From contig NZ_VENP01000001.1 in the NCBI RefSeq assembly GCF_006351005.1, forward strand, positions 62,001-126,000: 64,000 nt of DNA, written 5' to 3'. Positions 1 through 64,000 of the stretch are shown here, piece after piece. A model generated the notes under the pieces. The model was given only the letters and a program-made list of their open reading frames with translations, was not told where the DNA came from and did not search any database. The number at the start of each line of letters is the position of its first letter. Positions within the stretch are counted from its first letter, which is position 1. The DNA comes from Miniimonas arenae (GTDB taxonomy: Bacteria > Actinomycetota > Actinomycetes > Actinomycetales > Beutenbergiaceae). Both the position numbers and the translations under genes were made by a program.

Positions 1-609
1 GTAGGCGGTGGTGGTCTTCCCGTTCGTGCCGGTCACCGCGACCGTGACGAGGTCGTCGGAGGGGCGGCCGTAGACGGTGTCGGCGAGCTCGCCGGCGAGG
101 GCGCGGGGGTCGGCGGCGACCAGGACGGGCACGGCGCGCGGCAGCGGCGGCACCTGCGGCACCGCGTCGGTGGCGCTGTCGACGGTCGCGTCGCTGTCGA
201 CGGTCGCGTCGCCGGCCTCGCCGGCGGCCGCGCGGAGCAGCGCGCGGGCGCCGACCTCGTCGGTCACCACGGCGACGGCGCCGGCCGCGACCGCGGCGGC
301 CGCGAAGCGCGCGCCGTGGGCGCGCAGACCGGGCACGGCGACGAACAGATCGCCCGCGCGGGCCTCGTCGCTCGCGACCGTCACGCCGGTGACGAGCACG
401 CCGTCGAGCACGGCTTCGAGCGTGCCGCGGGAGGATCCGACGGTGCCGTGGAGCGCGTCGTCAGGGACGCCGTCGAGCCCGTCCGCCGTGCCGTCCGGAG
501 ATGCCGGGACGCCCTCGGAGGCGACGGTGAGCGCGTACGCCGCAGCGAGCTCGGCCAGCGGAACGGCCGGCACGCGCGTGGGTCGCAGCTGCGCCAGGGG
601 TGCGGTCAC
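1..609 (-). CDS. murE: UDP-N-acetylmuramyl-tripeptide synthetase (MurE), N-terminal part, cut by window edge
   Basis: Mur ligase that adds the third stem-peptide residue to UDP-MurNAc-L-Ala-D-Glu in the cytoplasm. Only the first 203 residues are in the window. They end in the Mur-ligase ATP-binding loop VTGTNGKTTTAY, which normally separates the N-terminal nucleotide-sugar domain from the central ATPase domain. MurE rather than MurF is inferred from position directly after ftsI and from the N-terminal domain order (a typical 'VTVASDEARAGDLFVAVPG' stretch at about residue 75-93). The GTG start at 609 lies 11 bp after the ftsI stop. A -10-like TAGATT, whose first three bases are the ftsI stop codon, precedes it by 8 nt, so an internal leaderless promoter is possible in addition to read-through from the cluster promoter. 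Confidence 0.9.
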   Translation of the reverse strand, partial: MTAPLAQLRPTRVPAVPLAELAAAYALTVASEGVPASPDGTADGLDGVPDDALHGTVGSSRGTLEAVLDGVLVTGVTVASDEARAGDLFVAVPGLRAHGARFAAAAVAAGAVAVVTDEVGARALLRAAAGEAGDATVDSDATVDSATDAVPQVPPLPRAVPVLVAADPRALAGELADTVYGRPSDDLVTVAVTGTNGKTTTAY

Positions 610-617
610 GTCGAGCC

Positions 618-623
618 AATCTA
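618..623 (-). promoter_or_regulatory. Candidate -10 element for murE overlapping the ftsI stop codon
   Basis: Minus-strand TAGATT, eight nucleotides before the murE GTG. The TAG is the ftsI stop. It fits the actinobacterial TANNNT -10 consensus at a distance that would put the transcript start at or next to the start codon. Inferred from sequence only; no clear -35 is seen. Confidence 0.4.
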
Positions 624-2939
624 CCCGTCGTACCCGGGCACGCTCATGTCTCCGCCGGGGGTCAGCGGGTACAGCGGCTCGGTCACGCCGGTCGGCGGGA
701 TGCCGAGCGTGGAGAGGGCGAACGACGCGATGTCGTGGAACACCGGGGCCGCGATCGTGCCGCCGAAGAACCCGTGCTGCGGCCGGTAGATGATGACGCC
801 GACGGCGATCTGGGGGTCGTCGGCGGGCACGACGCCCACGAACGACGCGGCCGAGTCGGTGAGCCGGCCGTCCGTGGTGTTCGCCACCTGCGCCGTCCCC
901 GTCTTGCCCGCCACCCGGTAGCCGTCGATGGCGGCGCGGTTGCCCGTGGCGCCGTCGGCCGAGGTCACGCTCTCGAGCATGAGGAGCATCTGGTCGGCCG
1001 TCTCGGGGCTCACCACGCGCACCGGGTCCGCCACCGTCTGGGGTGTGAAGGTCCCGCTGGAGTCGGTGAAGCCGGAGACGAGGTGCAGCTGGTTGCGCAC
1101 GCCGCCGTTGCCGAGGGTCGCGATGACGTTGACGTTCTGCAGCAGGTCCACGGCCACGCCCTGGCCGAACATGCTCGCGTACTTGGTGCGGCCGTCCCAC
1201 CCGTCGGGGTCGAGGTTGTAGCCGCCGCTCTCCCCCGCGAGCTCCACCCCGCTCGGCTCGTCCCAGCCGAACGCCTGCATGTACTTCGCGCGGGTCGCGT
1301 CCGACATGAGCGATCCGATCTGGATCGTGCCGGTGTTGGAGGAGTCCGCGAGGATGCCCGCGACCGTGAGCCGCTCGTCAGGGTGCTCGGTGTGGTCCTT
1401 GAACACCTGGCCGTTCGGCGTCGTGTAGTGGTAGGGCACGTCGAAGTCCGACGTCGGGCTGATGAGCCCCTCCTCCATCGCCGCGGCGACCGTGAGGATC
1501 TTGCCCGTCGAGCCGGGCTCGTAGGGGCTCTGCACCGCGTTGATCTTGCCGAAGCCGGTGGGCGCGTTGGGGTCGATCATGTCCGACTCGCACAGCGCGA
1601 GGACCTCGCCGGTCTTGACGTCGACCACGGTGGCCGCCGCCCACTCGGCGCCGGTCTCTGTCTTCTTGGCGTCGATGACCTGCTGGCACTGCTGCTGGAG
1701 GTCGAGGTCGAGAGTGGTGTGCACGGTCTCGCCGTCCCGCGCCGCCACGACGGTCTGCGCGGCCCCGGGGATGACGGTGCCGCCGACCCCGATCTCGACC
1801 GTGCGGCTGCCGTTGGTGCCGGTCAGCACGTCGTCGAAGCGGGACTCCAGGCCCGCCGCACCCTGCAGCGTGCCGTCGCCGTCGGTGTCGTTCACCCAGC
1901 CGACGATGCTGCCGGCTGTGCTGCCCCCGGGGTACACGCGCTTGGTCTTCTGCTCGGTGGTCAGGCCGTTGATGCCGAGGTCCATGACCTGCTGGCGCAC
2001 CTCGGGCGTGACGTCCGTCGCGATGACCTTGTACCCCGCGGTGCCGGTGAGCGTGGCCCCCAGCTCGTGCTCGCTCACGCCGAGCAGCGGCGCGAGCGCC
2101 GCAGCGGCCGCGCTCGCGCCACGCCCCTCGACGGTCGAGTTGTCCTCGCCGTAGCGGACGTACGCGGGCACCTGCCGCTGGTCCACGACGACGTCGTAGC
2201 GCACCACCGAGGTCGCGAGCACGAACCCGTCGGCGTCGACGATCTCCCCGCGCGAGGCGTGCACCGTGTAGGTGCGCTCGCGCTGGCTGCGCGCCTGCTC
2301 CGCGAGCGCGGCGCCGTCGATCACCTGGACCTGGACGAGGCGGCCCGCGAACATGAGCAGCAGCACCAGCACGACGGCGAGCATCACCTTCTGCCGGCGC
2401 TGCGAGCTTCCGACGCGGATCGACGCCGCGCCGCCCCCGCCGGAACCGCCGGACCCACCCCGACCACCCGACCCTGGACCGCCGGCGCCCGAACCGGCAC
2501 CGCGGCGGGGCCGCACCGGCGTGGCACGCGGAGCGCCCGCCCGGGACCGGTTGGCCTGCCGGGGCGCGCCGGTGTGCGGGCGCGGCGCACCCTTCGCGGG
2601 TGCGCCCTGTCGCGTCGGCTGCCGCGTGGTTGTGCGTGCGGTGGTCTGGCGTGCGGTGGTCTGGCGTGCGGCGCCCTCCCGGGACGCGGTGCCGGACGTC
2701 GTGCGGGGCGTCGCGCTCGCCGTCGCGCGGGGCGACGCCGCACGGGCGGTCCGCGGGGCGGGGACGGTCGAGCGGGCAGCACCCGCTGCGCGTGCGGCCT
2801 GCTGTGCCCCCGTCATGTGCCCCGATGCTGCCCGGCCGCCCCGCGCGCCCGGCGCCGACACGCCGGGCGACTGCGCCCGCGCCTGCGACATCGACGACGC
2901 CGTCACGCGCTCTGCACGGCCCGGACCCGGACGCGTCAC
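621..2939 (-). CDS. ftsI: Peptidoglycan D,D-transpeptidase FtsI (PBP3), with long cytoplasmic tail
   Basis: Septal class B penicillin-binding protein that cross-links peptidoglycan at the division site. It has a single membrane span at about residues 181-205, a dimerization domain and a C-terminal transpeptidase domain. The three active-site motifs are SxxK (STGK, about 474), SxN (SSN, about 531) and KTG (KTGTAQ, about 677). The 180-residue N-terminal cytoplasmic part is low-complexity, rich in Ala, Thr, Arg, Pro and Gly, and holds TTARQ-type repeats encoded by a 15-bp DNA repeat near 2640-2670. I chose the GTG that overlaps the ftsL stop (GTGA), because this genome uses such overlaps often. 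A GTG at 2906 and an ATG at 2891 are alternatives, and none has a strong ribosome site. Confidence 0.93.
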   Translation of the reverse strand: MTRPGPGRAERVTASSMSQARAQSPGVSAPGARGGRAASGHMTGAQQAARAAGAARSTVPAPRTARAASPRATASATPRTTSGTASREGAARQTTARQTTARTTTRQPTRQGAPAKGAPRPHTGAPRQANRSRAGAPRATPVRPRRGAGSGAGGPGSGGRGGSGGSGGGGAASIRVGSSQRRQKVMLAVVLVLLLMFAGRLVQVQVIDGAALAEQARSQRERTYTVHASRGEIVDADGFVLATSVVRYDVVVDQRQVPAYVRYGEDNSTVEGRGASAAAAALAPLLGVSEHELGATLTGTAGYKVIATDVTPEVRQQVMDLGINGLTTEQKTKRVYPGGSTAGSIVGWVNDTDGDGTLQGAAGLESRFDDVLTGTNGSRTVEIGVGGTVIPGAAQTVVAARDGETVHTTLDLDLQQQCQQVIDAKKTETGAEWAAATVVDVKTGEVLALCESDMIDPNAPTGFGKINAVQSPYEPGSTGKILTVAAAMEEGLISPTSDFDVPYHYTTPNGQVFKDHTEHPDERLTVAGILADSSNTGTIQIGSLMSDATRAKYMQAFGWDEPSGVELAGESGGYNLDPDGWDGRTKYASMFGQGVAVDLLQNVNVIATLGNGGVRNQLHLVSGFTDSSGTFTPQTVADPVRVVSPETADQMLLMLESVTSADGATGNRAAIDGYRVAGKTGTAQVANTTDGRLTDSAASFVGVVPADDPQIAVGVIIYRPQHGFFGGTIAAPVFHDIASFALSTLGIPPTGVTEPLYPLTPGGDMSVPGYDG

Positions 2940-3349
2940 TTGCCCGCGCCCTGGCCGCCGATCAGGGTGTGGTCCGACAGGCGCACGTAGGTGACGCCGT
3001 CGCTCGGCACGAGCCCCAGCTGCTGAGCGCGCAGCGTGACCTGCGCCGGCGAGGTGGTGTTCTCCAGGTCGGTGGCGAGCGTCTCGCGCTGCTCCTCCAG
3101 CGACGCGAGCGTGCTCGCCCGGTCGCGCAGCGTGTAGGAGGTCGCGGCCATCGAGGTGTTCAGCGCGAGCGCGCCGAGCAGGGCCGCGACGAGGATCGCG
3201 GCGCACAGCGCGAAGAACGGCGCGCGCGTGGCGTCCGGCGCAGCGTTCGGGACGATACGCAGGCGCGCGCGCGGCGACGGCGCGGCCACCGCGGTGCGCC
3301 GGGGGGCGTAGGAGCGGGCCGTGCCGATCCGTGCGGGTGCGACGCTCAT
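2936..3349 (-). CDS. ftsL: Cell division protein FtsL-like
   Basis: Small bitopic division protein of 137 residues, located between rsmH and ftsI as FtsL is in actinobacteria. After a basic cytoplasmic N-terminus of about 40 residues there is one membrane span (APFFALCAAILVAALLGALA region) and then a short extracytoplasmic coiled-coil-like segment (TLASLEEQRETLATDL). FtsL works with FtsB/DivIC and FtsQ to recruit and activate FtsWI. Sequence conservation in this family is low, so the call rests on size, topology and position. Its ATG overlaps the rsmH stop by four bases (ATGA), implying translational coupling. Confidence 0.82.
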   Translation of the reverse strand: MSVAPARIGTARSYAPRRTAVAAPSPRARLRIVPNAAPDATRAPFFALCAAILVAALLGALALNTSMAATSYTLRDRASTLASLEEQRETLATDLENTTSPAQVTLRAQQLGLVPSDGVTYVRLSDHTLIGGQGAGK

Positions 3350-4404
3350 GCCGATCTCCTGCTGCCGGTGCGCTGCTCGCGCATGTGGTCGGGGGTGGGA
3401 CGCGTGCGGACCGCGGCGCGCAGACGCACGGACGCGGACCTGGGGTTGTGCGCGGTCTCGACGTCGTCGGCCTTCTCCGCGCCGCGGATCAGCAGCTCGA
3501 GGTAGGGCCGGTGGGTCTCGGGCTCGACCGGCCACTCGCGCGGCGCGCTCGAGCTCGCGCCACGGGCCAGCTCGCGCTTGACGATGCGGTCCTCGAGCGA
3601 GTGGTAGGACTCCACGACGATCCGACCGCCGACGGCGAGCACCTCCACCGCGCGCGGGATCGCGTCCTGCAGGATCTCCAGCTCGCGGTTCACCGCGATG
3701 CGCAGTGCCTGGAACGTTCGCTTGGCCGGGTGGCCGCCACCCTGCTGGGCGGCCCGCGGGACGGCGCGACGGACGAGATCGGCGAGCTCGGTCGAGGTGG
3801 TGAGGGGGCGCTCGGCACGCTCGCGGACGATCGTCCCCGCAATCCTCTGAGCGAACCGCTCCTCGCCGTAGACCCGCAGGATCCGCGTGAGCTCGCGCTC
3901 GTCGGCCTCGGCGAGCAGCTCCGCCGCGGTCTCACCCCTGCTGGAGTCCATCCGCATGTCGAGGGGTGCCGGCCGGGAGTAGGAGAAGCCCCGGTCGGCG
4001 TCGTCCAGCTGGAGCGAGGAGACGCCGAGGTCGAGGAGGACGCCCTGCACCGGCCGTCCGACCTGCGCCTCCACGACGTCGTCGATCTCGTCATAGGTCG
4101 CGTGCACGGGGGCGAACCGCTCGCCGAACCGTGCCAGGCGTGCCGCGGCGAGCGCGAGCGCCTGGGGGTCCCGGTCGATCCCGACCACCCCCGTCTGCGG
4201 GCACTGGCTCAGCAGGGCCTCGGCGTGACCGCCCATGCCGAGCGTGCCGTCGACGAGCACGGACCCCGGCTCGGTGAGCGCGGGGGCCAGGAGGTCGACG
4301 CACCGCTGGAGGAGGACCGGCACGTGGAGGTCGTCGGCGCGCCGTTCGGGCTGCGGATCCGGCTGCTCGATCGGGTCGAGCGGCGGCTGGTCGTGCTGGG
4401 TCAT
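3346..4404 (-). CDS. rsmH: 16S rRNA (cytosine-1402-N4)-methyltransferase RsmH (MraW)
   Basis: SAM-dependent enzyme that N4-methylates C1402 in the 30S decoding centre. The 352-residue protein has the family hallmarks: HVPVLLQRCVDLL near the N-terminus, the SAM-binding VDGTLGMGGHAE at about 51-62, LLDLGVSSLQLDD at about 123-135, and the late ESYHSLEDRIVKRE motif. The ATG is preceded by a strong ribosome site, GAGGAGGTGAC. It is the second gene of the mraZ cluster; the 211-bp gap to mraZ is GT-rich and shows no gene. Confidence 0.97.
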   Translation of the reverse strand: MTQHDQPPLDPIEQPDPQPERRADDLHVPVLLQRCVDLLAPALTEPGSVLVDGTLGMGGHAEALLSQCPQTGVVGIDRDPQALALAAARLARFGERFAPVHATYDEIDDVVEAQVGRPVQGVLLDLGVSSLQLDDADRGFSYSRPAPLDMRMDSSRGETAAELLAEADERELTRILRVYGEERFAQRIAGTIVRERAERPLTTSTELADLVRRAVPRAAQQGGGHPAKRTFQALRIAVNRELEILQDAIPRAVEVLAVGGRIVVESYHSLEDRIVKRELARGASSSAPREWPVEPETHRPYLELLIRGAEKADDVETAHNPRSASVRLRAAVRTRPTPDHMREQRTGSRRSA

Positions 4405-4615
4405 GTCACCTCCTCGGGTCTCGGCGAGTGCTCGGGCGGACGAGCGGGCTGTGGGCGGTCGGGGCGGCGGTGCGTGGGATGTGGGTGGGATGTAGGTGGC
4501 GGTGTGGGGTCGTGCTGCGGTGTGCTGTCGGACCAGGACTCCCTCCGAGGGCGCACCTGGCGCCGGGGAAGTGCGTCAGGGGCGTCGGCGGGAGACCTCG
4601 CACGACAGCGACGTG

Positions 4616-5044
4616 TCAGAACCCGGGCACCACCTCCCCCGCGGCGTCGTCGAACGCCGCGGACGCGACGGTGAGGTAGGCCTCCCAGGCCGCGGAGTCC
4701 CAGACCTCGAGCTTGTTGCCGGTGCCGACGACGGCGAGCTCTCGCTCGAGCCCGGCCCACTGGCGCAGCGTGGCCGGGATCGTGACGCGGCCCTGCTTGT
4801 CGGGGATCTCGTCGTGCGCGCCGGAGAGCAGGACGCGGTTGAAGTCGCGGGCCTCGCGGGACGTGAGCGGCGCGGCGCGGAGCGTGTTGTGGAGCGTCAC
4901 GAACTCCGCCATCGGAAACACGAACAGGCACTTCTCGTGCCCTCGGGTCATGACGAGCCCGCCGGCGAGCTCCTCGCGGAACTTGGCCGGGAGGATCAGG
5001 CGGCCCTTCTCGTCGAGCCGGGGCGTGAAGGTCCCGATGAGCAC
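4616..5044 (-). CDS. mraZ: Transcriptional regulator MraZ
   Basis: First gene of the division and cell-wall cluster and its DNA-binding autoregulator. The 142-residue protein has the two AbrB/SpoVT-type half-domains expected of MraZ, centred on [14 protein letters not shown] (about 11-24) and [14 protein letters not shown] (about 82-95). It starts at GTG behind the ribosome site GGGGAGGTGAGG. MraZ forms ring-shaped oligomers that bind several short repeats spaced one helical turn apart upstream of its own gene; exactly such repeats are seen at 5094-5119. Confidence 0.97.
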
Positions 5045-5093
5045 GGTGCCTCACCTCCCCTGTCCCTCCGGAGCGCCGCCGTGCCCCGCTGGG

Positions 5094-5119
5094 CTCCACA
5101 TTACTCCACAACCCTCCAC
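5094..5119 (-). promoter_or_regulatory. Three MraZ boxes (GTGGAG, 10-bp spacing)
   Basis: Three exact minus-strand copies of GTGGAG at 5114-5119, 5104-5109 and 5094-5099, spaced exactly 10 bp apart, 50-75 bp before the mraZ start. This is the arrangement known for MraZ operators (three or more short repeats in phase on one DNA face). A -10-like TAATGT (5098-5103) lies between two of them, so binding would cover the promoter. Confidence 0.8.
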
Positions 5120-5180
5120 CTCGGCCACGTCCGTGGCCCTCCTCGCGCTACGTGTCTTTCGTTGTCGCAGGTCAGAACCG

Positions 5181-5196
5181 GTGGAGCGAGGTGGAG
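5181..5196 (+). promoter_or_regulatory. Pair of GTGGAG motifs facing the opposite way, 10-bp spacing
   Basis: Two plus-strand GTGGAG copies at 5181 and 5191, again exactly 10 bp apart but in the opposite orientation to the mraZ boxes. This may be a second MraZ site or chance; no gene starts on the plus strand nearby. Confidence 0.35.
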
Positions 5197-5369
5197 TGAC
5201 ACGTGCGTCGCCCTGCCTCCCGTGGCCGCTCGGTGGCGCCTTCCCGAGAGGCCGCTGTTGCGCCGGCGCTGGGCGCCCGTGGGCTCGAAGCCCCTGGAAC
5301 CGCGAAAACACGGGGGAATGAAGCGCTCACGCACGCGCCGGCGGCCGATCAGGCGGCTCAGCGCGGCGC

Positions 5370-5507
5370 CCCGGGGAGCGACGTGGAGGCGCCCCGGGGA
5401 GCGACGTGGAGGCGTCCCGGGGAGCGACGTGGAGGCGCCCCGGGGAGCGACGTGGAGGCGTCCCGGGGAGCGACGTGGAGGCGTCCCGGGGAGCGATGTG
5501 GAACGGC
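5370..5507. repeat. 23-bp tandem array, six copies
   Basis: Six head-to-tail 23-bp units of the form CCCGGGGAGCGACGTGGAGG plus CGY; the last unit is degenerate. The spacing of the GTGGAG core (5383, 5406, 5429, 5452, 5475, 5498) is exactly 23 bp. The unit length is not a multiple of three and no reading frame with recognisable content crosses it. No spacers, so it is not CRISPR. The flanks (5197-5369 and 5508-5677) show no gene. Confidence 0.9.
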
Positions 5508-5677
5508 GCCGTCGACTCGCGCGACTCAGCGCGCGCCGGACAGCACGACGCCCCCGTGGCACGCGTCGTCGCGCAACGATCGGGGGCGTGGTTCGAACAG
5601 GAGGAGAGCGGGGCGGCGCTCGGGGTGCCGGGTCGGCGGCGTCACGAGCGGGGCGGCCACGCCGCCCCCGGTCCGGG

Positions 5678-6064
5678 TCAGCCGCGCTGGTCGCGCCGCT
5701 TGTCCCACCGCTCGTCGAGCCGGTTCATGAACGAGGACTTCTTCCGGGGCGCCTTGGCAGCCGCCACGCCGGCTGCTCCGCCCGCGTCTCCCGGCCGCGA
5801 CGCCGAGGAGCCCCGCGAGAGCGCGAGCAGCACACCACCGAACATTGCGAGGAACCCCAGGAGCCCGAGCCAGGTCAGCTGCTGCGAGACGCCGCCGATG
5901 AGCATGGCCAGGCCGGCCGCGACCACGACGACACCGAGAATGACGGACGAGGTTCGACGACGGACCCCGCCGCCCTTGAACGTCTGGGCGAGCTTCGGGT
6001 CGTCAGAGCTGAGCTGACGCTCCATCTGCGCCAGAACACGCTGCTCGTACTCCGACAGGGGCAT
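5678..6064 (-). CDS. DUF3040 family membrane protein
   Basis: Small actinobacterial protein of 128 residues that begins with the DUF3040 signature MPLSEYEQRVLAQMERQL, followed by two membrane spans (about 46-66 and 72-94) and a basic cytoplasmic tail ending RWDKRRDQRG. Function unknown; the family is commonly found next to mraZ in actinobacteria, as here. I use the ATG at 6064 because GAGGAGGAC precedes it; a TTG at 6082 is less likely. A -10-like TATCCT at 6096-6101 overlaps the dinB stop codon. Confidence 0.88.
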   Translation of the reverse strand: MPLSEYEQRVLAQMERQLSSDDPKLAQTFKGGGVRRRTSSVILGVVVVAAGLAMLIGGVSQQLTWLGLLGFLAMFGGVLLALSRGSSASRPGDAGGAAGVAAAKAPRKKSSFMNRLDERWDKRRDQRG

Positions 6065-6093
6065 GGCGTCCTCCTCGAACAACCGTCAGGGTC

Positions 6094-7467
6094 CTAGGAT
6101 ATGCGCGGTTTCGGGGTGGCGGTAGTCGAGTCCCTCCGCAGTCCACTCCTCGGCCCGGGTTCGTCCGCGCGACGGCCGGTCCGATCTCCTCGCGAACGGT
6201 CCGGGACCGGCTCGCGTGCGCCGACGGCGGGGTCCGACGGCGTCGGCTGGGTCGCCGGGACGGGCGGCGCCTGCAGCAGCGAGGCCGCGACGGCGGCGCC
6301 GCCGCCGAACCGCCGATCGACGGCGTCGACCGCGACCTCCAGCGCGCGCCTGTCGTCGCCGTCGTCGCCGAGCGTTGCCTGCACCGGTGTCCCCGCGGCG
6401 ACGACGAGGTCGTCGGCGCGGACGCCGATGAGGCGCACCCCCGTCGCCGGGACGTCGACCGCCGCCAGCAGCGCACGCACCGTGCCGTGCAGCGCGGCCG
6501 CGACATCGGTCGGGACGTCGAGCCGGCGCGACCGCGTCAGCGTCGTGAAGTCCGCGAGACGGACCTTGAGCGTCACGCCGCGGGCGAGCATCCCCGCCTC
6601 ACGCAGACGCCGCGCGCACGTGTGGGTCTGCGCGAGCGCCGTGCGGGCGAGCTCGGCCCGGTCGGTGACGTCGACGGGGAACGTGTGCTCGGCCGAGACC
6701 GAGCGCTCGGTGCGTTCGGGGGTCACGACGCGCGGGTCGCGACCCCACGCCAGGTCGTGCAGCCGATGCGCGGCAGCCGGCCCCAGCCGGGCCGCGAGGG
6801 AGGACCGTGGCGCCGTCGCCAGCTCGGCCACGGTCCGGATCCCGAGGTCGGCGAGCCGGCTCGCCGTCGACTCCCCCACACCCCACAGCGCGGCGACCGG
6901 AAGCGCGTGGAGGAAGTCGACCGTCGCGTGCTCGGGCACGAGGAGCATGCCGTCGGGCTTGGCGCGCGTGGAGGCGACCTTGGCGACGAACATCGTCGAC
7001 GCGATGCCGACTGAGATCGGGAGCCCGACCTCGCGGCGCACGCGCTCACGCACGAGCGTGCCGATCCGTGCCGGCGAGCCCAGCCGTCGACGCGCGCCGC
7101 TGACGTCGAGGAAGGCCTCGTCGACGGACACCTGCTGCAGCTGCGGGGTGATCTCGGCCAGCACCGCCATGACCTGGCGGGAGACGCGGCGGTAGGACTC
7201 GTGGTCCGGCGGGACGACGATCACCGACGGGAGCCGGGCGATCGCCGTCGCCATCGGCATGCCCGAGCGGATGCCGAACGCACGCGCCTCGTAGGTCGCC
7301 GCGAGCACGACCCCGCGCTCACGGCCGCCGACCACCATGGCGCGGCCGCGCAGCCCGGGGCGGGCGGCCACCTCCACCGAGGCGAAGAACGCGTCCATGT
7401 CGACGTGCAGGATCGGAGTGCCGGAGTCGTCCTCCCCCCACCGCCAGGGCCCACCACGCTCGTCCAC
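6094..7467 (-). CDS. dinB: DNA polymerase IV (Y-family translesion polymerase)
   Basis: Error-prone lesion-bypass polymerase. The palm acidic residues are intact: DMDAFFASVE (Asp23, Asp25) and SVDEAFLDV (Asp116, Glu117). The helix-hairpin-helix thumb segment (ALWGVGESTASRLADLGI) and little-finger domain follow. At 457 residues it is longer than usual because of an 80-residue Pro/Arg-rich C-terminal tail; I do not see an obvious clamp-binding motif in it. The GTG start at 7467 has a -10-like TAGGCT six nucleotides upstream (leaderless) and a perfect LexA box just beyond, so it should be SOS-induced. Confidence 0.95.
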   Translation of the reverse strand: MDERGGPWRWGEDDSGTPILHVDMDAFFASVEVAARPGLRGRAMVVGGRERGVVLAATYEARAFGIRSGMPMATAIARLPSVIVVPPDHESYRRVSRQVMAVLAEITPQLQQVSVDEAFLDVSGARRRLGSPARIGTLVRERVRREVGLPISVGIASTMFVAKVASTRAKPDGMLLVPEHATVDFLHALPVAALWGVGESTASRLADLGIRTVAELATAPRSSLAARLGPAAAHRLHDLAWGRDPRVVTPERTERSVSAEHTFPVDVTDRAELARTALAQTHTCARRLREAGMLARGVTLKVRLADFTTLTRSRRLDVPTDVAAALHGTVRALLAAVDVPATGVRLIGVRADDLVVAAGTPVQATLGDDGDDRRALEVAVDAVDRRFGGGAAVAASLLQAPPVPATQPTPSDPAVGAREPVPDRSRGDRTGRRADEPGPRSGLRRDSTTATPKPRIS

Positions 7468-7480
7468 GACCTCAGCCTAT

Positions 7481-7494
7481 CGAACGCTCGTTCG
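7481..7494 (-). promoter_or_regulatory. LexA (SOS) box of dinB
   Basis: CGAACGAGCGTTCG on the minus strand, an exact match to the Gram-positive SOS consensus CGAACRNRYGTTYG, within the palindrome TCGAACnnnnGTTCGA (7480-7495). It ends one base before the -10 hexamer TAGGCT (7474-7479), so LexA would occlude the dinB promoter. Confidence 0.88.
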
Positions 7495-7558
7495 ACGCGG
7501 GACGCTGCGACCCACCGCGCTGGATCACCCGGTCGCCGGACCGCGAGACCGCCGGACG

Positions 7559-7582
7559 GCTGGACCGCTGGACCGCTGGACG
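7559..7582. repeat. Short 8-bp tandem repeat
   Basis: Three consecutive GCTGGACC units (the last imperfect) between the dinB promoter and the end of the next gene. Slippage-prone, no evident function. Confidence 0.5.
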
Positions 7583-7584
7583 AC

Positions 7585-8103
7585 TCACGCTCCGACGTCG
7601 CGCAGGTGGTGGTGCACGTCGTGCCAGAAGTACTGCCCGAGCGTCACGACGGTGAACTCCGAGCCGTTCGAGCGGATCCCGCGGCGCGCGTGGTCTGCCT
7701 CGGTGACCGCGTCGAACCGGGCGGCCACCCGCTCCCCCGCCTCCGTCAGCTCCGTGGCCACCGCACGAGGGTCCTGCCCGGCGTAGTCCTGCTCGAGCGC
7801 CGTGGCGTCCTGGTCCCAGTTCGCGAACGCCGCGCCGTCCGTCGCGAGCATCTGCGCGAGGCGTTCGTCGAAGACGCGGAACACGTCGCGCGCGTGACAG
7901 GCGTACTCGAGGTCGGACCAGCGCTGCGGCGAGCGCCGCACCGACGCGTCCGGGCGCGCAAGTGCGGCCGTCCAGCGCGGCAGGCTCGCACGCACGAGCA
8001 AGCCGATCTCCGCCGGGGCCACCTCGCCCGCGGCGAGGCCGCACTCCGGGCACCGCTCGCGCAGCACCCACGTCCAGTCCTTGGTGTCCGGCTCGAGGCT
8101 CAT
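7585..8103 (-). CDS. DinB-superfamily (DUF664-like) protein
   Basis: 172-residue helical-bundle protein of the DinB/YfiT/mycothiol-transferase superfamily, which binds a divalent metal with three histidines. Candidate ligands are the His in EYACHARDVFRVFDERL and those in QYFWHDVHHHLRDVGA at the C-terminus. Members include thiol-dependent transferases and many proteins of unknown activity. The name resemblance to DNA polymerase IV (also dinB) is coincidental. ATG start at 8103; a weak CAGACT -10 lies six nucleotides before it. Confidence 0.85.
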   Translation of the reverse strand: MSLEPDTKDWTWVLRERCPECGLAAGEVAPAEIGLLVRASLPRWTAALARPDASVRRSPQRWSDLEYACHARDVFRVFDERLAQMLATDGAAFANWDQDATALEQDYAGQDPRAVATELTEAGERVAARFDAVTEADHARRGIRSNGSEFTVVTLGQYFWHDVHHHLRDVGA

Positions 8104-8201
8104 GTTGTGAGTCTGGTGCAGGCACGTCTCCGCGTCATCGGTCCGCGGCCAGCCCGCCGCCGGCCCAGCGGCGTGCCGTCCTCGCGCACTAGGATCGCCC
8201 G

Positions 8202-9053
8202 ATGGCGCGCCGTCGTTCCCTGCCAGGAGATCTTCCCGACGGAGTGGTCCCGATCGACACCGGGACGGTGGAGCTGGAGCCCGACCCGGACCGGCCGACG
8301 GCGGTCATGGTCTACGTCAACGGCGTCGAGTCCTCCTACATCGACCTCGCGGACCCGGGGCACCTCGAGTTCGAGTACATGCAGCAGATGCGCCTCGCGA
8401 TGGCCGACCTGCTCGAGCCCTCGTCGACCGCACGCGTGCTCCACCTCGGCGGTGCCGCGTGCGCCTTCGCGCGCGCGATCCACCACCAGGCGCCGCACAC
8501 CAGCCAGCTCGTCGTCGAGCTCGACGGCGAGCTCGCCCGCCTCTCGCGGGACTGGTTCGACCTGCCGCGCGCCCCTCGCCTGCGCATCCGCACGGCCGAG
8601 GCGCGTGCCGCGGTGGCGAGCCTGCAGCCGGACTCGTGGGACGCCGTCGTGCGCGACGCGTTCGCGGGCGCGCGCGTGCCCTCCCACCTCACGACCGTGG
8701 AGTTCCTCGAGCAGCTCGCGGCGATCCTGCGGCCGGGCGGGCGCTACCTCGGGAACCTGGTGGACAGCCCGCCGCTGCCGATCGCACGGCGAGAAGTGGC
8801 CACGGCCCGGGAGGTGTTCGCGCACGTGGCGCTCGCCGTCGAGCCGCCGATCCTCAAGGCGCGCCGGTTCGGCAATCTCGTGGTGATCGCGGGTGACACC
8901 CCGCCGGACGCTGGCCTGGCGCGGGAGCTGCTGGGGCTGCCGGCGCCGGTGCGGCTCGTGACCGGGCGCGAGCTCGACGACTTCGTCGGGACGTCGGCGC
9001 CGCTGCGGGACGTGGAGGTCGCCCCCGGCTGGGCGACGGAGAACGCCGGGTGA
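8202..9053 (+). CDS. Spermidine synthase-like (polyamine aminopropyltransferase family) protein
   Basis: 283-residue class I methyltransferase-fold protein. The nucleotide/aminopropyl-donor loop VLHLGGAACAFARAIHH (about 79-95) is followed by an acidic strand end (VVELDGELARLSR) and an active-site-like segment VVRDAFAGARVPSHLTT. It resembles the fused or orphan SpeE-like proteins common in actinobacteria, whose substrates are mostly unknown. No SAM decarboxylase gene is nearby, so true spermidine synthesis is doubtful. ATG at 8202 follows a -10-like TAGGAT (8190-8195) by six nucleotides: probably leaderless. Confidence 0.85.
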   Translation: MARRRSLPGDLPDGVVPIDTGTVELEPDPDRPTAVMVYVNGVESSYIDLADPGHLEFEYMQQMRLAMADLLEPSSTARVLHLGGAACAFARAIHHQAPHTSQLVVELDGELARLSRDWFDLPRAPRLRIRTAEARAAVASLQPDSWDAVVRDAFAGARVPSHLTTVEFLEQLAAILRPGGRYLGNLVDSPPLPIARREVATAREVFAHVALAVEPPILKARRFGNLVVIAGDTPPDAGLARELLGLPAPVRLVTGRELDDFVGTSAPLRDVEVAPGWATENAG

Positions 9054-9058
9054 GACGG

Positions 9059-9094
9059 CGCGTGGCCCGCACCCCGAGGGGTGCGGGCCACGCG
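9059..9094. terminator. Bidirectional terminator hairpin
   Basis: Perfect 17-bp inverted repeat: arm 9059-9075 (CGCGTGGCCCGCACCCC) and arm 9078-9094, separated by two bases. It sits exactly between the convergent spermidine-synthase-like gene and the cold-shock gene. No T-run, as usual for very high-GC actinobacteria. Confidence 0.88.
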
Positions 9095-9104
9095 GAGGTG
9101 CGGG

Positions 9105-9308
9105 TCAGAGCGGGCGAACGCTCTCGGCCTGCGGACCCTTCGGGCCCTGCGTGATCTCGAACTCCACGCGCTGAGCCTCCTCGAGCGAGCGGTAGCCGTC
9201 CGACTGAATGGCCGAGTAGTGCACGAAGACGTCGGCGCCGCCGCCGTCCTGGGCGATGAACCCGTAGCCCTTCTCAGCGTTGAACCACTTGACGGTTCCC
9301 TGTGCCAT
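9105..9308 (-). CDS. cspA: Cold-shock protein (CspA family)
   Basis: 67-residue single cold-shock domain that binds single-stranded nucleic acid and acts as an RNA chaperone. RNP1 (KGYGFIAQD) and RNP2 (DVFVHYSAI) motifs are present, and the N-terminus [13 protein letters not shown] is canonical. ATG at 9308 behind the ribosome site GGAAGGACACGC. Its 230-bp upstream region contains no gene. Confidence 0.96.
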
Positions 9309-9538
9309 GCGTGTCCTTCCGGGGAGTGGCACCCGACCCTGTGCCGGGCGCCCGGTGCTGCAGTGATCCCCACGCCGTGCTCGAAGAACATCAGACATTA
9401 GAGAAGCTGGTGCAACGGCTCCTAGTGTGTCAGAGCGGGGCGCCGGTGCGCCAGAAGCAGCGGCTGCGAGGTCGGCGTGTTCGCTCCGGGCGTTCCGGTG
9501 CGGGCCGGGGAGGGTGAGCGCGCGCGACGCGTCGAGCG

Positions 9539-10726
9539 TCAGGCGCGCTCGCCGTCGCCGGCCTCGTCGGGCCGGCCGTCCTCGACCGAGCCCTGCTCGG
9601 CGAGGAACGCCTCGAACTGCGCCGCGAGCTCGTCGGCCGTCGGTACCTCCTCGCTCGCAAGCAGGCTCCGACCGGCGGCCTCCTGGTAGGCGTCGTACTG
9701 GTTCTCCAGCGCCTGGACCACGGCCGCCACCTCGGGCGACTCCGCGATCTGCCGGTCGACCTCCGAGGCCACCTCGGCCGCGGCGCGCTCGAGCGCCGTG
9801 ACGTCGAGGTGCGCGCCGGTGACCCGACCCACCCGTCGGACCAGCTCGGCTGCTGCGGCCGGGTACTCGGCCTGCGCGAGGTAGTGCGGGACGTGGACGG
9901 CGAAGCCCATCGCGTCGTGACCCCAGGCACCGAGGCGGTACTCCAGCAGCGACGAGGCGCTGCCGGGGACCTGGACCGTCCCGAACACCGAGCCGTCGAC
10001 GTCCACGAGGCCCTCGCGCGTGCCGTGCGAGGTGACCGCGATCGGGCGGGTGTGCGGGACGCCCATGGGGATGCCGTGCACGCCTACCGTGGTCCGCACG
10101 CCGAGGCGCTCGACGATCTCGCGCACCGCGCTGGCGAACTTCTCCCACCGCAGGTCCGGCTCCACGCCGTGCAGCAGGAGGACGCCGCCCTGGTCCGTGG
10201 CCAGGTAGTCGAGCGCGAGCTCGGGGTCGGAGTACTCGGTGAAGCTGGTCTTCTCGAACGTCATCGGCGGGCGGCGCGAGCGGTAGTCGAGCAGCTCGTC
10301 GACGTCGAAGGTCGCCACGCGCTCGGACGCGTGCGTGGCGAGCAGGTGCGAGACCACGAGCGCGCCGGCGTGGCCGGCGTCCATCGAGCCGCGCAGCGCG
10401 TGCACGAGCACGGGCACGTCGATCTCGGCGACGGCACGCGGCAGCCAGGGCGCGCTCGTCACGTCGTCGGGATGCAGTGCCTCGGCGCCGCCGGACGCGG
10501 GTCGCGCGGCGCCCTCTCCCGGCACGGTCTCGTCGAGCGTGGCCGCCTCGGGCGTGCCCGACGGCGAGGCACTGGCTCCGAGGTCGGGTGCGGCGGCGCT
10601 CTCGTCGCTCGCGCTGCCGCGTCCGGTGGTCTCGTCGCGCCCCTGATCGCCGTCGCCTCGCCCGCTCGGCACCCCGAGCGGTGGGTGATCGGCGAGGTCC
10701 CAGTGGAACAGTGCCGAGGGATCCAT
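9539..10726 (-). CDS. PAC2 family protein
   Basis: 395 residues. The core from about residue 95 onward matches the PAC2 (proteasome assembly chaperone 2-like) family of actinobacteria: [19 protein letters not shown], the [11 protein letters not shown] segment, and the [15 protein letters not shown] stretch. The first 90 residues are Asp/Ser/Gly/Ala-rich and probably disordered. The bacterial family has no firmly established function. ATG at 10726 behind GGGAGGCGAC. Divergent from helD across 207 bp. Confidence 0.87.
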
Positions 10727-10894
10727 GTCGCCTCCCGTGCGTTCTCGTTCTTGCTCGTCCGTCGGCGCGGACCTCGTCCGCGCGGCCACCCCCGTGGCCT
10801 TCCAGGGACGACAACAGCCCCGTCGCCCCCCGCATTCCCGCCGCCGCGCCCCACCCTGTGCCGGCCCGCGCACGACCGGCCGAGCTGCGTGCGC

Positions 10895-10900
10895 CATAAT
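10895..10900 (+). promoter_or_regulatory. Candidate -10 (CATAAT) for helD
   Basis: CATAAT at 10895-10900, 33 bp before the helD start, is the best AT-rich hexamer in the divergent PAC2/helD region. The predicted transcript start near 10907 would give a short leader containing the AGGAGG ribosome site at 10924. Confidence 0.45.
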
Positions 10901-10933
10901 GGACGGCCGGTCGAGACGCGAGCAGGAGGCTGG

Positions 10934-13273
10934 GTGGACGCAGCAGGATCCGACGACGCGCTTCTCGCCGCCCAGCTGCGCCACGAGCAGACGGTGGTCG
11001 ACGGCGTGTACGCGCGCCTGGACGACCTGCGGGAGAACGCGCGGGCGCACCTGGAGCGCGTGCGCGGTGACGGCTCCAGCGGGACCCACCAGGCGCGCTC
11101 CGAGCGCGACTCGTTCGCCACGCTCTACTCCGAGCGCCTCGCGACGTACGACGCGGTGGAGCAGAAGCTGGTCTTCGGCCGCATCGACCTGCGCCCCGAC
11201 GCCGAGCCCGCCGCTCGCGAGGACGGCACGCCGCCCGGCGGGACGCGCTACGTCGGGCGTATCGGGATCTCCGACGAGTTCCACTCCCCCGTGCTCACGG
11301 ACTGGCGCGCCCCGGCCGCGCGTCCCTTCTACCAGGCCACCGCCGCGAACCCCGGCGGCGTCGTGCGGCGACGTCACCTCTCCACCCGGGACCGCGCCGT
11401 CGTGGGCATCGAGGACGACGTGCTCGACGCCGACGCACTGGACGAGGACTCCCGCGCGACGCTCGCCGGCGAGGGCGCGCTGCTCGCGGCGCTCGGCGAG
11501 CACCGCACCGGGCGGATGCACGACATCGTCGCCACGATCCAGGCCGAGCAGGACGAGATCATCCGGTCCGACGTCGAGGGCGTGCTCGTGGTCCAGGGCG
11601 GCCCCGGCACGGGGAAGACCGCCGTCGCGCTGCACCGCGCCGCCTACCTCCTCTACGCCCACCGTGAGCGCCTGGCGCGCTCGGGCGTGCTGCTTGTCGG
11701 GCCGTCCGACGCGTTCCTGCGGTACATCGAGCGCGTGCTCCCCGCGCTCGGCGAGACGGGCGTCGTGCCCACCACGATCGCGACCCTGCTCCCCGACGTC
11801 ACCGCGACGGCGGTGGAGGAGCCGGCCGTCGCGCGCGTCAAGGGCCGCACCGCGATGGCGGGCGTGATCCAGCGCGCCGTGGCGGCGCGTCAGCGCGTGC
11901 CGGCCGAGGTGACCCGCTTCCGGCTGGGCTCGGTCGAGCTGGAGATCCGCCCGGACGACGTGGCGGCGGCGCGCGCGCGTGCCCGCCGCGCCCACCAGCC
12001 GCACAACGCCGCGCGCGTCGTGTTCGTCCGGCAGATGCTCCAGGTCCTGGCGCGGCAGTACGCCGAGGCGATCGGCGCCGACCTCGGTGGCAGCGACCTC
12101 GCCGAGGTGTCGGAGGACCTGCGCGCCCACCGCGACGTCCGCGTCGCGCTCAACCTCGCGTGGATGCCGCTGAGCCCCGAGGGGCTGCTGCGCGATCTCT
12201 GGGCGAAGCCGCACCGGCTCGCGGAGGTGGCCCCCGGGCTCGCCGCGCGCGACCGCGCACTGCTGCGCCGCGACCCCGACGCTCCGTGGACCGAGGCCGA
12301 CATCCCCCTCCTGGACGAGGCCGCCGAGCTCATCGGCGAGCGGATCGACCCCGAGCGCCAGCGCGCCCAGCTGGCTGCGGCGGCGCAGGCCCGCGACGAG
12401 CTCGCGTACGCGCGGGCGACGCTGCGGTCCCTGGGCGGCTCCGGCGAGGGTCTGCCCGAGGTGACGGCCGAGATGCTCGCGTCCCGGATGGCCGAGTCCG
12501 GCCCGGCGCGGACCACCGCAGAGCGTGCGGCTGCCGACCGGGGCTGGACCTACGGCCACATCGTCGTCGACGAGGCGCAGGAGCTGTCCCCGATGGCGTG
12601 GCGCAGCCTGCTGCGGCGCTGCCCGAGCCGGTCCTTCACGGTGGTGGGAGACACCGGGCAGACCTCGTCGGCAGCGGGAACGACGCGGTGGCGGGACGTG
12701 TTCGACCGGCTCGACCGCGGGTGGCGCCTGGCGGAGCTGACGATCAACTACCGCACGCCCGCGTCCGTCATGGACGCCGCGACCGAGGTGCTGCGCGCCG
12801 CCGTCGCCCGCGAGGGGCTCGACGTCGACGTCGCACCCGTCGTGTCGGCGCGCGACGTCGAGGGCGCGCTGCAGCGCAGCGACGACCTGGCGACGGCCGT
12901 GGCCGACTCCCGCGCACTCGGCGGCACGACGTGCGTGGTCGCGCCGACCGCGGCGGTCCCGGCGCTGCGCGCCCGGCTCGGCGCGCCGCGGATCGACCTC
13001 ACCCAGCCGCTCGTGGTGCTGGACCCCGTCGAGGTCAAGGGCCTGGAGTTCGACACCGTGGTGGCGCTCGACGTCGCACGGATGAGTCGCGGCGACGCGT
13101 ACGTCGCGATGACGCGGGCCACGCGGCGGCTGACCCTCGTGGGCGACCTGCCCGAGGGGCTGCCCGACGGCGCGGGTGACGGCGTGCGTGACGGCGTGCG
13201 TGACGGCGTGCGTGACGACGAGCGTGACCGTCTGCCCGAGAGCGCGGCGGACGGTCTGCCCGAGAGCGCCTGA
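10934..13273 (+). CDS. helD: HelD-like RNA polymerase-recycling ATPase (UvrD/Rep-like superfamily 1)
   Basis: 779-residue SF1 helicase-like protein. The Walker A motif [20 protein letters not shown] starts near 222, Walker [13 protein letters not shown] near 545, and the final helicase motif [19 protein letters not shown] is near 710. HelD proteins use ATP to free RNA polymerase from stalled or drug-bound complexes; this one is of the actinobacterial type by length and by the N-terminal coiled-coil. An alternative would be a generic AAA-domain DNA helicase. GTG start at 10934 chosen for the AGGAGG ribosome site eight bases upstream. The last 35 residues contain a DGVR repeat encoded by a perfect 12-bp DNA repeat. 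Confidence 0.9.
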
Positions 13274-13359
13274 GGCGTCCCCCTCTCCCGCGCGACTGCG
13301 ACCGCGCCCACCTGCCGGACCGATTTGGGACGCCGCGGAGGCCGCGCGAGAATGGTCCC

Positions 13360-14562
13360 GTGCCCCGCGCTCTGCTACTCGAGAACATCCACCCGCTCGC
13401 CACGACCCTCCTCGAGGAGTCCGGCTACGACGTCACCTCGCTCAAGGGAGCCCTCGACGAGTCCGAGCTCATCGAGGCCCTCGACGGCGTGTCGCTGCTC
13501 GGGATCCGTTCCAAGACCCAGGTGACCGACGCGGTCCTCGCGGCGTCGCACCTGGACGCGGTCGGAGCCTTCTGCATCGGGACCAACCAGATCGAGCTCG
13601 CCGCGGCGGCCCAGCGCGGCGTCGCGGTCTTCAACGCGCCGTTCTCCAACACCCGCTCGGTCGTCGAGCTCGTGCTCGGCGAGATCATCGCCCTGAGCCG
13701 ACGACTCACCGTGCAGAACTCGGCGCTCCACAAGGGCACCTGGAACAAGTCCGCGAGCGGCGCCCACGAGGTGCGCGGCCGCACCCTCGGAATCGTCGGC
13801 TACGGCAACATCGGCACGCAGCTGTCGGTGGTCGCCGAGGCGCTCGGCATGCGCGTCGTGTTCTACGACACGGCCGAGAAGCTCGCGCTGGGCAACGCCC
13901 ACCGGATGCCCTCGCTCGACGCCCTGCTCGAGGAGTCCGACGTCGTGACGCTCCACGTGGACGGACGACCCGGCAACGCCGGCATGTTCGGCGCGGCGCA
14001 GTTCGCGTCGATGCGCCCGGGTGCGCTCTTCCTCAACCTTTCCCGCGGGTTCCTCGTGGACTATGCCGCGCTGCGCGCGCGGATCGAGGACGGGTCGCTC
14101 GCGGGCGCGGCGGTCGACGTCTTCCCGACCGAGCCGAAAGCGCAGGGCGAGGCGTTCGAGAGCGACCTGCGCGGCCTGCCGAACGTGATCCTCACCCCGC
14201 ACGTCGGCGGCTCCACCGAGGAGGCCCAGCACGACATCGGCCAGTTCGTGGCCGGCAAGCTGCGCGACTACCAGGAGCTGGGCGCCACGTACCTCTCGGT
14301 GAACGTGCCGGGTCTGGTGCTCGACCGCCCGCGGGAGGGGTCGCAGCGCGTGACGCTGCTGCACCAGAACGTGCCGGGCGTGATGGCCCAGCTCAACGAG
14401 GTCCTCTCCCAGCACGGTGCGAACGTGGAGTACCAGGTGCTCGGCACCTGGGGGCAGTTCGGCTACGCCGTCACCGATGTCTCCGGCACGCTCCCCGAGG
14501 GCGTCGTCGAGACGATCTCGAAGGAGTCGACGACGATCCGGGCGCGCGTCCTCGACGCCTGA
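13360..14562 (+). CDS. serA: D-3-phosphoglycerate dehydrogenase
   Basis: First enzyme of serine synthesis; oxidises 3-phosphoglycerate to phosphohydroxypyruvate with NAD. The 400-residue protein is the shorter E. coli-like form: substrate domain, Rossmann NAD loop GIVGYGNIGTQ at about 144, catalytic His in LTPHVGGSTEEAQ near 281, and a C-terminal ACT domain (about 325-400) for serine feedback. The GTG start at 13360 has GAGAAT six bases upstream and no ribosome site, suggesting a leaderless message. It ends before a strong hairpin. Confidence 0.95.
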   Translation: MPRALLLENIHPLATTLLEESGYDVTSLKGALDESELIEALDGVSLLGIRSKTQVTDAVLAASHLDAVGAFCIGTNQIELAAAAQRGVAVFNAPFSNTRSVVELVLGEIIALSRRLTVQNSALHKGTWNKSASGAHEVRGRTLGIVGYGNIGTQLSVVAEALGMRVVFYDTAEKLALGNAHRMPSLDALLEESDVVTLHVDGRPGNAGMFGAAQFASMRPGALFLNLSRGFLVDYAALRARIEDGSLAGAAVDVFPTEPKAQGEAFESDLRGLPNVILTPHVGGSTEEAQHDIGQFVAGKLRDYQELGATYLSVNVPGLVLDRPREGSQRVTLLHQNVPGVMAQLNEVLSQHGANVEYQVLGTWGQFGYAVTDVSGTLPEGVVETISKESTTIRARVLDA

Positions 14563-14667
14563 TCCGAGATCCGTCTCGGCGGGCTGCGCACGAGCAGGCG
14601 CTCCGGTCCTCCGGCACGCCCGCCGCGCTCCCACCCGCCTGCTCGCGGCGAGGGAGCGCGTGAGAAC

Positions 14668-14710
14668 GAGAACGGGGACGGGCGGCTCGGAGCCGCCCGT
14701 CCCCGTTCTC
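14668..14710. terminator. Bidirectional terminator hairpin
   Basis: Perfect 20-bp stem: arm 14668-14687, three-base loop CGG, arm 14691-14710 (AGCCGCCCGTCCCCGTTCTC). It lies between convergent serA and the DUF5302 gene, 12 bp from the latter's stop. Confidence 0.9.
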
Positions 14711-14721
14711 ACGTCGACCGC

Positions 14722-14910
14722 TCAGCCGGACTTGCGGCGGAAGACCTTGTGGCCGTGCCCGCCGTCGTTCGCGTGCCCCTCGAGCGCGTCGTGGCCGTGG
14801 CCCTTGGCGCCGGCGGCGTGCTGCCCGGCCTTCTTGGCCTCGAGCGCCTCGCGGAACTTGGCCTTCACGTCCTCCGGCACGGCGGCGGCCTCCTTGTCGG
14901 GGGTGGTCAT
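14722..14910 (-). CDS. DUF5302 family small protein
   Basis: 62-residue charged protein with the DUF5302 pattern: an N-terminal helix (VPEDVKAKFREALEAKK), a Gly/His/Ala-rich middle, and a C-terminal VFRRKSG. Found in many actinobacteria; function unknown. No membrane span or signal peptide. ATG at 14910 behind GGAGAGGAG. The His-rich middle could bind metal, but that is speculation. Confidence 0.85.
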   Translation of the reverse strand: MTTPDKEAAAVPEDVKAKFREALEAKKAGQHAAGAKGHGHDALEGHANDGGHGHKVFRRKSG

Positions 14911-15146
14911 CGACGACTCCTCTCCGCGCCGGTGGCGCCATTCGGTGCAGCGCACGGTGCGCTGACGTCCAGCATTCCCGACAACGCGCCCGTGGGCCAG
15001 GCCATTGCCGGGCGCGCCCGGCACGGCCGGGGCGGCGGGGCGGCGTCCTGGTGTGCGGGAACGCCGTGGGTGGCCGCGCGCCCAGGGCACTCACGGGGCG
15101 ACCGTCCGCTTCGCCGACCGACCGGCCACCGTTCGCCGACCGACCG

Positions 15147-15773
15147 TCAGCCCCGAGAGGTGACGGTCTCGCCGATGGCCGGCTCGGCGCCGTCGACCGC
15201 GTCGCCGTCGCGCTCGGCGTCGACCGCGCGTTCGCCGTCGCGCTCCCGCCGGCTGTCCGCATTGAGGTCACCGAGCGCTGCAGAGGCACCCGCCTGCACG
15301 AGCTCCTCGGCCGTACCGGGGCGGCCCGCGCGCTCGGCGCGCAACGCGGCGATGGCGCTCTCGAAGTCGGCGAGCGAGCTGAAGTCCTGGTAGACGGAGG
15401 CGAACCGGAGGTACGCGACCTCGTCGAGCTCGCGGAGCGGTCCGAGGATCGCGAGGCCCACGTCGTGAGCATCGACCTCGGCCGTGCCGGTCGCACGCAC
15501 CGCCTCCTCGACACGCTGCGCGAGGACCGCGAGGCTGTCGTCGCTGACGGGCCGGCCCTGGCACGCCTTGCGCACCCCCAAGACGACCTTGTCGCGACTG
15601 AACGGCTCGACGACGCCGGACCGCTTCACGACCGAGAGGCTCGTGGTCTCCACCGTGGAGAACCGGCGACCGCACTGGGGGCACTGGCGGCGTCTGCGGA
15701 TCGATGAACCGTCGTCACTCGTGCGCGAGTCGATGACGCGGGAGTCGGTGTGGCGGCAGTACGGGCAGTGCAC
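15147..15773 (-). CDS. nrdR: Transcriptional repressor NrdR
   Basis: Zinc-ribbon plus ATP-cone repressor of ribonucleotide reductase genes; it senses ATP/dATP. Zinc cysteines C3, C6 (HCPYC) and C31, C34 (CPQC) are present; the ATP-cone spans about 46-136. The protein has 208 residues, about 50 more than usual: after the conserved [17 protein letters not shown] there is an Ala/Glu/Asp-rich tail of unknown role. GTG at 15773 with ACGGAGACG upstream. I see no NrdR box in the upstream region, and no nrd genes are in the window. Location near lexA is common in actinobacteria. Confidence 0.94.
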
Positions 15774-15916
15774 GACGTCTCCGTCTGGTCGGCAGACCCC
15801 TCGGCGGGGCACGGGCCCCCATCCTCGCACGCAGACCTGGGCCGACCTGGAAGCGCCCGCCGGACCATGCTCACCCCGAGGCGAGTCGCTCCAGGCCATG
15901 GCAGCCGCCCGTCCAC

Positions 15917-15964
15917 GCCGCCGGTGCGTCCCTGCCGCCGGTGCGTCCCTGCCGCCGGTGCACA
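15917..15964. repeat. 17-bp tandem repeat upstream of nrdR
   Basis: GCCGCCGGTGCGTCCCT repeated at 15917-15933 and 15934-15950, with a partial third copy to about 15960. It lies in the 264-bp gap between nrdR and the LysM gene. Not in a recognisable gene. Confidence 0.75.
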
Positions 15965-16037
15965 CCCGGCGACGACCCCGGCGCCGACGCCTCGGGCACC
16001 GCCGGCCGGCGCGCGACCTCGGCAGGCGTCAGCCGCG

Positions 16038-16430
16038 TCAGCTGCCGGAGGGCAGCCGGAGCTCCTGACCCGCGACCAGGTCGCTGCTCGCCATGCCGTT
16101 GAGGTTCTGGATGTCGGCGACGACCTCCCGCACGTCGCGGTCCCCCGCGATGCCGGTGGCGATGCTCCACAGCGTCTCGCCGGGGGCCACCACGACGACC
16201 ACGGAGGGGTCGGGCTGCCAGGGCTGGTCGGCCACGGCCTGCACCGCGAACGACGCGGTGCCGAGCGTGAGCAGCGTCGCCAGGACCGTCAGGACGAGGC
16301 GCCCGCGTCGCGTGAGCCTCATCCGGTGGCTCCCCGCGGTGCTCCCGTCCGCTGCGCGGACGGTGCTCGACGCAGGCCGAGCCGTCACGGAGCGGGTCTG
16401 CTGCGCTGCCGGGTACACGATCGTGCTCAT
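16038..16430 (-). CDS. LysM-domain membrane protein, candidate SOS-induced division inhibitor (YneA/ChiZ/DivS-like)
   Basis: 130 residues: a basic cytoplasmic N-terminus, one membrane span (about 44-63), then an extracytoplasmic LysM domain (about 79-127; [20 protein letters not shown]) that binds peptidoglycan. Divergent from lexA with a consensus LexA box 29 bp before its start. This is the position and architecture of YneA (Bacillus), ChiZ (Mycobacterium) and DivS (Corynebacterium), which delay division during DNA damage. Function is inferred from context and topology; sequence conservation of that family is poor. ATG at 16430 with GGAGAAACC upstream. Confidence 0.85.
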
Positions 16431-16458
16431 CGGTTTCTCCCCTCGAACGCCTGTGCGG

Positions 16459-16472
16459 CGAACGTCTGTTCG
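16459..16472 (-). promoter_or_regulatory. LexA (SOS) box, lexA/LysM divergent region
   Basis: Minus-strand CGAACAGACGTTCG, a full match to CGAACRNRYGTTYG, 29 bp before the LysM gene start. Confidence 0.87.
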
Positions 16473-16513
16473 AGAGCGTACGGCACGACCTCGGAGATGT
16501 CGACACACCGGTT

Positions 16514-16527
16514 CGAACAGATGTCGG
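16514..16527 (+). promoter_or_regulatory. Second, degenerate LexA box near lexA
   Basis: CGAACAGATGTCGG matches 12 of 14 consensus positions and lies 140 bp before lexA. A weaker relative, CGTACGCTTGTTCC, is at 16547-16560. Either could mediate lexA autoregulation; multiple sites are usual between lexA and its divergent partner. Confidence 0.5.
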
Positions 16528-16666
16528 ACATTTCGTGCGGTCTCGTCGTACGCTTGTTCCACGCAGAGCACATCACCGACCACTGACATCCCCCCGGGCA
16601 CCGCTGCCGGAGCCGTCAGGGGATCGGCCGGGACGCACCCCCAGGGGGCGTGGAGGGAGAGAACCG

Positions 16667-17422
16667 ATGACCGTGAGGGACCCCCGCGTGCTCACCGTGC
16701 GTCAGCGCGCGGTGCTCGAGGTGATCCGACGCAGCGTGCAGGAGCGGGGCTACCCGCCGAGCATGCGAGAGATCGGGCTGGAGGTCGGGCTCACGTCACC
16801 CTCCAGCGTGAAGCACCAGCTCCAGCAGCTGGAGGAGAAGGGCTACCTGCGGCGCGACCCGCACCGCCCCCGTGCTATCGAGGTGGTCGCCGAGGCTCCG
16901 GTGATCTCCGCGGTGCCGGGGCGCACGCCTCGGGCCGACGCCGAGGCGGCCGCGTACGAGGACCGGCGTCAGACGTCCGGTCCGCTGCGTCCGCCGGCGC
17001 CCGGCGCGCTTCCGGCACAGGTCGTCCTGCCCGAGCCCACCGACGCACAGACGTCGTACGTCCCGGTGGTGGGCCGGATCGCGGCGGGTGGGCCGATCCT
17101 CGCCGAGCAGACCGTCGAGGACGTGTTCGCCCTGCCGCGCCGGATCGTCGGCGACGGTGAGCTGTTCCTGCTCCAGGTCGTCGGGGAGTCGATGATCGAA
17201 GCCGCGATCTGCGACGGCGACTGGGTCGTCGTCCGTCGTCAGAACGTCGCCGAGAACGGCGAGATCGTTGCCGCGATGATCGACGGCGAGGCCACCGTGA
17301 AGACGCTGCGACGCACCCCGGACGCCCTCTGGCTCCTGCCCGCGAACCCGCTCTACTCCCCCATCGACGGACGCGACGCGGAGATCCTCGGCCGCGTCGT
17401 CGCGGTGCTTCGTCGGCTCTGA
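16667..17422 (+). CDS. lexA: LexA repressor
   Basis: SOS master repressor, 251 residues. Winged-helix N-terminal domain ([20 protein letters not shown], recognition helix about 39-55), a variable linker of about 50 residues, and a self-cleavage domain with scissile Ala-Gly (RIAAGG, about 139-140), catalytic Ser in GESM (about 174) and Lys in ATVKTL (about 212). ATG at 16667 behind GGAGGGAGAG. Its boxes are seen here at dinB, its own divergent region and recA. Confidence 0.97.
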
Positions 17423-17498
17423 GGCGCCGCGCGAGCCTCGGGGGTCGGGCCCGAACGGACCCGGCCCGACGTGCCCGCCCGGACGGCACCCGCACCGA

Positions 17499-17539
17499 CG
17501 GCTCGGCGCCCGACCGGACTCCGGTCGAGCGCCGAGCCG
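17499..17539. terminator. Bidirectional terminator hairpin
   Basis: Stem of 11 bp, one C-A mismatch, then 7 bp, closed by a three-base loop (17518-17520). Lower arm CGGCTCGGCGC (17499-17509) pairs with 17529-17539. Eight bp before the stop of convergent ldh. Confidence 0.85.
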
Positions 17540-17546
17540 ATCGCGG

Positions 17547-18584
17547 TCAGAACCCGAGCTGGCGTGCCGCCTGGCGGATGTGCTCCGCGCTGCTGCGCAG
17601 CAGGTTGAGCTCCTGGGCGCTCATGGGGATCGCGAGCCGCGCGCCGGCGCCCGCGCGATCGACCACGGTCGGCATCGAGAGGCACACGTCCCCGACACCC
17701 GCCAGCTCGCCTGCGACCTGGGTGGAGATGGGCAGCACGCGGTGCTCGTTGCGCAGCACCGCCTCGATGATCCGGGTCACGGAGAGGCCGACCGCGTAGT
17801 TCGTCGCCCCCTTGCCCTCGATGATCGAGTACGCGGCGTGCACCACGTCGTGCCCGATGCGGCGCCGCAGCTCGTCGGTGAACACCGGCTCGCCGTCGGC
17901 CCCGAGCCACTCCAGGAGCGGGACGCCGGCGATCGAGGCCGAGCTCCACATCGGCACCTCGGAGTCGCCGTGCTCGCCGAGGATGTAGGCGTGCACGTTC
18001 TGCACGGCCACGCCGCACTCCCGGGAGATCTGGAACCGCAGGCGCGAGGAGTCCAGCACCGTGCCGGACCCGAACACCTGCGACGGCGGAAGGCCGGTGA
18101 GCTTCTGCGCGGCGTACGTCACGACGTCGACGGGGTTCGTCACCATGATCTGGATGGCGTGCGGCGCGATCTCGACGAGCGTCGGCAGCACCTTCTTCAC
18201 GAGGCCGACGGTCTTGGCCGCCAGCTCCATGCGGCTCTGGCCCGGGTCCTGCTTCGCCCCCGCCGTGAAGACCACGATGTCGGCGTCGCGGCAGATCTCG
18301 ATGTCGTCGCTGCCCTCGATCGTGGCCTGCGGGATGAACTCGATCCCGTGGCCGATGTCGGCCGCCTCCGCCTTCACCTTGGGGGCGTTGACGTCGTAGA
18401 GCACCACCCGGCGGGCGGCCCCGCGGACGAGTGCGGTGTAGGCGAGAGTGGAGCCCACCGACCCTGCGCCCACGATCGCGACGGTGGAGTAACGACGGAA
18501 CGGGTTCTCCAGACCGTCGTCGCCGAGGAAGGACACCGACGGGCTGGCCGGCGCTGACGTGGGGTCGTGCGGCTGGTCGCTCAT
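17547..18584 (-). CDS. ldh: L-lactate dehydrogenase
   Basis: NAD-dependent reduction of pyruvate to L-lactate. The 345-residue protein has the Rossmann loop VAIVGAGSVGSTLAY (about 35-49), the acidic NAD-binding Asp in LYDVN, the substrate Arg in QSRMELAAKTV, and the catalytic His in GEHGDSEVPMWS (about 202). The first 30 residues are a Ser/Pro-rich extension. Lactate rather than malate dehydrogenase is supported by Gln in AGAKQDPGQSR. ATG at 18584; TAGCAT six bases upstream begins with the stop codon of the preceding helicase gene, so a leaderless promoter inside that stop is likely. Confidence 0.95.
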   Translation of the reverse strand: MSDQPHDPTSAPASPSVSFLGDDGLENPFRRYSTVAIVGAGSVGSTLAYTALVRGAARRVVLYDVNAPKVKAEAADIGHGIEFIPQATIEGSDDIEICRDADIVVFTAGAKQDPGQSRMELAAKTVGLVKKVLPTLVEIAPHAIQIMVTNPVDVVTYAAQKLTGLPPSQVFGSGTVLDSSRLRFQISRECGVAVQNVHAYILGEHGDSEVPMWSSASIAGVPLLEWLGADGEPVFTDELRRRIGHDVVHAAYSIIEGKGATNYAVGLSVTRIIEAVLRNEHRVLPISTQVAGELAGVGDVCLSMPTVVDRAGAGARLAIPMSAQELNLLRSSAEHIRQAARQLGF

Positions 18585-18590
18585 GGGTTG

Positions 18591-18596
18591 ATGCTA
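18591..18596 (-). promoter_or_regulatory. Candidate -10 for ldh overlapping the dinG stop codon
   Basis: Minus-strand TAGCAT, six nucleotides before the ldh ATG. Its TAG is the stop codon of the DinG-type helicase. Confidence 0.45.
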
Positions 18597-20702
18597 GTGA
18601 GACTCGGCGGCAAGTCGACGCAGCGCTCCGCGAGCGATCTCGCCGTCCCGGGTCGGCCACATCGGCGGCAGGGACCGCTCGAGGAACCCGCCGTAGCGCG
18701 CGCGGACGAGCCGGGAGTCCAGGATCGCGACGACGCCGCGGTCCTGTGTCGACCGGACCAGGCGTCCCACGCCCTGCGCGAGCAGCAGGGCGGCGTGCGC
18801 CGCCGAGACGGTGAGGAACTCGTTCTTCCCGCGCCGCGCCGCCACCTCCGAGCGTGCCTGCACGACGGGGTCGTCCGGTCTCGGGAACGGGATGCGGTCG
18901 ATGACCACGAGGCGGTTCGTGCGGCCGGGGACGTCCACGCCCTGCCACAGCGACAGGGTGCCGAAGAGGCTCGTGGCGTCGTTCTCGCGGAACCGGGCCA
19001 CCAGGGTCGCGAGCACGTCGTCGCCCTGGCAGAGCACCTCCAGCCCGGTCGCCGCCCGCACGTGCGCGGCCGCGAGCTCGGCCGCGCGCCGCGAGGAGAA
19101 CAGGCCGAGCGCACCTCCGCCCGAGGCCGTGACGAGCGAGACCAGCTCCTCGAGCATCGCGTCGCTCGGCGTCGGACCCGGCGCCGGCAGGTGCGCCGCC
19201 ACGTAGCGGATCGCCTGGCGCCGGTAGTCGAACGGGCCCGGCACGGTGAGCTCGCGGTAGGTGTCGGCCCCATGCAGCCCGACGTCGTGCGCCGCCCCCT
19301 CGAACGTCCCGCCGATCCGCAGGGTCGCCGAGGTCAGGACCGCGCCGCGGTCGGTGAGCAGGTGCTCGGCGACGAGGCCGGCGACCTCGAGCGGCGCGAC
19401 CCGCAGCCGCCGGGAGCCGTCGGTGAGCTCCTCGCACCACAGGACGTCGCGGCGCTGGGCGACGGCGTCGGACAGCAGGCGGTCCACGATCTCCACGCCC
19501 ACCGTGAGCGCCGAGCGCGCCATCTGCAGAGCGCCGTCGGGCGCGGCCCCCGAGGCCGGCTTCGTGGCCGTCAGCGCCTCCCGGAGCGCGGCGCCCAGCA
19601 GCGTGACGATCCCCTCGAGCTCGACGCTCAGGCCCGACGGGAGCCGGCCGGGCGGTACCTCCGCGAGCGCCGCGGACAGCGCGTCCGCCGCGTCGTCGAG
19701 GCTCGCGACGACGGCGCCCGCGTGCCGGCGCACCATGCGCGCGGTGCGCCCCACGCTCGCGGCGGAGAGCTCGGCAGTCGCCGCCGCGCGGGCGCGCGCC
19801 GCCAGCTCGTGCGCCTCGTCGACCACGACGGCCTGGTGCTCGGGCAGCACCCCCGGCGAGCCAGAGGCCGCGATCCCCAGGATCGCGTGGTTGGTCACCA
19901 CGACGTCGGCCGCGTGGGCGGCGACCTTGGCGCGCTCGGGGAAGCACTCGGCCAGCAGCGGGCAGCGTGGGCCGAGGCAGTCCATGGCAGGGACGGACAC
20001 CTGCCGCCAAGCGCGGTCGCTCACGCCGGGCACCAGATCGTCGCGGTCGCCGGTCTCGGTCTCCTCGGCCCACGTGCGCAGCCGGACGACCTGCTCCCCC
20101 AGCGACTCCTCCTCGGCGCCCGCGGGGTGCTCGGTCGCGAGGTCGAGCGCGAAGAGGCCAGGCGCCTCGTCCGGGTACCCGCCGTCGAGCCGGTGCCGGC
20201 ACAGGTAGTTGTGCCAGCCCTTGAGCAGGGCGACCTGCGGCGCCCGCGGCAGCAGCGGCTCGAGCGCACCGGACACGAGCGGGAGGTCCTTGATCAGCAC
20301 CTGACGCTGGAGCGCGAGCGTCGCGGTCGAGACCACGACACGCTCGTTGCGCGTCACCGCGTGCACGACGGCGGGCACGAGGTACGCGAGCGACTTGCCG
20401 GTCCCGGTCCCGGCCTCCACGAGCAGCGGCACGCGATCCTCGAGCGCGTCCCAGACCCCGTGCGCCATCGCGTGCTGACCCTCACGACGCTCACCGCCGA
20501 GCGCGGTCACGACGGCGTCGAGCGCCTCGTCGAGGTCGACGTCCGAGCCGGAGCCGCTCGCCGACCCGCTCGCCGACGAGGCCGCGGACGCGGCCACACC
20601 GCCCTCTGCCGTCTGGACGGCGGCGGCCTCGACGTCGGCCTCCGCGCCGGCAGCGGCAGCGCCAAGGCTCGAGCGCGTTCCGCTCACGCGCGTCTCACCC
20701 AC
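18594..20702 (-). CDS. dinG: DinG-type ATP-dependent DNA helicase (XPD-like, iron-sulfur)
   Basis: Superfamily 2 5'-3' helicase, 702 residues. Walker A is EAGTGTGKSLAYLVP (about 94-108) and the DEAH box is VVVDEAHELAAR (about 288). Between them are four cysteines in XPD/DinG spacing (NYLC near 168, then DCLGPRCPLLAEC near 241-253), consistent with a 4Fe-4S cluster. The final motif QGVGRLVRSTQDRGVV is clear. DinG-type enzymes resolve R-loops and damaged forks. The first 50 residues are low-complexity Ala/Ser/Gly. GTG start at 20702. No LexA box is visible upstream despite the 'din' name. Confidence 0.9.
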   Translation of the reverse strand: MGETRVSGTRSSLGAAAAGAEADVEAAAVQTAEGGVAASAASSASGSASGSGSDVDLDEALDAVVTALGGERREGQHAMAHGVWDALEDRVPLLVEAGTGTGKSLAYLVPAVVHAVTRNERVVVSTATLALQRQVLIKDLPLVSGALEPLLPRAPQVALLKGWHNYLCRHRLDGGYPDEAPGLFALDLATEHPAGAEEESLGEQVVRLRTWAEETETGDRDDLVPGVSDRAWRQVSVPAMDCLGPRCPLLAECFPERAKVAAHAADVVVTNHAILGIAASGSPGVLPEHQAVVVDEAHELAARARAAATAELSAASVGRTARMVRRHAGAVVASLDDAADALSAALAEVPPGRLPSGLSVELEGIVTLLGAALREALTATKPASGAAPDGALQMARSALTVGVEIVDRLLSDAVAQRRDVLWCEELTDGSRRLRVAPLEVAGLVAEHLLTDRGAVLTSATLRIGGTFEGAAHDVGLHGADTYRELTVPGPFDYRRQAIRYVAAHLPAPGPTPSDAMLEELVSLVTASGGGALGLFSSRRAAELAAAHVRAATGLEVLCQGDDVLATLVARFRENDATSLFGTLSLWQGVDVPGRTNRLVVIDRIPFPRPDDPVVQARSEVAARRGKNEFLTVSAAHAALLLAQGVGRLVRSTQDRGVVAILDSRLVRARYGGFLERSLPPMWPTRDGEIARGALRRLAAESH

Positions 20703-20753
20703 GCGCCCTCACCGACCGTCCCTCGGCCACGTGCGCGGGCAGGACCCGCGCGG

Positions 20754-22274
20754 TCATCCGACGGCGGCGCGCAGCTGGGCGGCGAGCGCCTCGTCGACGC
20801 GCGCGCGCAGGCGGGTGCCGTCGGCGCCGTGCTCCTCGGTCAGCACCTCACCCGTGGTGTGCGCCTGGTGCACCAGGTCGCCGCGCGTGTAGGGCACGAC
20901 GACGTCGACCTCCACGGCGGGTCGCGGCAGCAGCTCGGCGACGAGGCGGCGCAGCTCTTCGATGCCCGCACCCGTGCGGGCCGAGACCGCCACGGTGTGC
21001 GGTCCGGCCGAGCGCAGCCGGGCCAGCGTGTCCGGGTCGGCGAGGTCGGCCTTGTTGAGCACGAGCACCTCGGGCACCTGCGCGAGGTCGATGTCGGCCA
21101 GCACCTCCCGCACGGCCGCGATCTGGCTCTCCGGGTCCGGGTGGGCGGCGTCGACGACGTGCAGCAGCAGGTCGGCGTCCGCCACCTCCTCCAGCGTCGA
21201 GCGGAACGCCTCGACGAGCTGGTGCGGCAGCGACCGGACGAATCCGACGGTGTCGGCGATCGTGTAGGCGCGCCCGTCGGGCGTCTCGGCCCGGCGCACG
21301 GTCGGGTCGAGCGTGGCGAACAGCGCGTTCTCGACGAGCACGCCGGCACCGGTCAGCCGGTTGAGCAGCGAGGACTTCCCGGCGTTGGTGTAGCCGGCGA
21401 TCGCGACCTGCGGGACCGTGGACGCCTGGCGCTGGGCGCGCTTGGCGCCGCGCGCCGGCGCCATCGCCTTGATCTCGCGGCGCAGCTTGGCCATCCGGTT
21501 GCGGATGCGGCGCCGGTCCAGCTCGATCTTCGTCTCGCCGGGACCGCGCGAGCCCATGCCCGCACCGGCGCCGCCGACCTGACCACCGGCCTGCCGGGAC
21601 ATCGACTCGCCCCAGCCGCGCAGGCGCGGCAGCAGGTACTCCAGCTGTGCGAGCTCGACCTGAGCCTTACCCTCGCGGGACTTCGCGTGCTGGGCGAAGA
21701 TGTCGAGGATCAGCGCCGTCCGGTCGACGACCTTGACCTTGACCACGTCCTCGAGCGCACGACGCTGCGAGGGGGCGAGCTCGCCGTCGACCACCACGGT
21801 GTCCGCCCCGGTGTCGGCGACGATGCCCGCGAGCTCGGCGGCCTTGCCGGAGCCGAGGTAGGTGCCGGGGTCCGGCGTCTGACGACGCTGCAGCAGTCCG
21901 TCGAGCACCTGCGAGCCCGCGGTCTCGGCGAGCGCCGCGAGCTCGCGCAGCGAGATCTCGGCCGCCTCGGCGTCGGAGTGCCACAGCCCCACGAGCACGA
22001 CCCGCTCGAGCCGCAGCTGGCGGTACTCGACCTCGGTGACGTCCTGGAGCTCGGTCGACAGCCCGGCGACGCGCCGCAGCGCGGAGCGCTCGGCGAGATC
22101 GAGCTGATCGCCGTCGGCGTCCGAGGGGGCTCCGGCACCCTGCGCCATCACGGCGGTTCCCGAGCGGGCGAGGATGCGCTCGACGACGCGTCGCGCCTCG
22201 TCGGACTCGCGGGTGGCACCGTGCGTCGCGCGCTGGTCCGACGTGTCGGCGCCGTGGGGGGTGAGCTCGTTCAT
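20754..22274 (-). CDS. hflX: GTPase HflX
   Basis: Ribosome-associated GTPase that splits stalled or heat-damaged 70S ribosomes. The N-terminal HflX domain contains PGTYLGSGKAAEL and VVDGELAPSQRRALEDVVKV; a Gly-rich linker (GESMSRQAGGQVGGAGAG) precedes the G domain with G1 GYTNAGKSSLLNRL (about 293), G3 DTVGF and G4 NKAD. ATG at 22274 selected for GAAGGAGACC upstream; an ATG at 22340 would add 22 residues. The stop is 51 bp before the helicase gene on the same strand. Confidence 0.95.
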   Translation of the reverse strand: MNELTPHGADTSDQRATHGATRESDEARRVVERILARSGTAVMAQGAGAPSDADGDQLDLAERSALRRVAGLSTELQDVTEVEYRQLRLERVVLVGLWHSDAEAAEISLRELAALAETAGSQVLDGLLQRRQTPDPGTYLGSGKAAELAGIVADTGADTVVVDGELAPSQRRALEDVVKVKVVDRTALILDIFAQHAKSREGKAQVELAQLEYLLPRLRGWGESMSRQAGGQVGGAGAGMGSRGPGETKIELDRRRIRNRMAKLRREIKAMAPARGAKRAQRQASTVPQVAIAGYTNAGKSSLLNRLTGAGVLVENALFATLDPTVRRAETPDGRAYTIADTVGFVRSLPHQLVEAFRSTLEEVADADLLLHVVDAAHPDPESQIAAVREVLADIDLAQVPEVLVLNKADLADPDTLARLRSAGPHTVAVSARTGAGIEELRRLVAELLPRPAVEVDVVVPYTRGDLVHQAHTTGEVLTEEHGADGTRLRARVDEALAAQLRAAVG

Positions 22275-22492
22275 GGTCTCCTTCGTGGTCGCCGGTCCTG
22301 TGTCGGCGGCCGCTGCACGGCGTTCCGTGCGGGCATCCATGGTCCCACGGGCGCCGCGCGACGGGCGAGGGATATACACAGGCCTTCGCCCAGGGCGCAC
22401 CGCGCAACGCCCCGCGCGACGGCCGCGGCACCACGCCGCACCACGCGACGGCGAGCGGCCCTCCCGTCGCGGCCTCACCTACGCTGGCGGTC

Positions 22493-23104
22493 GTGACCGG
22501 CGACCACTACTTCACCGCGGCGCCCGCGTCCGAGCAGGAGCGGCGCACGATCGACGTCCACCTCGCGGGCCGCGACCTGCGGCTGACCACCGCGAGCGGG
22601 GTGTTCTCCGCCGACCACCTCGACTCCGCGACGCGGATCCTGCTCGGCGCGGTCCCGCCGCCCCCGCCCGAGGGCGTGCTCGTCGACCTGGGCTGCGGAT
22701 GGGGCCCGCTCGCCCTCGCGCTCGCCCTCGCCGCGCCCGGGGCGCGCGTGCTCGCCGTCGACGTCAACGAGCGCGCGCTCGAGCTGACCCGGACCAACGC
22801 CGCGGCGGTCGGTGCGACGAACGTGACGGCACTGCGACCCGAGGACGTCGAGCCCGACGTCCGGGTCGACGCGCTCTGGTCCAACCCGCCGATCCGGATC
22901 GGCAAGGCGGCGCTGCACGACCTGCTGCGGCTGTGGTTGCCCCGCCTCGCGGACGACGGCGTCGCGCACCTCGTCGTGGCCAAGCAGCTGGGCGCGGACT
23001 CGCTCGCCCGCTGGCTCGTCGAGACGCTCGGCGCACCCGTCGAGCGGGTGACGAGCCAGGGCGGCTTCCGGGTGCTCCGGGTCGGACGGCCGACGACGGC
23101 GTAG
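22493..23104 (+). CDS. Class I SAM-dependent methyltransferase, RsmC/RlmG-like
   Basis: 203 residues, one methyltransferase domain. Motif I is LVDLGCGWGPLALALA (about 63), an acidic strand end DVNERALE follows, and the catalytic-type SNPPIRIG (about 131) marks N-methylation of a base amino group as in 16S rRNA G1207 methyltransferases. It corresponds to the single-domain C-terminal half of E. coli RsmC. The exact rRNA target is inferred. GTG at 22493 follows TACGCT by seven bases: leaderless candidate. Confidence 0.88.
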   Translation: MTGDHYFTAAPASEQERRTIDVHLAGRDLRLTTASGVFSADHLDSATRILLGAVPPPPPEGVLVDLGCGWGPLALALALAAPGARVLAVDVNERALELTRTNAAAVGATNVTALRPEDVEPDVRVDALWSNPPIRIGKAALHDLLRLWLPRLADDGVAHLVVAKQLGADSLARWLVETLGAPVERVTSQGGFRVLRVGRPTTA

Positions 23105-23171
23105 CCGTCCGGGAGATCGGCCCGTGCAGCGGCCGGCTCGGCCCCTCGGTGCGGGCCCTCGGTGCGGACCT

Positions 23172-24158
23172 TCAGCGCGGCCGCACGTCCGCGACGAGCA
23201 CCGCGGGACCGATGAGCTCGACCTCGCCGTCGGGCGCCAGCACGACGCGCACGGTCCCGCCCGGCACGTGCACGTCCCACACGTCGGGCGCGCCGGGACC
23301 CGCCCACACGCGGGCGGCCACGGCGGCCGCGCACGCGCCGGTGCCGCACGAGAGCGTCTCGCCGACGCCGCGCTCGTGCACCCGCATCCGGATCTCGCCC
23401 ACCGCAGTCCACGCCTCGACGCGCTCGCCGAGCGCCTGGACGATCTCGACGTTGGTCCCCTGCGGCGGCACGGGCACGACGGCGGGCGGCCGGGTGAGTT
23501 CCGCGGCCGCGAGCTCGGCGTCGCTCGCCACCGCGATGACCACGTGCGGGTTGGGCATCGTGATGCTGAGGCCCGGTCGCGCGCCCTCGACGCCGGCCAC
23601 GCTCACCTCGGCGTCGAAGCCGGCCGCGAGCGCCGCGTCGCCCCCGGGGGCTCCCCAGCGCCCCATCGCGACGGCGACCAGGTCGCCCTCGGCACGCACG
23701 TCCAGCACGCCCGCCCGCGTCCCGACGGCGAGCGCCGCGCCGTCCGGGAGCGCCACGAGGCCCTGGTCCACGAGGTAGCGCAGGTACACCCGGATCCCGT
23801 TGCCGCACATCTCCGCGACGGAGCCGTCGGCGTTGCGGTAGTCCATGAACCACTCCGCGCGCGCCGCGTCCGCGCCGAGCACGTCGGCCAGCCCGGGCTC
23901 GACGGCGAGCAGCGCCTGCGTCCGAACGGCGCGGATCAGCCCGTCCGCGCCGAGGCCACGGTGCCGGTCCGTGAGCGAGGCGACCGCGACGGGGTCCAGG
24001 TCGAGCGCAGCGTCGGCGTCGGTGAGCAGCACGAAGTCGTTGCCCGTGCCGTGCCCCTTGACGAGGTCCGGCCAGCGCCGGACGGGCTCGGCGGAGCTCG
24101 ACGCCGGGCCCGGGTTCGTCGCCGGGCCCGGCATGGTGCCCGTCGGGGTGCTCGTCAC
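23172..24158 (-). CDS. dapF: Diaminopimelate epimerase
   Basis: Converts LL- to meso-diaminopimelate, with two catalytic cysteines and no cofactor. Both are present: the EMCGNGIRVY motif (about 122) and the SCGTGACAAA motif (about 273). Substrate-loop KGHGTGNDF is near 37. The protein has 328 residues, within the actinobacterial range, with a 25-residue N-terminal extension. GTG start at 24158 with TATCCT six bases before it (leaderless). Works with DapA and DapB elsewhere in this window for lysine and cell-wall DAP. Confidence 0.96.
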   Translation of the reverse strand: MTSTPTGTMPGPATNPGPASSSAEPVRRWPDLVKGHGTGNDFVLLTDADAALDLDPVAVASLTDRHRGLGADGLIRAVRTQALLAVEPGLADVLGADAARAEWFMDYRNADGSVAEMCGNGIRVYLRYLVDQGLVALPDGAALAVGTRAGVLDVRAEGDLVAVAMGRWGAPGGDAALAAGFDAEVSVAGVEGARPGLSITMPNPHVVIAVASDAELAAAELTRPPAVVPVPPQGTNVEIVQALGERVEAWTAVGEIRMRVHERGVGETLSCGTGACAAAVAARVWAGPGAPDVWDVHVPGGTVRVVLAPDGEVELIGPAVLVADVRPR

Positions 24159-24229
24159 CCGGGCAGGATACGCGGGGCGCCCCGTGTGCCCGTGCCGGCC
24201 GTCCGGGCCGAGCCGGAACGGCGAGCGCG

Positions 24230-24376
24230 GCGAACCCAGCGATCCGTCCCGCAAACCGCCCCCGAACCGGCACGAATGACCGGCACCGCCAGACGCTCGG
24301 TCCGACCCCGGCCGCGAACCCAGCGATCCGTCCCGGTCTCGGCCCCCGACCCGGCACAGATCGCTGGCGCCGCCAC
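24230..24376. repeat. Duplicated REP-like palindromic element
   Basis: An intergenic unit occurs twice, 84 bp apart: the 22-bp core at 24230-24251 recurs exactly at 24314-24335, and the following 50 bases are similar. In the second copy CCAGCGATCCGTCCCGG pairs with CCGGCACAGATCGCTGG (17-bp stem, two mismatches, loop about 14), so each unit is a palindrome. No gene here: a minus-strand reading frame at 24155-24376 merely repeats with the DNA. Confidence 0.65.
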
Positions 24377-24409
24377 GCGAGGGAACCCGAAGCGTCGGTC
24401 GGTCCGTCG

Positions 24410-25345
24410 TCAGCCGCGGTCAGCCGCCGCGGCCGCGAGCGCCCCGAGCGCGAGCTCGACCTGGCGGGCGAGCGGTTCCTCGCCGTCAAGGTGCACGATC
24501 CGTGGGTCGCGGCCGAACCAGCTCGTCTGACGGCGGGCGACCTGCCGGGTGGCGACCGTCGTCGCCTCGACGGCCTGCGCCGTCGTGAGCCGTCCGTCCA
24601 GGACCGCGAGGGCCTGCGCGTACCCGACCGCGCGCGAGGCCGTCACGCCGCGTTCGAGACCCGCCGCGCGCAGTGCGGCGGTCTCCTCGAGCAGCCCGCC
24701 CGCGAACATCGCCTCGGCGCGACGTGCGACGCGTTCCACGAGGACGGGGCGCGGTACGTCGAGCGCGAGGTGCAGCGTGGGCACGAGATCGGCGTAGGTC
24801 GGCAGCTGCGCCGTGTAGGGGCGACCGGTGAGCTCGATGACCTCGAGCGCGCGGACGAGCCGGCGGGTGTTGTGCCGGCCGATGCTCTCGGCCGCCGCGG
24901 GGTCGAGCCGCTCGAGCTCGCGGTGCAGGAGTCCCGGCCCCTCGCGCTCGCCGCGCGCCTCCCAGCGGGCGCGAACCTCCGGGTCGGTGTCCGGGAAGTC
25001 GAGGGCGTCGAGCGCGGCACGCACGTAGAGCCCGGAGCCGCCCACGAGCAGCGGCTGCGCACCGCGCGCGGCGATGTCGGCGAGCGCCGCGCGCGAGTCG
25101 ACCTGGTAGGCGGCGACCGAGGCCTCCTGCGTCACGTCGAGCACGTCGAGCAGGTGGTGGGGCACGCCGGCGCGCTCGCCGACGGGCGTCTTCGCGGTGC
25201 CGACGTCCATGCCGCGGTACAGCTGCATCGAGTCGGCGTTGACGATCTCCCCGCCGAGCCGCCGCGCGAGCTCGATCGCGAGTGCGCTCTTGCCGCTCGC
25301 CGTGGCGCCGACGACGGCGATCACGGGCGACGGCGAGGTGGGCAC
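24410..25345 (-). CDS. miaA: tRNA dimethylallyltransferase
   Basis: Adds a dimethylallyl group to A37 of tRNAs reading UNN codons; MiaB, 2.3 kb away, then methylthiolates it. The 311-residue protein has the P-loop VVGATASGKSALAIELARR (about 9), the NADSMQLYRGMDVGTAK segment, the LVGGSGLYVRAALD motif and the HNTRRLVRALEV motif. GTG at 25345. TAGCCT eight bases upstream starts with the stop codon of the nuclease gene before it. Confidence 0.95.
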   Translation of the reverse strand: MPTSPSPVIAVVGATASGKSALAIELARRLGGEIVNADSMQLYRGMDVGTAKTPVGERAGVPHHLLDVLDVTQEASVAAYQVDSRAALADIAARGAQPLLVGGSGLYVRAALDALDFPDTDPEVRARWEARGEREGPGLLHRELERLDPAAAESIGRHNTRRLVRALEVIELTGRPYTAQLPTYADLVPTLHLALDVPRPVLVERVARRAEAMFAGGLLEETAALRAAGLERGVTASRAVGYAQALAVLDGRLTTAQAVEATTVATRQVARRQTSWFGRDPRIVHLDGEEPLARQVELALGALAAAAADRG

Positions 25346-25353
25346 GAGCGGTG

Positions 25354-25359
25354 AGGCTA
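25354..25359 (-). promoter_or_regulatory. Candidate -10 for miaA overlapping the upstream stop codon
   Basis: Minus-strand TAGCCT, eight nucleotides before the miaA GTG; the TAG (25357-25359) ends the endonuclease/exonuclease/phosphatase gene. Confidence 0.4.
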
Positions 25360-26049
25360 CCGTGGCCGGACCTCGAGGAGCACGGCGCGGTGGTCCGAGA
25401 CCGGGCGAGCGCCCGCTCCGTGGCCGGCGGCACCAGCCGGACCGGAACCCGCCACCTGCATCCCCCGCACGAGCACCGCGTCGAGGCGGTGCCGCGCGTG
25501 CCGCCCGGCGCCGACCGGGAACGTCGGTGCACCCGCAGGGTCGGCGTCCAGCAGCCCGCCGCCGAGCGCCGTCCAGGCGGGGCCGCCGGGCGGCTCGTTG
25601 AGGTCGCCGGCCAGCACGAGTCGGGGCGCGCCAGCGAACGCGGCCGCGAGGGCGTGCGCCTGGGCGGTGCGCGCGTGCGGCGCGACGTCGAGATGAGCGG
25701 ACGCGACGACGAGAGTCACGCCGTCGTGCCGCACCCGGACCCACGTGGCGCCGCGCGGGTAGGACCACCACCACCCGCGACGCTCCCGCGGGAACCGGAC
25801 CACCCCGGCGCGCCCGGCCTCCGGCGCCGACCGACCAGCCCTCAGGAGCACTGCGAGCCCGGACCGTCCGCCGCCCGAGGCGAGGCGCAGTCCGGCTGCC
25901 CGCGCGGCGAGCCGGAGCACGAGTCGGCCACCCGGCCAGCGCGGACACTCCTGCAGGCACACGACGTCGGCCCTCACCTCGCGCAGCGCGCGCACCACGC
26001 GGACGGGGCCGCCCCGCAGCCCCCACACGTTCCAGGTCAGCACCCGCAC
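25357..26049 (-). CDS. Endonuclease/exonuclease/phosphatase (EEP) family protein
   Basis: 230 residues of the EEP fold (exonuclease III, DNase I and phosphatase relatives). Conserved metal and catalytic motifs: TWNVWGL at the N-terminus, LQECPRWPG with the metal Glu (about 34), SAHLDVAPH, AGDLNEPPGG (about 146) and the C-terminal SDHRAVLLEV. No signal peptide, so probably cytoplasmic; substrate cannot be told. GTG start at 26049 with GAGAAT six bases upstream and no ribosome site. Divergent from the first YbjN gene. Confidence 0.88.
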   Translation of the reverse strand: MRVLTWNVWGLRGGPVRVVRALREVRADVVCLQECPRWPGGRLVLRLAARAAGLRLASGGGRSGLAVLLRAGRSAPEAGRAGVVRFPRERRGWWWSYPRGATWVRVRHDGVTLVVASAHLDVAPHARTAQAHALAAAFAGAPRLVLAGDLNEPPGGPAWTALGGGLLDADPAGAPTFPVGAGRHARHRLDAVLVRGMQVAGSGPAGAAGHGAGARPVSDHRAVLLEVRPR

Positions 26050-26119
26050 CCGGGCATTCTCGCCCCGACCGCCCCGCCCGCCCCGGTCACCCGCGAGGCG
26101 CCGTGCCTACACTCCTGGG

Positions 26120-26959
26120 GTGGGACTCTGGGAGCGGTGGCGACGGCGGCCCGGCGTGCCCGCGCCCGCTCCGGGACCCGCGCACGAACCGCGGCCGGGC
26201 TCGGCGCGCGAGCCCGCGGCGTCCGAGGACCCCCAGCACCGCGCCGGCGCGAGCCCTCGCCCCGAGCAGCCCTCGACGCGTCCCGCGCGGGCCTCGTCCG
26301 ACCCGCCCGGCCCCGGCACCGATCGTCCCGGCACCGATCGTCCGAGCGCCACCGATCCGCCCCCCGGCGTCGCCGAGCACCCCCGTCCTGTCGCGCGCCC
26401 CGTCCCCCCTGCGCGTCCCCAGGGCGCCGGCCCGGCGGGTGCGTCCGCCCCGCGTACGGCGAGGTCGGAGGTCGCGCACGCGCCGCCGTCGGACGTCTCG
26501 GCACGCGCCGGCGCGCCCGCGACGAGCGACCCCGTCCGCCCCGTGACGCGCGAGCGCCTCGCGGAGTCGATGCGCCGGCGGGAGTATCGCTACCTCACCG
26601 ACGAGAACGGCGACGTCTGCGGGCTCTGGGCCTACCGGCTGTTCTCGTTCTACGTGGTGCGCGGCTCGATCCTGCAGGTCCGCGGCCGGTGGTCGCGTCA
26701 GGCCGGGATCGAGCGGCTGTGGGAGGTCCTCGCGTTCACCGACTCCTGGAACGCCACGCACGCCCACCCCAAGGTCTACGTGCGCGTCCTCGACGACGGC
26801 CGCGTGCACGTGCTGACGGAGACGTCCGTGACGATCACCAGCGGCCTCAACGACTCGCAGCTCGACCACCAGGTCGCCGTCGGCCTCGCGGCCGGCACCG
26901 CGGTGTTCGACGCGCTCGACCACCGCTACCCCGACCCCGTCCTCACGGCCGGCGGGTAG
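26120..26959 (+). CDS. YbjN domain-containing protein 1
   Basis: 279 residues. The first 140 are Pro/Ala/Arg/Ser-rich and probably disordered; the rest is a YbjN domain (TRERLAESMRRREYRYLTDE through ALDHRYPDPVL), a fold related to type III secretion chaperones. YbjN proteins are linked to stress and motility in E. coli, but actinobacterial ones are uncharacterised. GTG at 26120; TACACT lies six bases upstream (leaderless). Adjacent to a second YbjN gene eight bp downstream. Confidence 0.85.
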   Translation: MGLWERWRRRPGVPAPAPGPAHEPRPGSAREPAASEDPQHRAGASPRPEQPSTRPARASSDPPGPGTDRPGTDRPSATDPPPGVAEHPRPVARPVPPARPQGAGPAGASAPRTARSEVAHAPPSDVSARAGAPATSDPVRPVTRERLAESMRRREYRYLTDENGDVCGLWAYRLFSFYVVRGSILQVRGRWSRQAGIERLWEVLAFTDSWNATHAHPKVYVRVLDDGRVHVLTETSVTITSGLNDSQLDHQVAVGLAAGTAVFDALDHRYPDPVLTAGG

Positions 26960-26967
26960 GGCCCGAC

Positions 26968-27681
26968 GTGCCGCTGCCCCCGGTCACCCCGGTCACCCCC
27001 GAACGCCTGCGCCGACTCGTCACGCAGCGCGGGGAGTTCGTGCGCGAGATCCCCGAGGGGGTGGTGGGCCAGCACGGCGGTCGCTCCTACCAGCTCGTCC
27101 TCATCGAGTCCGACCTCGTGCTGCGCACGCGGTGGTCGCGACACCTGCCCCCGCAGGCGCGCCGCGGCGCGCTCCAGCTCGTCAACGACTGGAACCGGGA
27201 CCGCATCCTGCCCACCCTGCACACCCAGGCGAGCGACGACGGCGTCTCACTCGTCGCCGTGCACACCACCAGCGTGGCCCTCGGACTCAGCCCGGCGCAG
27301 CTCGCCGAGCTCGTGGACGTCACGCTGTCCGTGACCGGCAACGCGATGTCCGCGCTGGACGGCTCCATCCCGCTCAGTGACGTCATGCCCGACGACGACG
27401 CCCCGATCGACGGGCGCGACGAGCCCGCCGATCTCGGCGACCTCGACGAGATCGGGGACCTCGACGGTCTGGACGACCTCGACATGCTCGACGGCGAGCA
27501 CGAGTCGGGCGACGACGGCGGGCAGCGGGACGAGCCCGACCGGGACGGCACGGACGGGTACGGGCCCGACGAGCTCGAAGCCGACGGGTACGGGCCCGAA
27601 CGGGGCGCGACCGGCACGGCGGACGGAATTGGACCCGCGGACGGCTCGTCCGGCCCGGCCGCGTCGGACGAGCGGACCTAG
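26968..27681 (+). CDS. YbjN domain-containing protein 2, acidic tail
   Basis: 237 residues. YbjN domain at about 1-150 ([36 protein letters not shown]), followed by a strongly acidic 85-residue tail with LDD/LDE repeats ([20 protein letters not shown]) and two DGYGP copies. GTG at 26968, eight bp after the first YbjN gene, so both probably form one transcript. Its TAG stop overlaps the stop of convergent miaB by all but two bases (CTAG at 27678-27681). Confidence 0.85.
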
Positions 27682-29384
27682 CGCGGACCGACGCGGAGCG
27701 TCGGCAGACCGAGCGACACCGGCCCGACGGCCGCCGCGGCGGAGCCGTCGCTCGGCGTGCCGCACGCGTCCCCGCCGTCGCGTCGCAGCTGCCACGCGTC
27801 CCCCGACCGCGTGCGACGCACCCGCAGGGGCGCGCCGTCGGCGACGAGGTGGTGCGGCGCGGCGTGGGTGACCACGGTCGTCACGACGTCCCCGGGGCGC
27901 GGGCGATCCGCCTCTGCCAGGTCGCCGAGGCCCAGGTGCACGAGGCGGTTGTCCCGCGCCCGGCCGGAGACGCGACCCGAGCGGACGTCCTTGCGGCCGT
28001 CGTGCTCCGCGACGAGCACCTCGACCTCGCTCCCCACCAGGGCGTGGTTCTCCTCGGCGCTGACCCGCTCCTGGAGCTCGATCAGGCGTCCGTAGCGCTC
28101 GCTCACCACGGCCGGGTCCAGCGGCGGCAGGTCCGCCGCCGGCGTCCCCGGCCGCGGGGAGTACTGGAAGGTGAAGGCGGCGGAGAACCGCGACGCCTCG
28201 ACGACGTCGAGCGTGGCCTGGAAGTCCTCCTCGGTCTCCCCCGGGAAGCCGACGATGAGGTCGGTGGTGATCGCGGCGTCGGGGATCGCGGCACGGACCC
28301 GGTCCAGGATGCCGAGGAACTTCGCGCTGCGGTAGGAGCGCCGCATGGCCCGCAGCACCCGGTCCGAGCCGGACTGCAGCGGCATGTGCAGGCTCGGCAT
28401 GACGTTCGGGGTCTCGGCCATCGCCGCGATCACGTCGTCGGTGAACGCGGCCGGGTGCGGACTGGTGAACCGCACCCGCTCGAGGCCCTCGATGGGGCCG
28501 CACGCCCGCAGGAGCTTCGCGAACGCGTCCCGCTCGCCGAACGAGACGCCGTAGGAGTTGACGTTCTGGCCGAGCAGCGTGACCTCGATCGCGCCCGCGT
28601 CGACCACCGCCTGCACCTCGGCGAGCACGTCGCCGGGCCGGCGATCGCGCTCCTTGCCGCGCAGGTGCGGGACGATGCAGAACGTGCACGTGTTGTTGCA
28701 GCCCACCGAGATCGACACCCAGCCGGCGTAGACGCTCTCGCGCTTGGTCGGCAGCGTCGAGGGGAAGACCTGGAGCGACTCGTGGATCTCGACCTGTGCG
28801 CTCGCGTTGTGCCGGGCGCGCTCCAGCAGGACGGGCAGTGCGTCGATGTTGTGGGTGCCGAACACGACGTCGACCCACGGCGCACGCGCGACGATGCCGT
28901 CGCGGTCCTGCTGCGCCATGCAGCCGCCGACGGCGATCTGCAGCCCCGGGTTCTCGCGCTTGACGGCCGCGAGCCGGCCGAGGTTGCCGTACAGCCGGGT
29001 CGCGGCGTTCTCGCGGACGGCGCACGTGTTGATGACGACGACGTCGGCGCTCGCGGCGTCCGCGGCGACGTCCGTGCCCGCACCGCCCGGAAGCGCCGGG
29101 ACCATCCCGGCGGCCTCGAGGAGGCCGGCCATCCGCTCCGAGTCGTGCACGTTCATCTGGCACCCGAGGGTGCGGATCACGTACGTCCGGGGCCGGGTCC
29201 AGCGCCCGTCGTGCGCGGCGGTGGTGGCGGGATCGGGTCCGACGGCGGGCACGGTCGCCTCGGCGGACGAGGCGGGCAGTGTCGAGCCGTCCGACCCGTT
29301 CGAGAGGGCCGAGAGCGCTGACAGGGCCGGCACGGCGTGCGGGAGCGCTGCCGGCGGCGCCGCGGTGGGCAGGGTGCTCGTCAC
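27678..29384 (-). CDS. miaB: tRNA-2-methylthio-N6-dimethylallyladenosine synthase
   Basis: Radical-SAM methylthiotransferase acting on the product of MiaA at tRNA A37. N-terminal UPF0004 domain cysteines ([24 protein letters not shown]) hold one 4Fe-4S cluster, and the radical-SAM motif [12 protein letters not shown] (about 226) holds the other; a C-terminal TRAM domain follows. It is 568 residues, long for the family, because of a 65-residue Ala/Ser/Pro-rich N-terminus. GTG at 29384 with TAGACT eight bases upstream (leaderless). Divergent from the glu transporter. Confidence 0.95.
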
Positions 29385-29531
29385 GGGGAGACAGTCTAGG
29401 CCGCGACCCGGTCTGGCCCGCCCCGCGCTTTTACCACAGCGTGTGATCGGGCGCAGCCTGCGCGGGGATCGTTTCCGAAATGTGACCGCGGCGCAACTCA
29501 CCCCGTAACGAACGCCGGTTAGGTTGCATGA

Positions 29532-30365
29532 ATGACGACAGAGCAGACGCCCGAGCACGCGCCCGAGCAGACGCCCGCCCCGAGCACCTCGCCGAGCCCG
29601 GCCCCGAGCACGAGTCAGGACGCACCGGCGCGGCCGCTCGTGCACCTCGCCCGGGTGAACAAGCACTTCGGCTCGCTGCACGTGCTGCGGGACATCGACC
29701 TCGACGTCGCCAAGGGCGAGGTCGTCGTCGTGATCGGGCCGTCGGGCTCGGGCAAGTCCACGCTGTGCCGCGCCATCAACCGGCTGGAGACGATCGACGA
29801 CGGCGTGATCGAGCTCGACGGGAAGCCGCTCCCCGCGGAGGGCAAGGAGCTCGCCCGGCTGCGCTCCGACGTCGGGATGGTGTTCCAGTCCTTCAACCTG
29901 TTCGCACACCGGTCGATCCTCGAGAACGTCACGCTCGGGCCGATCAAGGTCCGCAAGGTCAAGCCGAAGGAGGCCAAGGAGCAGGCGATGGCGCTGCTCG
30001 AGCGCGTGGGCGTGGCCTCCCAGGCGGACAAGATGCCGGCGCAGCTGTCCGGCGGGCAGCAGCAGCGCGTCGCGATCGCGCGGGCGCTGGCGATGCGGCC
30101 GAAGGTCATCCTGTTCGACGAGCCGACGTCGGCGCTGGACCCGGAGATGGTCAACGAGGTCCTCGACGTGATGGTGGCCCTGGCCAAGGAGGGCATGACG
30201 ATGATCGTCGTGACCCACGAGATGGGCTTCGCGCGCAAGGCCGCGGACCGCGTGGTGTTCATGTCGGACGGGCAGATCGTCGAGCAGGCCGATCCGGAGA
30301 GCTTCTTCACGAACCCGCAGTCGGGCCGCGCCCGCGACTTCCTCGGCAAGATCCTCACCCACTGA
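29532..30365 (+). CDS. gluA: Amino-acid (glutamate-type) ABC transporter ATP-binding protein
   Basis: 277-residue ATPase of a polar amino-acid importer. Walker [11 protein letters not shown] (about 70), signature [15 protein letters not shown] (about 173), Walker [13 protein letters not shown] (about 193), switch His in [10 protein letters not shown] 35-residue Pro/Thr/Ser-rich extension precedes the domain. Gene order A-B-C-D matches the gluABCD glutamate uptake operon of corynebacteria; glutamate as substrate is inferred. ATG at 29532 with TAGGTT six bases upstream. An 11-bp hairpin follows the gene. Confidence 0.92.
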
Positions 30366-30367
30366 CC

Positions 30368-30397
30368 ACCGGTCGACGACCTGACCCGTCGACCGGT
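30368..30397 (+). promoter_or_regulatory. Intercistronic hairpin gluA-gluB
   Basis: ACCGGTCGACG (30368-30378) pairs perfectly with 30387-30397 across an 8-base loop, starting three bp after the gluA stop. It could attenuate read-through or protect the transcript end. Confidence 0.65.
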
Positions 30398-30456
30398 CGC
30401 CCCGGGAGAACCCCCAGGGCGCCCGTTGCACCGATTGGCACACGAAGGAGCACATG

Positions 30457-31371
30457 ATGCGCAACACCCGAGTGACGATCGTCGGCCTGGCCGCGGTCGC
30501 CGCGATGACTCTCGCGGCCTGTACGTCCGACGCAGGAACCACCCCCGAGGAGACCTCAGCCGCCGGTGAGGCGACGGCGGTCGCCACCGACGACGCGAGC
30601 GGCGACGCCGCCGCTGCCGACTGCTCCGGCGGGGACGGGACGCTTCGGATCGGCATCAAGTTCGACCAGCCCGGTCTCGGCTTCCAGGACGGCTCGACGT
30701 ACACCGGCTTCGACGTCGACGTCGCGAAGTACGTCGCCTGCCAGCTCGGCTACGCCGAGGACCAGATCGAGTTCGTCTCCTCGCCGTCGGCCCAGCGCGA
30801 GAACCTGCTGCAGACGGGCCAGGTCGACATGATCTTCGCGACCTACTCGATCACGGACGCCCGCAAGGAGGTCGTCGACTTCGCCGGCCCGTACTTCGTC
30901 GCAGGCCAGGACCTGCTCGTGCGCGCGGACGACGACTCGATCACCGGCCCGGAGGACCTCGAGGGCAAGAACCTCTGCTCGGTCACCGGCTCGACGTCGG
31001 CGCAGAAGATCAAGGACAACTACGCCACGGGCGTCAACCTGCTCGAGCAGCCCGGCTACGCCGACTGCGTCACCGTGCTCGAGTCGGGCCAGGTCGACGC
31101 CGTGACGACGGACGACATCATCCTCGCCGGCCTCGCCGCCACGCCCGCCAACCAGGGCAAGTTCAAGGTCGTCGGCAACCCGTTCTCCGAGGAGAACTAC
31201 GGCGTCGGCCTGCCCAAGGGCAGCACCGAGCGGTGCGAGGAGATCAACGCCGCGATCACCGAGATGATCGACTCCGGCGCGTGGGAGGAGGCGGTCACGG
31301 CCAACACCGAGGGCACGGGCTACACGCCCAACGCGGACCTCAACCCGCCGACCCCGGCTGCCTGCGCCTGA
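30457..31371 (+). CDS. gluB: Glutamate-type ABC transporter substrate-binding lipoprotein
   Basis: 304-residue extracytoplasmic binding protein anchored by a lipid on Cys22 (lipobox LAAC after a short signal peptide). A Thr/Ala-rich linker leads into the type 2 periplasmic-binding fold: [28 protein letters not shown], and [20 protein letters not shown], all typical of polar amino-acid binders. ATG at 30457 (or 30454, ATGATG) with GAAGGAGCAC upstream. It is flanked by two strong intercistronic hairpins, which usually allow more binding protein than permease. Confidence 0.93.
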
Positions 31372-31380
31372 CCTGACCCG

Positions 31381-31430
31381 TCCGGGGTCGGGGCGCGCGC
31401 CGTCGACCGGCAGCGCGCCCCGGCCCCGGA
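31381..31430 (+). promoter_or_regulatory. Large intercistronic hairpin gluB-gluC
   Basis: 18-bp stem with a single G-U pair: 31381-31398 (TCCGGGGTCGGGGCGCGC) with 31413-31430, loop of 14 bases. It begins 9 bp after gluB and ends 23 bp before gluC. Confidence 0.8.
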
Positions 31431-31453
31431 CCCCCGCCTGACCAGGAGGGCAC

Positions 31454-32140
31454 GTGAGCCTGTTCGAGCAGATCGGCTTCCTCTTCACGAGCTACGACAT
31501 CCCCGCCGCGTTCTGGGTGAACATCCAGCTCTCGTTCTGGGCCGCCATCGGCGCGCTCGTGATCGGGACCGTGCTCGGGCTCATGCGCGTCTCCCCCGTG
31601 CCCTCGCTGCGCTGGCTGGGCACGAGCTACGTCACACTGCTGCGCAACACCCCGCTCACGGTGATCATGCTGTTCCTCGTGCTCGGCGTCTGGGGTCAGC
31701 TCAAGATCGAGCTCGCGCCGGACTTCAACACGAACTTCTTCCTGTTCGCGATCGTGGGCCTGGCGATCTACCACGCGGCCTTCGTCTGTGAGGCCGTGCG
31801 GTCCGGCATCAACACCGTGCCCCTCGGCCAGGCGGAGGCTGCGCGGGCGATCGGCCTGTCGTTCCTGCCCGCGGCGCGACTGGTGCTGCTTCCCCAGGCC
31901 GTCCGCGGCGCCGTCGCCCCGCTGGGAAACGTCCTCATCGCCCTGATCAAGAACTCGACCGTCGCCGCCGCGGCGAGCGTGGCCACGGAGACCTCCTCGG
32001 TGATGAAGACGATGATCGAGTTCAACGGCAACATGACGGTGCTGATCTTCATGATCTTCGCCCTCGGCTACGTCATCCTCGTGGTCCCGATCGGCCTGCT
32101 CACCACCTGGGGCTCGCGTCGGCTGGCGGTGTCCCGATGA
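31454..32140 (+). CDS. gluC: Amino-acid ABC transporter permease (GluC-like)
   Basis: 228-residue inner-membrane permease with about five spans and the polar amino-acid permease (HisM family) signature: LLRNTPLTVIMLF and the EAA loop GLSFLPAARLVLLPQAVRGA (about 133-152) that docks on the ATPase. GTG at 31454 after AGGAGGGCAC. Its stop overlaps the start of gluD by four bases (ATGA). Confidence 0.93.
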   Translation: MSLFEQIGFLFTSYDIPAAFWVNIQLSFWAAIGALVIGTVLGLMRVSPVPSLRWLGTSYVTLLRNTPLTVIMLFLVLGVWGQLKIELAPDFNTNFFLFAIVGLAIYHAAFVCEAVRSGINTVPLGQAEAARAIGLSFLPAARLVLLPQAVRGAVAPLGNVLIALIKNSTVAAAASVATETSSVMKTMIEFNGNMTVLIFMIFALGYVILVVPIGLLTTWGSRRLAVSR

Positions 32141-33015
32141 GCGGCGCGGTCCTCTTCGACACCCCGGGTCCCCGCGCCCGGCGCAACACCCTCGTCGCGA
32201 ACGCCGTCGGCGGCGTCGTGCTGGTCGGCATCGTCGTCCTCGTGCTGTGGAAGCTCGGGCAGGAGGGCCAGCTCGAGGCCAGCCGCTGGACGTCGCTGCT
32301 CACCTCCGCCGCGTGGGTCAACTACTTCCTCCCCGGACTGCAGAACACGGTCGTCGCGGCGCTGTACGCCGTCGTGCTGTCCATGGCGTTCGGCCTGTTC
32401 TTCGGCCTGGGCCGGCTCGCCCCCTACGCGTGGGTGCGGTGGGTCGCGGGCACCGTCGTGGAGTTCTTCCGCGCGGTCCCGGTGCTGCTCATGATGATCG
32501 CGCTGTGGCTCGGCCTGGGCTTCGCCAAGGTCGTGCCCGCCCCGCAGATCCCGCTCGTCGCCGTCGTCGTCGCGCTCACGCTCTACAACGGCTCGGTGAT
32601 CGCCGAGCTCGTGCGCTCGGGCGTGCACGGCCTGCCGAAGGGTCAGCGGGAGGCCGCGGCCGCGATCGGTATGACCCACACCCAGTCGCTGCGCCTCGTG
32701 GAGTTGCCGCAGGCCCTCATCGCGATGCTGCCGTCGCTGGTCTCCCAGTTCGTCATCATCCTCAAGGACTCCGCGCTGGGGTACATCGTCACGTTCAACG
32801 AGCTGCTGCAGCTGTCCCGCCAGTTCGGCGCCGCGAACGGCAACATGCTGCAGTCGCTCGCGCTGTGCGCGGCGATCTTCATCACCATCAACTGGCTGCT
32901 GACCCGGTTCGCGGACTGGGTCGCCACGCGGCTCTCCCACCGCACGTCCGGCCGCACGACGCCGCACGTGGCCCCGCCGCCCGGCGCCGAGCGCGAGGAG
33001 CAGGTCGCGGCCTGA
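32137..33015 (+). CDS. gluD: Amino-acid ABC transporter permease (GluD-like)
   Basis: 292-residue partner permease. HisM-type signature: FFRAVPVLLMMIALWLGLGF, then EAA loop GMTHTQSLRLVELPQALIA (about 175-193). Five to six spans, with a cytoplasmic C-terminal tail rich in Pro and Glu. ATG overlaps the gluC stop (ATGA), so the two permeases are translationally coupled and probably form a heterodimer. Confidence 0.93.
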   Translation: MSGAVLFDTPGPRARRNTLVANAVGGVVLVGIVVLVLWKLGQEGQLEASRWTSLLTSAAWVNYFLPGLQNTVVAALYAVVLSMAFGLFFGLGRLAPYAWVRWVAGTVVEFFRAVPVLLMMIALWLGLGFAKVVPAPQIPLVAVVVALTLYNGSVIAELVRSGVHGLPKGQREAAAAIGMTHTQSLRLVELPQALIAMLPSLVSQFVIILKDSALGYIVTFNELLQLSRQFGAANGNMLQSLALCAAIFITINWLLTRFADWVATRLSHRTSGRTTPHVAPPPGAEREEQVAA

Positions 33016-33233
33016 GCGGGCCGGCGGTCCGGCTGGCCCATCGGTTGCGCCGCGCGGCTCGCCGTGCAGCCCCGCCATCGTGTGCGCGCCTGTGCCCCCC
33101 GCGCGGAAGTCCCGTCGCCCGAACTCGTTCTCACAGGTCTCGACTCTGCCCGAAAGGCGCTGGAACGGACCGGGTGGGGCTCCTACTCTCGGTCTGCCTC
33201 ACCTTCGCCTCCCTGTCACGGAAGAGTCTGCTC

Positions 33234-33659
33234 ATGGTGACGACCACCTGGCTCTCACGCCGGCCGCGATCCGCTCGGTCCGCCCGCACCGCCGCGCGGA
33301 CCTCCGTCGCCGCAGCCTGTGCCGTGCTGATCCTGGCGGGCTGCAGCTCGCCGTCGGGCTCGGACACCGAACCCACCGCGACCGCGGCCGCGCCGACCTC
33401 CGCCGCGTCGGGCTCGGGTGAGGCGGACTGCTCGGCCGAGTCGATCGCCTCGGCGCTTCCGGAGGGTTCGGAGGTGGTGAAGTTCGACTGCGCCGACGTC
33501 AGCGGCACCGAGTGGGCCGCGGCGAGCGTCAACCCCGGGCCGACCGTGTTCTTCCTGCAGTGGGAGAGCGACGGCTGGAAGGCGGAGACCTCCGACGAGG
33601 TCTGCGGCACCGCGTCCGCCGGCCTGCCCGAGGTGCTCCTGTCCTACTGCCCGAGCTAG
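33234..33659 (+). CDS. Putative lipoprotein of unknown function
   Basis: 141 residues. Arg-rich N-terminus, hydrophobic stretch and lipobox LAGC with acylated Cys37, then a 25-residue Ser/Thr/Ala linker and a small domain of about 75 residues with four cysteines (DCSAES, DCADV, VCGTAS, YCPS) that could form two disulfides. I recognise no family. A -10-like TACTCT is at 33184-33189 and a GGAAGAG lies before the ATG. It is 218 bp after gluD, so probably a separate transcript. Confidence 0.75.
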   Translation: MVTTTWLSRRPRSARSARTAARTSVAAACAVLILAGCSSPSGSDTEPTATAAAPTSAASGSGEADCSAESIASALPEGSEVVKFDCADVSGTEWAAASVNPGPTVFFLQWESDGWKAETSDEVCGTASAGLPEVLLSYCPS

Positions 33660-33741
33660 CTCCGTGGGGTCGGTGGCTCGATCCCGGGGATGCCGGTAGC
33701 GGCGCGAGCGGTCCGGCGACCTCCGCGCCGAGGATCTCGCG

Positions 33742-34464
33742 TCAGCGCGACTCGTCGACCTCGTCCGGCCAGGCGTCGTCGGCTCGCTCGAGGTCGACGG
33801 CGAGCGCGGGCTCGCCCGCCGCCTGCTCGTCGAGCACCTCGGCCACGATGCGCAGCGCGGCCCCGGGCGGGTGCCCCTTGCGCGCCAGCACGCCCACCAG
33901 GCGACGCATCCGGGTCTCTCGCGGCAGGTGTGCGGTGGCCCGTGCCCGGCGTCGCACGAGGTCTCGCGCCACGGCGTCCTCGTCCTCCCGATCGACGGCG
34001 GCGAGGGCGACCTCCGCCGTCTCCCGGTCGATGCCCTTACGGGCGAGCTCCTGCGCGAGCGCGCGCCGGGCAAGGCCACGCTCGGTGTGCCGGGTCCGCA
34101 CGAGGATCGCGGCGTACTCGGCGTCGTCGATCAGGCCGACCTCCTCGAACCGGTCGAGCACCCGCTCGGCGACGCCCTCCGGGACGTCCTTGCGCGCCAT
34201 CGCCTCGGCGAGCTGCGCCCGGGACCGGGGCGAGGTGGTCAGCAGCCGCAGGGCGATCGACCGGGCGACCTGCTCCTGGTCCGGCTCGTGGTCCTCGGCC
34301 GCCGCACCGACGGCCGGCGGCTCGGTGGCTCGGCGGGAGGTGCCGCGGCCACCGTGCCCGCCCCGGCCGCCACGCCCCGTGGCGGCCGCGGGGCGGTCGG
34401 CTGTTCGGGCGGGTGTGCCGGGAGCACCCGGCCCACCCGTGGGCTCAGAAGTCGACGGGTGCAC
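33742..34464 (-). CDS. recX: Regulatory protein RecX
   Basis: 240 residues; inhibits RecA filament extension. The conserved part starts near residue 65 with [20 protein letters not shown] and continues through the three-helix RecX repeats ([39 protein letters not shown]). The first 60 residues are Gly/Arg/Pro-rich. Only one possible start, a GTG at 34464, which overlaps the last 20 bp of recA, implies translational coupling and keeps RecX low relative to RecA. Confidence 0.9.
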
Positions 34465-35512
34465 CGTCGAGCTCGGAGGCGTCGTCGGGCACGGCCACGC
34501 CGATCCCCAGCTTGGTCTTGATCTTCTGCTCGATCTCGTTCGCGAGCTCGGGGTTGTCGATGAGGAACTTGCGGGCGTTCTCCTTGCCCTGACCCAGCTG
34601 GTCGCCCTCGTACGTGTACCAGGCGCCGGACTTGCGCACGATGCCCTCGTCCACGCCCATGTCGATGATGCCGCCCTCACGGGAGATGCCGCGCCCGTAG
34701 AGGATGTCGAACTCGGCCTGCTTGAAGGGCGGGGCCATCTTGTTCTTCACGACCTTGACCCGCGTGCGGTTGCCGACCGGCTCGCTGCCCTCCTTGAGGG
34801 TCTCGATCCGGCGGACGTCCAGGCGCACGGAGGCGTAGAACTTCAGCGCCTTGCCGCCCGTGGTGGTCTCGGGCGAGCCGAAGAACACGCCGATCTTCTC
34901 GCGGAGCTGGTTGATGAAGATCGCCGTGGTGCCCGAGGAGGACAGCGCACCGGTGAGCTTGCGCAGCGCCTGCGACATGAGGCGCGCCTGCAGGCCGACG
35001 TGGCTGTCCCCCATCTCGCCCTCGATCTCGGCCTTCGGCACGAGGGCCGCGACCGAGTCGATGACGATGACGTCGAGGGCACCCGAGCGGATGAGGGAGT
35101 CGGCGATCTCGAGCGCCTGCTCGCCCGTGTCCGGCTGGGACACGTACAGCGAGTCGGTGTCGACGCCGAGCTTCTTCGCGTACTCGGGGTCCAGCGCGTG
35201 CTCGGCATCGATGAACGCCGCGATGCCGCCGAGTCGCTGGGCGTTGGCGACGGCGTGCAGCGCCACCGTGGTCTTTCCCGAGCTCTCCGGGCCGTAGATC
35301 TCGATGATCCGGCCACGCGGCAGTCCGCCGATGCCGAGCGCGACGTCCAGCGCGATGGAGCTCGTCGGGATGACGGCGACGGGCGGGCGCGTGTCGTCAC
35401 CCAGCTGCATCACCGACCCCTTGCCGAACTGGCGCTCGATCTGGCCGAGCGCGGCCTCGAGGGCCTTGAGCTTGTCGGGGGCACCCGACCGGTTACCGGG
35501 CTGAGCGGGCAT
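34445..35512 (-). CDS. recA: Recombinase RecA
   Basis: 355 residues; strand exchange, and co-protease for LexA cleavage. Walker [14 protein letters not shown] (about 72), the [11 protein letters not shown] motif, the LexA-cleavage and loop segments [20 protein letters not shown], and [15 protein letters not shown]. No intein. ATG at 35512 behind GAAGGAGTGACC. Its 238-bp upstream gap holds a LexA box and a -10 element, with DUF3046 before it and recX after it, the usual actinobacterial order. Confidence 0.98.
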
Positions 35513-35680
35513 GGTCACTCCTTCGCTGACGCCCCGGCGGGGCGGGTGGACAGGTCTGGCCTCGGCCAGCTCCTCCCTCACCGGGAGGACCTGCGGGTGA
35601 CGCTATGCCCGGCCACTGACATCGCCCACCGGAGCTCCCGGACCTGGGGAGAGGGCGCCCCGGTGGTCACCCGGGGACAA

Positions 35681-35702
35681 CTCTAGGTCGTACGCGTGTT
35701 CG
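35681..35702 (-). promoter_or_regulatory. recA promoter with LexA box
   Basis: Minus-strand CGAACACGCGTACG (35689-35702) matches the SOS consensus at 13 of 14 positions. TAGAGT (35681-35686) lies two bases downstream and is a good -10. The leader would be about 165 nt and includes a 7-bp hairpin near 35573-35591. Confidence 0.78.
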
Positions 35703-35750
35703 ACGCTCGCACGACGCGCCGACGGCGTGTCGCCCGTGGGGAACGCACCC

Positions 35751-35990
35751 TCAGCCGCGCGGGGGCCGGCGGCGCGCGGGGCGACCGCGGTGCAGCCACC
35801 GCACCGACTCGGGCTGGCCGGTGGCGTCGCAGAGCGCCTCCCAGACCACCCGCGGCTGCTCGCCGTCGGCCAGCGCCTGCTCGGCGGTGCGGCCGCCGAG
35901 CTGGGTCATCACGAGGTCCGCGGCGATGCTCCGCGCATAGGCCGCCCCGAAGACGTCGTCCATCACGGACCAGAACTCGGAGTGGCGCAC
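35751..35990 (-). CDS. DUF3046 family protein
   Basis: 79 residues. The family motif is at the N-terminus (RHSEFWSVMDDVFG, then ARSIAADLVMTQLGGRTAEQ) and the protein ends in an Arg/Pro-rich tail. DUF3046 genes are typically next to recA in actinobacteria; function unknown, but a role with RecA is an obvious guess. GTG at 35990 with TAGCGT six bases upstream, so likely leaderless and separate from the recA promoter. Divergent from lhr across only 54 bp. Confidence 0.88.
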   Translation of the reverse strand: MRHSEFWSVMDDVFGAAYARSIAADLVMTQLGGRTAEQALADGEQPRVVWEALCDATGQPESVRWLHRGRPARRRPPRG

Positions 35991-36044
35991 CCTCCGACGC
36001 TACCCGCCGCACCGGATGTCGGTGGCGGGCAGCACAATGACCGG

Positions 36045-39000
36045 GTGCCCGACGTCGACCCCCTCGCGAGCTTCCAGGACGCCACGCGCGCCTGGTTCAC
36101 CGAGGCGTTCGAGGCGCCCACGGCCGCGCAGGCCGGCGCCTGGGCCGCGATCGAGGCGGGCGACCACGCGCTCGTCGTCGCGCCCACGGGGAGCGGCAAG
36201 ACCCTCTCGGCCTTCCTGTGGTCGCTCGACCGCCTCCTGCACGCCGAGCCGGTGGCGCCCGAGCGGCGTTGCCGGATCCTCTACGTCTCCCCGCTCAAGG
36301 CCCTGGCGGCGGACGTCGAGCGCAACCTGCGCTCGCCCCTCGTCGGCATCGCCCGCACCGCCGCACGCCTGGGCCGCACGGCACCGGACGTCCGCGTCGG
36401 CGTGCGCACCGGCGACACGCCGGCCGCCGAACGCCGCCGCCTGGCCGGCACGCCGCCGGACATCCTCATCACCACACCCGAGTCCCTCTTCCTCGTGCTC
36501 ACGTCGGCGGCGCGCGCCGGGCTGGCCGGCGTGGAGACGGTGATCCTCGACGAGGTGCACGTCATGGCCGGCAGCAAGCGCGGCGCGCACCTCGCCGTGA
36601 GCCTCGAGCGGCTCGACGCGATGCTGGCCCGACCCGCGCAGCGCATCGGGCTGTCCGCCACCGTCCGGCCCGTCGAGACGGTGATGGGTTTTCTCGCCGG
36701 CACGCGTGCGATCGCCGACGGCGGGCGCCCGGTCACGCTCGTGCAGCCGCCCGCCACGAAGCAGCTCCAGATCGAGGTCCGCGTGCCCGTGCCGGACCTC
36801 ACCGATCTCGCACCCCCGCTGGCCGCGGCGGCGCCCGCACCGGCCCGCACGCGCGCCGCCGATCAGGTCGACGACAACCCGGTCGACGACGATCCGGAGA
36901 GCAGGCCGGGACGGTCCGGCGAACCCGACCTCTCGGGCGACGCGTCCGGCGCGGTGCCCGACGCCGAGCGCACCCCCTCGATCTGGCCGCACGTCACGCG
37001 CGAGCTCACCGACCTCATCGCCGCCCACCGCACGACGCTCGTGTTCACGAACTCCCGCCGCACGGCCGAACGCCTCACGGCTCGGCTCAACGAGGAGTGG
37101 GAGCGGCGCCTCGCCGAGCGCGACGGCGAGACCGTCCCCCCGCGCGGCGCCCCCGGCGAGGTGTGGCCCGCCCAGGCCCAGGCGCAGTCCGGTGCCTCGC
37201 TCGGCGCGCCCGGCGTCATCGCCCGTGCCCACCACGGCTCGATGAGCCGCGAGGCGAGGACCCAGGTGGAGGACGACCTCAAGGCGGGTCGGCTGCCCGC
37301 CGTCGTCGCGACGTCGTCGCTCGAGCTGGGCATCGACATGGGCACGATCGACGTGGTCGTGCAGATCGGTTCGCCCCCGTCGGTCGCGGGCGCGCTGCAG
37401 CGGATCGGGCGCGCCGGCCACCAGGTCGGCGCCGTCTCCCGCGGCGTCGTCGTGCCTACGCACCGGGGCGACCTGCTGCCCGCCGTCGTGACCACGCAGC
37501 GGGCCCGCGAGGGGCGGATCGAGCAGGTCCACCCGCCCGCGAACCCCCTCGACGTGCTGGCCCAGCAGATCGTGGCGATGCTCGCCGTCGAGGACTGGAC
37601 CGTGACCGACCTGGCGGCGCTGCTGCGCCGCGCGTCGCCGTTCGCCACGCTCGGCGAGGCGTCGCTCGTCTCGGTCCTGGACATGCTGGCCGGCCGGTAC
37701 CCGAGCGAGGACTTCGCGTCGCTGCGCGCCCGGATCGTGTGGGACCGCGAGGCGGGCACGCTCTCGGGTCGCCCGGGCGCGCTCCGGCTCGCCGCGACGT
37801 CAGGCGGCACGATCCCGGACCGCGGCCTGTTCGGGGTCTACCTCGTGGGTGAGGACGGCGTCGCGGACCAGGTCGCGGCCCGCGGCGGGCGCCGCGTCGG
37901 CGAGCTGGACGAGGAGATGGTGTTCGAGTCGCGCGTGGGCGACACGTTCACGCTCGGCACGTCGACGTGGCGGATCGAGCAGATCACCCCCGATCGTGTG
38001 CTCGTCTCCCCCGCGCCCGGGATGCCCGGTCGACTGCCGTTCTGGAAGGGCGACCAACCCGGTCGGCCGGCGGAGCTCGGCGTCGCGCTCGGCTCGCTCG
38101 TCCACGAGATCACCACGGCGCACGGCACCGACGTCCGTGCCCTCGCCCGCACGCTCGCCTCGCTCGACCTGCCCGACTGGACGCGGGACAACCTCGCCGC
38201 CTACCTCGCCGAGCAGTCCGCCGCGACCGGCTACCTGCCCACCGACGCGACGCTGGTCGTCGAGCGGTTCCGCGACGACATCGGGGACTGGCGGCTCGTC
38301 CTGCACTCCCCCTACGGCTCGCGCGTGCACGCGCCCTGGGCGCTCGTCATCGCCGACCGGCTCCGGGAGCGGCTCGGCATCGACGTGGGCGTCATGCACG
38401 CCGACGACGGCATCGTCCTGCGCGTGCCGGACATGACCGGCGACCCGATGGCGATCTGGGACCCCCCTACCGCACCGGCGCCGCCTGCGCCGGGCGCACC
38501 CGAGTCGTCGGCCCCGGCCGGCGGCGCCGCCCCCGGCGCCACGGAGCTCACCGACTTCGGCGCGTTCCCGGAGCACGACGGCGAGCGCCCCTCGCGCGCG
38601 GACGGCGGGGTCAGCCTCGCGGACCTCCTCATCGAGCCCGACGACGTGCGACGCAGCGTCGTGGACGCCGTCGGCTCGTCCGCGCACTTCGCGGCGCGGT
38701 TCCGGGAGGCCGCCGCACGGTCGCTGCTGCTGCCGCGACGCCGGCCGGACGGCCGCCAGCCGCTGTGGCAGCAGCGTCAGCGCGCCAGCCAGCTGCTCGC
38801 CGTCGCGGCGCGCTACCCCGACTTCCCGGTGGTGCTCGAGGCGGTCCGGGAGTGCCTCCAGGACGACTTCGACACGGCCGCGCTGTCCGACCTCATGCGC
38901 CGGATCGGGACGCGCGAGGTGCGGATCGTCGAGGTGACCACCGCGAGCCCGTCGCCGTTCGCGCGGTCGCTGCTGTTCTCCTACGTCGGCACGTTCCTCT

Positions 39001-41162
39001 ACGACGGCGACGCCCCCCTCGCCGAGCGACGCGCGGCCGCGCTCACCCTCGATCCCGAACTGCTCGCGGAGCTGCTCGGCGAGGGCATGAGCGACCTGGC
39101 GGACCTGCTCGACCCCGCCGCCGTGCTCGCGGTCGAGGACGAGGTGGGGCTGCGCACCGAGCGCTACGCCGCGCGCGACGCCGAACGGCTCGTGGACGTG
39201 CTCGCGCGGCTCGGACCGCTCGACCTCGCAGGGCTGCAGAACCGCGCGGCGGAACCGGACGCCGTCGCCGACTGGCTCACCGAGCTCGAGGCGGCCCGCC
39301 GCGTCCTGCGGGTGCGGGTCGCAGGCCGCGAGCAGTGGGCCGTGGTCGAGGACGCCGCCCGGCTGCGCGACGCGCTCGGTGTGGCGCTCCCGGTCGGCCT
39401 GCCGGAGGCGTTCCTCGCCCCCGTGCCGGACCCGCTCGGTGACCTGGTGCGACGTCACGCGCGCAGCCACGGGCCGTTCGAGGTCGCCGACCTCGCCGCG
39501 CGGTTCGGGCTCGCGCCCGGCACGCTCACGCCGACGCTCACGCTGCTCGAGCGGGCGGGCACGCTCGTCACGGGTCGCCTGCGGCCCGTGGGCGCGGTGC
39601 GGACGCGGCCGGCCGCCGATGTCGGCACTGCCGGTGCCGGTGCCGGTGACGCCGAGACTGCCGAGAGCACGACGAGCAGCTCGCCGACCGCCTCGGCGCC
39701 GGACGCACCGGCCCTCGACGCCACCCTGCCCGACGGCGCGTTCACGGACGACGCCCGCTCGGGCGCGCTGGAGTACTGCGACGCGGACATCCTGCGCCGG
39801 ATGCGGCGCCGCTCGCTCGCCGCGGCACGCGCCGACGTCGAGGCGGTGCCCGCGCGTGCCCTCGGCGTGTTCGCGCCGCGGTGGCACCAGCTCGGCCAGC
39901 TGCGCGGCGCCGACGGGCTGCTCACCGCGATCGACCAGCTCGCGGGCGCGCGGCTCGACGTCGCCGACCTGGAGACGTCGATCCTGCCCGCGCGCGTCGT
40001 GGACTACACGCCGGCGCTGCTCGACGAGCTGACGAGCGCGGGCGAGGTGGTCTGGGTCGGCGCGGGACGGTCGGCCTCCGGCGGCAGCGTCGTGCTGCTG
40101 CCCGCCGATGCCGTCTCGACGCTCGCCCCCGAGCCGCTCGAACCCGCGCACCGGCTCACGCCCGCGGTGCTGGAGGCGCTTGCCGACGGCGGACGCTTCT
40201 TCCGTGACGTCGTCGCCGCGGTGCGCGGCGCGGCCGAGGCGGACGGGGAGGACGCCCCGAGCCCGGCCGACGTCGAGGAGGCGCTGTGGGACGCGGTCTG
40301 GTCCGGGCTCGTCACCAACGACACGATCGGCGCGCTCCGGGCGCGGGGGGCGCCGTCGGGCACCGGCTCCCGGCCCAGCGCCCGGCCGCGCCGACCGAGC
40401 CGGCGCGCCCTGCTCTCCCCCGCGCTCGGCGCGTCGCAGGCGCGGGTCGCGACGCCGCCCACCGCCGCCGGGCGGTGGAGCCTCGTCGAGCCGCGCCACC
40501 CCGACCCGACCGTGCGCCGCGCCGCGCTCGTCGCCAGCATGCTCGAGCGACACGGCGTGCTCCTGCGCGGGGTCGCGTCCGCCGAGGACGTCTCGGGCGG
40601 CTTCGCCGCGCTCTACCCGGTGCTCGCGCGCCTGGAGGAGACGGGCGCCGTGCGGCGCGGCTACCTCGTGGAGGGCCAGGGCGCCGCGCAGTTCGCGCTG
40701 CCCGAGTGCGTGGACCGGCTGCGCGCCGACGCGCAGCTCACACCCGGCGCCGTCGTGATCGCCGCCACCGACCCGGCCAACCCCTACGGCGCGCTGCTGC
40801 CCTGGCCCGCGGCGGTGGGCGAGGAGAGTGCGGGTCGGCCGCGGCGCGTCGCGGGCGCCGACGTCGTGCTCGTGGACGGCGAGCTCGCCCTCTTCCTCGA
40901 GCGCGGCGGGGGCAGCGTCGTGGGCCTGACCGCCGACGGCGACACGCTGGGTCGCGCGGCCGGAGCCCTGGCCGAGGCCGCCCCCACCCGGTACGCGGGC
41001 CTCACGCTGCGCCGGGTCGACGGCGAGAACGCGCTGTCCTCGACGTCGGCCACGCGTACCGCGCTCGTCGAGGCGGGGTTCGTCCCGACGCCGCGCGGGC
41101 TGCGCCTGCGCGCCCCCGGCCCGCGCACCCCGAGCCCGCGGACGTTCCGTGCCCGAGGGTGA
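36045..41162 (+). CDS. lhr: Large ATP-dependent helicase Lhr
   Basis: 1,705 residues; a 3'-5' DNA/RNA-DNA helicase of superfamily 2 implicated in DNA repair. Helicase core at the N-terminus: VVAPTGSGKTLSAFLWSLDR (Walker A, about 44), VILDEVHVMAGSKRG (DEVH, about 168), LVFTNSRRTAERL and the motif VI segment GRAGHQVGAVSRG. Winged-helix and Lhr-specific domains follow, then the long Lhr C-terminal region. Two low-complexity inserts (about 265-310 and 805-840) are rich in Pro, Ala and Asp. GTG at 36045 with CACAAT six bases upstream. It overlaps nei by 14 bp. Confidence 0.95.
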   Translation: MPDVDPLASFQDATRAWFTEAFEAPTAAQAGAWAAIEAGDHALVVAPTGSGKTLSAFLWSLDRLLHAEPVAPERRCRILYVSPLKALAADVERNLRSPLVGIARTAARLGRTAPDVRVGVRTGDTPAAERRRLAGTPPDILITTPESLFLVLTSAARAGLAGVETVILDEVHVMAGSKRGAHLAVSLERLDAMLARPAQRIGLSATVRPVETVMGFLAGTRAIADGGRPVTLVQPPATKQLQIEVRVPVPDLTDLAPPLAAAAPAPARTRAADQVDDNPVDDDPESRPGRSGEPDLSGDASGAVPDAERTPSIWPHVTRELTDLIAAHRTTLVFTNSRRTAERLTARLNEEWERRLAERDGETVPPRGAPGEVWPAQAQAQSGASLGAPGVIARAHHGSMSREARTQVEDDLKAGRLPAVVATSSLELGIDMGTIDVVVQIGSPPSVAGALQRIGRAGHQVGAVSRGVVVPTHRGDLLPAVVTTQRAREGRIEQVHPPANPLDVLAQQIVAMLAVEDWTVTDLAALLRRASPFATLGEASLVSVLDMLAGRYPSEDFASLRARIVWDREAGTLSGRPGALRLAATSGGTIPDRGLFGVYLVGEDGVADQVAARGGRRVGELDEEMVFESRVGDTFTLGTSTWRIEQITPDRVLVSPAPGMPGRLPFWKGDQPGRPAELGVALGSLVHEITTAHGTDVRALARTLASLDLPDWTRDNLAAYLAEQSAATGYLPTDATLVVERFRDDIGDWRLVLHSPYGSRVHAPWALVIADRLRERLGIDVGVMHADDGIVLRVPDMTGDPMAIWDPPTAPAPPAPGAPESSAPAGGAAPGATELTDFGAFPEHDGERPSRADGGVSLADLLIEPDDVRRSVVDAVGSSAHFAARFREAAARSLLLPRRRPDGRQPLWQQRQRASQLLAVAARYPDFPVVLEAVRECLQDDFDTAALSDLMRRIGTREVRIVEVTTASPSPFARSLLFSYVGTFLYDGDAPLAERRAAALTLDPELLAELLGEGMSDLADLLDPAAVLAVEDEVGLRTERYAARDAERLVDVLARLGPLDLAGLQNRAAEPDAVADWLTELEAARRVLRVRVAGREQWAVVEDAARLRDALGVALPVGLPEAFLAPVPDPLGDLVRRHARSHGPFEVADLAARFGLAPGTLTPTLTLLERAGTLVTGRLRPVGAVRTRPAADVGTAGAGAGDAETAESTTSSSPTASAPDAPALDATLPDGAFTDDARSGALEYCDADILRRMRRRSLAAARADVEAVPARALGVFAPRWHQLGQLRGADGLLTAIDQLAGARLDVADLETSILPARVVDYTPALLDELTSAGEVVWVGAGRSASGGSVVLLPADAVSTLAPEPLEPAHRLTPAVLEALADGGRFFRDVVAAVRGAAEADGEDAPSPADVEEALWDAVWSGLVTNDTIGALRARGAPSGTGSRPSARPRRPSRRALLSPALGASQARVATPPTAAGRWSLVEPRHPDPTVRRAALVASMLERHGVLLRGVASAEDVSGGFAALYPVLARLEETGAVRRGYLVEGQGAAQFALPECVDRLRADAQLTPGAVVIAATDPANPYGALLPWPAAVGEESAGRPRRVAGADVVLVDGELALFLERGGGSVVGLTADGDTLGRAAGALAEAAPTRYAGLTLRRVDGENALSSTSATRTALVEAGFVPTPRGLRLRAPGPRTPSPRTFRARG

Positions 41163-41937
41163 CGTCCTGCTGCGCGCGGCGCGCCGGCTGACCGCCGCGC
41201 TCGCCGACGAGCCCCTCGTGCGCGGCGAGCTGCGCTGGCCCGCCTACGGCGGCCTCGACCTCGCCGGCCTGCGCAGCCTCGGCACGGTGAGCTACGGCAA
41301 GCACCTGCTCACGCGGTTCGACGACGGCTCCACGCTGCACACGCACCTGCGGATGGACGGCACGTGGCGCGTCGAGCACGCGCCCGGCCTGCGTTCGCGG
41401 GACCGGGACCCGAACGTCCGCGCCGTGCTGGCGACCACGCGCTGGACGTGCCGGGGCTACCTGCTGGGGATGGTCGACGTGGTGCGCACGCGCGACGAGC
41501 GCGACCTCATCGGTCACCTCGGCCCGCACCTGCTCGCGGACGACGCCGAGGAGCACGTCCCTGCCGCTGCGGCAGTCCTCGTCACGCGCGCCCCCGCGAC
41601 GGTCGGAGCGGCGCTGCTGGACCAGACGGTCGCCGCCGGGATCGGCACGATCTGGATGGCCGAGACCCTGTTCCGGCACCGGATCAACCCGTGGCGCCCC
41701 GTCACCGACCTCACAGTGGACGAGGCGACGGCGCTGCTCACGACCGCCAGCCGCCTCATGCTCACGTCGGCCAACTCCCCGGCGGCGCCGGGTACGCGCG
41801 GGTCGGTGCCGATCGCGGCGCACGGTCGCGAGGGTCGGCCCTGCCCCCGGTGCGGCACGCCCATCGCGGTCGGTCGCGTGGGCACGCCGCCGCAGGATCG
41901 ACCCGCCTTCTACTGCCCCGCCTGCCAGCCGCGCTGA
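41149..41937 (+). CDS. nei: Fpg/Nei family DNA glycosylase (endonuclease VIII-like)
   Basis: 262 residues; removes oxidised bases and cuts the abasic site. Catalytic Pro2-Glu3 follows the GTG start directly (PEGDVLLRAARRL), the basic KH of SYGKHLL is at about 49, and a C-terminal zinc finger CPRCG...CPAC (about 231-260) binds DNA. It resembles the Nei2 type. The start lies inside the end of lhr (14-bp overlap), and the lhr-nei pair is conserved in actinobacteria, including mycobacteria, suggesting the two act in one repair pathway. Confidence 0.94.
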   Translation: MPEGDVLLRAARRLTAALADEPLVRGELRWPAYGGLDLAGLRSLGTVSYGKHLLTRFDDGSTLHTHLRMDGTWRVEHAPGLRSRDRDPNVRAVLATTRWTCRGYLLGMVDVVRTRDERDLIGHLGPHLLADDAEEHVPAAAAVLVTRAPATVGAALLDQTVAAGIGTIWMAETLFRHRINPWRPVTDLTVDEATALLTTASRLMLTSANSPAAPGTRGSVPIAAHGREGRPCPRCGTPIAVGRVGTPPQDRPAFYCPACQPR

Positions 41938-41979
41938 CGCGGCCCGAGATCACAGACCCAGCGCAAAGACGCGGAGACG

Positions 41980-42015
41980 ACGAACGGGCCGCCCCCGAAG
42001 GAGCGGCCCGTTCGT
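41980..42015. terminator. Bidirectional terminator hairpin
   Basis: Perfect 13-bp stem ACGAACGGGCCGC (41980-41992) with 42003-42015, loop of 10 bases. Lies between convergent nei and clgR. Confidence 0.85.
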
Positions 42016-42033
42016 GCAGGCGGAGCGGAGCGG

Positions 42034-42348
42034 TCAGGCGACCCCGGCGAGCGGCGAGCGGCGGCGGACCGAGGCCTCGAGCTCGACCGGGACGGTGTCC
42101 GGGATGCCGGCGCCCTCGGCGACGGCGATGCGGTCGCTGACCTCGCGCAGGAGGGACCAGAGCGGCACGTCGAGGGCGTCGCAGACCGAGCTGAGGAGCT
42201 CGGAGGACGCCTCCTTCTGGCCACGCTCGATCTCGGAGAGGTAGCCGAGGGAGACTCGGGCCTGGGCCGACACCTCGCGGAGGGTCTTGCCCTGAGCCAG
42301 GCGCACGTCGCGGAGGACGTCACCGAGCTCGCGTCGCAGGAGCACCAT
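42034..42348 (-). CDS. clgR: XRE-family regulator ClgR
   Basis: 104 residues, a single Cro/CI-type helix-turn-helix: [20 protein letters not shown], then [19 protein letters not shown] (recognition helix about 35-50). This is the ClgR signature; in actinobacteria ClgR activates clpP/clpC and other proteolysis and stress genes and is itself degraded by Clp. The C-terminal [12 protein letters not shown] ends in a non-polar tail that may serve as the degron. ATG at 42348 behind GGAAGGAGGGAC. cinA and pgsA, its usual neighbours, lie beyond the inserted capA-like gene. Confidence 0.92.
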
Positions 42349-42718
42349 GGCTCGTCCCTCCTTCCCGACCGCAGACACCGGCCGTGTCGTTGCCTTAGCC
42401 CTACCGTCACCGTACCCCGGTTGTGTGACACGGATGCGTCGAGGATGTGTCGTTGTCCGAACAGCGGTCAGATCGCGGACCGGGCGCGCCGCCGGGCGGC
42501 GGAAGGAGTCGTTCATCACCGGGTGCAACGCCGACGGGTGGCTGCGTGTTCCCGCGGCCACCGCGGCGGGGTGAGCGCCCGAGCGCGGGACGCGCGCCGC
42601 TGCGCGTGGGACGATTGCGGCGCAGGGCGCAGCGCCCGGTGCGACGGCCCCCGGGGCGCCGGCCGCAACCCGGTTCGCCGGCCGCCCGCCTCGTGCTCGT
42701 TCCGCCAAGGAGACCCCT
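42349..42718. other. Divergent intergenic region clgR/capA
   Basis: 370 bp without a recognisable gene. On the clgR side there is an AT-richer stretch with TAGGGCTAAGG (about 42393-42403, minus strand), which may hold the clgR promoter; I do not see a clear ClgR operator. On the other side AAGGAG precedes the capA-like GTG. The rest is featureless high-GC sequence. Confidence 0.5.
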
Positions 42719-44053
42719 GTGTCACGCCGATCCACGCACGTCTGGGTGCTCGGACTGCTCGTCCTCCTCGTCGCCGCCCTCGCGACCGCGTCGGCGCTGG
42801 CCGGCGGCCTGCACTCCTCGCCCGGAGGCGCCGCCCCCGTCGACCCGGACACGTCGGCGTCCACCCCGTCCGCCGACGCCGCAGCGTCCGCCGGAGCCGG
42901 CGCGGCGACGCCGACGAGCGCGGCACCCGAGACACCGTCGCCCGCGCCGACGCCGACGACCGAGGACGCCACGTTCACGATCGTCGCGGCGGGCGACGTC
43001 CTGCCCCACACGACGGTGCTGAAGAACGCCGAGGACGGCAGCGGCGGCTGGGACTTCACACCGCTGTGGGACGCCGTGACCCCCTGGATCTCCGCGGCGG
43101 ACCTGGCGATCTGTCACCTCGAGGTGCCGGTCGTCGCGCCGGGCACCCAGCCGATCGGGTACCCGGTGTTCGGAGCCCCGACAACGATCGCCCGTGACCT
43201 GCAGGAGGCGGGCTGGGACGGCTGCTCCACCGCGTCCAACCACGCCGTCGACCAGGGCTGGCCCGGCATCGTGGCGACGCTGGACGCCCTGGACGCCGCG
43301 GGCCTCGGTCACGCCGGCACCGCCCGGACCGCCGAGGAGGCGACGCAGCCGCAGCTGTACCGGCTCAGCCGCGGCGGTCGCGACATCACGGTCGCGCACC
43401 TCGCCGCCACCTACGGCACGAACGGGCTGCCGATCCCCGCGCAGGAGCCGTGGAGCGTGCAGCTCATCGACCCGAGCCGGCTGATCGCGCAGGCGCAGGC
43501 CGCTCGAGCGGCCGGCGCGGACCTGGTGATCGCCTCGATCCACTGGGGCGTCGAGTACCAGGACGCGCCGAACGCCGACCAGACGACGCTCGCGCAGCAG
43601 CTCGCCGACTCGGGGGCGGTCGACCTCGTCATCGGGAACCACCCGCACGTCCCGCAGCCCGTCGCGCTGCTCGACGGCGGTCCGTCCGGCGAGGGCATGT
43701 GGGTCGCCTACTCGCTCGGCAACTTCATCTCCAACCAGGACTCGAAGTGCTGCCGCGCCCAGACGGCGACCGGCGCGCTGGTCTCGGTCTCGGTGTCGAG
43801 CACCGACGCGGACCCTGCGCGCGTCACCGGCCTGGAGTGGTCGGGCGTCACCGTGGACCGGCTCGGCGCGCAGCGCGTGTACCCGCTCCCGGACCTGATC
43901 GCCGGGCGACTGGACGCGCCGGCTCTCACGCTGTCGCCGACCGAGATCGCCACGCGCGAGCAGCTGCTCACCGACGTGATGGCACCCGCTCCCGAACGGA
44001 CCGCGCCTCCGGTGCCGACCGGGGACCCCGCCGTCGTCGTCCCACGGAGCTGA
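42719..44053 (+). CDS. CapA family protein (PGA_cap metallophosphatase fold)
   Basis: 444 residues. N-terminal signal/anchor ([20 protein letters not shown], about 8-27), a 55-residue Pro/Ser/Thr/Ala linker, then a CapA-type domain: [31 protein letters not shown] and [12 protein letters not shown], the metal-binding Asp, Asn and His motifs of this metallophosphatase-related family. Family members take part in poly-gamma-glutamate capsule formation, but no capB/capC are near, so the real substrate is unknown. GTG at 42719 with AAGGAGACCCC upstream. It is convergent with pncC across 13 bp. Confidence 0.87.
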
Positions 44054-44066
44054 CCGCAGCGCGATA

Positions 44067-44630
44067 TCAGCCGCCGAGCACGCCGTCGGCGAGGGCGACC
44101 GCGAGGCTCGCCGCGCTCGCCCTCAGCGCGGGGCGCAGGCCGGCGAGCCGCCAGGTCCGGGTCGCCTCGCCGTCGGGCCACACGACGGCGAGCACCACCG
44201 TGCCGGTCGGCACGCCGTCGGCGGGACCCGGCCCCGCCACACCGGTCGTCGCGATGCCGACGTCCGCGTGCAGCAGCGCGCACGCCCCCCGCGCCATCGC
44301 GCGCGCTACGTGCCCCGTCACGACCCCGTCGCGTGCGACGAGGTCACCGGGCACGCCGAGCACGCCGACCTTGACGTCGGCCGCGTAGGCGGTGACGCCG
44401 CCCCGGAGCACCGCGCTGGCGCCCGGAACGCGCACGAGCGCATCGGTGACGAGTCCGGCCGTCAGCGACTCCGCGACCGCCACGGTCCACGAGCGTCGGC
44501 GCAGCGCCGCGACCACGCGCACCGCGGCCGGCGACGCCGCGAGGGCGCTCGCACCGGACCCGGAACCGGCGCGCGAGGCCATCAGCGCGGACGAGTCCGC
44601 GCCGGGCGCCGATCGCCCGGCGTCGCTCAC
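44067..44630 (-). CDS. pncC: CinA C-terminal domain protein (nicotinamide-nucleotide amidohydrolase)
   Basis: 187 residues: a 35-residue Ser/Ala/Gly extension, then the CinA amidohydrolase domain ([49 protein letters not shown]). This activity deamidates NMN in pyridine-nucleotide recycling. The N-terminal MoCF-like domain of full CinA is absent, as in E. coli PncC, so it is not a truncation. The GTG start overlaps the pgsA stop (GTGA). Confidence 0.9.
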   Translation of the reverse strand: MSDAGRSAPGADSSALMASRAGSGSGASALAASPAAVRVVAALRRRSWTVAVAESLTAGLVTDALVRVPGASAVLRGGVTAYAADVKVGVLGVPGDLVARDGVVTGHVARAMARGACALLHADVGIATTGVAGPGPADGVPTGTVVLAVVWPDGEATRTWRLAGLRPALRASAASLAVALADGVLGG

Positions 44631-45223
44631 GAGGCCGCCGGCTGCCGCGCGAGGCGCCAGCCCCGAACGCAGTAGTCCACGCCCGTGACCACCGTGACGG
44701 CGAGCGCGGCGTAGAGCACGACGAGCGCGACGGCGTGCGGCGCCACCGCAGCGGTGAACGCTGCCCAGGGCACCACGAGCAGCACGATGGCCAGCATCTG
44801 CAGCACCGTCTTCACCTTGCCGCCCATCGAGGCGGGCATGATCGAGCGGCGCACGAGCGCCGCGCGCAGCGCCGTGATCCCGAGCTCGCGGACCGCGATC
44901 AGGATCGTCACCCACCACGGCACCTCGCCGAGCACCGACAGCGCGACGAACGCCCCGAGCGTGAGCGCCTTGTCCGCGATCGGGTCCATGAGGATGCCGA
45001 ACGGCGTCACGATGTCGCGCGCCCGCGCGATGTGCCCGTCGAGCTGGTCGGTCACCGACGCCGCGACGAAGACCACCACGGCCCACCACCGGCTCGCCGT
45101 CGTGTCCTGGAGCAGCAGCACGAGGAACACGGGGACCAACGCGATCCGCACCATCGTGAGCGCGTTGGGCAGGTTCCACACCCCCCACGCGCGGGGGGTC
45201 CGCTGTTCCGCCACGCTGCTCAC
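44627..45223 (-). CDS. pgsA: CDP-diacylglycerol-glycerol-3-phosphate 3-phosphatidyltransferase
   Basis: 198-residue membrane enzyme that makes phosphatidylglycerol phosphate. The CDP-alcohol phosphotransferase motif is complete: D-x3-DG-x2-AR-x8-G-x3-D-x3-D in TDQLDGHIARARDIVTPFG followed by ILMDPIADK (about 60-86). Roughly five membrane spans. GTG at 45223 with a weak AAGG upstream. It precedes pncC in a coupled pair and follows ftsK by 56 bp. Confidence 0.93.
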   Translation of the reverse strand: MSSVAEQRTPRAWGVWNLPNALTMVRIALVPVFLVLLLQDTTASRWWAVVVFVAASVTDQLDGHIARARDIVTPFGILMDPIADKALTLGAFVALSVLGEVPWWVTILIAVRELGITALRAALVRRSIMPASMGGKVKTVLQMLAIVLLVVPWAAFTAAVAPHAVALVVLYAALAVTVVTGVDYCVRGWRLARQPAAS

Positions 45224-45279
45224 CCTAGGCCTTGCTCACAGGTGCCCCACCCGGGCCGGCACGCGCCCGACGGCGAGGC

Positions 45280-48200
45280 TCACCGTCCCGTGAGGCTCCA
45301 GGCGTCCTCGGTGTCGGAGTCGTCGCCGTAGTCCACGGCCGTCGGGTAGGAGTCGAGGTCGTCCCCGACGAGGTCGACGCCGCCGCCCCCGCCGCCCCCT
45401 GCGCCCACCGGCGCGTCCTCGCCGCGCAGCAGCGCGAGCGTGCCCGGCAGCTCCTCCGGCGTCACGAGGACGTCGCGCGCCTTGGACCCCTCGGACGGGC
45501 CGACGATCTCGCGTGACTCCAGGAGGTCCATGAGCCGCCCGGCCTTCGCGAACCCGACGCGCAGTTTGCGCTGCAGCATCGACGTCGAGCCGAACTGGGT
45601 GGTCACCACGAGCTCAGCGGCCTGGAGCAGCAGGTCCAGGTCGTCGCCGATGTCCTCGTCGACTTGCTTCTTCGCGACCGTGACGGCCACGTCCTCGCGG
45701 TAGGTCGGCTGCAGCTGGCTCTTCACGTGCTCGACGACGAGATGCACCTCGGCCTCGGACACCCACGCACCCTGCACGCGCATCGGCTTGGCCGCGCCCA
45801 TGGGCAGGAACAGCGCGTCGCCCTGACCGATGAGCTTCTCGGCGCCCGGCTGGTCCAGCACCACGCGGCTGTCCGCGAGCGAGGAGGTCGCGAAGGCGAG
45901 CCGGCTCGGCACGTTGGCCTTGATGAGGCCGGTGACGACGTCGACCGAGGGCCGCTGGGTCGCGAGCACGAGGTGGATGCCCGCGGCGCGCGCGAGCTGG
46001 GTGATGCGCTGGATCGAGGCCTCGACGTCGCGCGGGGCCACCATCATGAGGTCGGCGAGCTCGTCGACCACCACGAGGAGGTAGGGGTAGGGCACGAGGA
46101 CGCGCTCGCTGCCCGGCGGGGGCTGCACGCGACCGGCACGGACCGCCTTGTTGAAGTCGTCGATGTGCTTGAAGCCGAAGTTCGCGAGGTCGTCGTAGCG
46201 CGCGTCCATCTCGCGCACCACCCAGTCCAGCGCCTCGGCGGCCTTCTTCGGGTTCGTGATGATCGGCGTGATGAGGTGGGGGATCCCCTCGTACATCGTC
46301 AGCTCGACCCGCTTGGGGTCGACGAGGATCATCCGCACCTCCTCCGGGGTGGCGCGCATCATGATCGAGACGATCATCGAGTTCACGAAGCTCGACTTGC
46401 CGGCTCCCGTGGCACCCGCGACGAGGAGGTGCGGCATCTTGGCGAGGTTCGCCGTGACGTACCCACCTTCGACGTCCTTGCCCACACCCATCACCATCGG
46501 GTGCTCGTCGCGGCGCGCGACGGCGGAGCGCAGCACGTCGCCCAGCACCACGATCTCGCGGTCGGTGTTGGGGATCTCGATGCCGATCGCGGACTTGCCC
46601 GGGATCGGGGACAGGATGCGCACGTCCGCGCTCGCGACGGCGTACGCGATGTTCTTGCTCAGCGCGGTCACGCGCTCGACCTTCGTACCCGAGCCCAGCT
46701 CGACCTCGTAGCGGGTGACGGTCGGCCCGCGGGTGAACCCGGTGACGGTCGCGTCGACGTCGAACTGCTCGAGCACGTCGGTGAGCGAGTCGACCACGCG
46801 GTCGTTCGCGGCGCTGCGGGTCTTGTGCGGAGCGCCCTCGACGAGCACGTCGGAGGCGGGCAGCGTGTACGTGAGGCCGGGATCCAGCGCGAGCTGCTCG
46901 GCGCGGGGCGGCAGCTGCTGCGTCGGCGGGGCGAGCAGCTCGAGCGGCTCGGTGATCGGCTCGCTCTCGTCCACGCCCGCCACCGCCGACGTCGCCGAGC
47001 CCGCCACCGAGCCCGCCACCGAGCCCGCCGCCGGGGCCGGGCGCGGGGGCCGCACCGGCTGCACCGGGCGGGCGCCGTCGCTCGAGAGCGCCGACGGCGC
47101 GATGTGGTCGGCGTCGGTCGACGCGTCGTCCGCGAGCGCAGCGTCCGCGCCGCCCGCCAGCGCGTCGGCCGACAGGACGCGCGTGCGCCGGGCGCCCTTG
47201 CGGCGGCGGGGCGCGTCGACCGGCTCGGTCTCGATCCGGTCCTCGCGCTCCTCCGGGTGGTCGTACGGCACGGCACGACCCCCGAAGCCGCCGACGCCAT
47301 CGGCGTCGAGGTCGTCGGGATCGTGCGCGTCCTCGCCCCCGAGGCCGTGCCGCAGCCGCCGACGGCGAGGCATCGCCGGGCGGTCGGGGTCGCCGTCGTC
47401 GTGGGCGTCGTCGTCGTGGTGCCCACGACCCACCAGCGCGCGCACTCGGTCGGGGATGGCGCTCACGGGCGTGGCGGTGAGGACGAGGATGCCGAAGAAG
47501 GCGACGAGCAGCAGGAGCGGTACGGCGACGACCACCGAGACCGCGGCGCTCAGCGGGTTGGCCGCCGCCCAGCCGACGATGCCGCCGGCGTCCCGCAAGC
47601 CCGCCCAGCCGTCGTGGTAGTCCGGCAGGCCGGCCTGCGCCGCCAGCAGCCCGCACACCGCAACAGTGAGGATCGCCAGGGCGATCGTGATCCGGCCGTT
47701 GGCCGGGCCGAGGTCGGGGTGGCGCATGAGCCGGACGGCGAGCGCGGCGAGCACGACGGGCAGCACGACGGCGAGCCGACCTACCGTGCCCGCGGCGGCG
47801 GCGTGCACGAGGTCCATGCCCACGCCCTCGACCGGGAACCACTCGCTCGCGGCGACCACGATCGCGAGGCCGAGGAGGAACAGCGCGAGGCCGTCGCGGC
47901 GCAGCGCGGGGTCGATGTCGCGGGCGCCCGTGCCGACCGAGCGTGCCGTGCCGGCGACGCCACGGGCGACGCCCATCCACGCACCGCGGACCATGCGCAC
48001 GGGGACCGGCGGCGTGGCGGGCGTGCTGCCCGCACCGCCCCGTCCCCGGCCCGGGGACGTCTTGCCCGAGGTGGACCTGCTGCCCGACGTGGTCGCGGTG
48101 GCCCTGCTGCTCGTGGCCTTGCTCGCGCTGGTCTTGCTCGCGCCGGTCTTGCCGGACGCCTTGCCGGCGGCGGACCGGCTCGCGGACGACGTGCTCGGCG

Positions 48201-48300
48201 CGGCGGTGGCGCGCGACGTGCTGGCAGTCCGGGCCGCACCGGCCTGTCGGGCGCGGGCGGCCGAGGCCGTCCGTCCCGGGGACGGTCGCGGGTCAGCCAT
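45280..48300 (-). CDS. ftsK: DNA translocase FtsK
   Basis: 1,006 residues; septal DNA pump that clears and resolves chromosomes at division. An Ala/Ser/Thr/Lys-rich cytoplasmic N-terminus (about 1-75), four membrane spans (about 115-290), a long acidic and Pro-rich linker (about 300-480), then the motor: [18 protein letters not shown] (Walker A, about 625) and [20 protein letters not shown] (Walker B, about 745). The C-terminal gamma winged-helix domain ([20 protein letters not shown]) reads KOPS-type sequences. ATG at 48300 behind AAGGAGGACCACC. The linker has an SVAG repeat encoded by 12-bp DNA repeats near 46980-47030. Confidence 0.96.
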
Positions 48301-48457
48301 GGTGGTCCTCCTTGCAGCAGCACGTCGCAAGGCAGCGGTCATGGCGGCACACCTCGCTCGTCCACTCAACCACGCCCGCCGGAGGCAACCTTGGAGCGAC
48401 ACTCGACGGTTGGTCCGTGGCCCCCGTCACGCAGACGGGCCCGGCCGGTCGACCCGA

Positions 48458-50143
48458 CTACGCCTCGACGACCACTGGGATGATCATCGGGCGGCGCTTG
48501 AGCCGCGTGCCGGCCCAGCGACCGACGACGCGCCGCATCACCTGCTGGAGCTGGTGCGTGTCCACCGCGCCCTCGCGCGTCGCGTCGTTGAGCGCCTGGC
48601 GCACCTGCGGCACGATCTCCTCGAGCACGGCGGCCGACTCCGCGAGGCCGCGGGTGTGGACCTGCGGCCCGGCCACCACGCTGCCGTCCTCGGCCGAGAT
48701 GACGACGAACACGGAGATGAAGCCCTCCTCCGCGAGGATGCGCCGGTCCTTGAGGTCGGCCTCGCCGATCTCGCCCACCGACGAACCGTCGACGTACACG
48801 TACCCGCACGGCACGGCGCCCACGATGCGCGCCTTGCCGTCGATGAGGTCGACGACGACGCCGTCCTCGGCGAGCACGACCCGCTCGGGCGGCACGCCGG
48901 TCCGCACGGCGAGCGCGCCGTTGGCCACGAGGTGGCGGATCTCCCCGTGCACGGGCATGACGTTGCGCGGACGCAGGATGTTGTAGCAGTAGAGCAGCTC
49001 GCCGGCGCTGGCGTGGCCGGACACGTGCACGCGGGCGTTGCCCTGGTGCACGACCTTCGCGCCGAGCCGGGTGAGGCCGTTGATGACACGGTAGACGGAG
49101 TTCTCGTTGCCCGGGATGAGGGACGAGGCGAACACGACGGTGTCCCCCGGTCCGACCGAGACGCGGTGGTCGTGGTTCGCGATCCTCGACAGGGCGGCCA
49201 TCGGCTCCCCCTGCGAGCCCGTGCACATGAGCACGATCTCGTCCGGCGGGTAGTCGTCGATCCGCTTGACGTCGACGAGCACGTCGCCCGGCAGCGTGAG
49301 GTACCCCAGGTCGACGGCGATCGTCATGTTCCGCACCATCGACCGGCCGACCAGGGCGACCTTGCGGTCGTTCGCCCACGCGGCGTCGATCACCTGCTGC
49401 ACCCGGTGGACGTGCGAGGAGAAGCTCGCGACGACGATCTTGCCGGGCGCGGCCGCGAAGACCCGGTCGAGCACGGGACCGATCTCGGCCTCCGCCGTCG
49501 TGAAGCCCGGCACCTCCGCGTTGGTGGAGTCCGGCAGGAACAGGTCGACGCCGCGCTCCCCCAGCCGCGCGAAGGCGCGCAGGTCGGTGATGCGCCCGTC
49601 CAGCGGGAGCTGGTCCATCTTGAAGTCGCCGGTGTGCAGCAACGTGCCCGCGCCGGTGGTGACGGCGACGGCGAGCGCGTCCGGGATCGAGTGGTTGACG
49701 GCCACGAACTCGAGCACGAACGGACCCACGGTGAGCTCGTCGCCCTCCTTGACCTCCCGCAGCACCGGGGAGATCCGGTGCTCCTTGAGCTTCGCGGCGA
49801 CGAACGCCAGCGTGAGGCGCGAGCCGATGAGCGGGATGTCGCCCCGCAGCCGCAGGAGATAGGGCACGGCGCCGATGTGGTCCTCGTGGCCGTGCGTGAG
49901 GACCACCGCCTCGATGTCCTGCAGACGGCCGGCGATGGCGGAGAAGTCCGGGAGGATCAGGTCCACGCCGGGCTGGTGGTCCTCGGGGAACAGCACGCCG
50001 CAGTCGATGACGAGCAGGCGGCCGTCGAACTCCAGCACGGTCATGTTGCGGCCGACCTCGCCGAGGCCGCCGAGCGGGATCACGCGGAGCGCCCCGGCGG
50101 GGAGCGGGCCGGGCAGGTCGAGCTCGGGATGGGGGTGGGACAT
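48458..50143 (-). CDS. rnj: Ribonuclease J
   Basis: 561 residues; metallo-beta-lactamase/beta-CASP nuclease with 5' exo- and endonuclease activity, central to RNA decay. Zinc motif LTHGHEDHIGAVPYLLR (about 78), HTGDFKMDQLPLDG, SGHASAGELL, and the C-terminal domain. ATG at 50143 with GGAAGGAACC upstream. dapA lies 59 bp upstream on the same strand, a common actinobacterial pairing. Confidence 0.96.
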   Translation of the reverse strand: MSHPHPELDLPGPLPAGALRVIPLGGLGEVGRNMTVLEFDGRLLVIDCGVLFPEDHQPGVDLILPDFSAIAGRLQDIEAVVLTHGHEDHIGAVPYLLRLRGDIPLIGSRLTLAFVAAKLKEHRISPVLREVKEGDELTVGPFVLEFVAVNHSIPDALAVAVTTGAGTLLHTGDFKMDQLPLDGRITDLRAFARLGERGVDLFLPDSTNAEVPGFTTAEAEIGPVLDRVFAAAPGKIVVASFSSHVHRVQQVIDAAWANDRKVALVGRSMVRNMTIAVDLGYLTLPGDVLVDVKRIDDYPPDEIVLMCTGSQGEPMAALSRIANHDHRVSVGPGDTVVFASSLIPGNENSVYRVINGLTRLGAKVVHQGNARVHVSGHASAGELLYCYNILRPRNVMPVHGEIRHLVANGALAVRTGVPPERVVLAEDGVVVDLIDGKARIVGAVPCGYVYVDGSSVGEIGEADLKDRRILAEEGFISVFVVISAEDGSVVAGPQVHTRGLAESAAVLEEIVPQVRQALNDATREGAVDTHQLQQVMRRVVGRWAGTRLKRRPMIIPVVVEA

Positions 50144-50202
50144 CAGGTTCCTTCCGTCGGTGAGTCCGCACCCGCGGGACGCGGACGCGGACTGCCCGCG
50201 GC

Positions 50203-51111
50203 TCAGGCCGCGAGGATGCCGGCGGCGCGCAGCGCGTCGGCGAGGTCTGCGAGCTCGGTCTCGTCCGCCTCCACGAGGGGCGAGCGGACCGAGCGGTGCG
50301 GGATGGCGCCGAGCAGCTCGAGCGCGGCCTTGGCGTACACCGCGCCCTGCCCGGTGCCCAGGAGTGCCTCGCACACGGGGGCGAGCTCGACCGAGAGGTC
50401 CTGGGCGCGGGGCAGGTCGCCCGCGCTGATGCTCGCGACCATCTCGGCGCAGGCGCCGGCGACGACGTGCCCGGCGACGCTCACGACGCCCACGGCGCCG
50501 TGTGTCAGCCAGGCGAGGTTGAGCGCGTCGTCGCCGGAGTAGAACGCCAGGCCGGTGCGCCGCATGCGGGTGAACCCGGCCGGAACGTTCCCGGTGGCGT
50601 CCTTGACCGCGAGGACGCGGTCGTGCTCGGCGAGCCGGTCGAGCACGCCGTCGCCGATCGCGACGCCCGTGCGGCCGGGGATGTCGTAGAGCATGACGGG
50701 CAGGTCGACCGCGTCGGTGATGCTGCGGATGTGCCGGTAGACGCCCTCCTGCGAGGGCCGGTTGTAGTACGGCGACACCACGAGCAGGCCGTGCGCCCCG
50801 GTCCGCTCGGCGCTGCGAGCGATCCGGACGGCGTGCTGGGTGTCGTTGGAGCCCGCTCCGGCGACGATCCGCGCACGGTCGCCCACGGCGTCCACGACGG
50901 CACGCACGAGGGCGTCCTTCTCCGGCTGGTGGGTGGTGGGCGACTCCCCGGTGGTGCCGTTCAGCACGAGGCCGTTCGCGCCGTCGTCGACGAGACGCTC
51001 GGCCAGGGAGCACGCGGCGTCGATGTCGACGCGACCGTCGGGGTCCATCGGGGTGACCATCGCCACGAGCACGGATCCGAACGTCGCCAGTGCCTCGGCG
51101 TTGCGCGTCAT
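50203..51111 (-). CDS. dapA: 4-hydroxy-tetrahydrodipicolinate synthase
   Basis: 302 residues; condenses pyruvate with aspartate semialdehyde, first committed step of lysine/DAP synthesis. The Schiff-base Lys is in LAVKDATGN (about 167), the relay Tyr in MLYDIPGRTG (about 138), and NGTTGESPTTHQPE is the N-terminal signature. ATG at 51111 rather than the GTG 39 bp upstream, because TAGGTT precedes it by seven bases (leaderless) and the family starts here. Confidence 0.95.
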   Translation of the reverse strand: MTRNAEALATFGSVLVAMVTPMDPDGRVDIDAACSLAERLVDDGANGLVLNGTTGESPTTHQPEKDALVRAVVDAVGDRARIVAGAGSNDTQHAVRIARSAERTGAHGLLVVSPYYNRPSQEGVYRHIRSITDAVDLPVMLYDIPGRTGVAIGDGVLDRLAEHDRVLAVKDATGNVPAGFTRMRRTGLAFYSGDDALNLAWLTHGAVGVVSVAGHVVAGACAEMVASISAGDLPRAQDLSVELAPVCEALLGTGQGAVYAKAALELLGAIPHRSVRSPLVEADETELADLADALRAAGILAA

Positions 51112-51187
51112 GGCACCGAACCTACCGCGCCACCCCTGCTCGCGGCGCATCGGGGACGCGGCACGAGACGCCCACGGACGGGCGTGC

Positions 51188-52243
51188 TCACGCGTCGGGT
51201 GTGTACCGCGAGGTCACGTTGAGGTACTCCTCGAGCGTGAGGCCCTGCTGCGTGAGCGACGTCGCCAGGTCGACGCCGAGGTAGCGCACGTGCCAGGGCT
51301 CGTACTTGTAGCCCGTCACGTCCTGCTTGCCGTCGGGGAACCGGATGACGAAGCCGTACTCCGGGGCGTGCTGCGCGAGCCACGTCGCCGCGGCGGTGCC
51401 GCCGAAGTCGGGGTGGGCGTTGTTGATGTCGAGCGCGAGCCCGGTCTGGTGCTCGGAGTGGCCGGGCCGCGAGGAGAACGTGTCGGCGTAGTCGACGCTG
51501 AACTTGCTCACGTAGCCCTGGTAGGTGATCTCCTGGTCCGCGGAGGACCGGAAGCCCGAGTCGATCCACAGCGTGACCCCGTCGTTCCACGCCGCGGCCT
51601 GCATCTGGGTCCAGGCGGCGTCCACCTCGGGCAGGATCCCGGGCGCGTAGCTCGCCGGCATCGCGAACGTCTTGTTCGCGATCACGACCCCGCCGATCGT
51701 GGTCGGCCCCTCGGTGGACGTCACGATCTCGGGTACGGCGGCGGTCTCGGTCCGCACGCGCTCGGCGAGCGCGGCGAGGTCGGCCTCGCTCGCCGTCGAG
51801 CCCTCCGCGAGGGCTGCCGCGGCGTCGTCCACTGCCGCGCGGAGCGCGTCGAGCCGGCTCGCGTCGAGCACCACGGGGTCCCACTGCGCCAGTCGGGCCG
51901 TGCCTGCGGAGGCTGCCGCGGTGAGGTCGTCGACCACCGCCTGGCTCACGGCGGGCGAGCCCGGCGCCGACGGCGCGGCCGATGCGGTGCTCGCGGCCGT
52001 CGCCGCGGCGACCGGGGCCGCCGCGTCCGGCACGGCCTCGCCCCGGTGGGAGAGGCCGGCGACCAGCCACCACACGAGCGCGACCACGAGGAGCAGGCCG
52101 AGCCCGACGGCCAGTCTGCGGCGCCGGTACACGGCCGGGCTGACGGCGTGGGGGCTCGAGCCGCGTGGCGGACGGGGGGTGGGGTCCGGCCCGGGTCGGA
52201 GCTGTCCGGACCGGGTGGGCGGCGGGGTCACGACGCCTGGCAC
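51188..52243 (-). CDS. VanY-type D-alanyl-D-alanine carboxypeptidase (M15B)
   Basis: 351 residues. Cytoplasmic Pro-rich N-terminus, one membrane span (about 45-65; RLAVGLGLLLVVALVWWLVA), a helical Ala-rich spacer, and a C-terminal LAS-type peptidase domain with zinc ligands in SEHQTGLALDINN (HxxxxxxD) and EPWHVRYLG (about 317). It should trim terminal D-Ala from stem peptides outside the membrane. I chose the GTG at 52243 because TACCGT lies seven bases upstream; downstream GTGs are possible. No van resistance genes are near. Confidence 0.9.
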   Translation of the reverse strand: MPGVVTPPPTRSGQLRPGPDPTPRPPRGSSPHAVSPAVYRRRRLAVGLGLLLVVALVWWLVAGLSHRGEAVPDAAAPVAAATAASTASAAPSAPGSPAVSQAVVDDLTAAASAGTARLAQWDPVVLDASRLDALRAAVDDAAAALAEGSTASEADLAALAERVRTETAAVPEIVTSTEGPTTIGGVVIANKTFAMPASYAPGILPEVDAAWTQMQAAAWNDGVTLWIDSGFRSSADQEITYQGYVSKFSVDYADTFSSRPGHSEHQTGLALDINNAHPDFGGTAAATWLAQHAPEYGFVIRFPDGKQDVTGYKYEPWHVRYLGVDLATSLTQQGLTLEEYLNVTSRYTPDA

Positions 52244-52406
52244 GGACACGACGGTAGCAACCGAGCCTGGGGACGCCCCGGCGACACCCGGGCGACACGA
52301 GGCGACACCCACGCGGCGCCGGACGGCACGCCCGCGACACGGGGCGTCCGCGCTGCGCCACGCGCCCGTGGGAGTGCCGAGCACGAATGTGACGAACAAT
52401 GGCGGG

Positions 52407-53051
52407 GTGACCCTCGCCGACGTCTCCGTCCGTCCCGCCCAGCCCGCCGACGCCGAGGCGATCGCGCGCATCCAGCTCGCCGCCTGGCGGGCGACGCTGG
52501 GCGAGCAGGTCGTCGACGGCCTCGACGCCGACGCGGTCGCCGAGACCTGGCGGCGCGCCGCCGGCGCCGCACCCGACCCGCGCGCCCGCGTCCTCGTGGC
52601 CGTGGCGGGACCGACGGTGGTGGGCTTCGCGGCGTGCGCGCCGTCGTCGGGCTCGCTGCGGGTGCCCGACGGCGAGGCTTTCGACGGCGAGCGGCCCGCG
52701 CACGGCGAGCCCGCCACGGGCGAACGGCCCACCGGCGACCACCGCGACGGCGAGCCGAGCAGCGACGGCGGCGGCTGGACCGCCGAGCTCCTCGCGCTCG
52801 AGGTGGCGCCCGACGCGCGCCGCGCGGGGCACGGCTCACGCCTCCTGGCGGCCGTCGCGGACCTCGCCCGCGAGCGCGGCGCGCACCACCTCGCGACGTG
52901 GACGGTGCGCAGCGACGCCGAGCGCACGGCGTTCCTCGAGGCGGCGGGTCTCGGGGAGGCGGGACTGCGCCGTCGGCTCGACGTGCCGGGCGGCGAGGTC
53001 GAGGAGATCCTGCTCACGGCGGTGCTCCCGGCGCACGGGAGCGCCCGGTAG
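52407..53051 (+). CDS. GNAT family N-acetyltransferase
   Basis: 214 residues with one GNAT domain: VRPAQPADAEAIARIQLAAW at the start, acetyl-CoA loop VAPDARRAGHGSRLL (about 134-148), and WTVRSDAERTAFLEAAGL near the end. Between strands 3 and 4 there is a 45-residue Gly/Glu/Pro insertion with GER/GEP repeats. Substrate unknown. GTG at 52407 with AACAAT six bases upstream. Confidence 0.87.
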   Translation: MTLADVSVRPAQPADAEAIARIQLAAWRATLGEQVVDGLDADAVAETWRRAAGAAPDPRARVLVAVAGPTVVGFAACAPSSGSLRVPDGEAFDGERPAHGEPATGERPTGDHRDGEPSSDGGGWTAELLALEVAPDARRAGHGSRLLAAVADLARERGAHHLATWTVRSDAERTAFLEAAGLGEAGLRRRLDVPGGEVEEILLTAVLPAHGSAR

Positions 53052-53146
53052 CACCCGTGAGGACGCGAGCAACTTTCGAGCGGCCGGATACGTTAGGACG
53101 TTCGTCCCGGACCAGACCGTCCCAGCCCTAGGAGTCAAGGAACCCC

Positions 53147-53776
53147 GTGAGCACCTCCACGAGCCCGACCGCGGCGCCCGCGCGTGCCTTCTCGTCCCTC
53201 ATCTTCGCGTCGCGGTGGCTCCAGGCCCCGCTCTACCTGGGCCTGATCATCGCCCAGATCGTCTACGTGGTGCAGTTCGCCAAGGAGCTCGTGCACCTCA
53301 TCGACTACGCGATCGACAACCACCACGTGCCGGAGCAGTACGTGGGCTTCTCCGGCGAGGCGATCACCATGCTCATGGTGCTCGGACTCGTCGACGTGGT
53401 GATGATCAGCAACCTCCTCATCATGGTCATCATCGGCGGCTACGAGACGTTCGTCTCCCGGATGAACCTCGACGGCCACCCCGACCAGCCCGAGTGGCTG
53501 AACCACGTGAACGCCAACGTGCTCAAGACCAAGCTCGCGATGAGCATCATCGGGATCTCCTCGATCCACCTGCTGCGCACGTTCATCGAGTCCGCCTCGC
53601 GCGACGTCGACACCGACGAGATGATGTGGCAGACGTTCATCCACCTCGCGTTCGTGGCCTCCGCGCTCGCGCTCGCGCTCATCGACCGGATGACGCTCAG
53701 CCCGCGTCAGCGTGCCGCGAACGCCGAGCGCGGCGACGAGGGCGTGGCCTACCGCGTGGACGAGCCCGCCCACTGA
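53147..53776 (+). CDS. YqhA/UPF0114 family (TIGR00645-type) membrane protein
   Basis: 209 residues, three to four membrane spans (about 28-50, 70-100, 128-150, 165-182). Family features include FASRWLQAPLYLGLI, LIMVIIGGYETFVSRM and DEMMWQTFIHLAFVASALALA. Function unknown across bacteria. GTG at 53147 with AAGGAACCCC upstream; a -10-like TACGTT/GTTAGG is near 53090. Convergent with the TPR gene. Confidence 0.88.
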   Translation: MSTSTSPTAAPARAFSSLIFASRWLQAPLYLGLIIAQIVYVVQFAKELVHLIDYAIDNHHVPEQYVGFSGEAITMLMVLGLVDVVMISNLLIMVIIGGYETFVSRMNLDGHPDQPEWLNHVNANVLKTKLAMSIIGISSIHLLRTFIESASRDVDTDEMMWQTFIHLAFVASALALALIDRMTLSPRQRAANAERGDEGVAYRVDEPAH

Positions 53777-53837
53777 GGACCCGACCGACGACAACCGATC
53801 CCCCGGCCGGCGCACGTGCGCGCTGGCAACTGACCGC

Positions 53838-54308
53838 TCAGCCGCGCCGTCCGGCGCGCTCGACCCGCTCGAGCCGGACGGCGCGGCGCAGCGACTCGCG
53901 CGCGTGCCGCCGGTCGCCCGCCGCGTCGTAGGCCCAGCCCAGGTGGAACCACGCGCGCCAGCTGTCCGGCTCGGCCGCGACCGCGTCCCGGGCCGCGAGG
54001 AACTGCTCGGCGGCCACGCTGCGGTCGATCCGCCCACCGGGCGAGCGGGGCAGGTCGTCCTCGTGCAGCCCGCCCTCGTCGGCGAGCCGCTTCGTGAGCG
54101 CGTCCACGGCCATCGCCTGACCGACCTCGCGCACCACGAACCACACCACGAGCAGCGGGATGATCAGCACGGCGAGGCCCAGGGCCACGCCGACCGCGCG
54201 GCCGCTCGTCACGAGCGCCCAGCCGCGCCACGCGACGGCCCACACGTAGAGCAGCAGGAGCGCCACGGCGATCGCCGCGACTCCGATCCCCCGCGCGCGC
54301 CGGCTCAC
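53838..54308 (-). CDS. Membrane protein with a C-terminal TPR-like repeat
   Basis: 156 residues. Two membrane spans (about 8-25 and 34-56), a charged loop, then one tetratricopeptide-like unit (DSWRAWFHLGWAYDAAGDRR, about 120-139). Function not recognised. GTG at 54308 overlaps the dapB stop (GTGA), so it is translated with dapB; whether that means a wall-related role is unclear. Confidence 0.8.
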   Translation of the reverse strand: MSRRARGIGVAAIAVALLLLYVWAVAWRGWALVTSGRAVGVALGLAVLIIPLLVVWFVVREVGQAMAVDALTKRLADEGGLHEDDLPRSPGGRIDRSVAAEQFLAARDAVAAEPDSWRAWFHLGWAYDAAGDRRHARESLRRAVRLERVERAGRRG

Positions 54309-55048
54309 AGGTCGAGGTAGGCGTCGAGCCCGACGGCGAGCCCCGGCCGGGTACCGATCTCGCGGATCGCGAGGAGCACCCCGGGCATGAAGCTGCTGCG
54401 GTCGAAGGAGTCCGTGCGGATCGTGAGCAGCTCCCCGGGGTTGGACAGGAAGACCTGCTCGTGCGCCACCAGCCCCTCCAGCCGCAACGCGTGCACGTGG
54501 ACGCCGTCGACGTCGGCGCCGCGGGCACCGTCGGGGTCGAGCTCGGTGGCGTCCGGCATCGGGGGTGCACCCGCGGCCGCACGGGCCTGAGCGACGCCGC
54601 GGGCGGTGTGCACCGCGGTGCCCGACGGCGCGTCGACCTTGCGGGGGTGGTGCATCTCGACGACCTCGACCGAGGCGAACAGCGGGGCGGCGATGGCGGC
54701 GAACCGCATCGCGAGCACCGCCGAGAGCGCGAAGTTCGGGGCCACGAGCACCCCGAGGTCGGGGGTCTGTGCGAGGTGGGTGCGCACCCGCGCGAGGGCG
54801 GCGTCGTCCCAACCGGTTGTGCCGACGACAGCGTGCACCCCGGAGTCGAGCAGCGCGTGCACGTTGCCCTCGGTCACCGTGGGGACCGTGAAGTCGACCG
54901 CGACGTCGGCCACGCCTGCGAGGGCGGTGACGTCGTCACCCGCGTCGAGCTCCGCGACGAGCTCGAGGCCCTGCGCCGCGCGGACGGCCTGCGCCGTCGT
55001 CGTCCCCATCCGTCCCGCCGCGCCGAGCACGGCCACCCTGATCGTCAC
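54305..55048 (-). CDS. dapB: 4-hydroxy-tetrahydrodipicolinate reductase
   Basis: 247 residues; NAD(P)H-dependent second step of the lysine/DAP branch. Nucleotide loop VAVLGAAGRMGTT (about 5), VGTTGW, and the catalytic EMHHPRKVDAPSGTA (about 131-145) with His and Lys. GTG at 55048. TAGGGT six bases upstream starts with the stop codon of the M16 peptidase gene, so a leaderless promoter is likely. Confidence 0.95.
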   Translation of the reverse strand: MTIRVAVLGAAGRMGTTTAQAVRAAQGLELVAELDAGDDVTALAGVADVAVDFTVPTVTEGNVHALLDSGVHAVVGTTGWDDAALARVRTHLAQTPDLGVLVAPNFALSAVLAMRFAAIAAPLFASVEVVEMHHPRKVDAPSGTAVHTARGVAQARAAAGAPPMPDATELDPDGARGADVDGVHVHALRLEGLVAHEQVFLSNPGELLTIRTDSFDRSSFMPGVLLAIREIGTRPGLAVGLDAYLDL

Positions 55049-55054
55049 GGGGCA

Positions 55055-55060
55055 ACCCTA
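55055..55060 (-). promoter_or_regulatory. Candidate -10 for dapB overlapping the M16 stop codon
   Basis: Minus-strand TAGGGT, six nucleotides before the dapB GTG; TAG (55058-55060) is the stop of the M16 peptidase gene. Confidence 0.42.
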
Positions 55061-56395
55061 GGCGAGGGACGCGAGCACCTCGCCCGCGACGTCGTGGGTC
55101 GCCGGGCCGACGACGACGAGCGAGCGCGGCCGGGCGAGCAGGTCGACGGCGAGCGCTCGCACGTCCTCGGCCGTCACCGCGCGGATGGCGGCGAGCGTCT
55201 CGTCGACGTCCCACCACTGCCCCAGCGTGACCTCGGCGCGGGACAGCCGCGACATCCGCGAGCCGGTGTCCTCCAGGCCGAGCACGAGCGAGCCGACGAG
55301 CTGGCCGATCGCCCGGTCGAGCTCCTCGGGTGTGACGCCGTCGGTCGCGAGCGAGCGCCACTCCTGCGCCATGAGCGTGGCGACCTCGGCCACGCGCGCG
55401 GGCTGACAGCCGGCCGCGAGGCCGAAGTACCCGGCCTCGGTGTAGCTGGTCGCGAACGAGTAGACGGAGTAGGCGAGGCCACGCTTCTCGCGGATCTCCT
55501 GGAACAGGCGCGAGGACATCCCCCCGCCGAGCACCGCGTTGAGGACGGAGAGCGCGAACCGGCGCTCGTCGTCGGCGGCGATCGCGCGGCCGCCGAGCAC
55601 CACGGTCGCCTGCTCGGTCGAGCGGTGCACGGTGAGCGCCGTCCCCGGCGCCTCGGCGGGCGGCTGCTCGGTGCGCCGCGGCGCGGGCCGCGCGCCGCGG
55701 GCGAGCTCCCACCCGCCGTCGAGCGCGCCCTGGCGCACCATGGCGCACAGCGCGTCGTGGTCGACGGCGCCCGCGGCCGTGACGACCAGCTCGGCCGGGG
55801 TGTAGGTGCGCCGGTAGTGGTCCCAGACCGCGTCACGCGGGACCGCGCGGATCGTCTCGGGGGTGCCGCCGATCGGGCGGCCGAGCGGGTGGCCGGCCAG
55901 CACCGCGGCGGCGAAGGCCTCGTGCGCGACGTCGTTCGGGTCGTCGTCGGCCATCGCGAGCTCCTCAAGGATCACGCCGCGCTCGAGCTCGACGTCCTCG
56001 ACGTCGAGCGTCGCCGAGGTGACCATGTCCAGGAGCACGTCGGTCGCCATGGCCTGGTCGGCCTGGAGCACGCGCGCGTAGTAGGAGGTGCTCTCCTTGC
56101 CGGTGACGGCATTCGCCTCGCCACCCACGGCGTCGAAGGCGGCGGCGATGTCGAGCGCGTCCCGGCGGTGGGTGCCCTTGAAGAGCAGGTGCTCGAGGAA
56201 GTGCGTGGAGCCGTGGTGGCCGTCGCGCTCGTCTCGCGAGCCGACGGCGACCGTGGCCGAGATCGAGACCGACCGCGTCGCGGGGATGGTCTCGGAGAGG
56301 ACGCGGACCCCGCCCTCCAGGACGGTGCGGCGCAGCCGCGAGCCGTCCTGGAGGGTGAGGTCGAGCTCCTCGGTGGAACCGAGGGGCAGGGGCAT
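55058..56395 (-). CDS. M16 family zinc metallopeptidase (insulinase/processing-peptidase type)
   Basis: 445 residues, the short bacterial form. Inverted zinc motif HFLEH at 65-69 with the third ligand Glu in GVILEEL (about 144-145); the C-terminal half has RLFQEIREKRGLAYSVYSF, typical of the paired M16 domain. It follows pnp by two bp, the conserved pnp-pepR arrangement of actinobacteria. Natural substrate unknown. ATG at 56395. Confidence 0.93.
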   Translation of the reverse strand: MPLPLGSTEELDLTLQDGSRLRRTVLEGGVRVLSETIPATRSVSISATVAVGSRDERDGHHGSTHFLEHLLFKGTHRRDALDIAAAFDAVGGEANAVTGKESTSYYARVLQADQAMATDVLLDMVTSATLDVEDVELERGVILEELAMADDDPNDVAHEAFAAAVLAGHPLGRPIGGTPETIRAVPRDAVWDHYRRTYTPAELVVTAAGAVDHDALCAMVRQGALDGGWELARGARPAPRRTEQPPAEAPGTALTVHRSTEQATVVLGGRAIAADDERRFALSVLNAVLGGGMSSRLFQEIREKRGLAYSVYSFATSYTEAGYFGLAAGCQPARVAEVATLMAQEWRSLATDGVTPEELDRAIGQLVGSLVLGLEDTGSRMSRLSRAEVTLGQWWDVDETLAAIRAVTAEDVRALAVDLLARPRSLVVVGPATHDVAGEVLASLA

Positions 56396-56397
56396 GC

Positions 56398-58626
56398 TCA
56401 GGCGTCCGCGCCCACGGGCGCCTCGGCGCCGGCGGCCTTCTCGTCCTCGTCGATCACCGCGTGCAGCGACAGCTTGCCGCGCGGGTCGATCTCGGCGAGC
56501 TCGACCTGGACCTTCTGGCCGATCGAGAGGACGTCCTCGACGTTCTCCACCCGCTTGCCGCCGACGAGGCGACGGATCTGGCTGATGTGCAGCAGACCGT
56601 CCTTGCCGGGGCTGAGCGAGATGAACGCGCCGAAGGTCGTCGTCTTCACCACGGTGCCGACGAAGCGCTCGCCGACCTCGGGCATGTGCGGGTTCGCGAT
56701 CGCGTTGATCGCCGCCCGCGCGGCCTCGGCGGACGGCCCGTCCGTCGCGCCGATGAACACGGTGCCGTCGTCCTCGATGGAGATGTCGGCGCCCGTGTCG
56801 TCCTGGATCTGGTTGATCATCTTGCCCTTCGGACCGATGACCTCGCCGATCTTGTCGACGGGGACCTGGACCGTGATGACGCGCGGCGCGGTGGCCGCCA
56901 TCTCGTCGGGCGCGTCGATCGCCTCGGCCATGACGTCGAGGATCGTCAGGCGCGCCTCCTTGGCCTGCCCGAGGGCGCCGGCCAGGACGTGCGCGGGGAT
57001 GCCGTCGAGCTTGGTGTCCAGCTGGATGGCGGTGACGAACTCGCGCGTACCGGCGACCTTGAAGTCCATGTCGCCGAACGCGTCCTCGGCACCGAGGATG
57101 TCGGTGAGCGCCGCGTAGCGGGTCTCCCCGTCGACCTCGTCCGAGACCAGGCCCATCGCGATGCCCGCGACGGCGGCACGCAGCGGCACACCGGCGTTGA
57201 GCAGCGAGAGCGTGGACGCGCAGACCGAGCCCATCGACGTCGAGCCGTTGGACCCGAGCGCCTCGGAGACCTGACGGATCGCGTAGGGGAACTCCTCGCG
57301 GCTGGGCAGCACCGGCACGATGGCGCGCTCGGCGAGCGCGCCGTGGCCGATCTCGCGGCGCTTGGGGCTGCCGACGCGACCGGTCTCACCGGTGGAGTAG
57401 GGCGGGAAGTTGTAGTTGTGCATGTAGCGCTTCTTGGTGACGGGCGACAGCGTGTCCAGCTGCTGCTCCATCTTCAGCATGTTCAGCGTGGTGACACCCA
57501 GGATCTGGGTCTCACCGCGCTCGAACAGCGCCGAGCCGTGCACGCGCGGGAGCACCTCGACCTCGGCCGAGAGCGGGCGGATGTCCCGCAGGCCGCGGCC
57601 GTCGATGCGGAAGGAGTCCGTGAGGATCCGACGGCGGATCGCGGCCTTGGTGAGGGAGCGGTACGCGGCGTGCAGCTCCTTCTCGCGGCCGTCGAAGCCG
57701 GCCTGCAGGGCGCCGACCGCGGCGTCGCGGACCTCGTCGAGGCGAGTCTCGCGGGTCTGCTTGTCCGCGATCGTGAGCGCCTCCTCGAGGGCGTTGCCGA
57801 CCTCGGCCTTGACGGCCTCGAGGGCGTCGGCCTCGTAGTCGGGGAACAGCGGGAAGCTGCGCACCTCCTTGGCGGCGCGCGACGCGAGGTCGAGCTGCGC
57901 CTCGCAGAGCGCCCGGATGAACGGCTTCGCGGCCTCGAGACCGCCGGCGACGACGTCCTCGGTGGGCGCCTGCTGACCCTCGTTCTTGATGAGCTGCCAG
58001 GCGTTGTCGGTCGCCTCGGCCTCGATCATGGCGATCGCGACGTCGTCACCGACGATCCGCCCCGCCACGACCATCTCGAAGACGGCGGTCGCGGACTCGC
58101 TGTAGCGCGGGAACGCGACCCACTGGCCGTCGATGAGGGAGATGCGCACGGCGCCGACCGGGCCGGAGAACGGCAGGCCGGAGATCTGCGTGGACGCGGA
58201 CGCGGCGTTGATCGCCAGCACGTCGTAGGTGTCGTCCGGGTGGATCGCCAGGACGGTCTCGACGACCTGGACCTCGTTGCGCAGGCCCTTGACGAACAGG
58301 GGGCGCAGCGGGCGGTCGATGAGGCGGCACGCGAGGATGGCCTCGGTGCTGGGGCGACCCTCGCGGCGGAAGAACGAGCCGGGGATCTTGCCCGCGGCGT
58401 ACTGCCGCTCCTCGACGTCGACGGTCAGCGGGAAGAAGTCGAAGCCCTCGCGGGGGTGCTTGCCCGCGGTGGTGGTGGACAGCACGACGGTGTCCTCGTC
58501 GAGCGTGGCCAGCACGGCGCCGGCGGCCTGCTTGGCCAGCCGACCCGTCTCGAAGCGGATCGTGCGGGTGCCGTGGCGCCCGTTGTCGATGGTGGCCTCG
58601 GCGAACGTGATCTCGGGACCCTCCAT
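56398..58626 (-). CDS. pnp: Polyribonucleotide nucleotidyltransferase (PNPase / GpsI)
   Basis: 742 residues; phosphorolytic 3'-5' RNA decay and 3' tailing. Two RNase PH domains ([20 protein letters not shown] in the first; [20 protein letters not shown] in the second) flank a helical region; then a KH domain ([15 protein letters not shown], about 590) and an S1 domain ([11 protein letters not shown], about 680). ATG at 58626 behind AAGGAGGGC. Lies after rpsO, with a hairpin between. Confidence 0.97.
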
Positions 58627-58829
58627 GGGTGCCCTCCTTGTCGGTTCGTGCGCCGCGCCCGACGGAGGTCTTCGATCGAGGCCCACGCCTCGCCGTCGGA
58701 CGTGCCGACCCGCGAGCCCGGGGGCCACTACCGAGGACCGACGGCGGAGCGCCGGCGCGGTGGTGAGGTGTTCAGTTGTGCACTGCGCCGGCCCGCTCGT
58801 CCAGGACGCGCGGAGCCGCGCAGCATGCG

Positions 58830-58865
58830 GCACCGGCCCGGTCCCTGGCGGGTCCGGGCCGGTGC
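58830..58865 (-). terminator. Hairpin after rpsO
   Basis: 12-bp perfect stem 58830-58841 with 58854-58865 (CCGGGCCGGTGC), 12-base loop, seven bp beyond the rpsO stop. A second 6-bp hairpin follows near 58808-58821. Terminator, or the RNase-processing hairpin known between rpsO and pnp in other bacteria. Confidence 0.72.
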
Positions 58866-58872
58866 GCGGGGT

Positions 58873-59142
58873 TCAGCGACGCAGACCGAGGCGCTCGATG
58901 ATCGAGCGGTAGCGGTCGATGTCGATCTTCTGCAGGTAACCGAGCAGGCGACGACGCTGACCGACCAGGAGCATCAGGCCCCGGCGGCTGTGGTGGTCGT
59001 GCTTGTGGGTCTTGAGGTGCTCGGTCAGGTCCTTGATGCGCTGCGAGAGCATCGCGATCTGGACCTCCGGCGAACCGGTGTCACCCTCATGGGTCGCGTA
59101 CTCGGCGATGATGGACTGCTTCACGGCGGCGTCGAGGGCCAC
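58873..59142 (-). CDS. rpsO: 30S ribosomal protein S15
   Basis: 89 residues, canonical S15: [39 protein letters not shown] and [20 protein letters not shown]. Binds the central domain of 16S rRNA. GTG at 59142 behind GGAGAACC. Its leader of about 80 nt may carry S15 autoregulation, as in other bacteria, though I cannot identify the structure. Confidence 0.98.
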
Positions 59143-59228
59143 GGTTCTCCTTCGTTGTTCGTTGCGCGGCGCGCCCGGGCTTGTTCACCGGGGCATGGGT
59201 TGTCCGCGGCCGTTCTGACGGCTCCCCC

Positions 59229-59234
59229 ACCTTA
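59229..59234 (-). promoter_or_regulatory. Candidate -10 (extended TGTAAGGT) for rpsO
   Basis: Minus-strand TAAGGT with TG directly before it forms an extended -10, about 85 bp before the rpsO start. This is the best promoter-like site in the ribF-rpsO gap. Confidence 0.5.
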
Positions 59235-59265
59235 CACCAGCGGGCGCACGACGGCGTGGACCGCG

Positions 59266-60216
59266 TCAGCGCGCGACGCCGAGGATCGCCAGCGCGCGGG
59301 CGCAGTCGGCGTGCATCTGCGCGACGAGCGGGTCGATCCCGTCGAACCGGAGCGTCGGGCGCAGCAGCGCGACGAACTCCACGACGACCTCCTCGCCGTA
59401 CAGGTCCAGGTCGGTGCGGCCGATGACGTGCGCCTCGACCTGGCGCGTCTCGCCGTCGAACGTCGGGTTGGTGCCCACCGAGATCGCGGAGGGCAGGCGG
59501 TCCCCCGCGCCGCCGTCGCGCACGAGCCAGCCCGCGTAGACGCCGTCCGCGGGGACCGCGCCGGCCGAGGCCGGGTCGAGGTTCGCCGTCGGGAAGCCCA
59601 GCTGACGCCCGCGCGCCTCGCCGTGCACGACGGCGCCGCGCATGTGGTGCGGTCGGCCGAGCAGCTCGGCGAGCTCCTCGACGTTGCCCTCGGCGAGCAG
59701 GGCCCGTGCCCAGGTGGAGGACCAGCGGCGCTGCTCGTCGGGGTCCAGGACGTCCTCGAGCACGTCGACCTCGAAGCCGAACCGCTCCCCGAGCTGCGCC
59801 ATCGTGGCGCGGTCGCCGGCGTTGCCGGCGCCGAACCGCACGTCGTGGCCCACCACCACGAGGACGGGGGCGAGCGAGTCGACGAGGTAGCGCCGGACGA
59901 ACCGCTCCGCCGGCTGCGCCGCGAAGTCGGCCGTGTACGCCACGACGAGCACGGCGTCCAGGCCGGTCTCGGCGAGGAGCGTGAGCTTGTCGGCGAGGCC
60001 GGTGAGCTGGGGCGGCGCCTCGCCGGGACGGTGCACGACGGCGGGGTGCGGGTCGAACGTCATCGCGACGGCGAGCGCACCCCGCGTGCGAGCCTCGCTC
60101 ACCACGCGAGCGAGCACCTCGCGGTGGCCGGCGTGCACGCCGTCGAAGTTCCCGATCGTCACGACGCTCGGACCCGTGCCCGGCGGCACCTGCCCGAGTC
60201 CCTGCCAGACCTGCAC
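59266..60216 (-). CDS. ribF: Bifunctional riboflavin kinase / FAD synthetase
   Basis: 316 residues; makes FMN then FAD. The FAD-synthetase half has the nucleotidyltransferase motif VTIGNFDGVHAGHREVL (about 19) and TFDPHP; the C-terminal kinase half has GRQLGFPTANLDP (about 200). GTG at 60216 with GGAGGCGGAG upstream; another GTG at 60237 would add seven residues. No FMN riboswitch is seen upstream. Lies in the truB-ribF-rpsO block conserved in bacteria. Confidence 0.94.
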   Translation of the reverse strand: MQVWQGLGQVPPGTGPSVVTIGNFDGVHAGHREVLARVVSEARTRGALAVAMTFDPHPAVVHRPGEAPPQLTGLADKLTLLAETGLDAVLVVAYTADFAAQPAERFVRRYLVDSLAPVLVVVGHDVRFGAGNAGDRATMAQLGERFGFEVDVLEDVLDPDEQRRWSSTWARALLAEGNVEELAELLGRPHHMRGAVVHGEARGRQLGFPTANLDPASAGAVPADGVYAGWLVRDGGAGDRLPSAISVGTNPTFDGETRQVEAHVIGRTDLDLYGEEVVVEFVALLRPTLRFDGIDPLVAQMHADCARALAILGVAR

Positions 60217-60261
60217 GCTCGCTCCGCCTCCGTCCACCGCGCCGGCGGCGCGGACCGACGT

Positions 60262-60990
60262 CTAGCCTGCCACGCCCGCCAGGTGCTGACGCACGAGGAC
60301 CGCAAGGACCTCCGGGGCGTCGCGCGGCACCATGTGGCCGACGCCGGGCACGATCTCCACGCGGGCGTGCGGCAGGGCCGCGCCGATGAGCGCGGTGTGC
60401 TCGGGCCGGATGACGTCCCGCTCGCCCGCGACGACGAGCGTCGCCACCTCGACCGTGTGCAGCGCGAGGGGATCGATGTCGGGGTCGTAGACCATGAGCC
60501 CGAGGCGCTCGGCGAGCGGGCGCAACGCCGGCAGGAACCGGGCGCCGAACGCCGACACGGCGTGGGCGGCGTCCGTGCTGGCTTTCGACACGGGCTTCAG
60601 CCCCGCCGGGAACAGGTTCGCACCGACGACGACGAGCGAGGAGACCGCACCCGGGTGCCGCAGCGCCAGCTCGAGCGCCATGTTGCCGCCGTCGCTGAAC
60701 CCGAGCACGGGGACGCCGTGCAGGCCGAGGCGCCTCAGCACCTCGGCGACGTCGTCGGCCATGGACGCAATCCGCAGCAGGCCGTCGCCGTGCGGGGAGT
60801 GCCCGTGCGCGCGCGAGTCCAGGCCGACCAGGGTGTGGTGCGGTGCGAGGAGCGGAACGAGCCGGTCGAACAGGTGGTGGGTCTCGGAGTTGCCGTGCAG
60901 CACCACGAGGGGCGTCCCGGTGCCCGTGGCGACCGCCCAGAGCGGACCGATCAGCCGGCCGGGGTGGTGCAGCGTGGCGAGGTCCGTCAT
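60262..60990 (-). CDS. Alpha/beta hydrolase
   Basis: 242 residues, alpha/beta-hydrolase fold with a complete triad: nucleophile Ser99 in GFSDGGN, acid Asp in AGERDVIRPEH and His in GVGHMVPRD. Oxyanion segment LHGNSETHH near 31. Related to esterases and C-C hydrolases; substrate unknown. ATG at 60990 taken; an ATG at 61020 would add ten residues. The larger upstream reading frame is only the 20-bp repeat array and is not protein. Confidence 0.87.
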   Translation of the reverse strand: MTDLATLHHPGRLIGPLWAVATGTGTPLVVLHGNSETHHLFDRLVPLLAPHHTLVGLDSRAHGHSPHGDGLLRIASMADDVAEVLRRLGLHGVPVLGFSDGGNMALELALRHPGAVSSLVVVGANLFPAGLKPVSKASTDAAHAVSAFGARFLPALRPLAERLGLMVYDPDIDPLALHTVEVATLVVAGERDVIRPEHTALIGAALPHARVEIVPGVGHMVPRDAPEVLAVLVRQHLAGVAG

Positions 60991-61110
60991 GGCGCTGACT
61001 GTGCCACGGGTGACGGTCATCGAGTGAGCATGCGCGCGGCGGCTGGGACCGCCCTGTGCGCGCGGGCGGAGCCACCCGTGTGCTCTGCCCGCGCCGGGCG
61101 CGGGCACCCT

Positions 61111-61258
61111 GCGGGCCGCCGGGCGCAACTGCGGGCCGCCGGGCGCAGCCGCGGGCCGCCGGGCACAGCCGCGGACCGCCGGGCACAGCCGCGGGCCGCC
61201 GGGCACAGCCGCGGACCGCCGGGTGCAGCCGCGGATCGCCGAGCGCAACTGCGGACGG
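61111..61258. repeat. 20-bp tandem array, seven copies plus partial
   Basis: Seven exact-length 20-bp units from 61111 to 61250 of the form GCGGRCCGCCGGGCRCAGCC, with a partial eighth. Units differ at a few positions (GCAACT in the first and seventh). Part of the 506-bp gap between the hydrolase and truB, which holds no gene; 61259-61424 is plain high-GC sequence. Confidence 0.9.
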
Positions 61259-61424
61259 CAGTGCACCGGTGCGGACAGCCGCCCCCGGCCCCCGGCGTGT
61301 CCTCCCCGACACGCCGCGCCGACGGGCTCCAGCCGCGTACCCGTCCGCAGTTGCGTACGACCCGTCCGCGGCTGGGCGGCGCCCGTGCTGGTCAGAGCGG
61401 CTCGGCCGGCTCAGGCGCCCTGCT

Positions 61425-61503
61425 GATCAGGCAGCTCAGGCGGCTCAGGCGGCCAGGCGGCCAGGCGGCTCAGGCGGCTCAGGCGGATCGGGCAGCTCAG
61501 GCG
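61425..61503. repeat. 9-bp tandem array overlapping the truB stop codon
   Basis: Nine consecutive units, mostly GCTCAGGCG (variants GATCAGGCA, GATCGGGCA and the 8-bp GCCAGGCG). The last unit contains the truB stop (TGA, 61497-61499 on the minus strand). Confidence 0.85.
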
Positions 61504-62522
61504 AGCACGATCACCGGGCGCGCGAGCATTTCCCCGCGGCGCGACTGGTCCTCCAGCACCGCGAGGAGCCGCCCGGTCCCGTCGATCGCGGCCACGGCGC
61601 CCAGCGATCCCGTGGGCGCGAGCCACCGTCCGAACGCGAGGTCCGCGGCCTCGGCGTCGTCGACCGGACGCACCGGCATCACGGCCGCCGCGGCCCGGGC
61701 CGGCGGCAGCAGGGCAGGCGCCAGCCCGGCGTCGGACTCCGACAGCGCGGCCGCCTCCTCGAGCGTGAGCGCGTCGGCGAGCGTGAACCCGCCCACGCGC
61801 GTGCGGCGCAGCGCGGTGAGGTGGCCGCCGCAGCCGAGCGACGCCCCGAGATCGCGCGCGAGGGCGCGGACGTAGGTGCCCGACGAGCACGTCACGGTGA
61901 CGTCGACGTCGAGCACCTCGACCGGACCGCTCGGACCGAACGAGCCGCCCGGGGAGCTCGAGCCGCCCGAGCCGTCGCCGGCGTCGGCAACCGGAGCGAC
62001 ACCCCGCCGGATCGCGTGCACGTCGAACGCCGAGACCGTCACGGGCCGCGCGGCGAGCGCGACCTCCTCCCCCGAGCGGACGCGCGCGTAGGAGCGCTTG
62101 CCGTCCACCTTGATCGCGCTCACGGCGCTGGGCACCTGCTGGAGCGCTCCCGTGAGGCGAGCGACGCCGTCGTGCACCGCGGCGTCGGTGACGACCGTGG
62201 CACCGACGGCAGCGGTCACCTCGCCCTCGGCGTCGTCCGTCACGGTCGCCTGGCCCAGGCGGATGGTGGCGTCGTAGGTCTTGTCGGCGCCCACCACGTA
62301 GGTGAGCAGCCGGGTCGAGCGCCCGACGCCGAGCACCAGCACGCCGGTCGCCATCGGGTCGAGCGTGCCGGCATGGCCCACCTTGCGCGTGCGCAGCAGC
62401 CGGCGGGAGCGGGCGACGACGTCGTGCGACGTCCAGCCCGCGGGCTTGTCCAGCACGAGGAGGCCGTCCGGCTCCGCGGGTGCGGAGCCGGACGGCCTCG
62501 GTGTGCTCGTGTGCTCGGTCAG
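61497..62522 (-). CDS. truB: tRNA pseudouridine(55) synthase
   Basis: Makes pseudouridine 55 in the T-loop of tRNAs. The catalytic Asp is in GHAGTLDPMATG, with KTYDATIRLGQAT and SGTYVRALARDLG downstream. The family's N-terminal strand DGLLVLDKPAGW is present in full only if translation begins upstream of the first standard start, a GTG at 62456 inside that motif. The best candidate is CTG at 62522, which overlaps the rbfA stop (CTGA) and has GAGG seven bases upstream. With it the protein is 341 residues; with GTG it is 319. Confidence 0.92.
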   Translation of the reverse strand: MTEHTSTPRPSGSAPAEPDGLLVLDKPAGWTSHDVVARSRRLLRTRKVGHAGTLDPMATGVLVLGVGRSTRLLTYVVGADKTYDATIRLGQATVTDDAEGEVTAAVGATVVTDAAVHDGVARLTGALQQVPSAVSAIKVDGKRSYARVRSGEEVALAARPVTVSAFDVHAIRRGVAPVADAGDGSGGSSSPGGSFGPSGPVEVLDVDVTVTCSSGTYVRALARDLGASLGCGGHLTALRRTRVGGFTLADALTLEEAAALSESDAGLAPALLPPARAAAAVMPVRPVDDAEAADLAFGRWLAPTGSLGAVAAIDGTGRLLAVLEDQSRRGEMLARPVIVLA

Positions 62523-63034
62523 CGGGACGCCTCGTCGTACGCGGGCCCGACGGCGTCGCTCACGTCCGCGTCGCTCTCGCCGTCGGCCTCGCCGTCGGTC
62601 TCGTCGACGGACGCGTCCTCGGGTCGGCGGTACGGGTCGGCGTCGCCCGCGTAGGTGGCGCCCTCGGCGAGAGCGCGCACCTCCGCGTCACGCGCGGCGG
62701 CGATCCGCAGCGCCTCGGCGATGTCGGCCGCCGTCTGCGGCGTGTGGTCGAGCTGGAACGCGAGGGTCGGCGTGAGCCGCACCCCGGTCCGCTTCCCGAC
62801 CTCCGAACGCAGCAGGCCCTTGGCCGACTCGAGCGCGGCGGCCGTGGCCGTCGCCTCCTCCTCGGTCCCGAGCACCGTGTAGAACACCGTGGCGTTCTGC
62901 AGGTCGCCGGTCACGTTGACGTCGGTGACGGTGACGAACCCGAGCCGCGGATCCTTGATCCGCTGCTCGAGCATCGTCGCCACGATCGTCTTGATCGCCT
63001 CGCCGAGCCGGATCGCGCGTGAGTTGTCGCTCAT
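62519..63034 (-). CDS. rbfA: 30S ribosome-binding factor RbfA
   Basis: 171 residues; late 30S maturation factor with a KH-like fold. Family segments: [40 protein letters not shown], and [15 protein letters not shown]. An acidic 40-residue C-terminal tail (Glu/Asp/Ser) follows. ATG overlaps the infB stop (ATGA) and has GAGAAGGAGC upstream. Confidence 0.95.
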
Positions 63035-64000
63035 GCGCGCTCCTTCTCGCGGGTCTCGAACGTCTCGACGACGTCACCCTCGCGGATGTCGTTGAACGAG
63101 CCGAGCCCGATACCGCACTCGAAGCCGTCGCGCACCTCGGTGACGTCGTCCTTCTCGCGGCGCAGCGACTCGATGCGCAGGTTGTCCCCGACCACGACGC
63201 CGTCGCGCAGCACTCGCGCGGACGCGTTGCGCCGGATGAGACCGGAGCGCACGCGCGAACCCGCGATGTTGCCGAACTTGGAGCTGCGGAAGATCTGCAG
63301 GATCTCCGCCGTCCCGAGCTGGACCTCCTCGTAGATGGGCTTGAGCATGCCCTTGAGGGAGTTCTCGACGTCCTCGATGGCCGCGTAGATGACCGAGTAG
63401 TAGCGGATGTCGACGCCCTCGCGGTCGGCCAGCTCGGACACCCGGACGTCCGGGCGCACGTTGAAGCCGATGATGACGGCGTTGTCCACCGTCGCCAGGT
63501 TGACGTCGTTCTGCGTGATCGCACCGACACCGCGGTGGATGATCCGCAGGTCGACCTCGTCGCCCACGTCGATCTTGAGCAGCGCGTCCTCGAGTGCCTC
63601 GACGGCACCGGACACGTCGCCCTTGATGATGAGGTTGAGCGTGTCGACCTTGCCCTGCTCGACGGCCGCGTTGAAGTCCTCGAGGCTCATGCGCTTGCGA
63701 CGCTTGGCCAGGAGGGCAGCACGCTCGGCGGCGTCACGCTTGTCGGCGATCTGCCGGGCCGTGCGGTCGTCCGGCGCCACCAGGAAGGAGTCGCCGGCCC
63801 GCGGGACCGAGGTCAGACCCAGCACCTGGACGGGCGCGGACGGGCCGGCCTCGCTCAGGTTGTCGCCGCGGTCGTCGAACATCGCCCGGACTCGGCCGTA
63901 GGCCGTGCCCGCCACGATGGAGTCGCCGACCTTGAGCGTGCCGGACTGGACCAGGACGGTCGCGACCGAGCCGCGACCCTTGTCCAGGTTCGCCTCGATG
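63031..64000 (-). CDS. infB: Translation initiation factor IF-2, C-terminal part, cut by window edge
   Basis: The last 323 residues of IF-2, covering domains II to IV. The segment [20 protein letters not shown] opens the fragment; [37 protein letters not shown] and the final [15 protein letters not shown] are typical of the IF-2 C-terminal fMet-tRNA-binding region. The G domain lies beyond 64000. First gene of the infB-rbfA-truB coupled set. Confidence 0.97.

Follow-up and report, generated by a model that had tools for sequence, protein, structure and literature searches.

Overlap of upstream stop codons with putative leaderless promoters at tandem gene junctions of Miniimonas arenae

Four tandem junctions in the M. 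arenae window

The window, a 64,000-nucleotide stretch of the Miniimonas arenae genome, contains four junctions of tandem genes with a common organization. All are on the minus strand, and in each the TAG stop codon of the upstream gene is the first half of a TAGNNT hexamer that is followed, after 6 or 8 nt, by the ATG or GTG of the next gene. The genes and hexamers are positioned as follows:

1–609, minus strand: 5′ part of murE, putatively leaderless, GTG at 609; the gene continues outside the window
618–623, minus strand: TAGATT, ftsI stop and predicted -10 of murE, 8 nt to the GTG at 609
621–3206, minus strand: ftsI (FtsI-type PBP), TAG-terminated; longest ORF, true start uncertain
17547–18584, minus strand: ldh, L-lactate dehydrogenase (L-LDH), putatively leaderless, ATG at 18584
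18591–18596, minus strand: TAGCAT, dinG stop TAG (18596–18594) and predicted -10 of ldh, 6 nt to the ATG at 18584
18594–20702, minus strand: dinG/yoaA-type helicase gene, TAG-terminated
24410–25345, minus strand: miaA, putatively leaderless, GTG at 25345
25354–25359, minus strand: TAGCCT, stop of the Exo_endo_phos gene and predicted -10 of miaA, 8 nt to the GTG at 25345
25357–26049, minus strand: endonuclease/exonuclease/phosphatase family gene (EEP, Exo_endo_phos), true start uncertain
54305–55048, minus strand: dapB, putatively leaderless, GTG at 55048
55055–55060, minus strand: TAGGGT, stop of the M16 peptidase gene and predicted -10 of dapB, 6 nt to the GTG at 55048
55058–56395, minus strand: M16 family peptidase gene, TAG-terminated

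Gene identities were assigned with NCBIfam and Pfam, with the exception of murE, which was assigned from its position after ftsI and from homologous matches at the junction. Read 5′ to 3′ along the genes, the junctions are CAC TAG CAT CAACCC ATG (dinG/ldh), CGG TAG CCT CACCGCTC GTG (Exo_endo_phos gene/miaA), GCC TAG GGT TGCCCC GTG (M16 peptidase gene/dapB) and GGG TAG ATT GGCTCGAC GTG (ftsI/murE). The sequence agrees with an earlier note on this DNA, which described the dinG TAG as the first half of TAGCAT, six bases before the ldh ATG, and the shared layout that it reported for EEP/miaA, M16/dapB and ftsI/murE is correct in coordinates and spacing at all sites.

Enrichment of TA-type stops and the identity of the putative promoters

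The M. arenae genome is 3.40 Mb in 148 contigs, from which we sampled 1.115 Mb (74.1% GC), together with about 0.4 Mb from each of two relatives, G023 and G022 (0.40 and 0.39 Mb), for a total of 1.9 Mb. Genes were called in all three samples by a simple codon-usage script. Before motif correction the coding-only caller misplaced three of the four junction starts. Starts called in DNA of this kind cannot be relied on, and we therefore used a start-independent test, which asks for each tandem pair whether there is an ATG or GTG in the frame of the downstream gene at a distance d past the upstream stop. A second version of the test uses motif-corrected starts.

In tandem pairs across the 1.9 Mb, 26 of 31 TA[G/A]NNT stops have an in-frame ATG or GTG 9–11 nt downstream, compared to 32 of 773 other stops (p=5e-28), and with the four prompting sites dropped the counts are 22 of 27 and 32 of 773 (p=1e-23). 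By genome, the start is present at 15 of 18 such stops in M. arenae, eight of eight in G023 and three of five in G022. For TAGNNT stops specifically, 21 of 25 have an in-frame start at d=9–11, and the proportion is 0–12% in all other distance bins. A start at this distance follows four of 68 TAGNNV stops and 27 of 630 TGANNV stops, and none of the 71 TGANNT stops in the tandem pairs of the three genomes. When motif-corrected starts are used in M. arenae, TA-type stops account for 18 of the 25 stops at d=9–11, and for shares of 0.01–0.31 at other distances. The earlier note had anticipated a bias toward TAG with a T at the sixth position at intergenic distances of about 6–20 bp; this bias is present in the M. 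arenae sample and both relatives, although it is restricted to a gap of 9–11 nt (6–8 nt from hexamer to start), and it involves TAA in addition to TAG. We take the overlap of stop codon and predicted -10 to be real and widespread in GC-rich M. arenae, where the putative core of the next promoter quite often is the upstream TAG.

The spacing of the hexamers is that of leaderless promoters. TANNNT is found 12, 13 and 14 nt before the start of 76, 46 and 16 of 458 divergent genes respectively, and of 78, 35 and 21 of 1141 tandem genes; in both sets the counts at other offsets are mostly 0–8, with single values up to 12. A hexamer with leaderless spacing is ahead of 137 of the 458 divergent genes (30%), and as these genes have no same-strand upstream stop the hexamer would serve transcription there. 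SD-like motifs are rare in the hexamer-bearing class (5/137 and 0/102, compared to 45–49% of other genes), and there is neither a positional TTG peak nor an upstream base bias in this class that would correspond to a -35 element. An SD-like motif is present at three of the 24 coincident sites, in some instances because TAAGGT itself contains AAGG, and no Shine-Dalgarno sequence was seen by reading the sequence at the four junctions. The start codons at these junctions are ATG, GTG, GTG and GTG; the class scan accepted ATG and GTG starts only, and the class-wide counts are uninformative on start codon type.

With TANNNT, 6–8 nt from hexamer to start, ATG or GTG at the four sites, no Shine-Dalgarno and no conserved -35, the TAGNNT hexamers have the appearance of true -10 sequences, and the four sites appear to belong to the known class of actinobacterial leaderless promoters, identified by their spacing; the earlier note gave the spacing without recognizing this class. 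RNA synthesis is predicted to start at the start codon of the next gene, and the conservation of the promoters (see below) together with the missing Shine-Dalgarno suggests that the downstream gene is likely transcribed independently of its upstream neighbor, as the earlier note had proposed.

Order of promoter and stop codon

The orthologous junctions were compared in 24 genomes of the family and, for murE, in further families of the order. TAGATT is present downstream of ftsI in all 24 family genomes (G002 lacks a start codon at leaderless spacing), but it serves as the ftsI stop in just five of them (M. arenae [G000], G004, G005, G006 and G023). In 17 genomes ftsI ends upstream of TAGATT with TGA, in G022 it ends with a TAG 13 nt upstream of TAGATT, and in G001 it ends at an in-frame TAG two codons before it. 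We note that the G001 gene has in-frame TAGs six bases apart (TAG AGG TAG ATT), such that the TAG of the murE -10 would be a second stop. TAGATT or TAGGTT is also present before murE in Cellulomonas, Isoptericola, Oerskovia, Sanguibacter, Jonesia and Buchananella, and outside the family ftsI ends 49–133 nt ahead of the murE hexamer in the species checked on the tree. Two Demequina genomes (D. aurantiaca and D. oxidasica) have TAATTT, 8 nt and ATG at this junction, coinciding with a TAA stop, which apparently is a separate origin of the coincidence on the FtsI tree. The murE TAGATT is nearly invariant across the family, a strongly conserved putative promoter within the division and cell wall cluster, and the searchable papers, which cover the literature in part, contain no known murE promoter that we could find.

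The dapB -10 is present in 17 genomes and coincides with the stop in two. In G005 the dapB match falls into two pieces with an overlap of a few bases, which suggests a frameshift or an error in assembly. Because the murE and dapB promoters occur in relatives with a separate TGA stop, the putative promoter is older there and the coincidence derived, and these are the two of the four junctions at which the order can be read. For miaA, the -10 is present in 18 genomes and coincident in two by the script, and in G005 and G006 the gene upstream of miaA ends in TAGCGT close to the start, outside the script's criteria. The ldh promoter is present in seven genomes, five of which show the coincidence; in G023 there is a TAGGAT 6 nt before the ldh ATG and dinG has already ended, in TGA, 17 nt earlier, and in G022 the promoter hexamer is retained inside dinG. 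A further junction of this type is in Isoptericola and Krasilnikoviella, where a murG-like gene is preceded by a TAGGGT that is both the TAG stop of the upstream gene and a leaderless-type -10.

The explanation that we favor, and regard as highly probable, is that upstream reading frames have been captured by the TAG of a conserved leaderless promoter, which has since held the stop codon in place. RNA polymerase would recognize TANNNT without a -35 box, as a housekeeping-type actinobacterial promoter, RNA would begin 6–8 nt past the hexamer at the first base of the next ATG or GTG, and the leaderless start codon would then be translated without a Shine-Dalgarno. The predicted -10 mostly reads TAG (or TAC) and other stop codons are scarce in 74% GC DNA, so that a same-strand upstream gene that is in phase would end at the TAG or TAA of the promoter. 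A coincident hexamer would be under double constraint, as stop and as -10, and the stop would therefore be held at TAG or TAA and not the usual TGA. The geometry, the genome-wide enrichment, the conservation of the predicted promoters and their precedence at murE and dapB are the parts of this account established by the genome sequences.

Of the 133 leaderless-type genes in tandem, 24 have the upstream stop as the first codon of their hexamer (19 TAG, 5 TAA) and in 46 the upstream gene ends within 60 nt upstream; no upstream stop lies 1–12 nt past the hexamer start. In another seven the upstream gene ends 13–14 nt past the hexamer start, with its TGA at the start codon; in these tandem pairs (from M. 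arenae, G022 and G023) the -10 is inside the upstream gene and the start is both RTGA-overlapped and leaderless-type. For a neutral null we took the leaderless promoters of divergent genes, which cannot have been shaped by a same-strand gene upstream, started reading frames 60 nt upstream and followed each to its first stop. If frames are assumed to arrive evenly at the promoter region, 64 of the 149 frames (43%) that end up to and including the -10 end exactly on it, compared to an observed 24 of 70 (34%; p=0.24). The corresponding values for entry at 30 nt are 62% and 51%, and a null on the promoters of tandem genes with a more distant stop gives 58%. The coincidence is not above the neutral null, so that, once the promoters are there, an additional preference for TAG need not be invoked.

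At convergent TA-type stops in the M. arenae, G022 and G023 samples there is a T at position 6 in one of 104, compared to 36 of 354 TGA stops (p=0.0009); ten positions were tested with no comparable loss elsewhere, and position 7 differs in the opposite direction (p=0.015). Should TANNNT readily form a promoter, stops that face an opposing gene would be expected to avoid it, and the apparent avoidance provisionally suggests that selection can see stop-derived promoters. We offer only tentatively the broader proposal, which on balance we doubt, that promoter function shapes stop codons genome-wide in leaderless-rich, high-GC lineages, with TA[G/A]NNT kept 9–11 nt before starts and purged where it faces opposing genes. 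If true, the choice of stop codon would be informative about promoters and operon boundaries.

This apparent avoidance also lends something to the model of the earlier note, in which TAG stops are positively selected to build the next promoter, the stop coming first and recruiting the sixth-position T, as do the strong enrichment of TA-type stops at 9–11 nt and the predominance of the coincidence among genomes with the ldh promoter. However, at murE and dapB most relatives, among them genomes outside the group that shows the coincidence, have the promoter but not the coincidence, and neutral capture predicts at least as much coincidence as is seen. The claim that TAG is 'chosen' to create a promoter is not supported by these comparisons, and a stop-first origin seems unlikely. 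A role in termination-reinitiation, where the stop and its spacing pass the ribosome to the downstream start and no promoter is involved, is generally favored by short stop-to-start distances. It needs neither the sixth-position T nor the exclusion of TGA seen at TGANNT stops, however, and the same hexamer and spacing precede the 137 divergent genes and are kept where the stop is 8–130 nt away; these internal controls already contradict reinitiation, and we consider it very improbable. Chance or composition, with a T falling after TAG by luck and being noticed in a search for -10 boxes, is conceivable for a pattern as short as TANNNT, but it is refuted by the enrichment without the four prompting sites, by the separate effects in three genomes and by the coincidence at the murG-like junction, and its probability is negligible.

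Relationship to known systems

The overlap of stop codon and predicted -10 provides a sequence-only marker of internal promoters within tandem genes of high-GC actinobacteria, and it aids start codon placement where codon-based calling fails, as at three of the four junctions described here. It also offers a partial reason for the persistence of TAG and TAA in TGA-dominated genomes, since some double as a predicted -10; in the M. arenae sample this is so for 15 of the 90 TA-type stops that precede a same-strand gene. In the searchable papers, which cover the literature in part, we came across no account of stop codons that systematically overlap a -10, and as far as that literature goes the overlap appears to be new as a pattern, although the promoter class is already known.

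Leaderless genes with TANNNT promoters have been described in Actinobacteria (Cortes 2013, PMC3898074; Shell 2015, PMC4633059; Zheng 2011, PMC3160421), and these have the same features as the sites here: TANNNT, no -35, 6–8 nt to an ATG or GTG and no Shine-Dalgarno, and they are common in high-GC Actinobacteria. An overlap of stop codon and Shine-Dalgarno in co-directional genes (Palleja 2009, PMC2784483) is similar in that the downstream gene there has a signal that shares bases with the upstream stop and biases it, at a fixed spacing. However, that signal is translational, with a gap of 5–8 nt and TGA or TAG favored within GGAGG-like motifs, whereas here the signal is a putative promoter -10, the gap is 9–11 nt and only TAG and TAA are used; none of the four sites has a stop forming part of a Shine-Dalgarno 5–8 nt before the start. 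The RTGA overlaps, in which stop and start signals of tandem genes likewise share bases, are common in M. arenae (143 of 649 tandem pairs have the 4-nt overlap), but they use TGA and couple translation, whereas the overlaps described here have a gap of 9–11 nt and exclude TGA.
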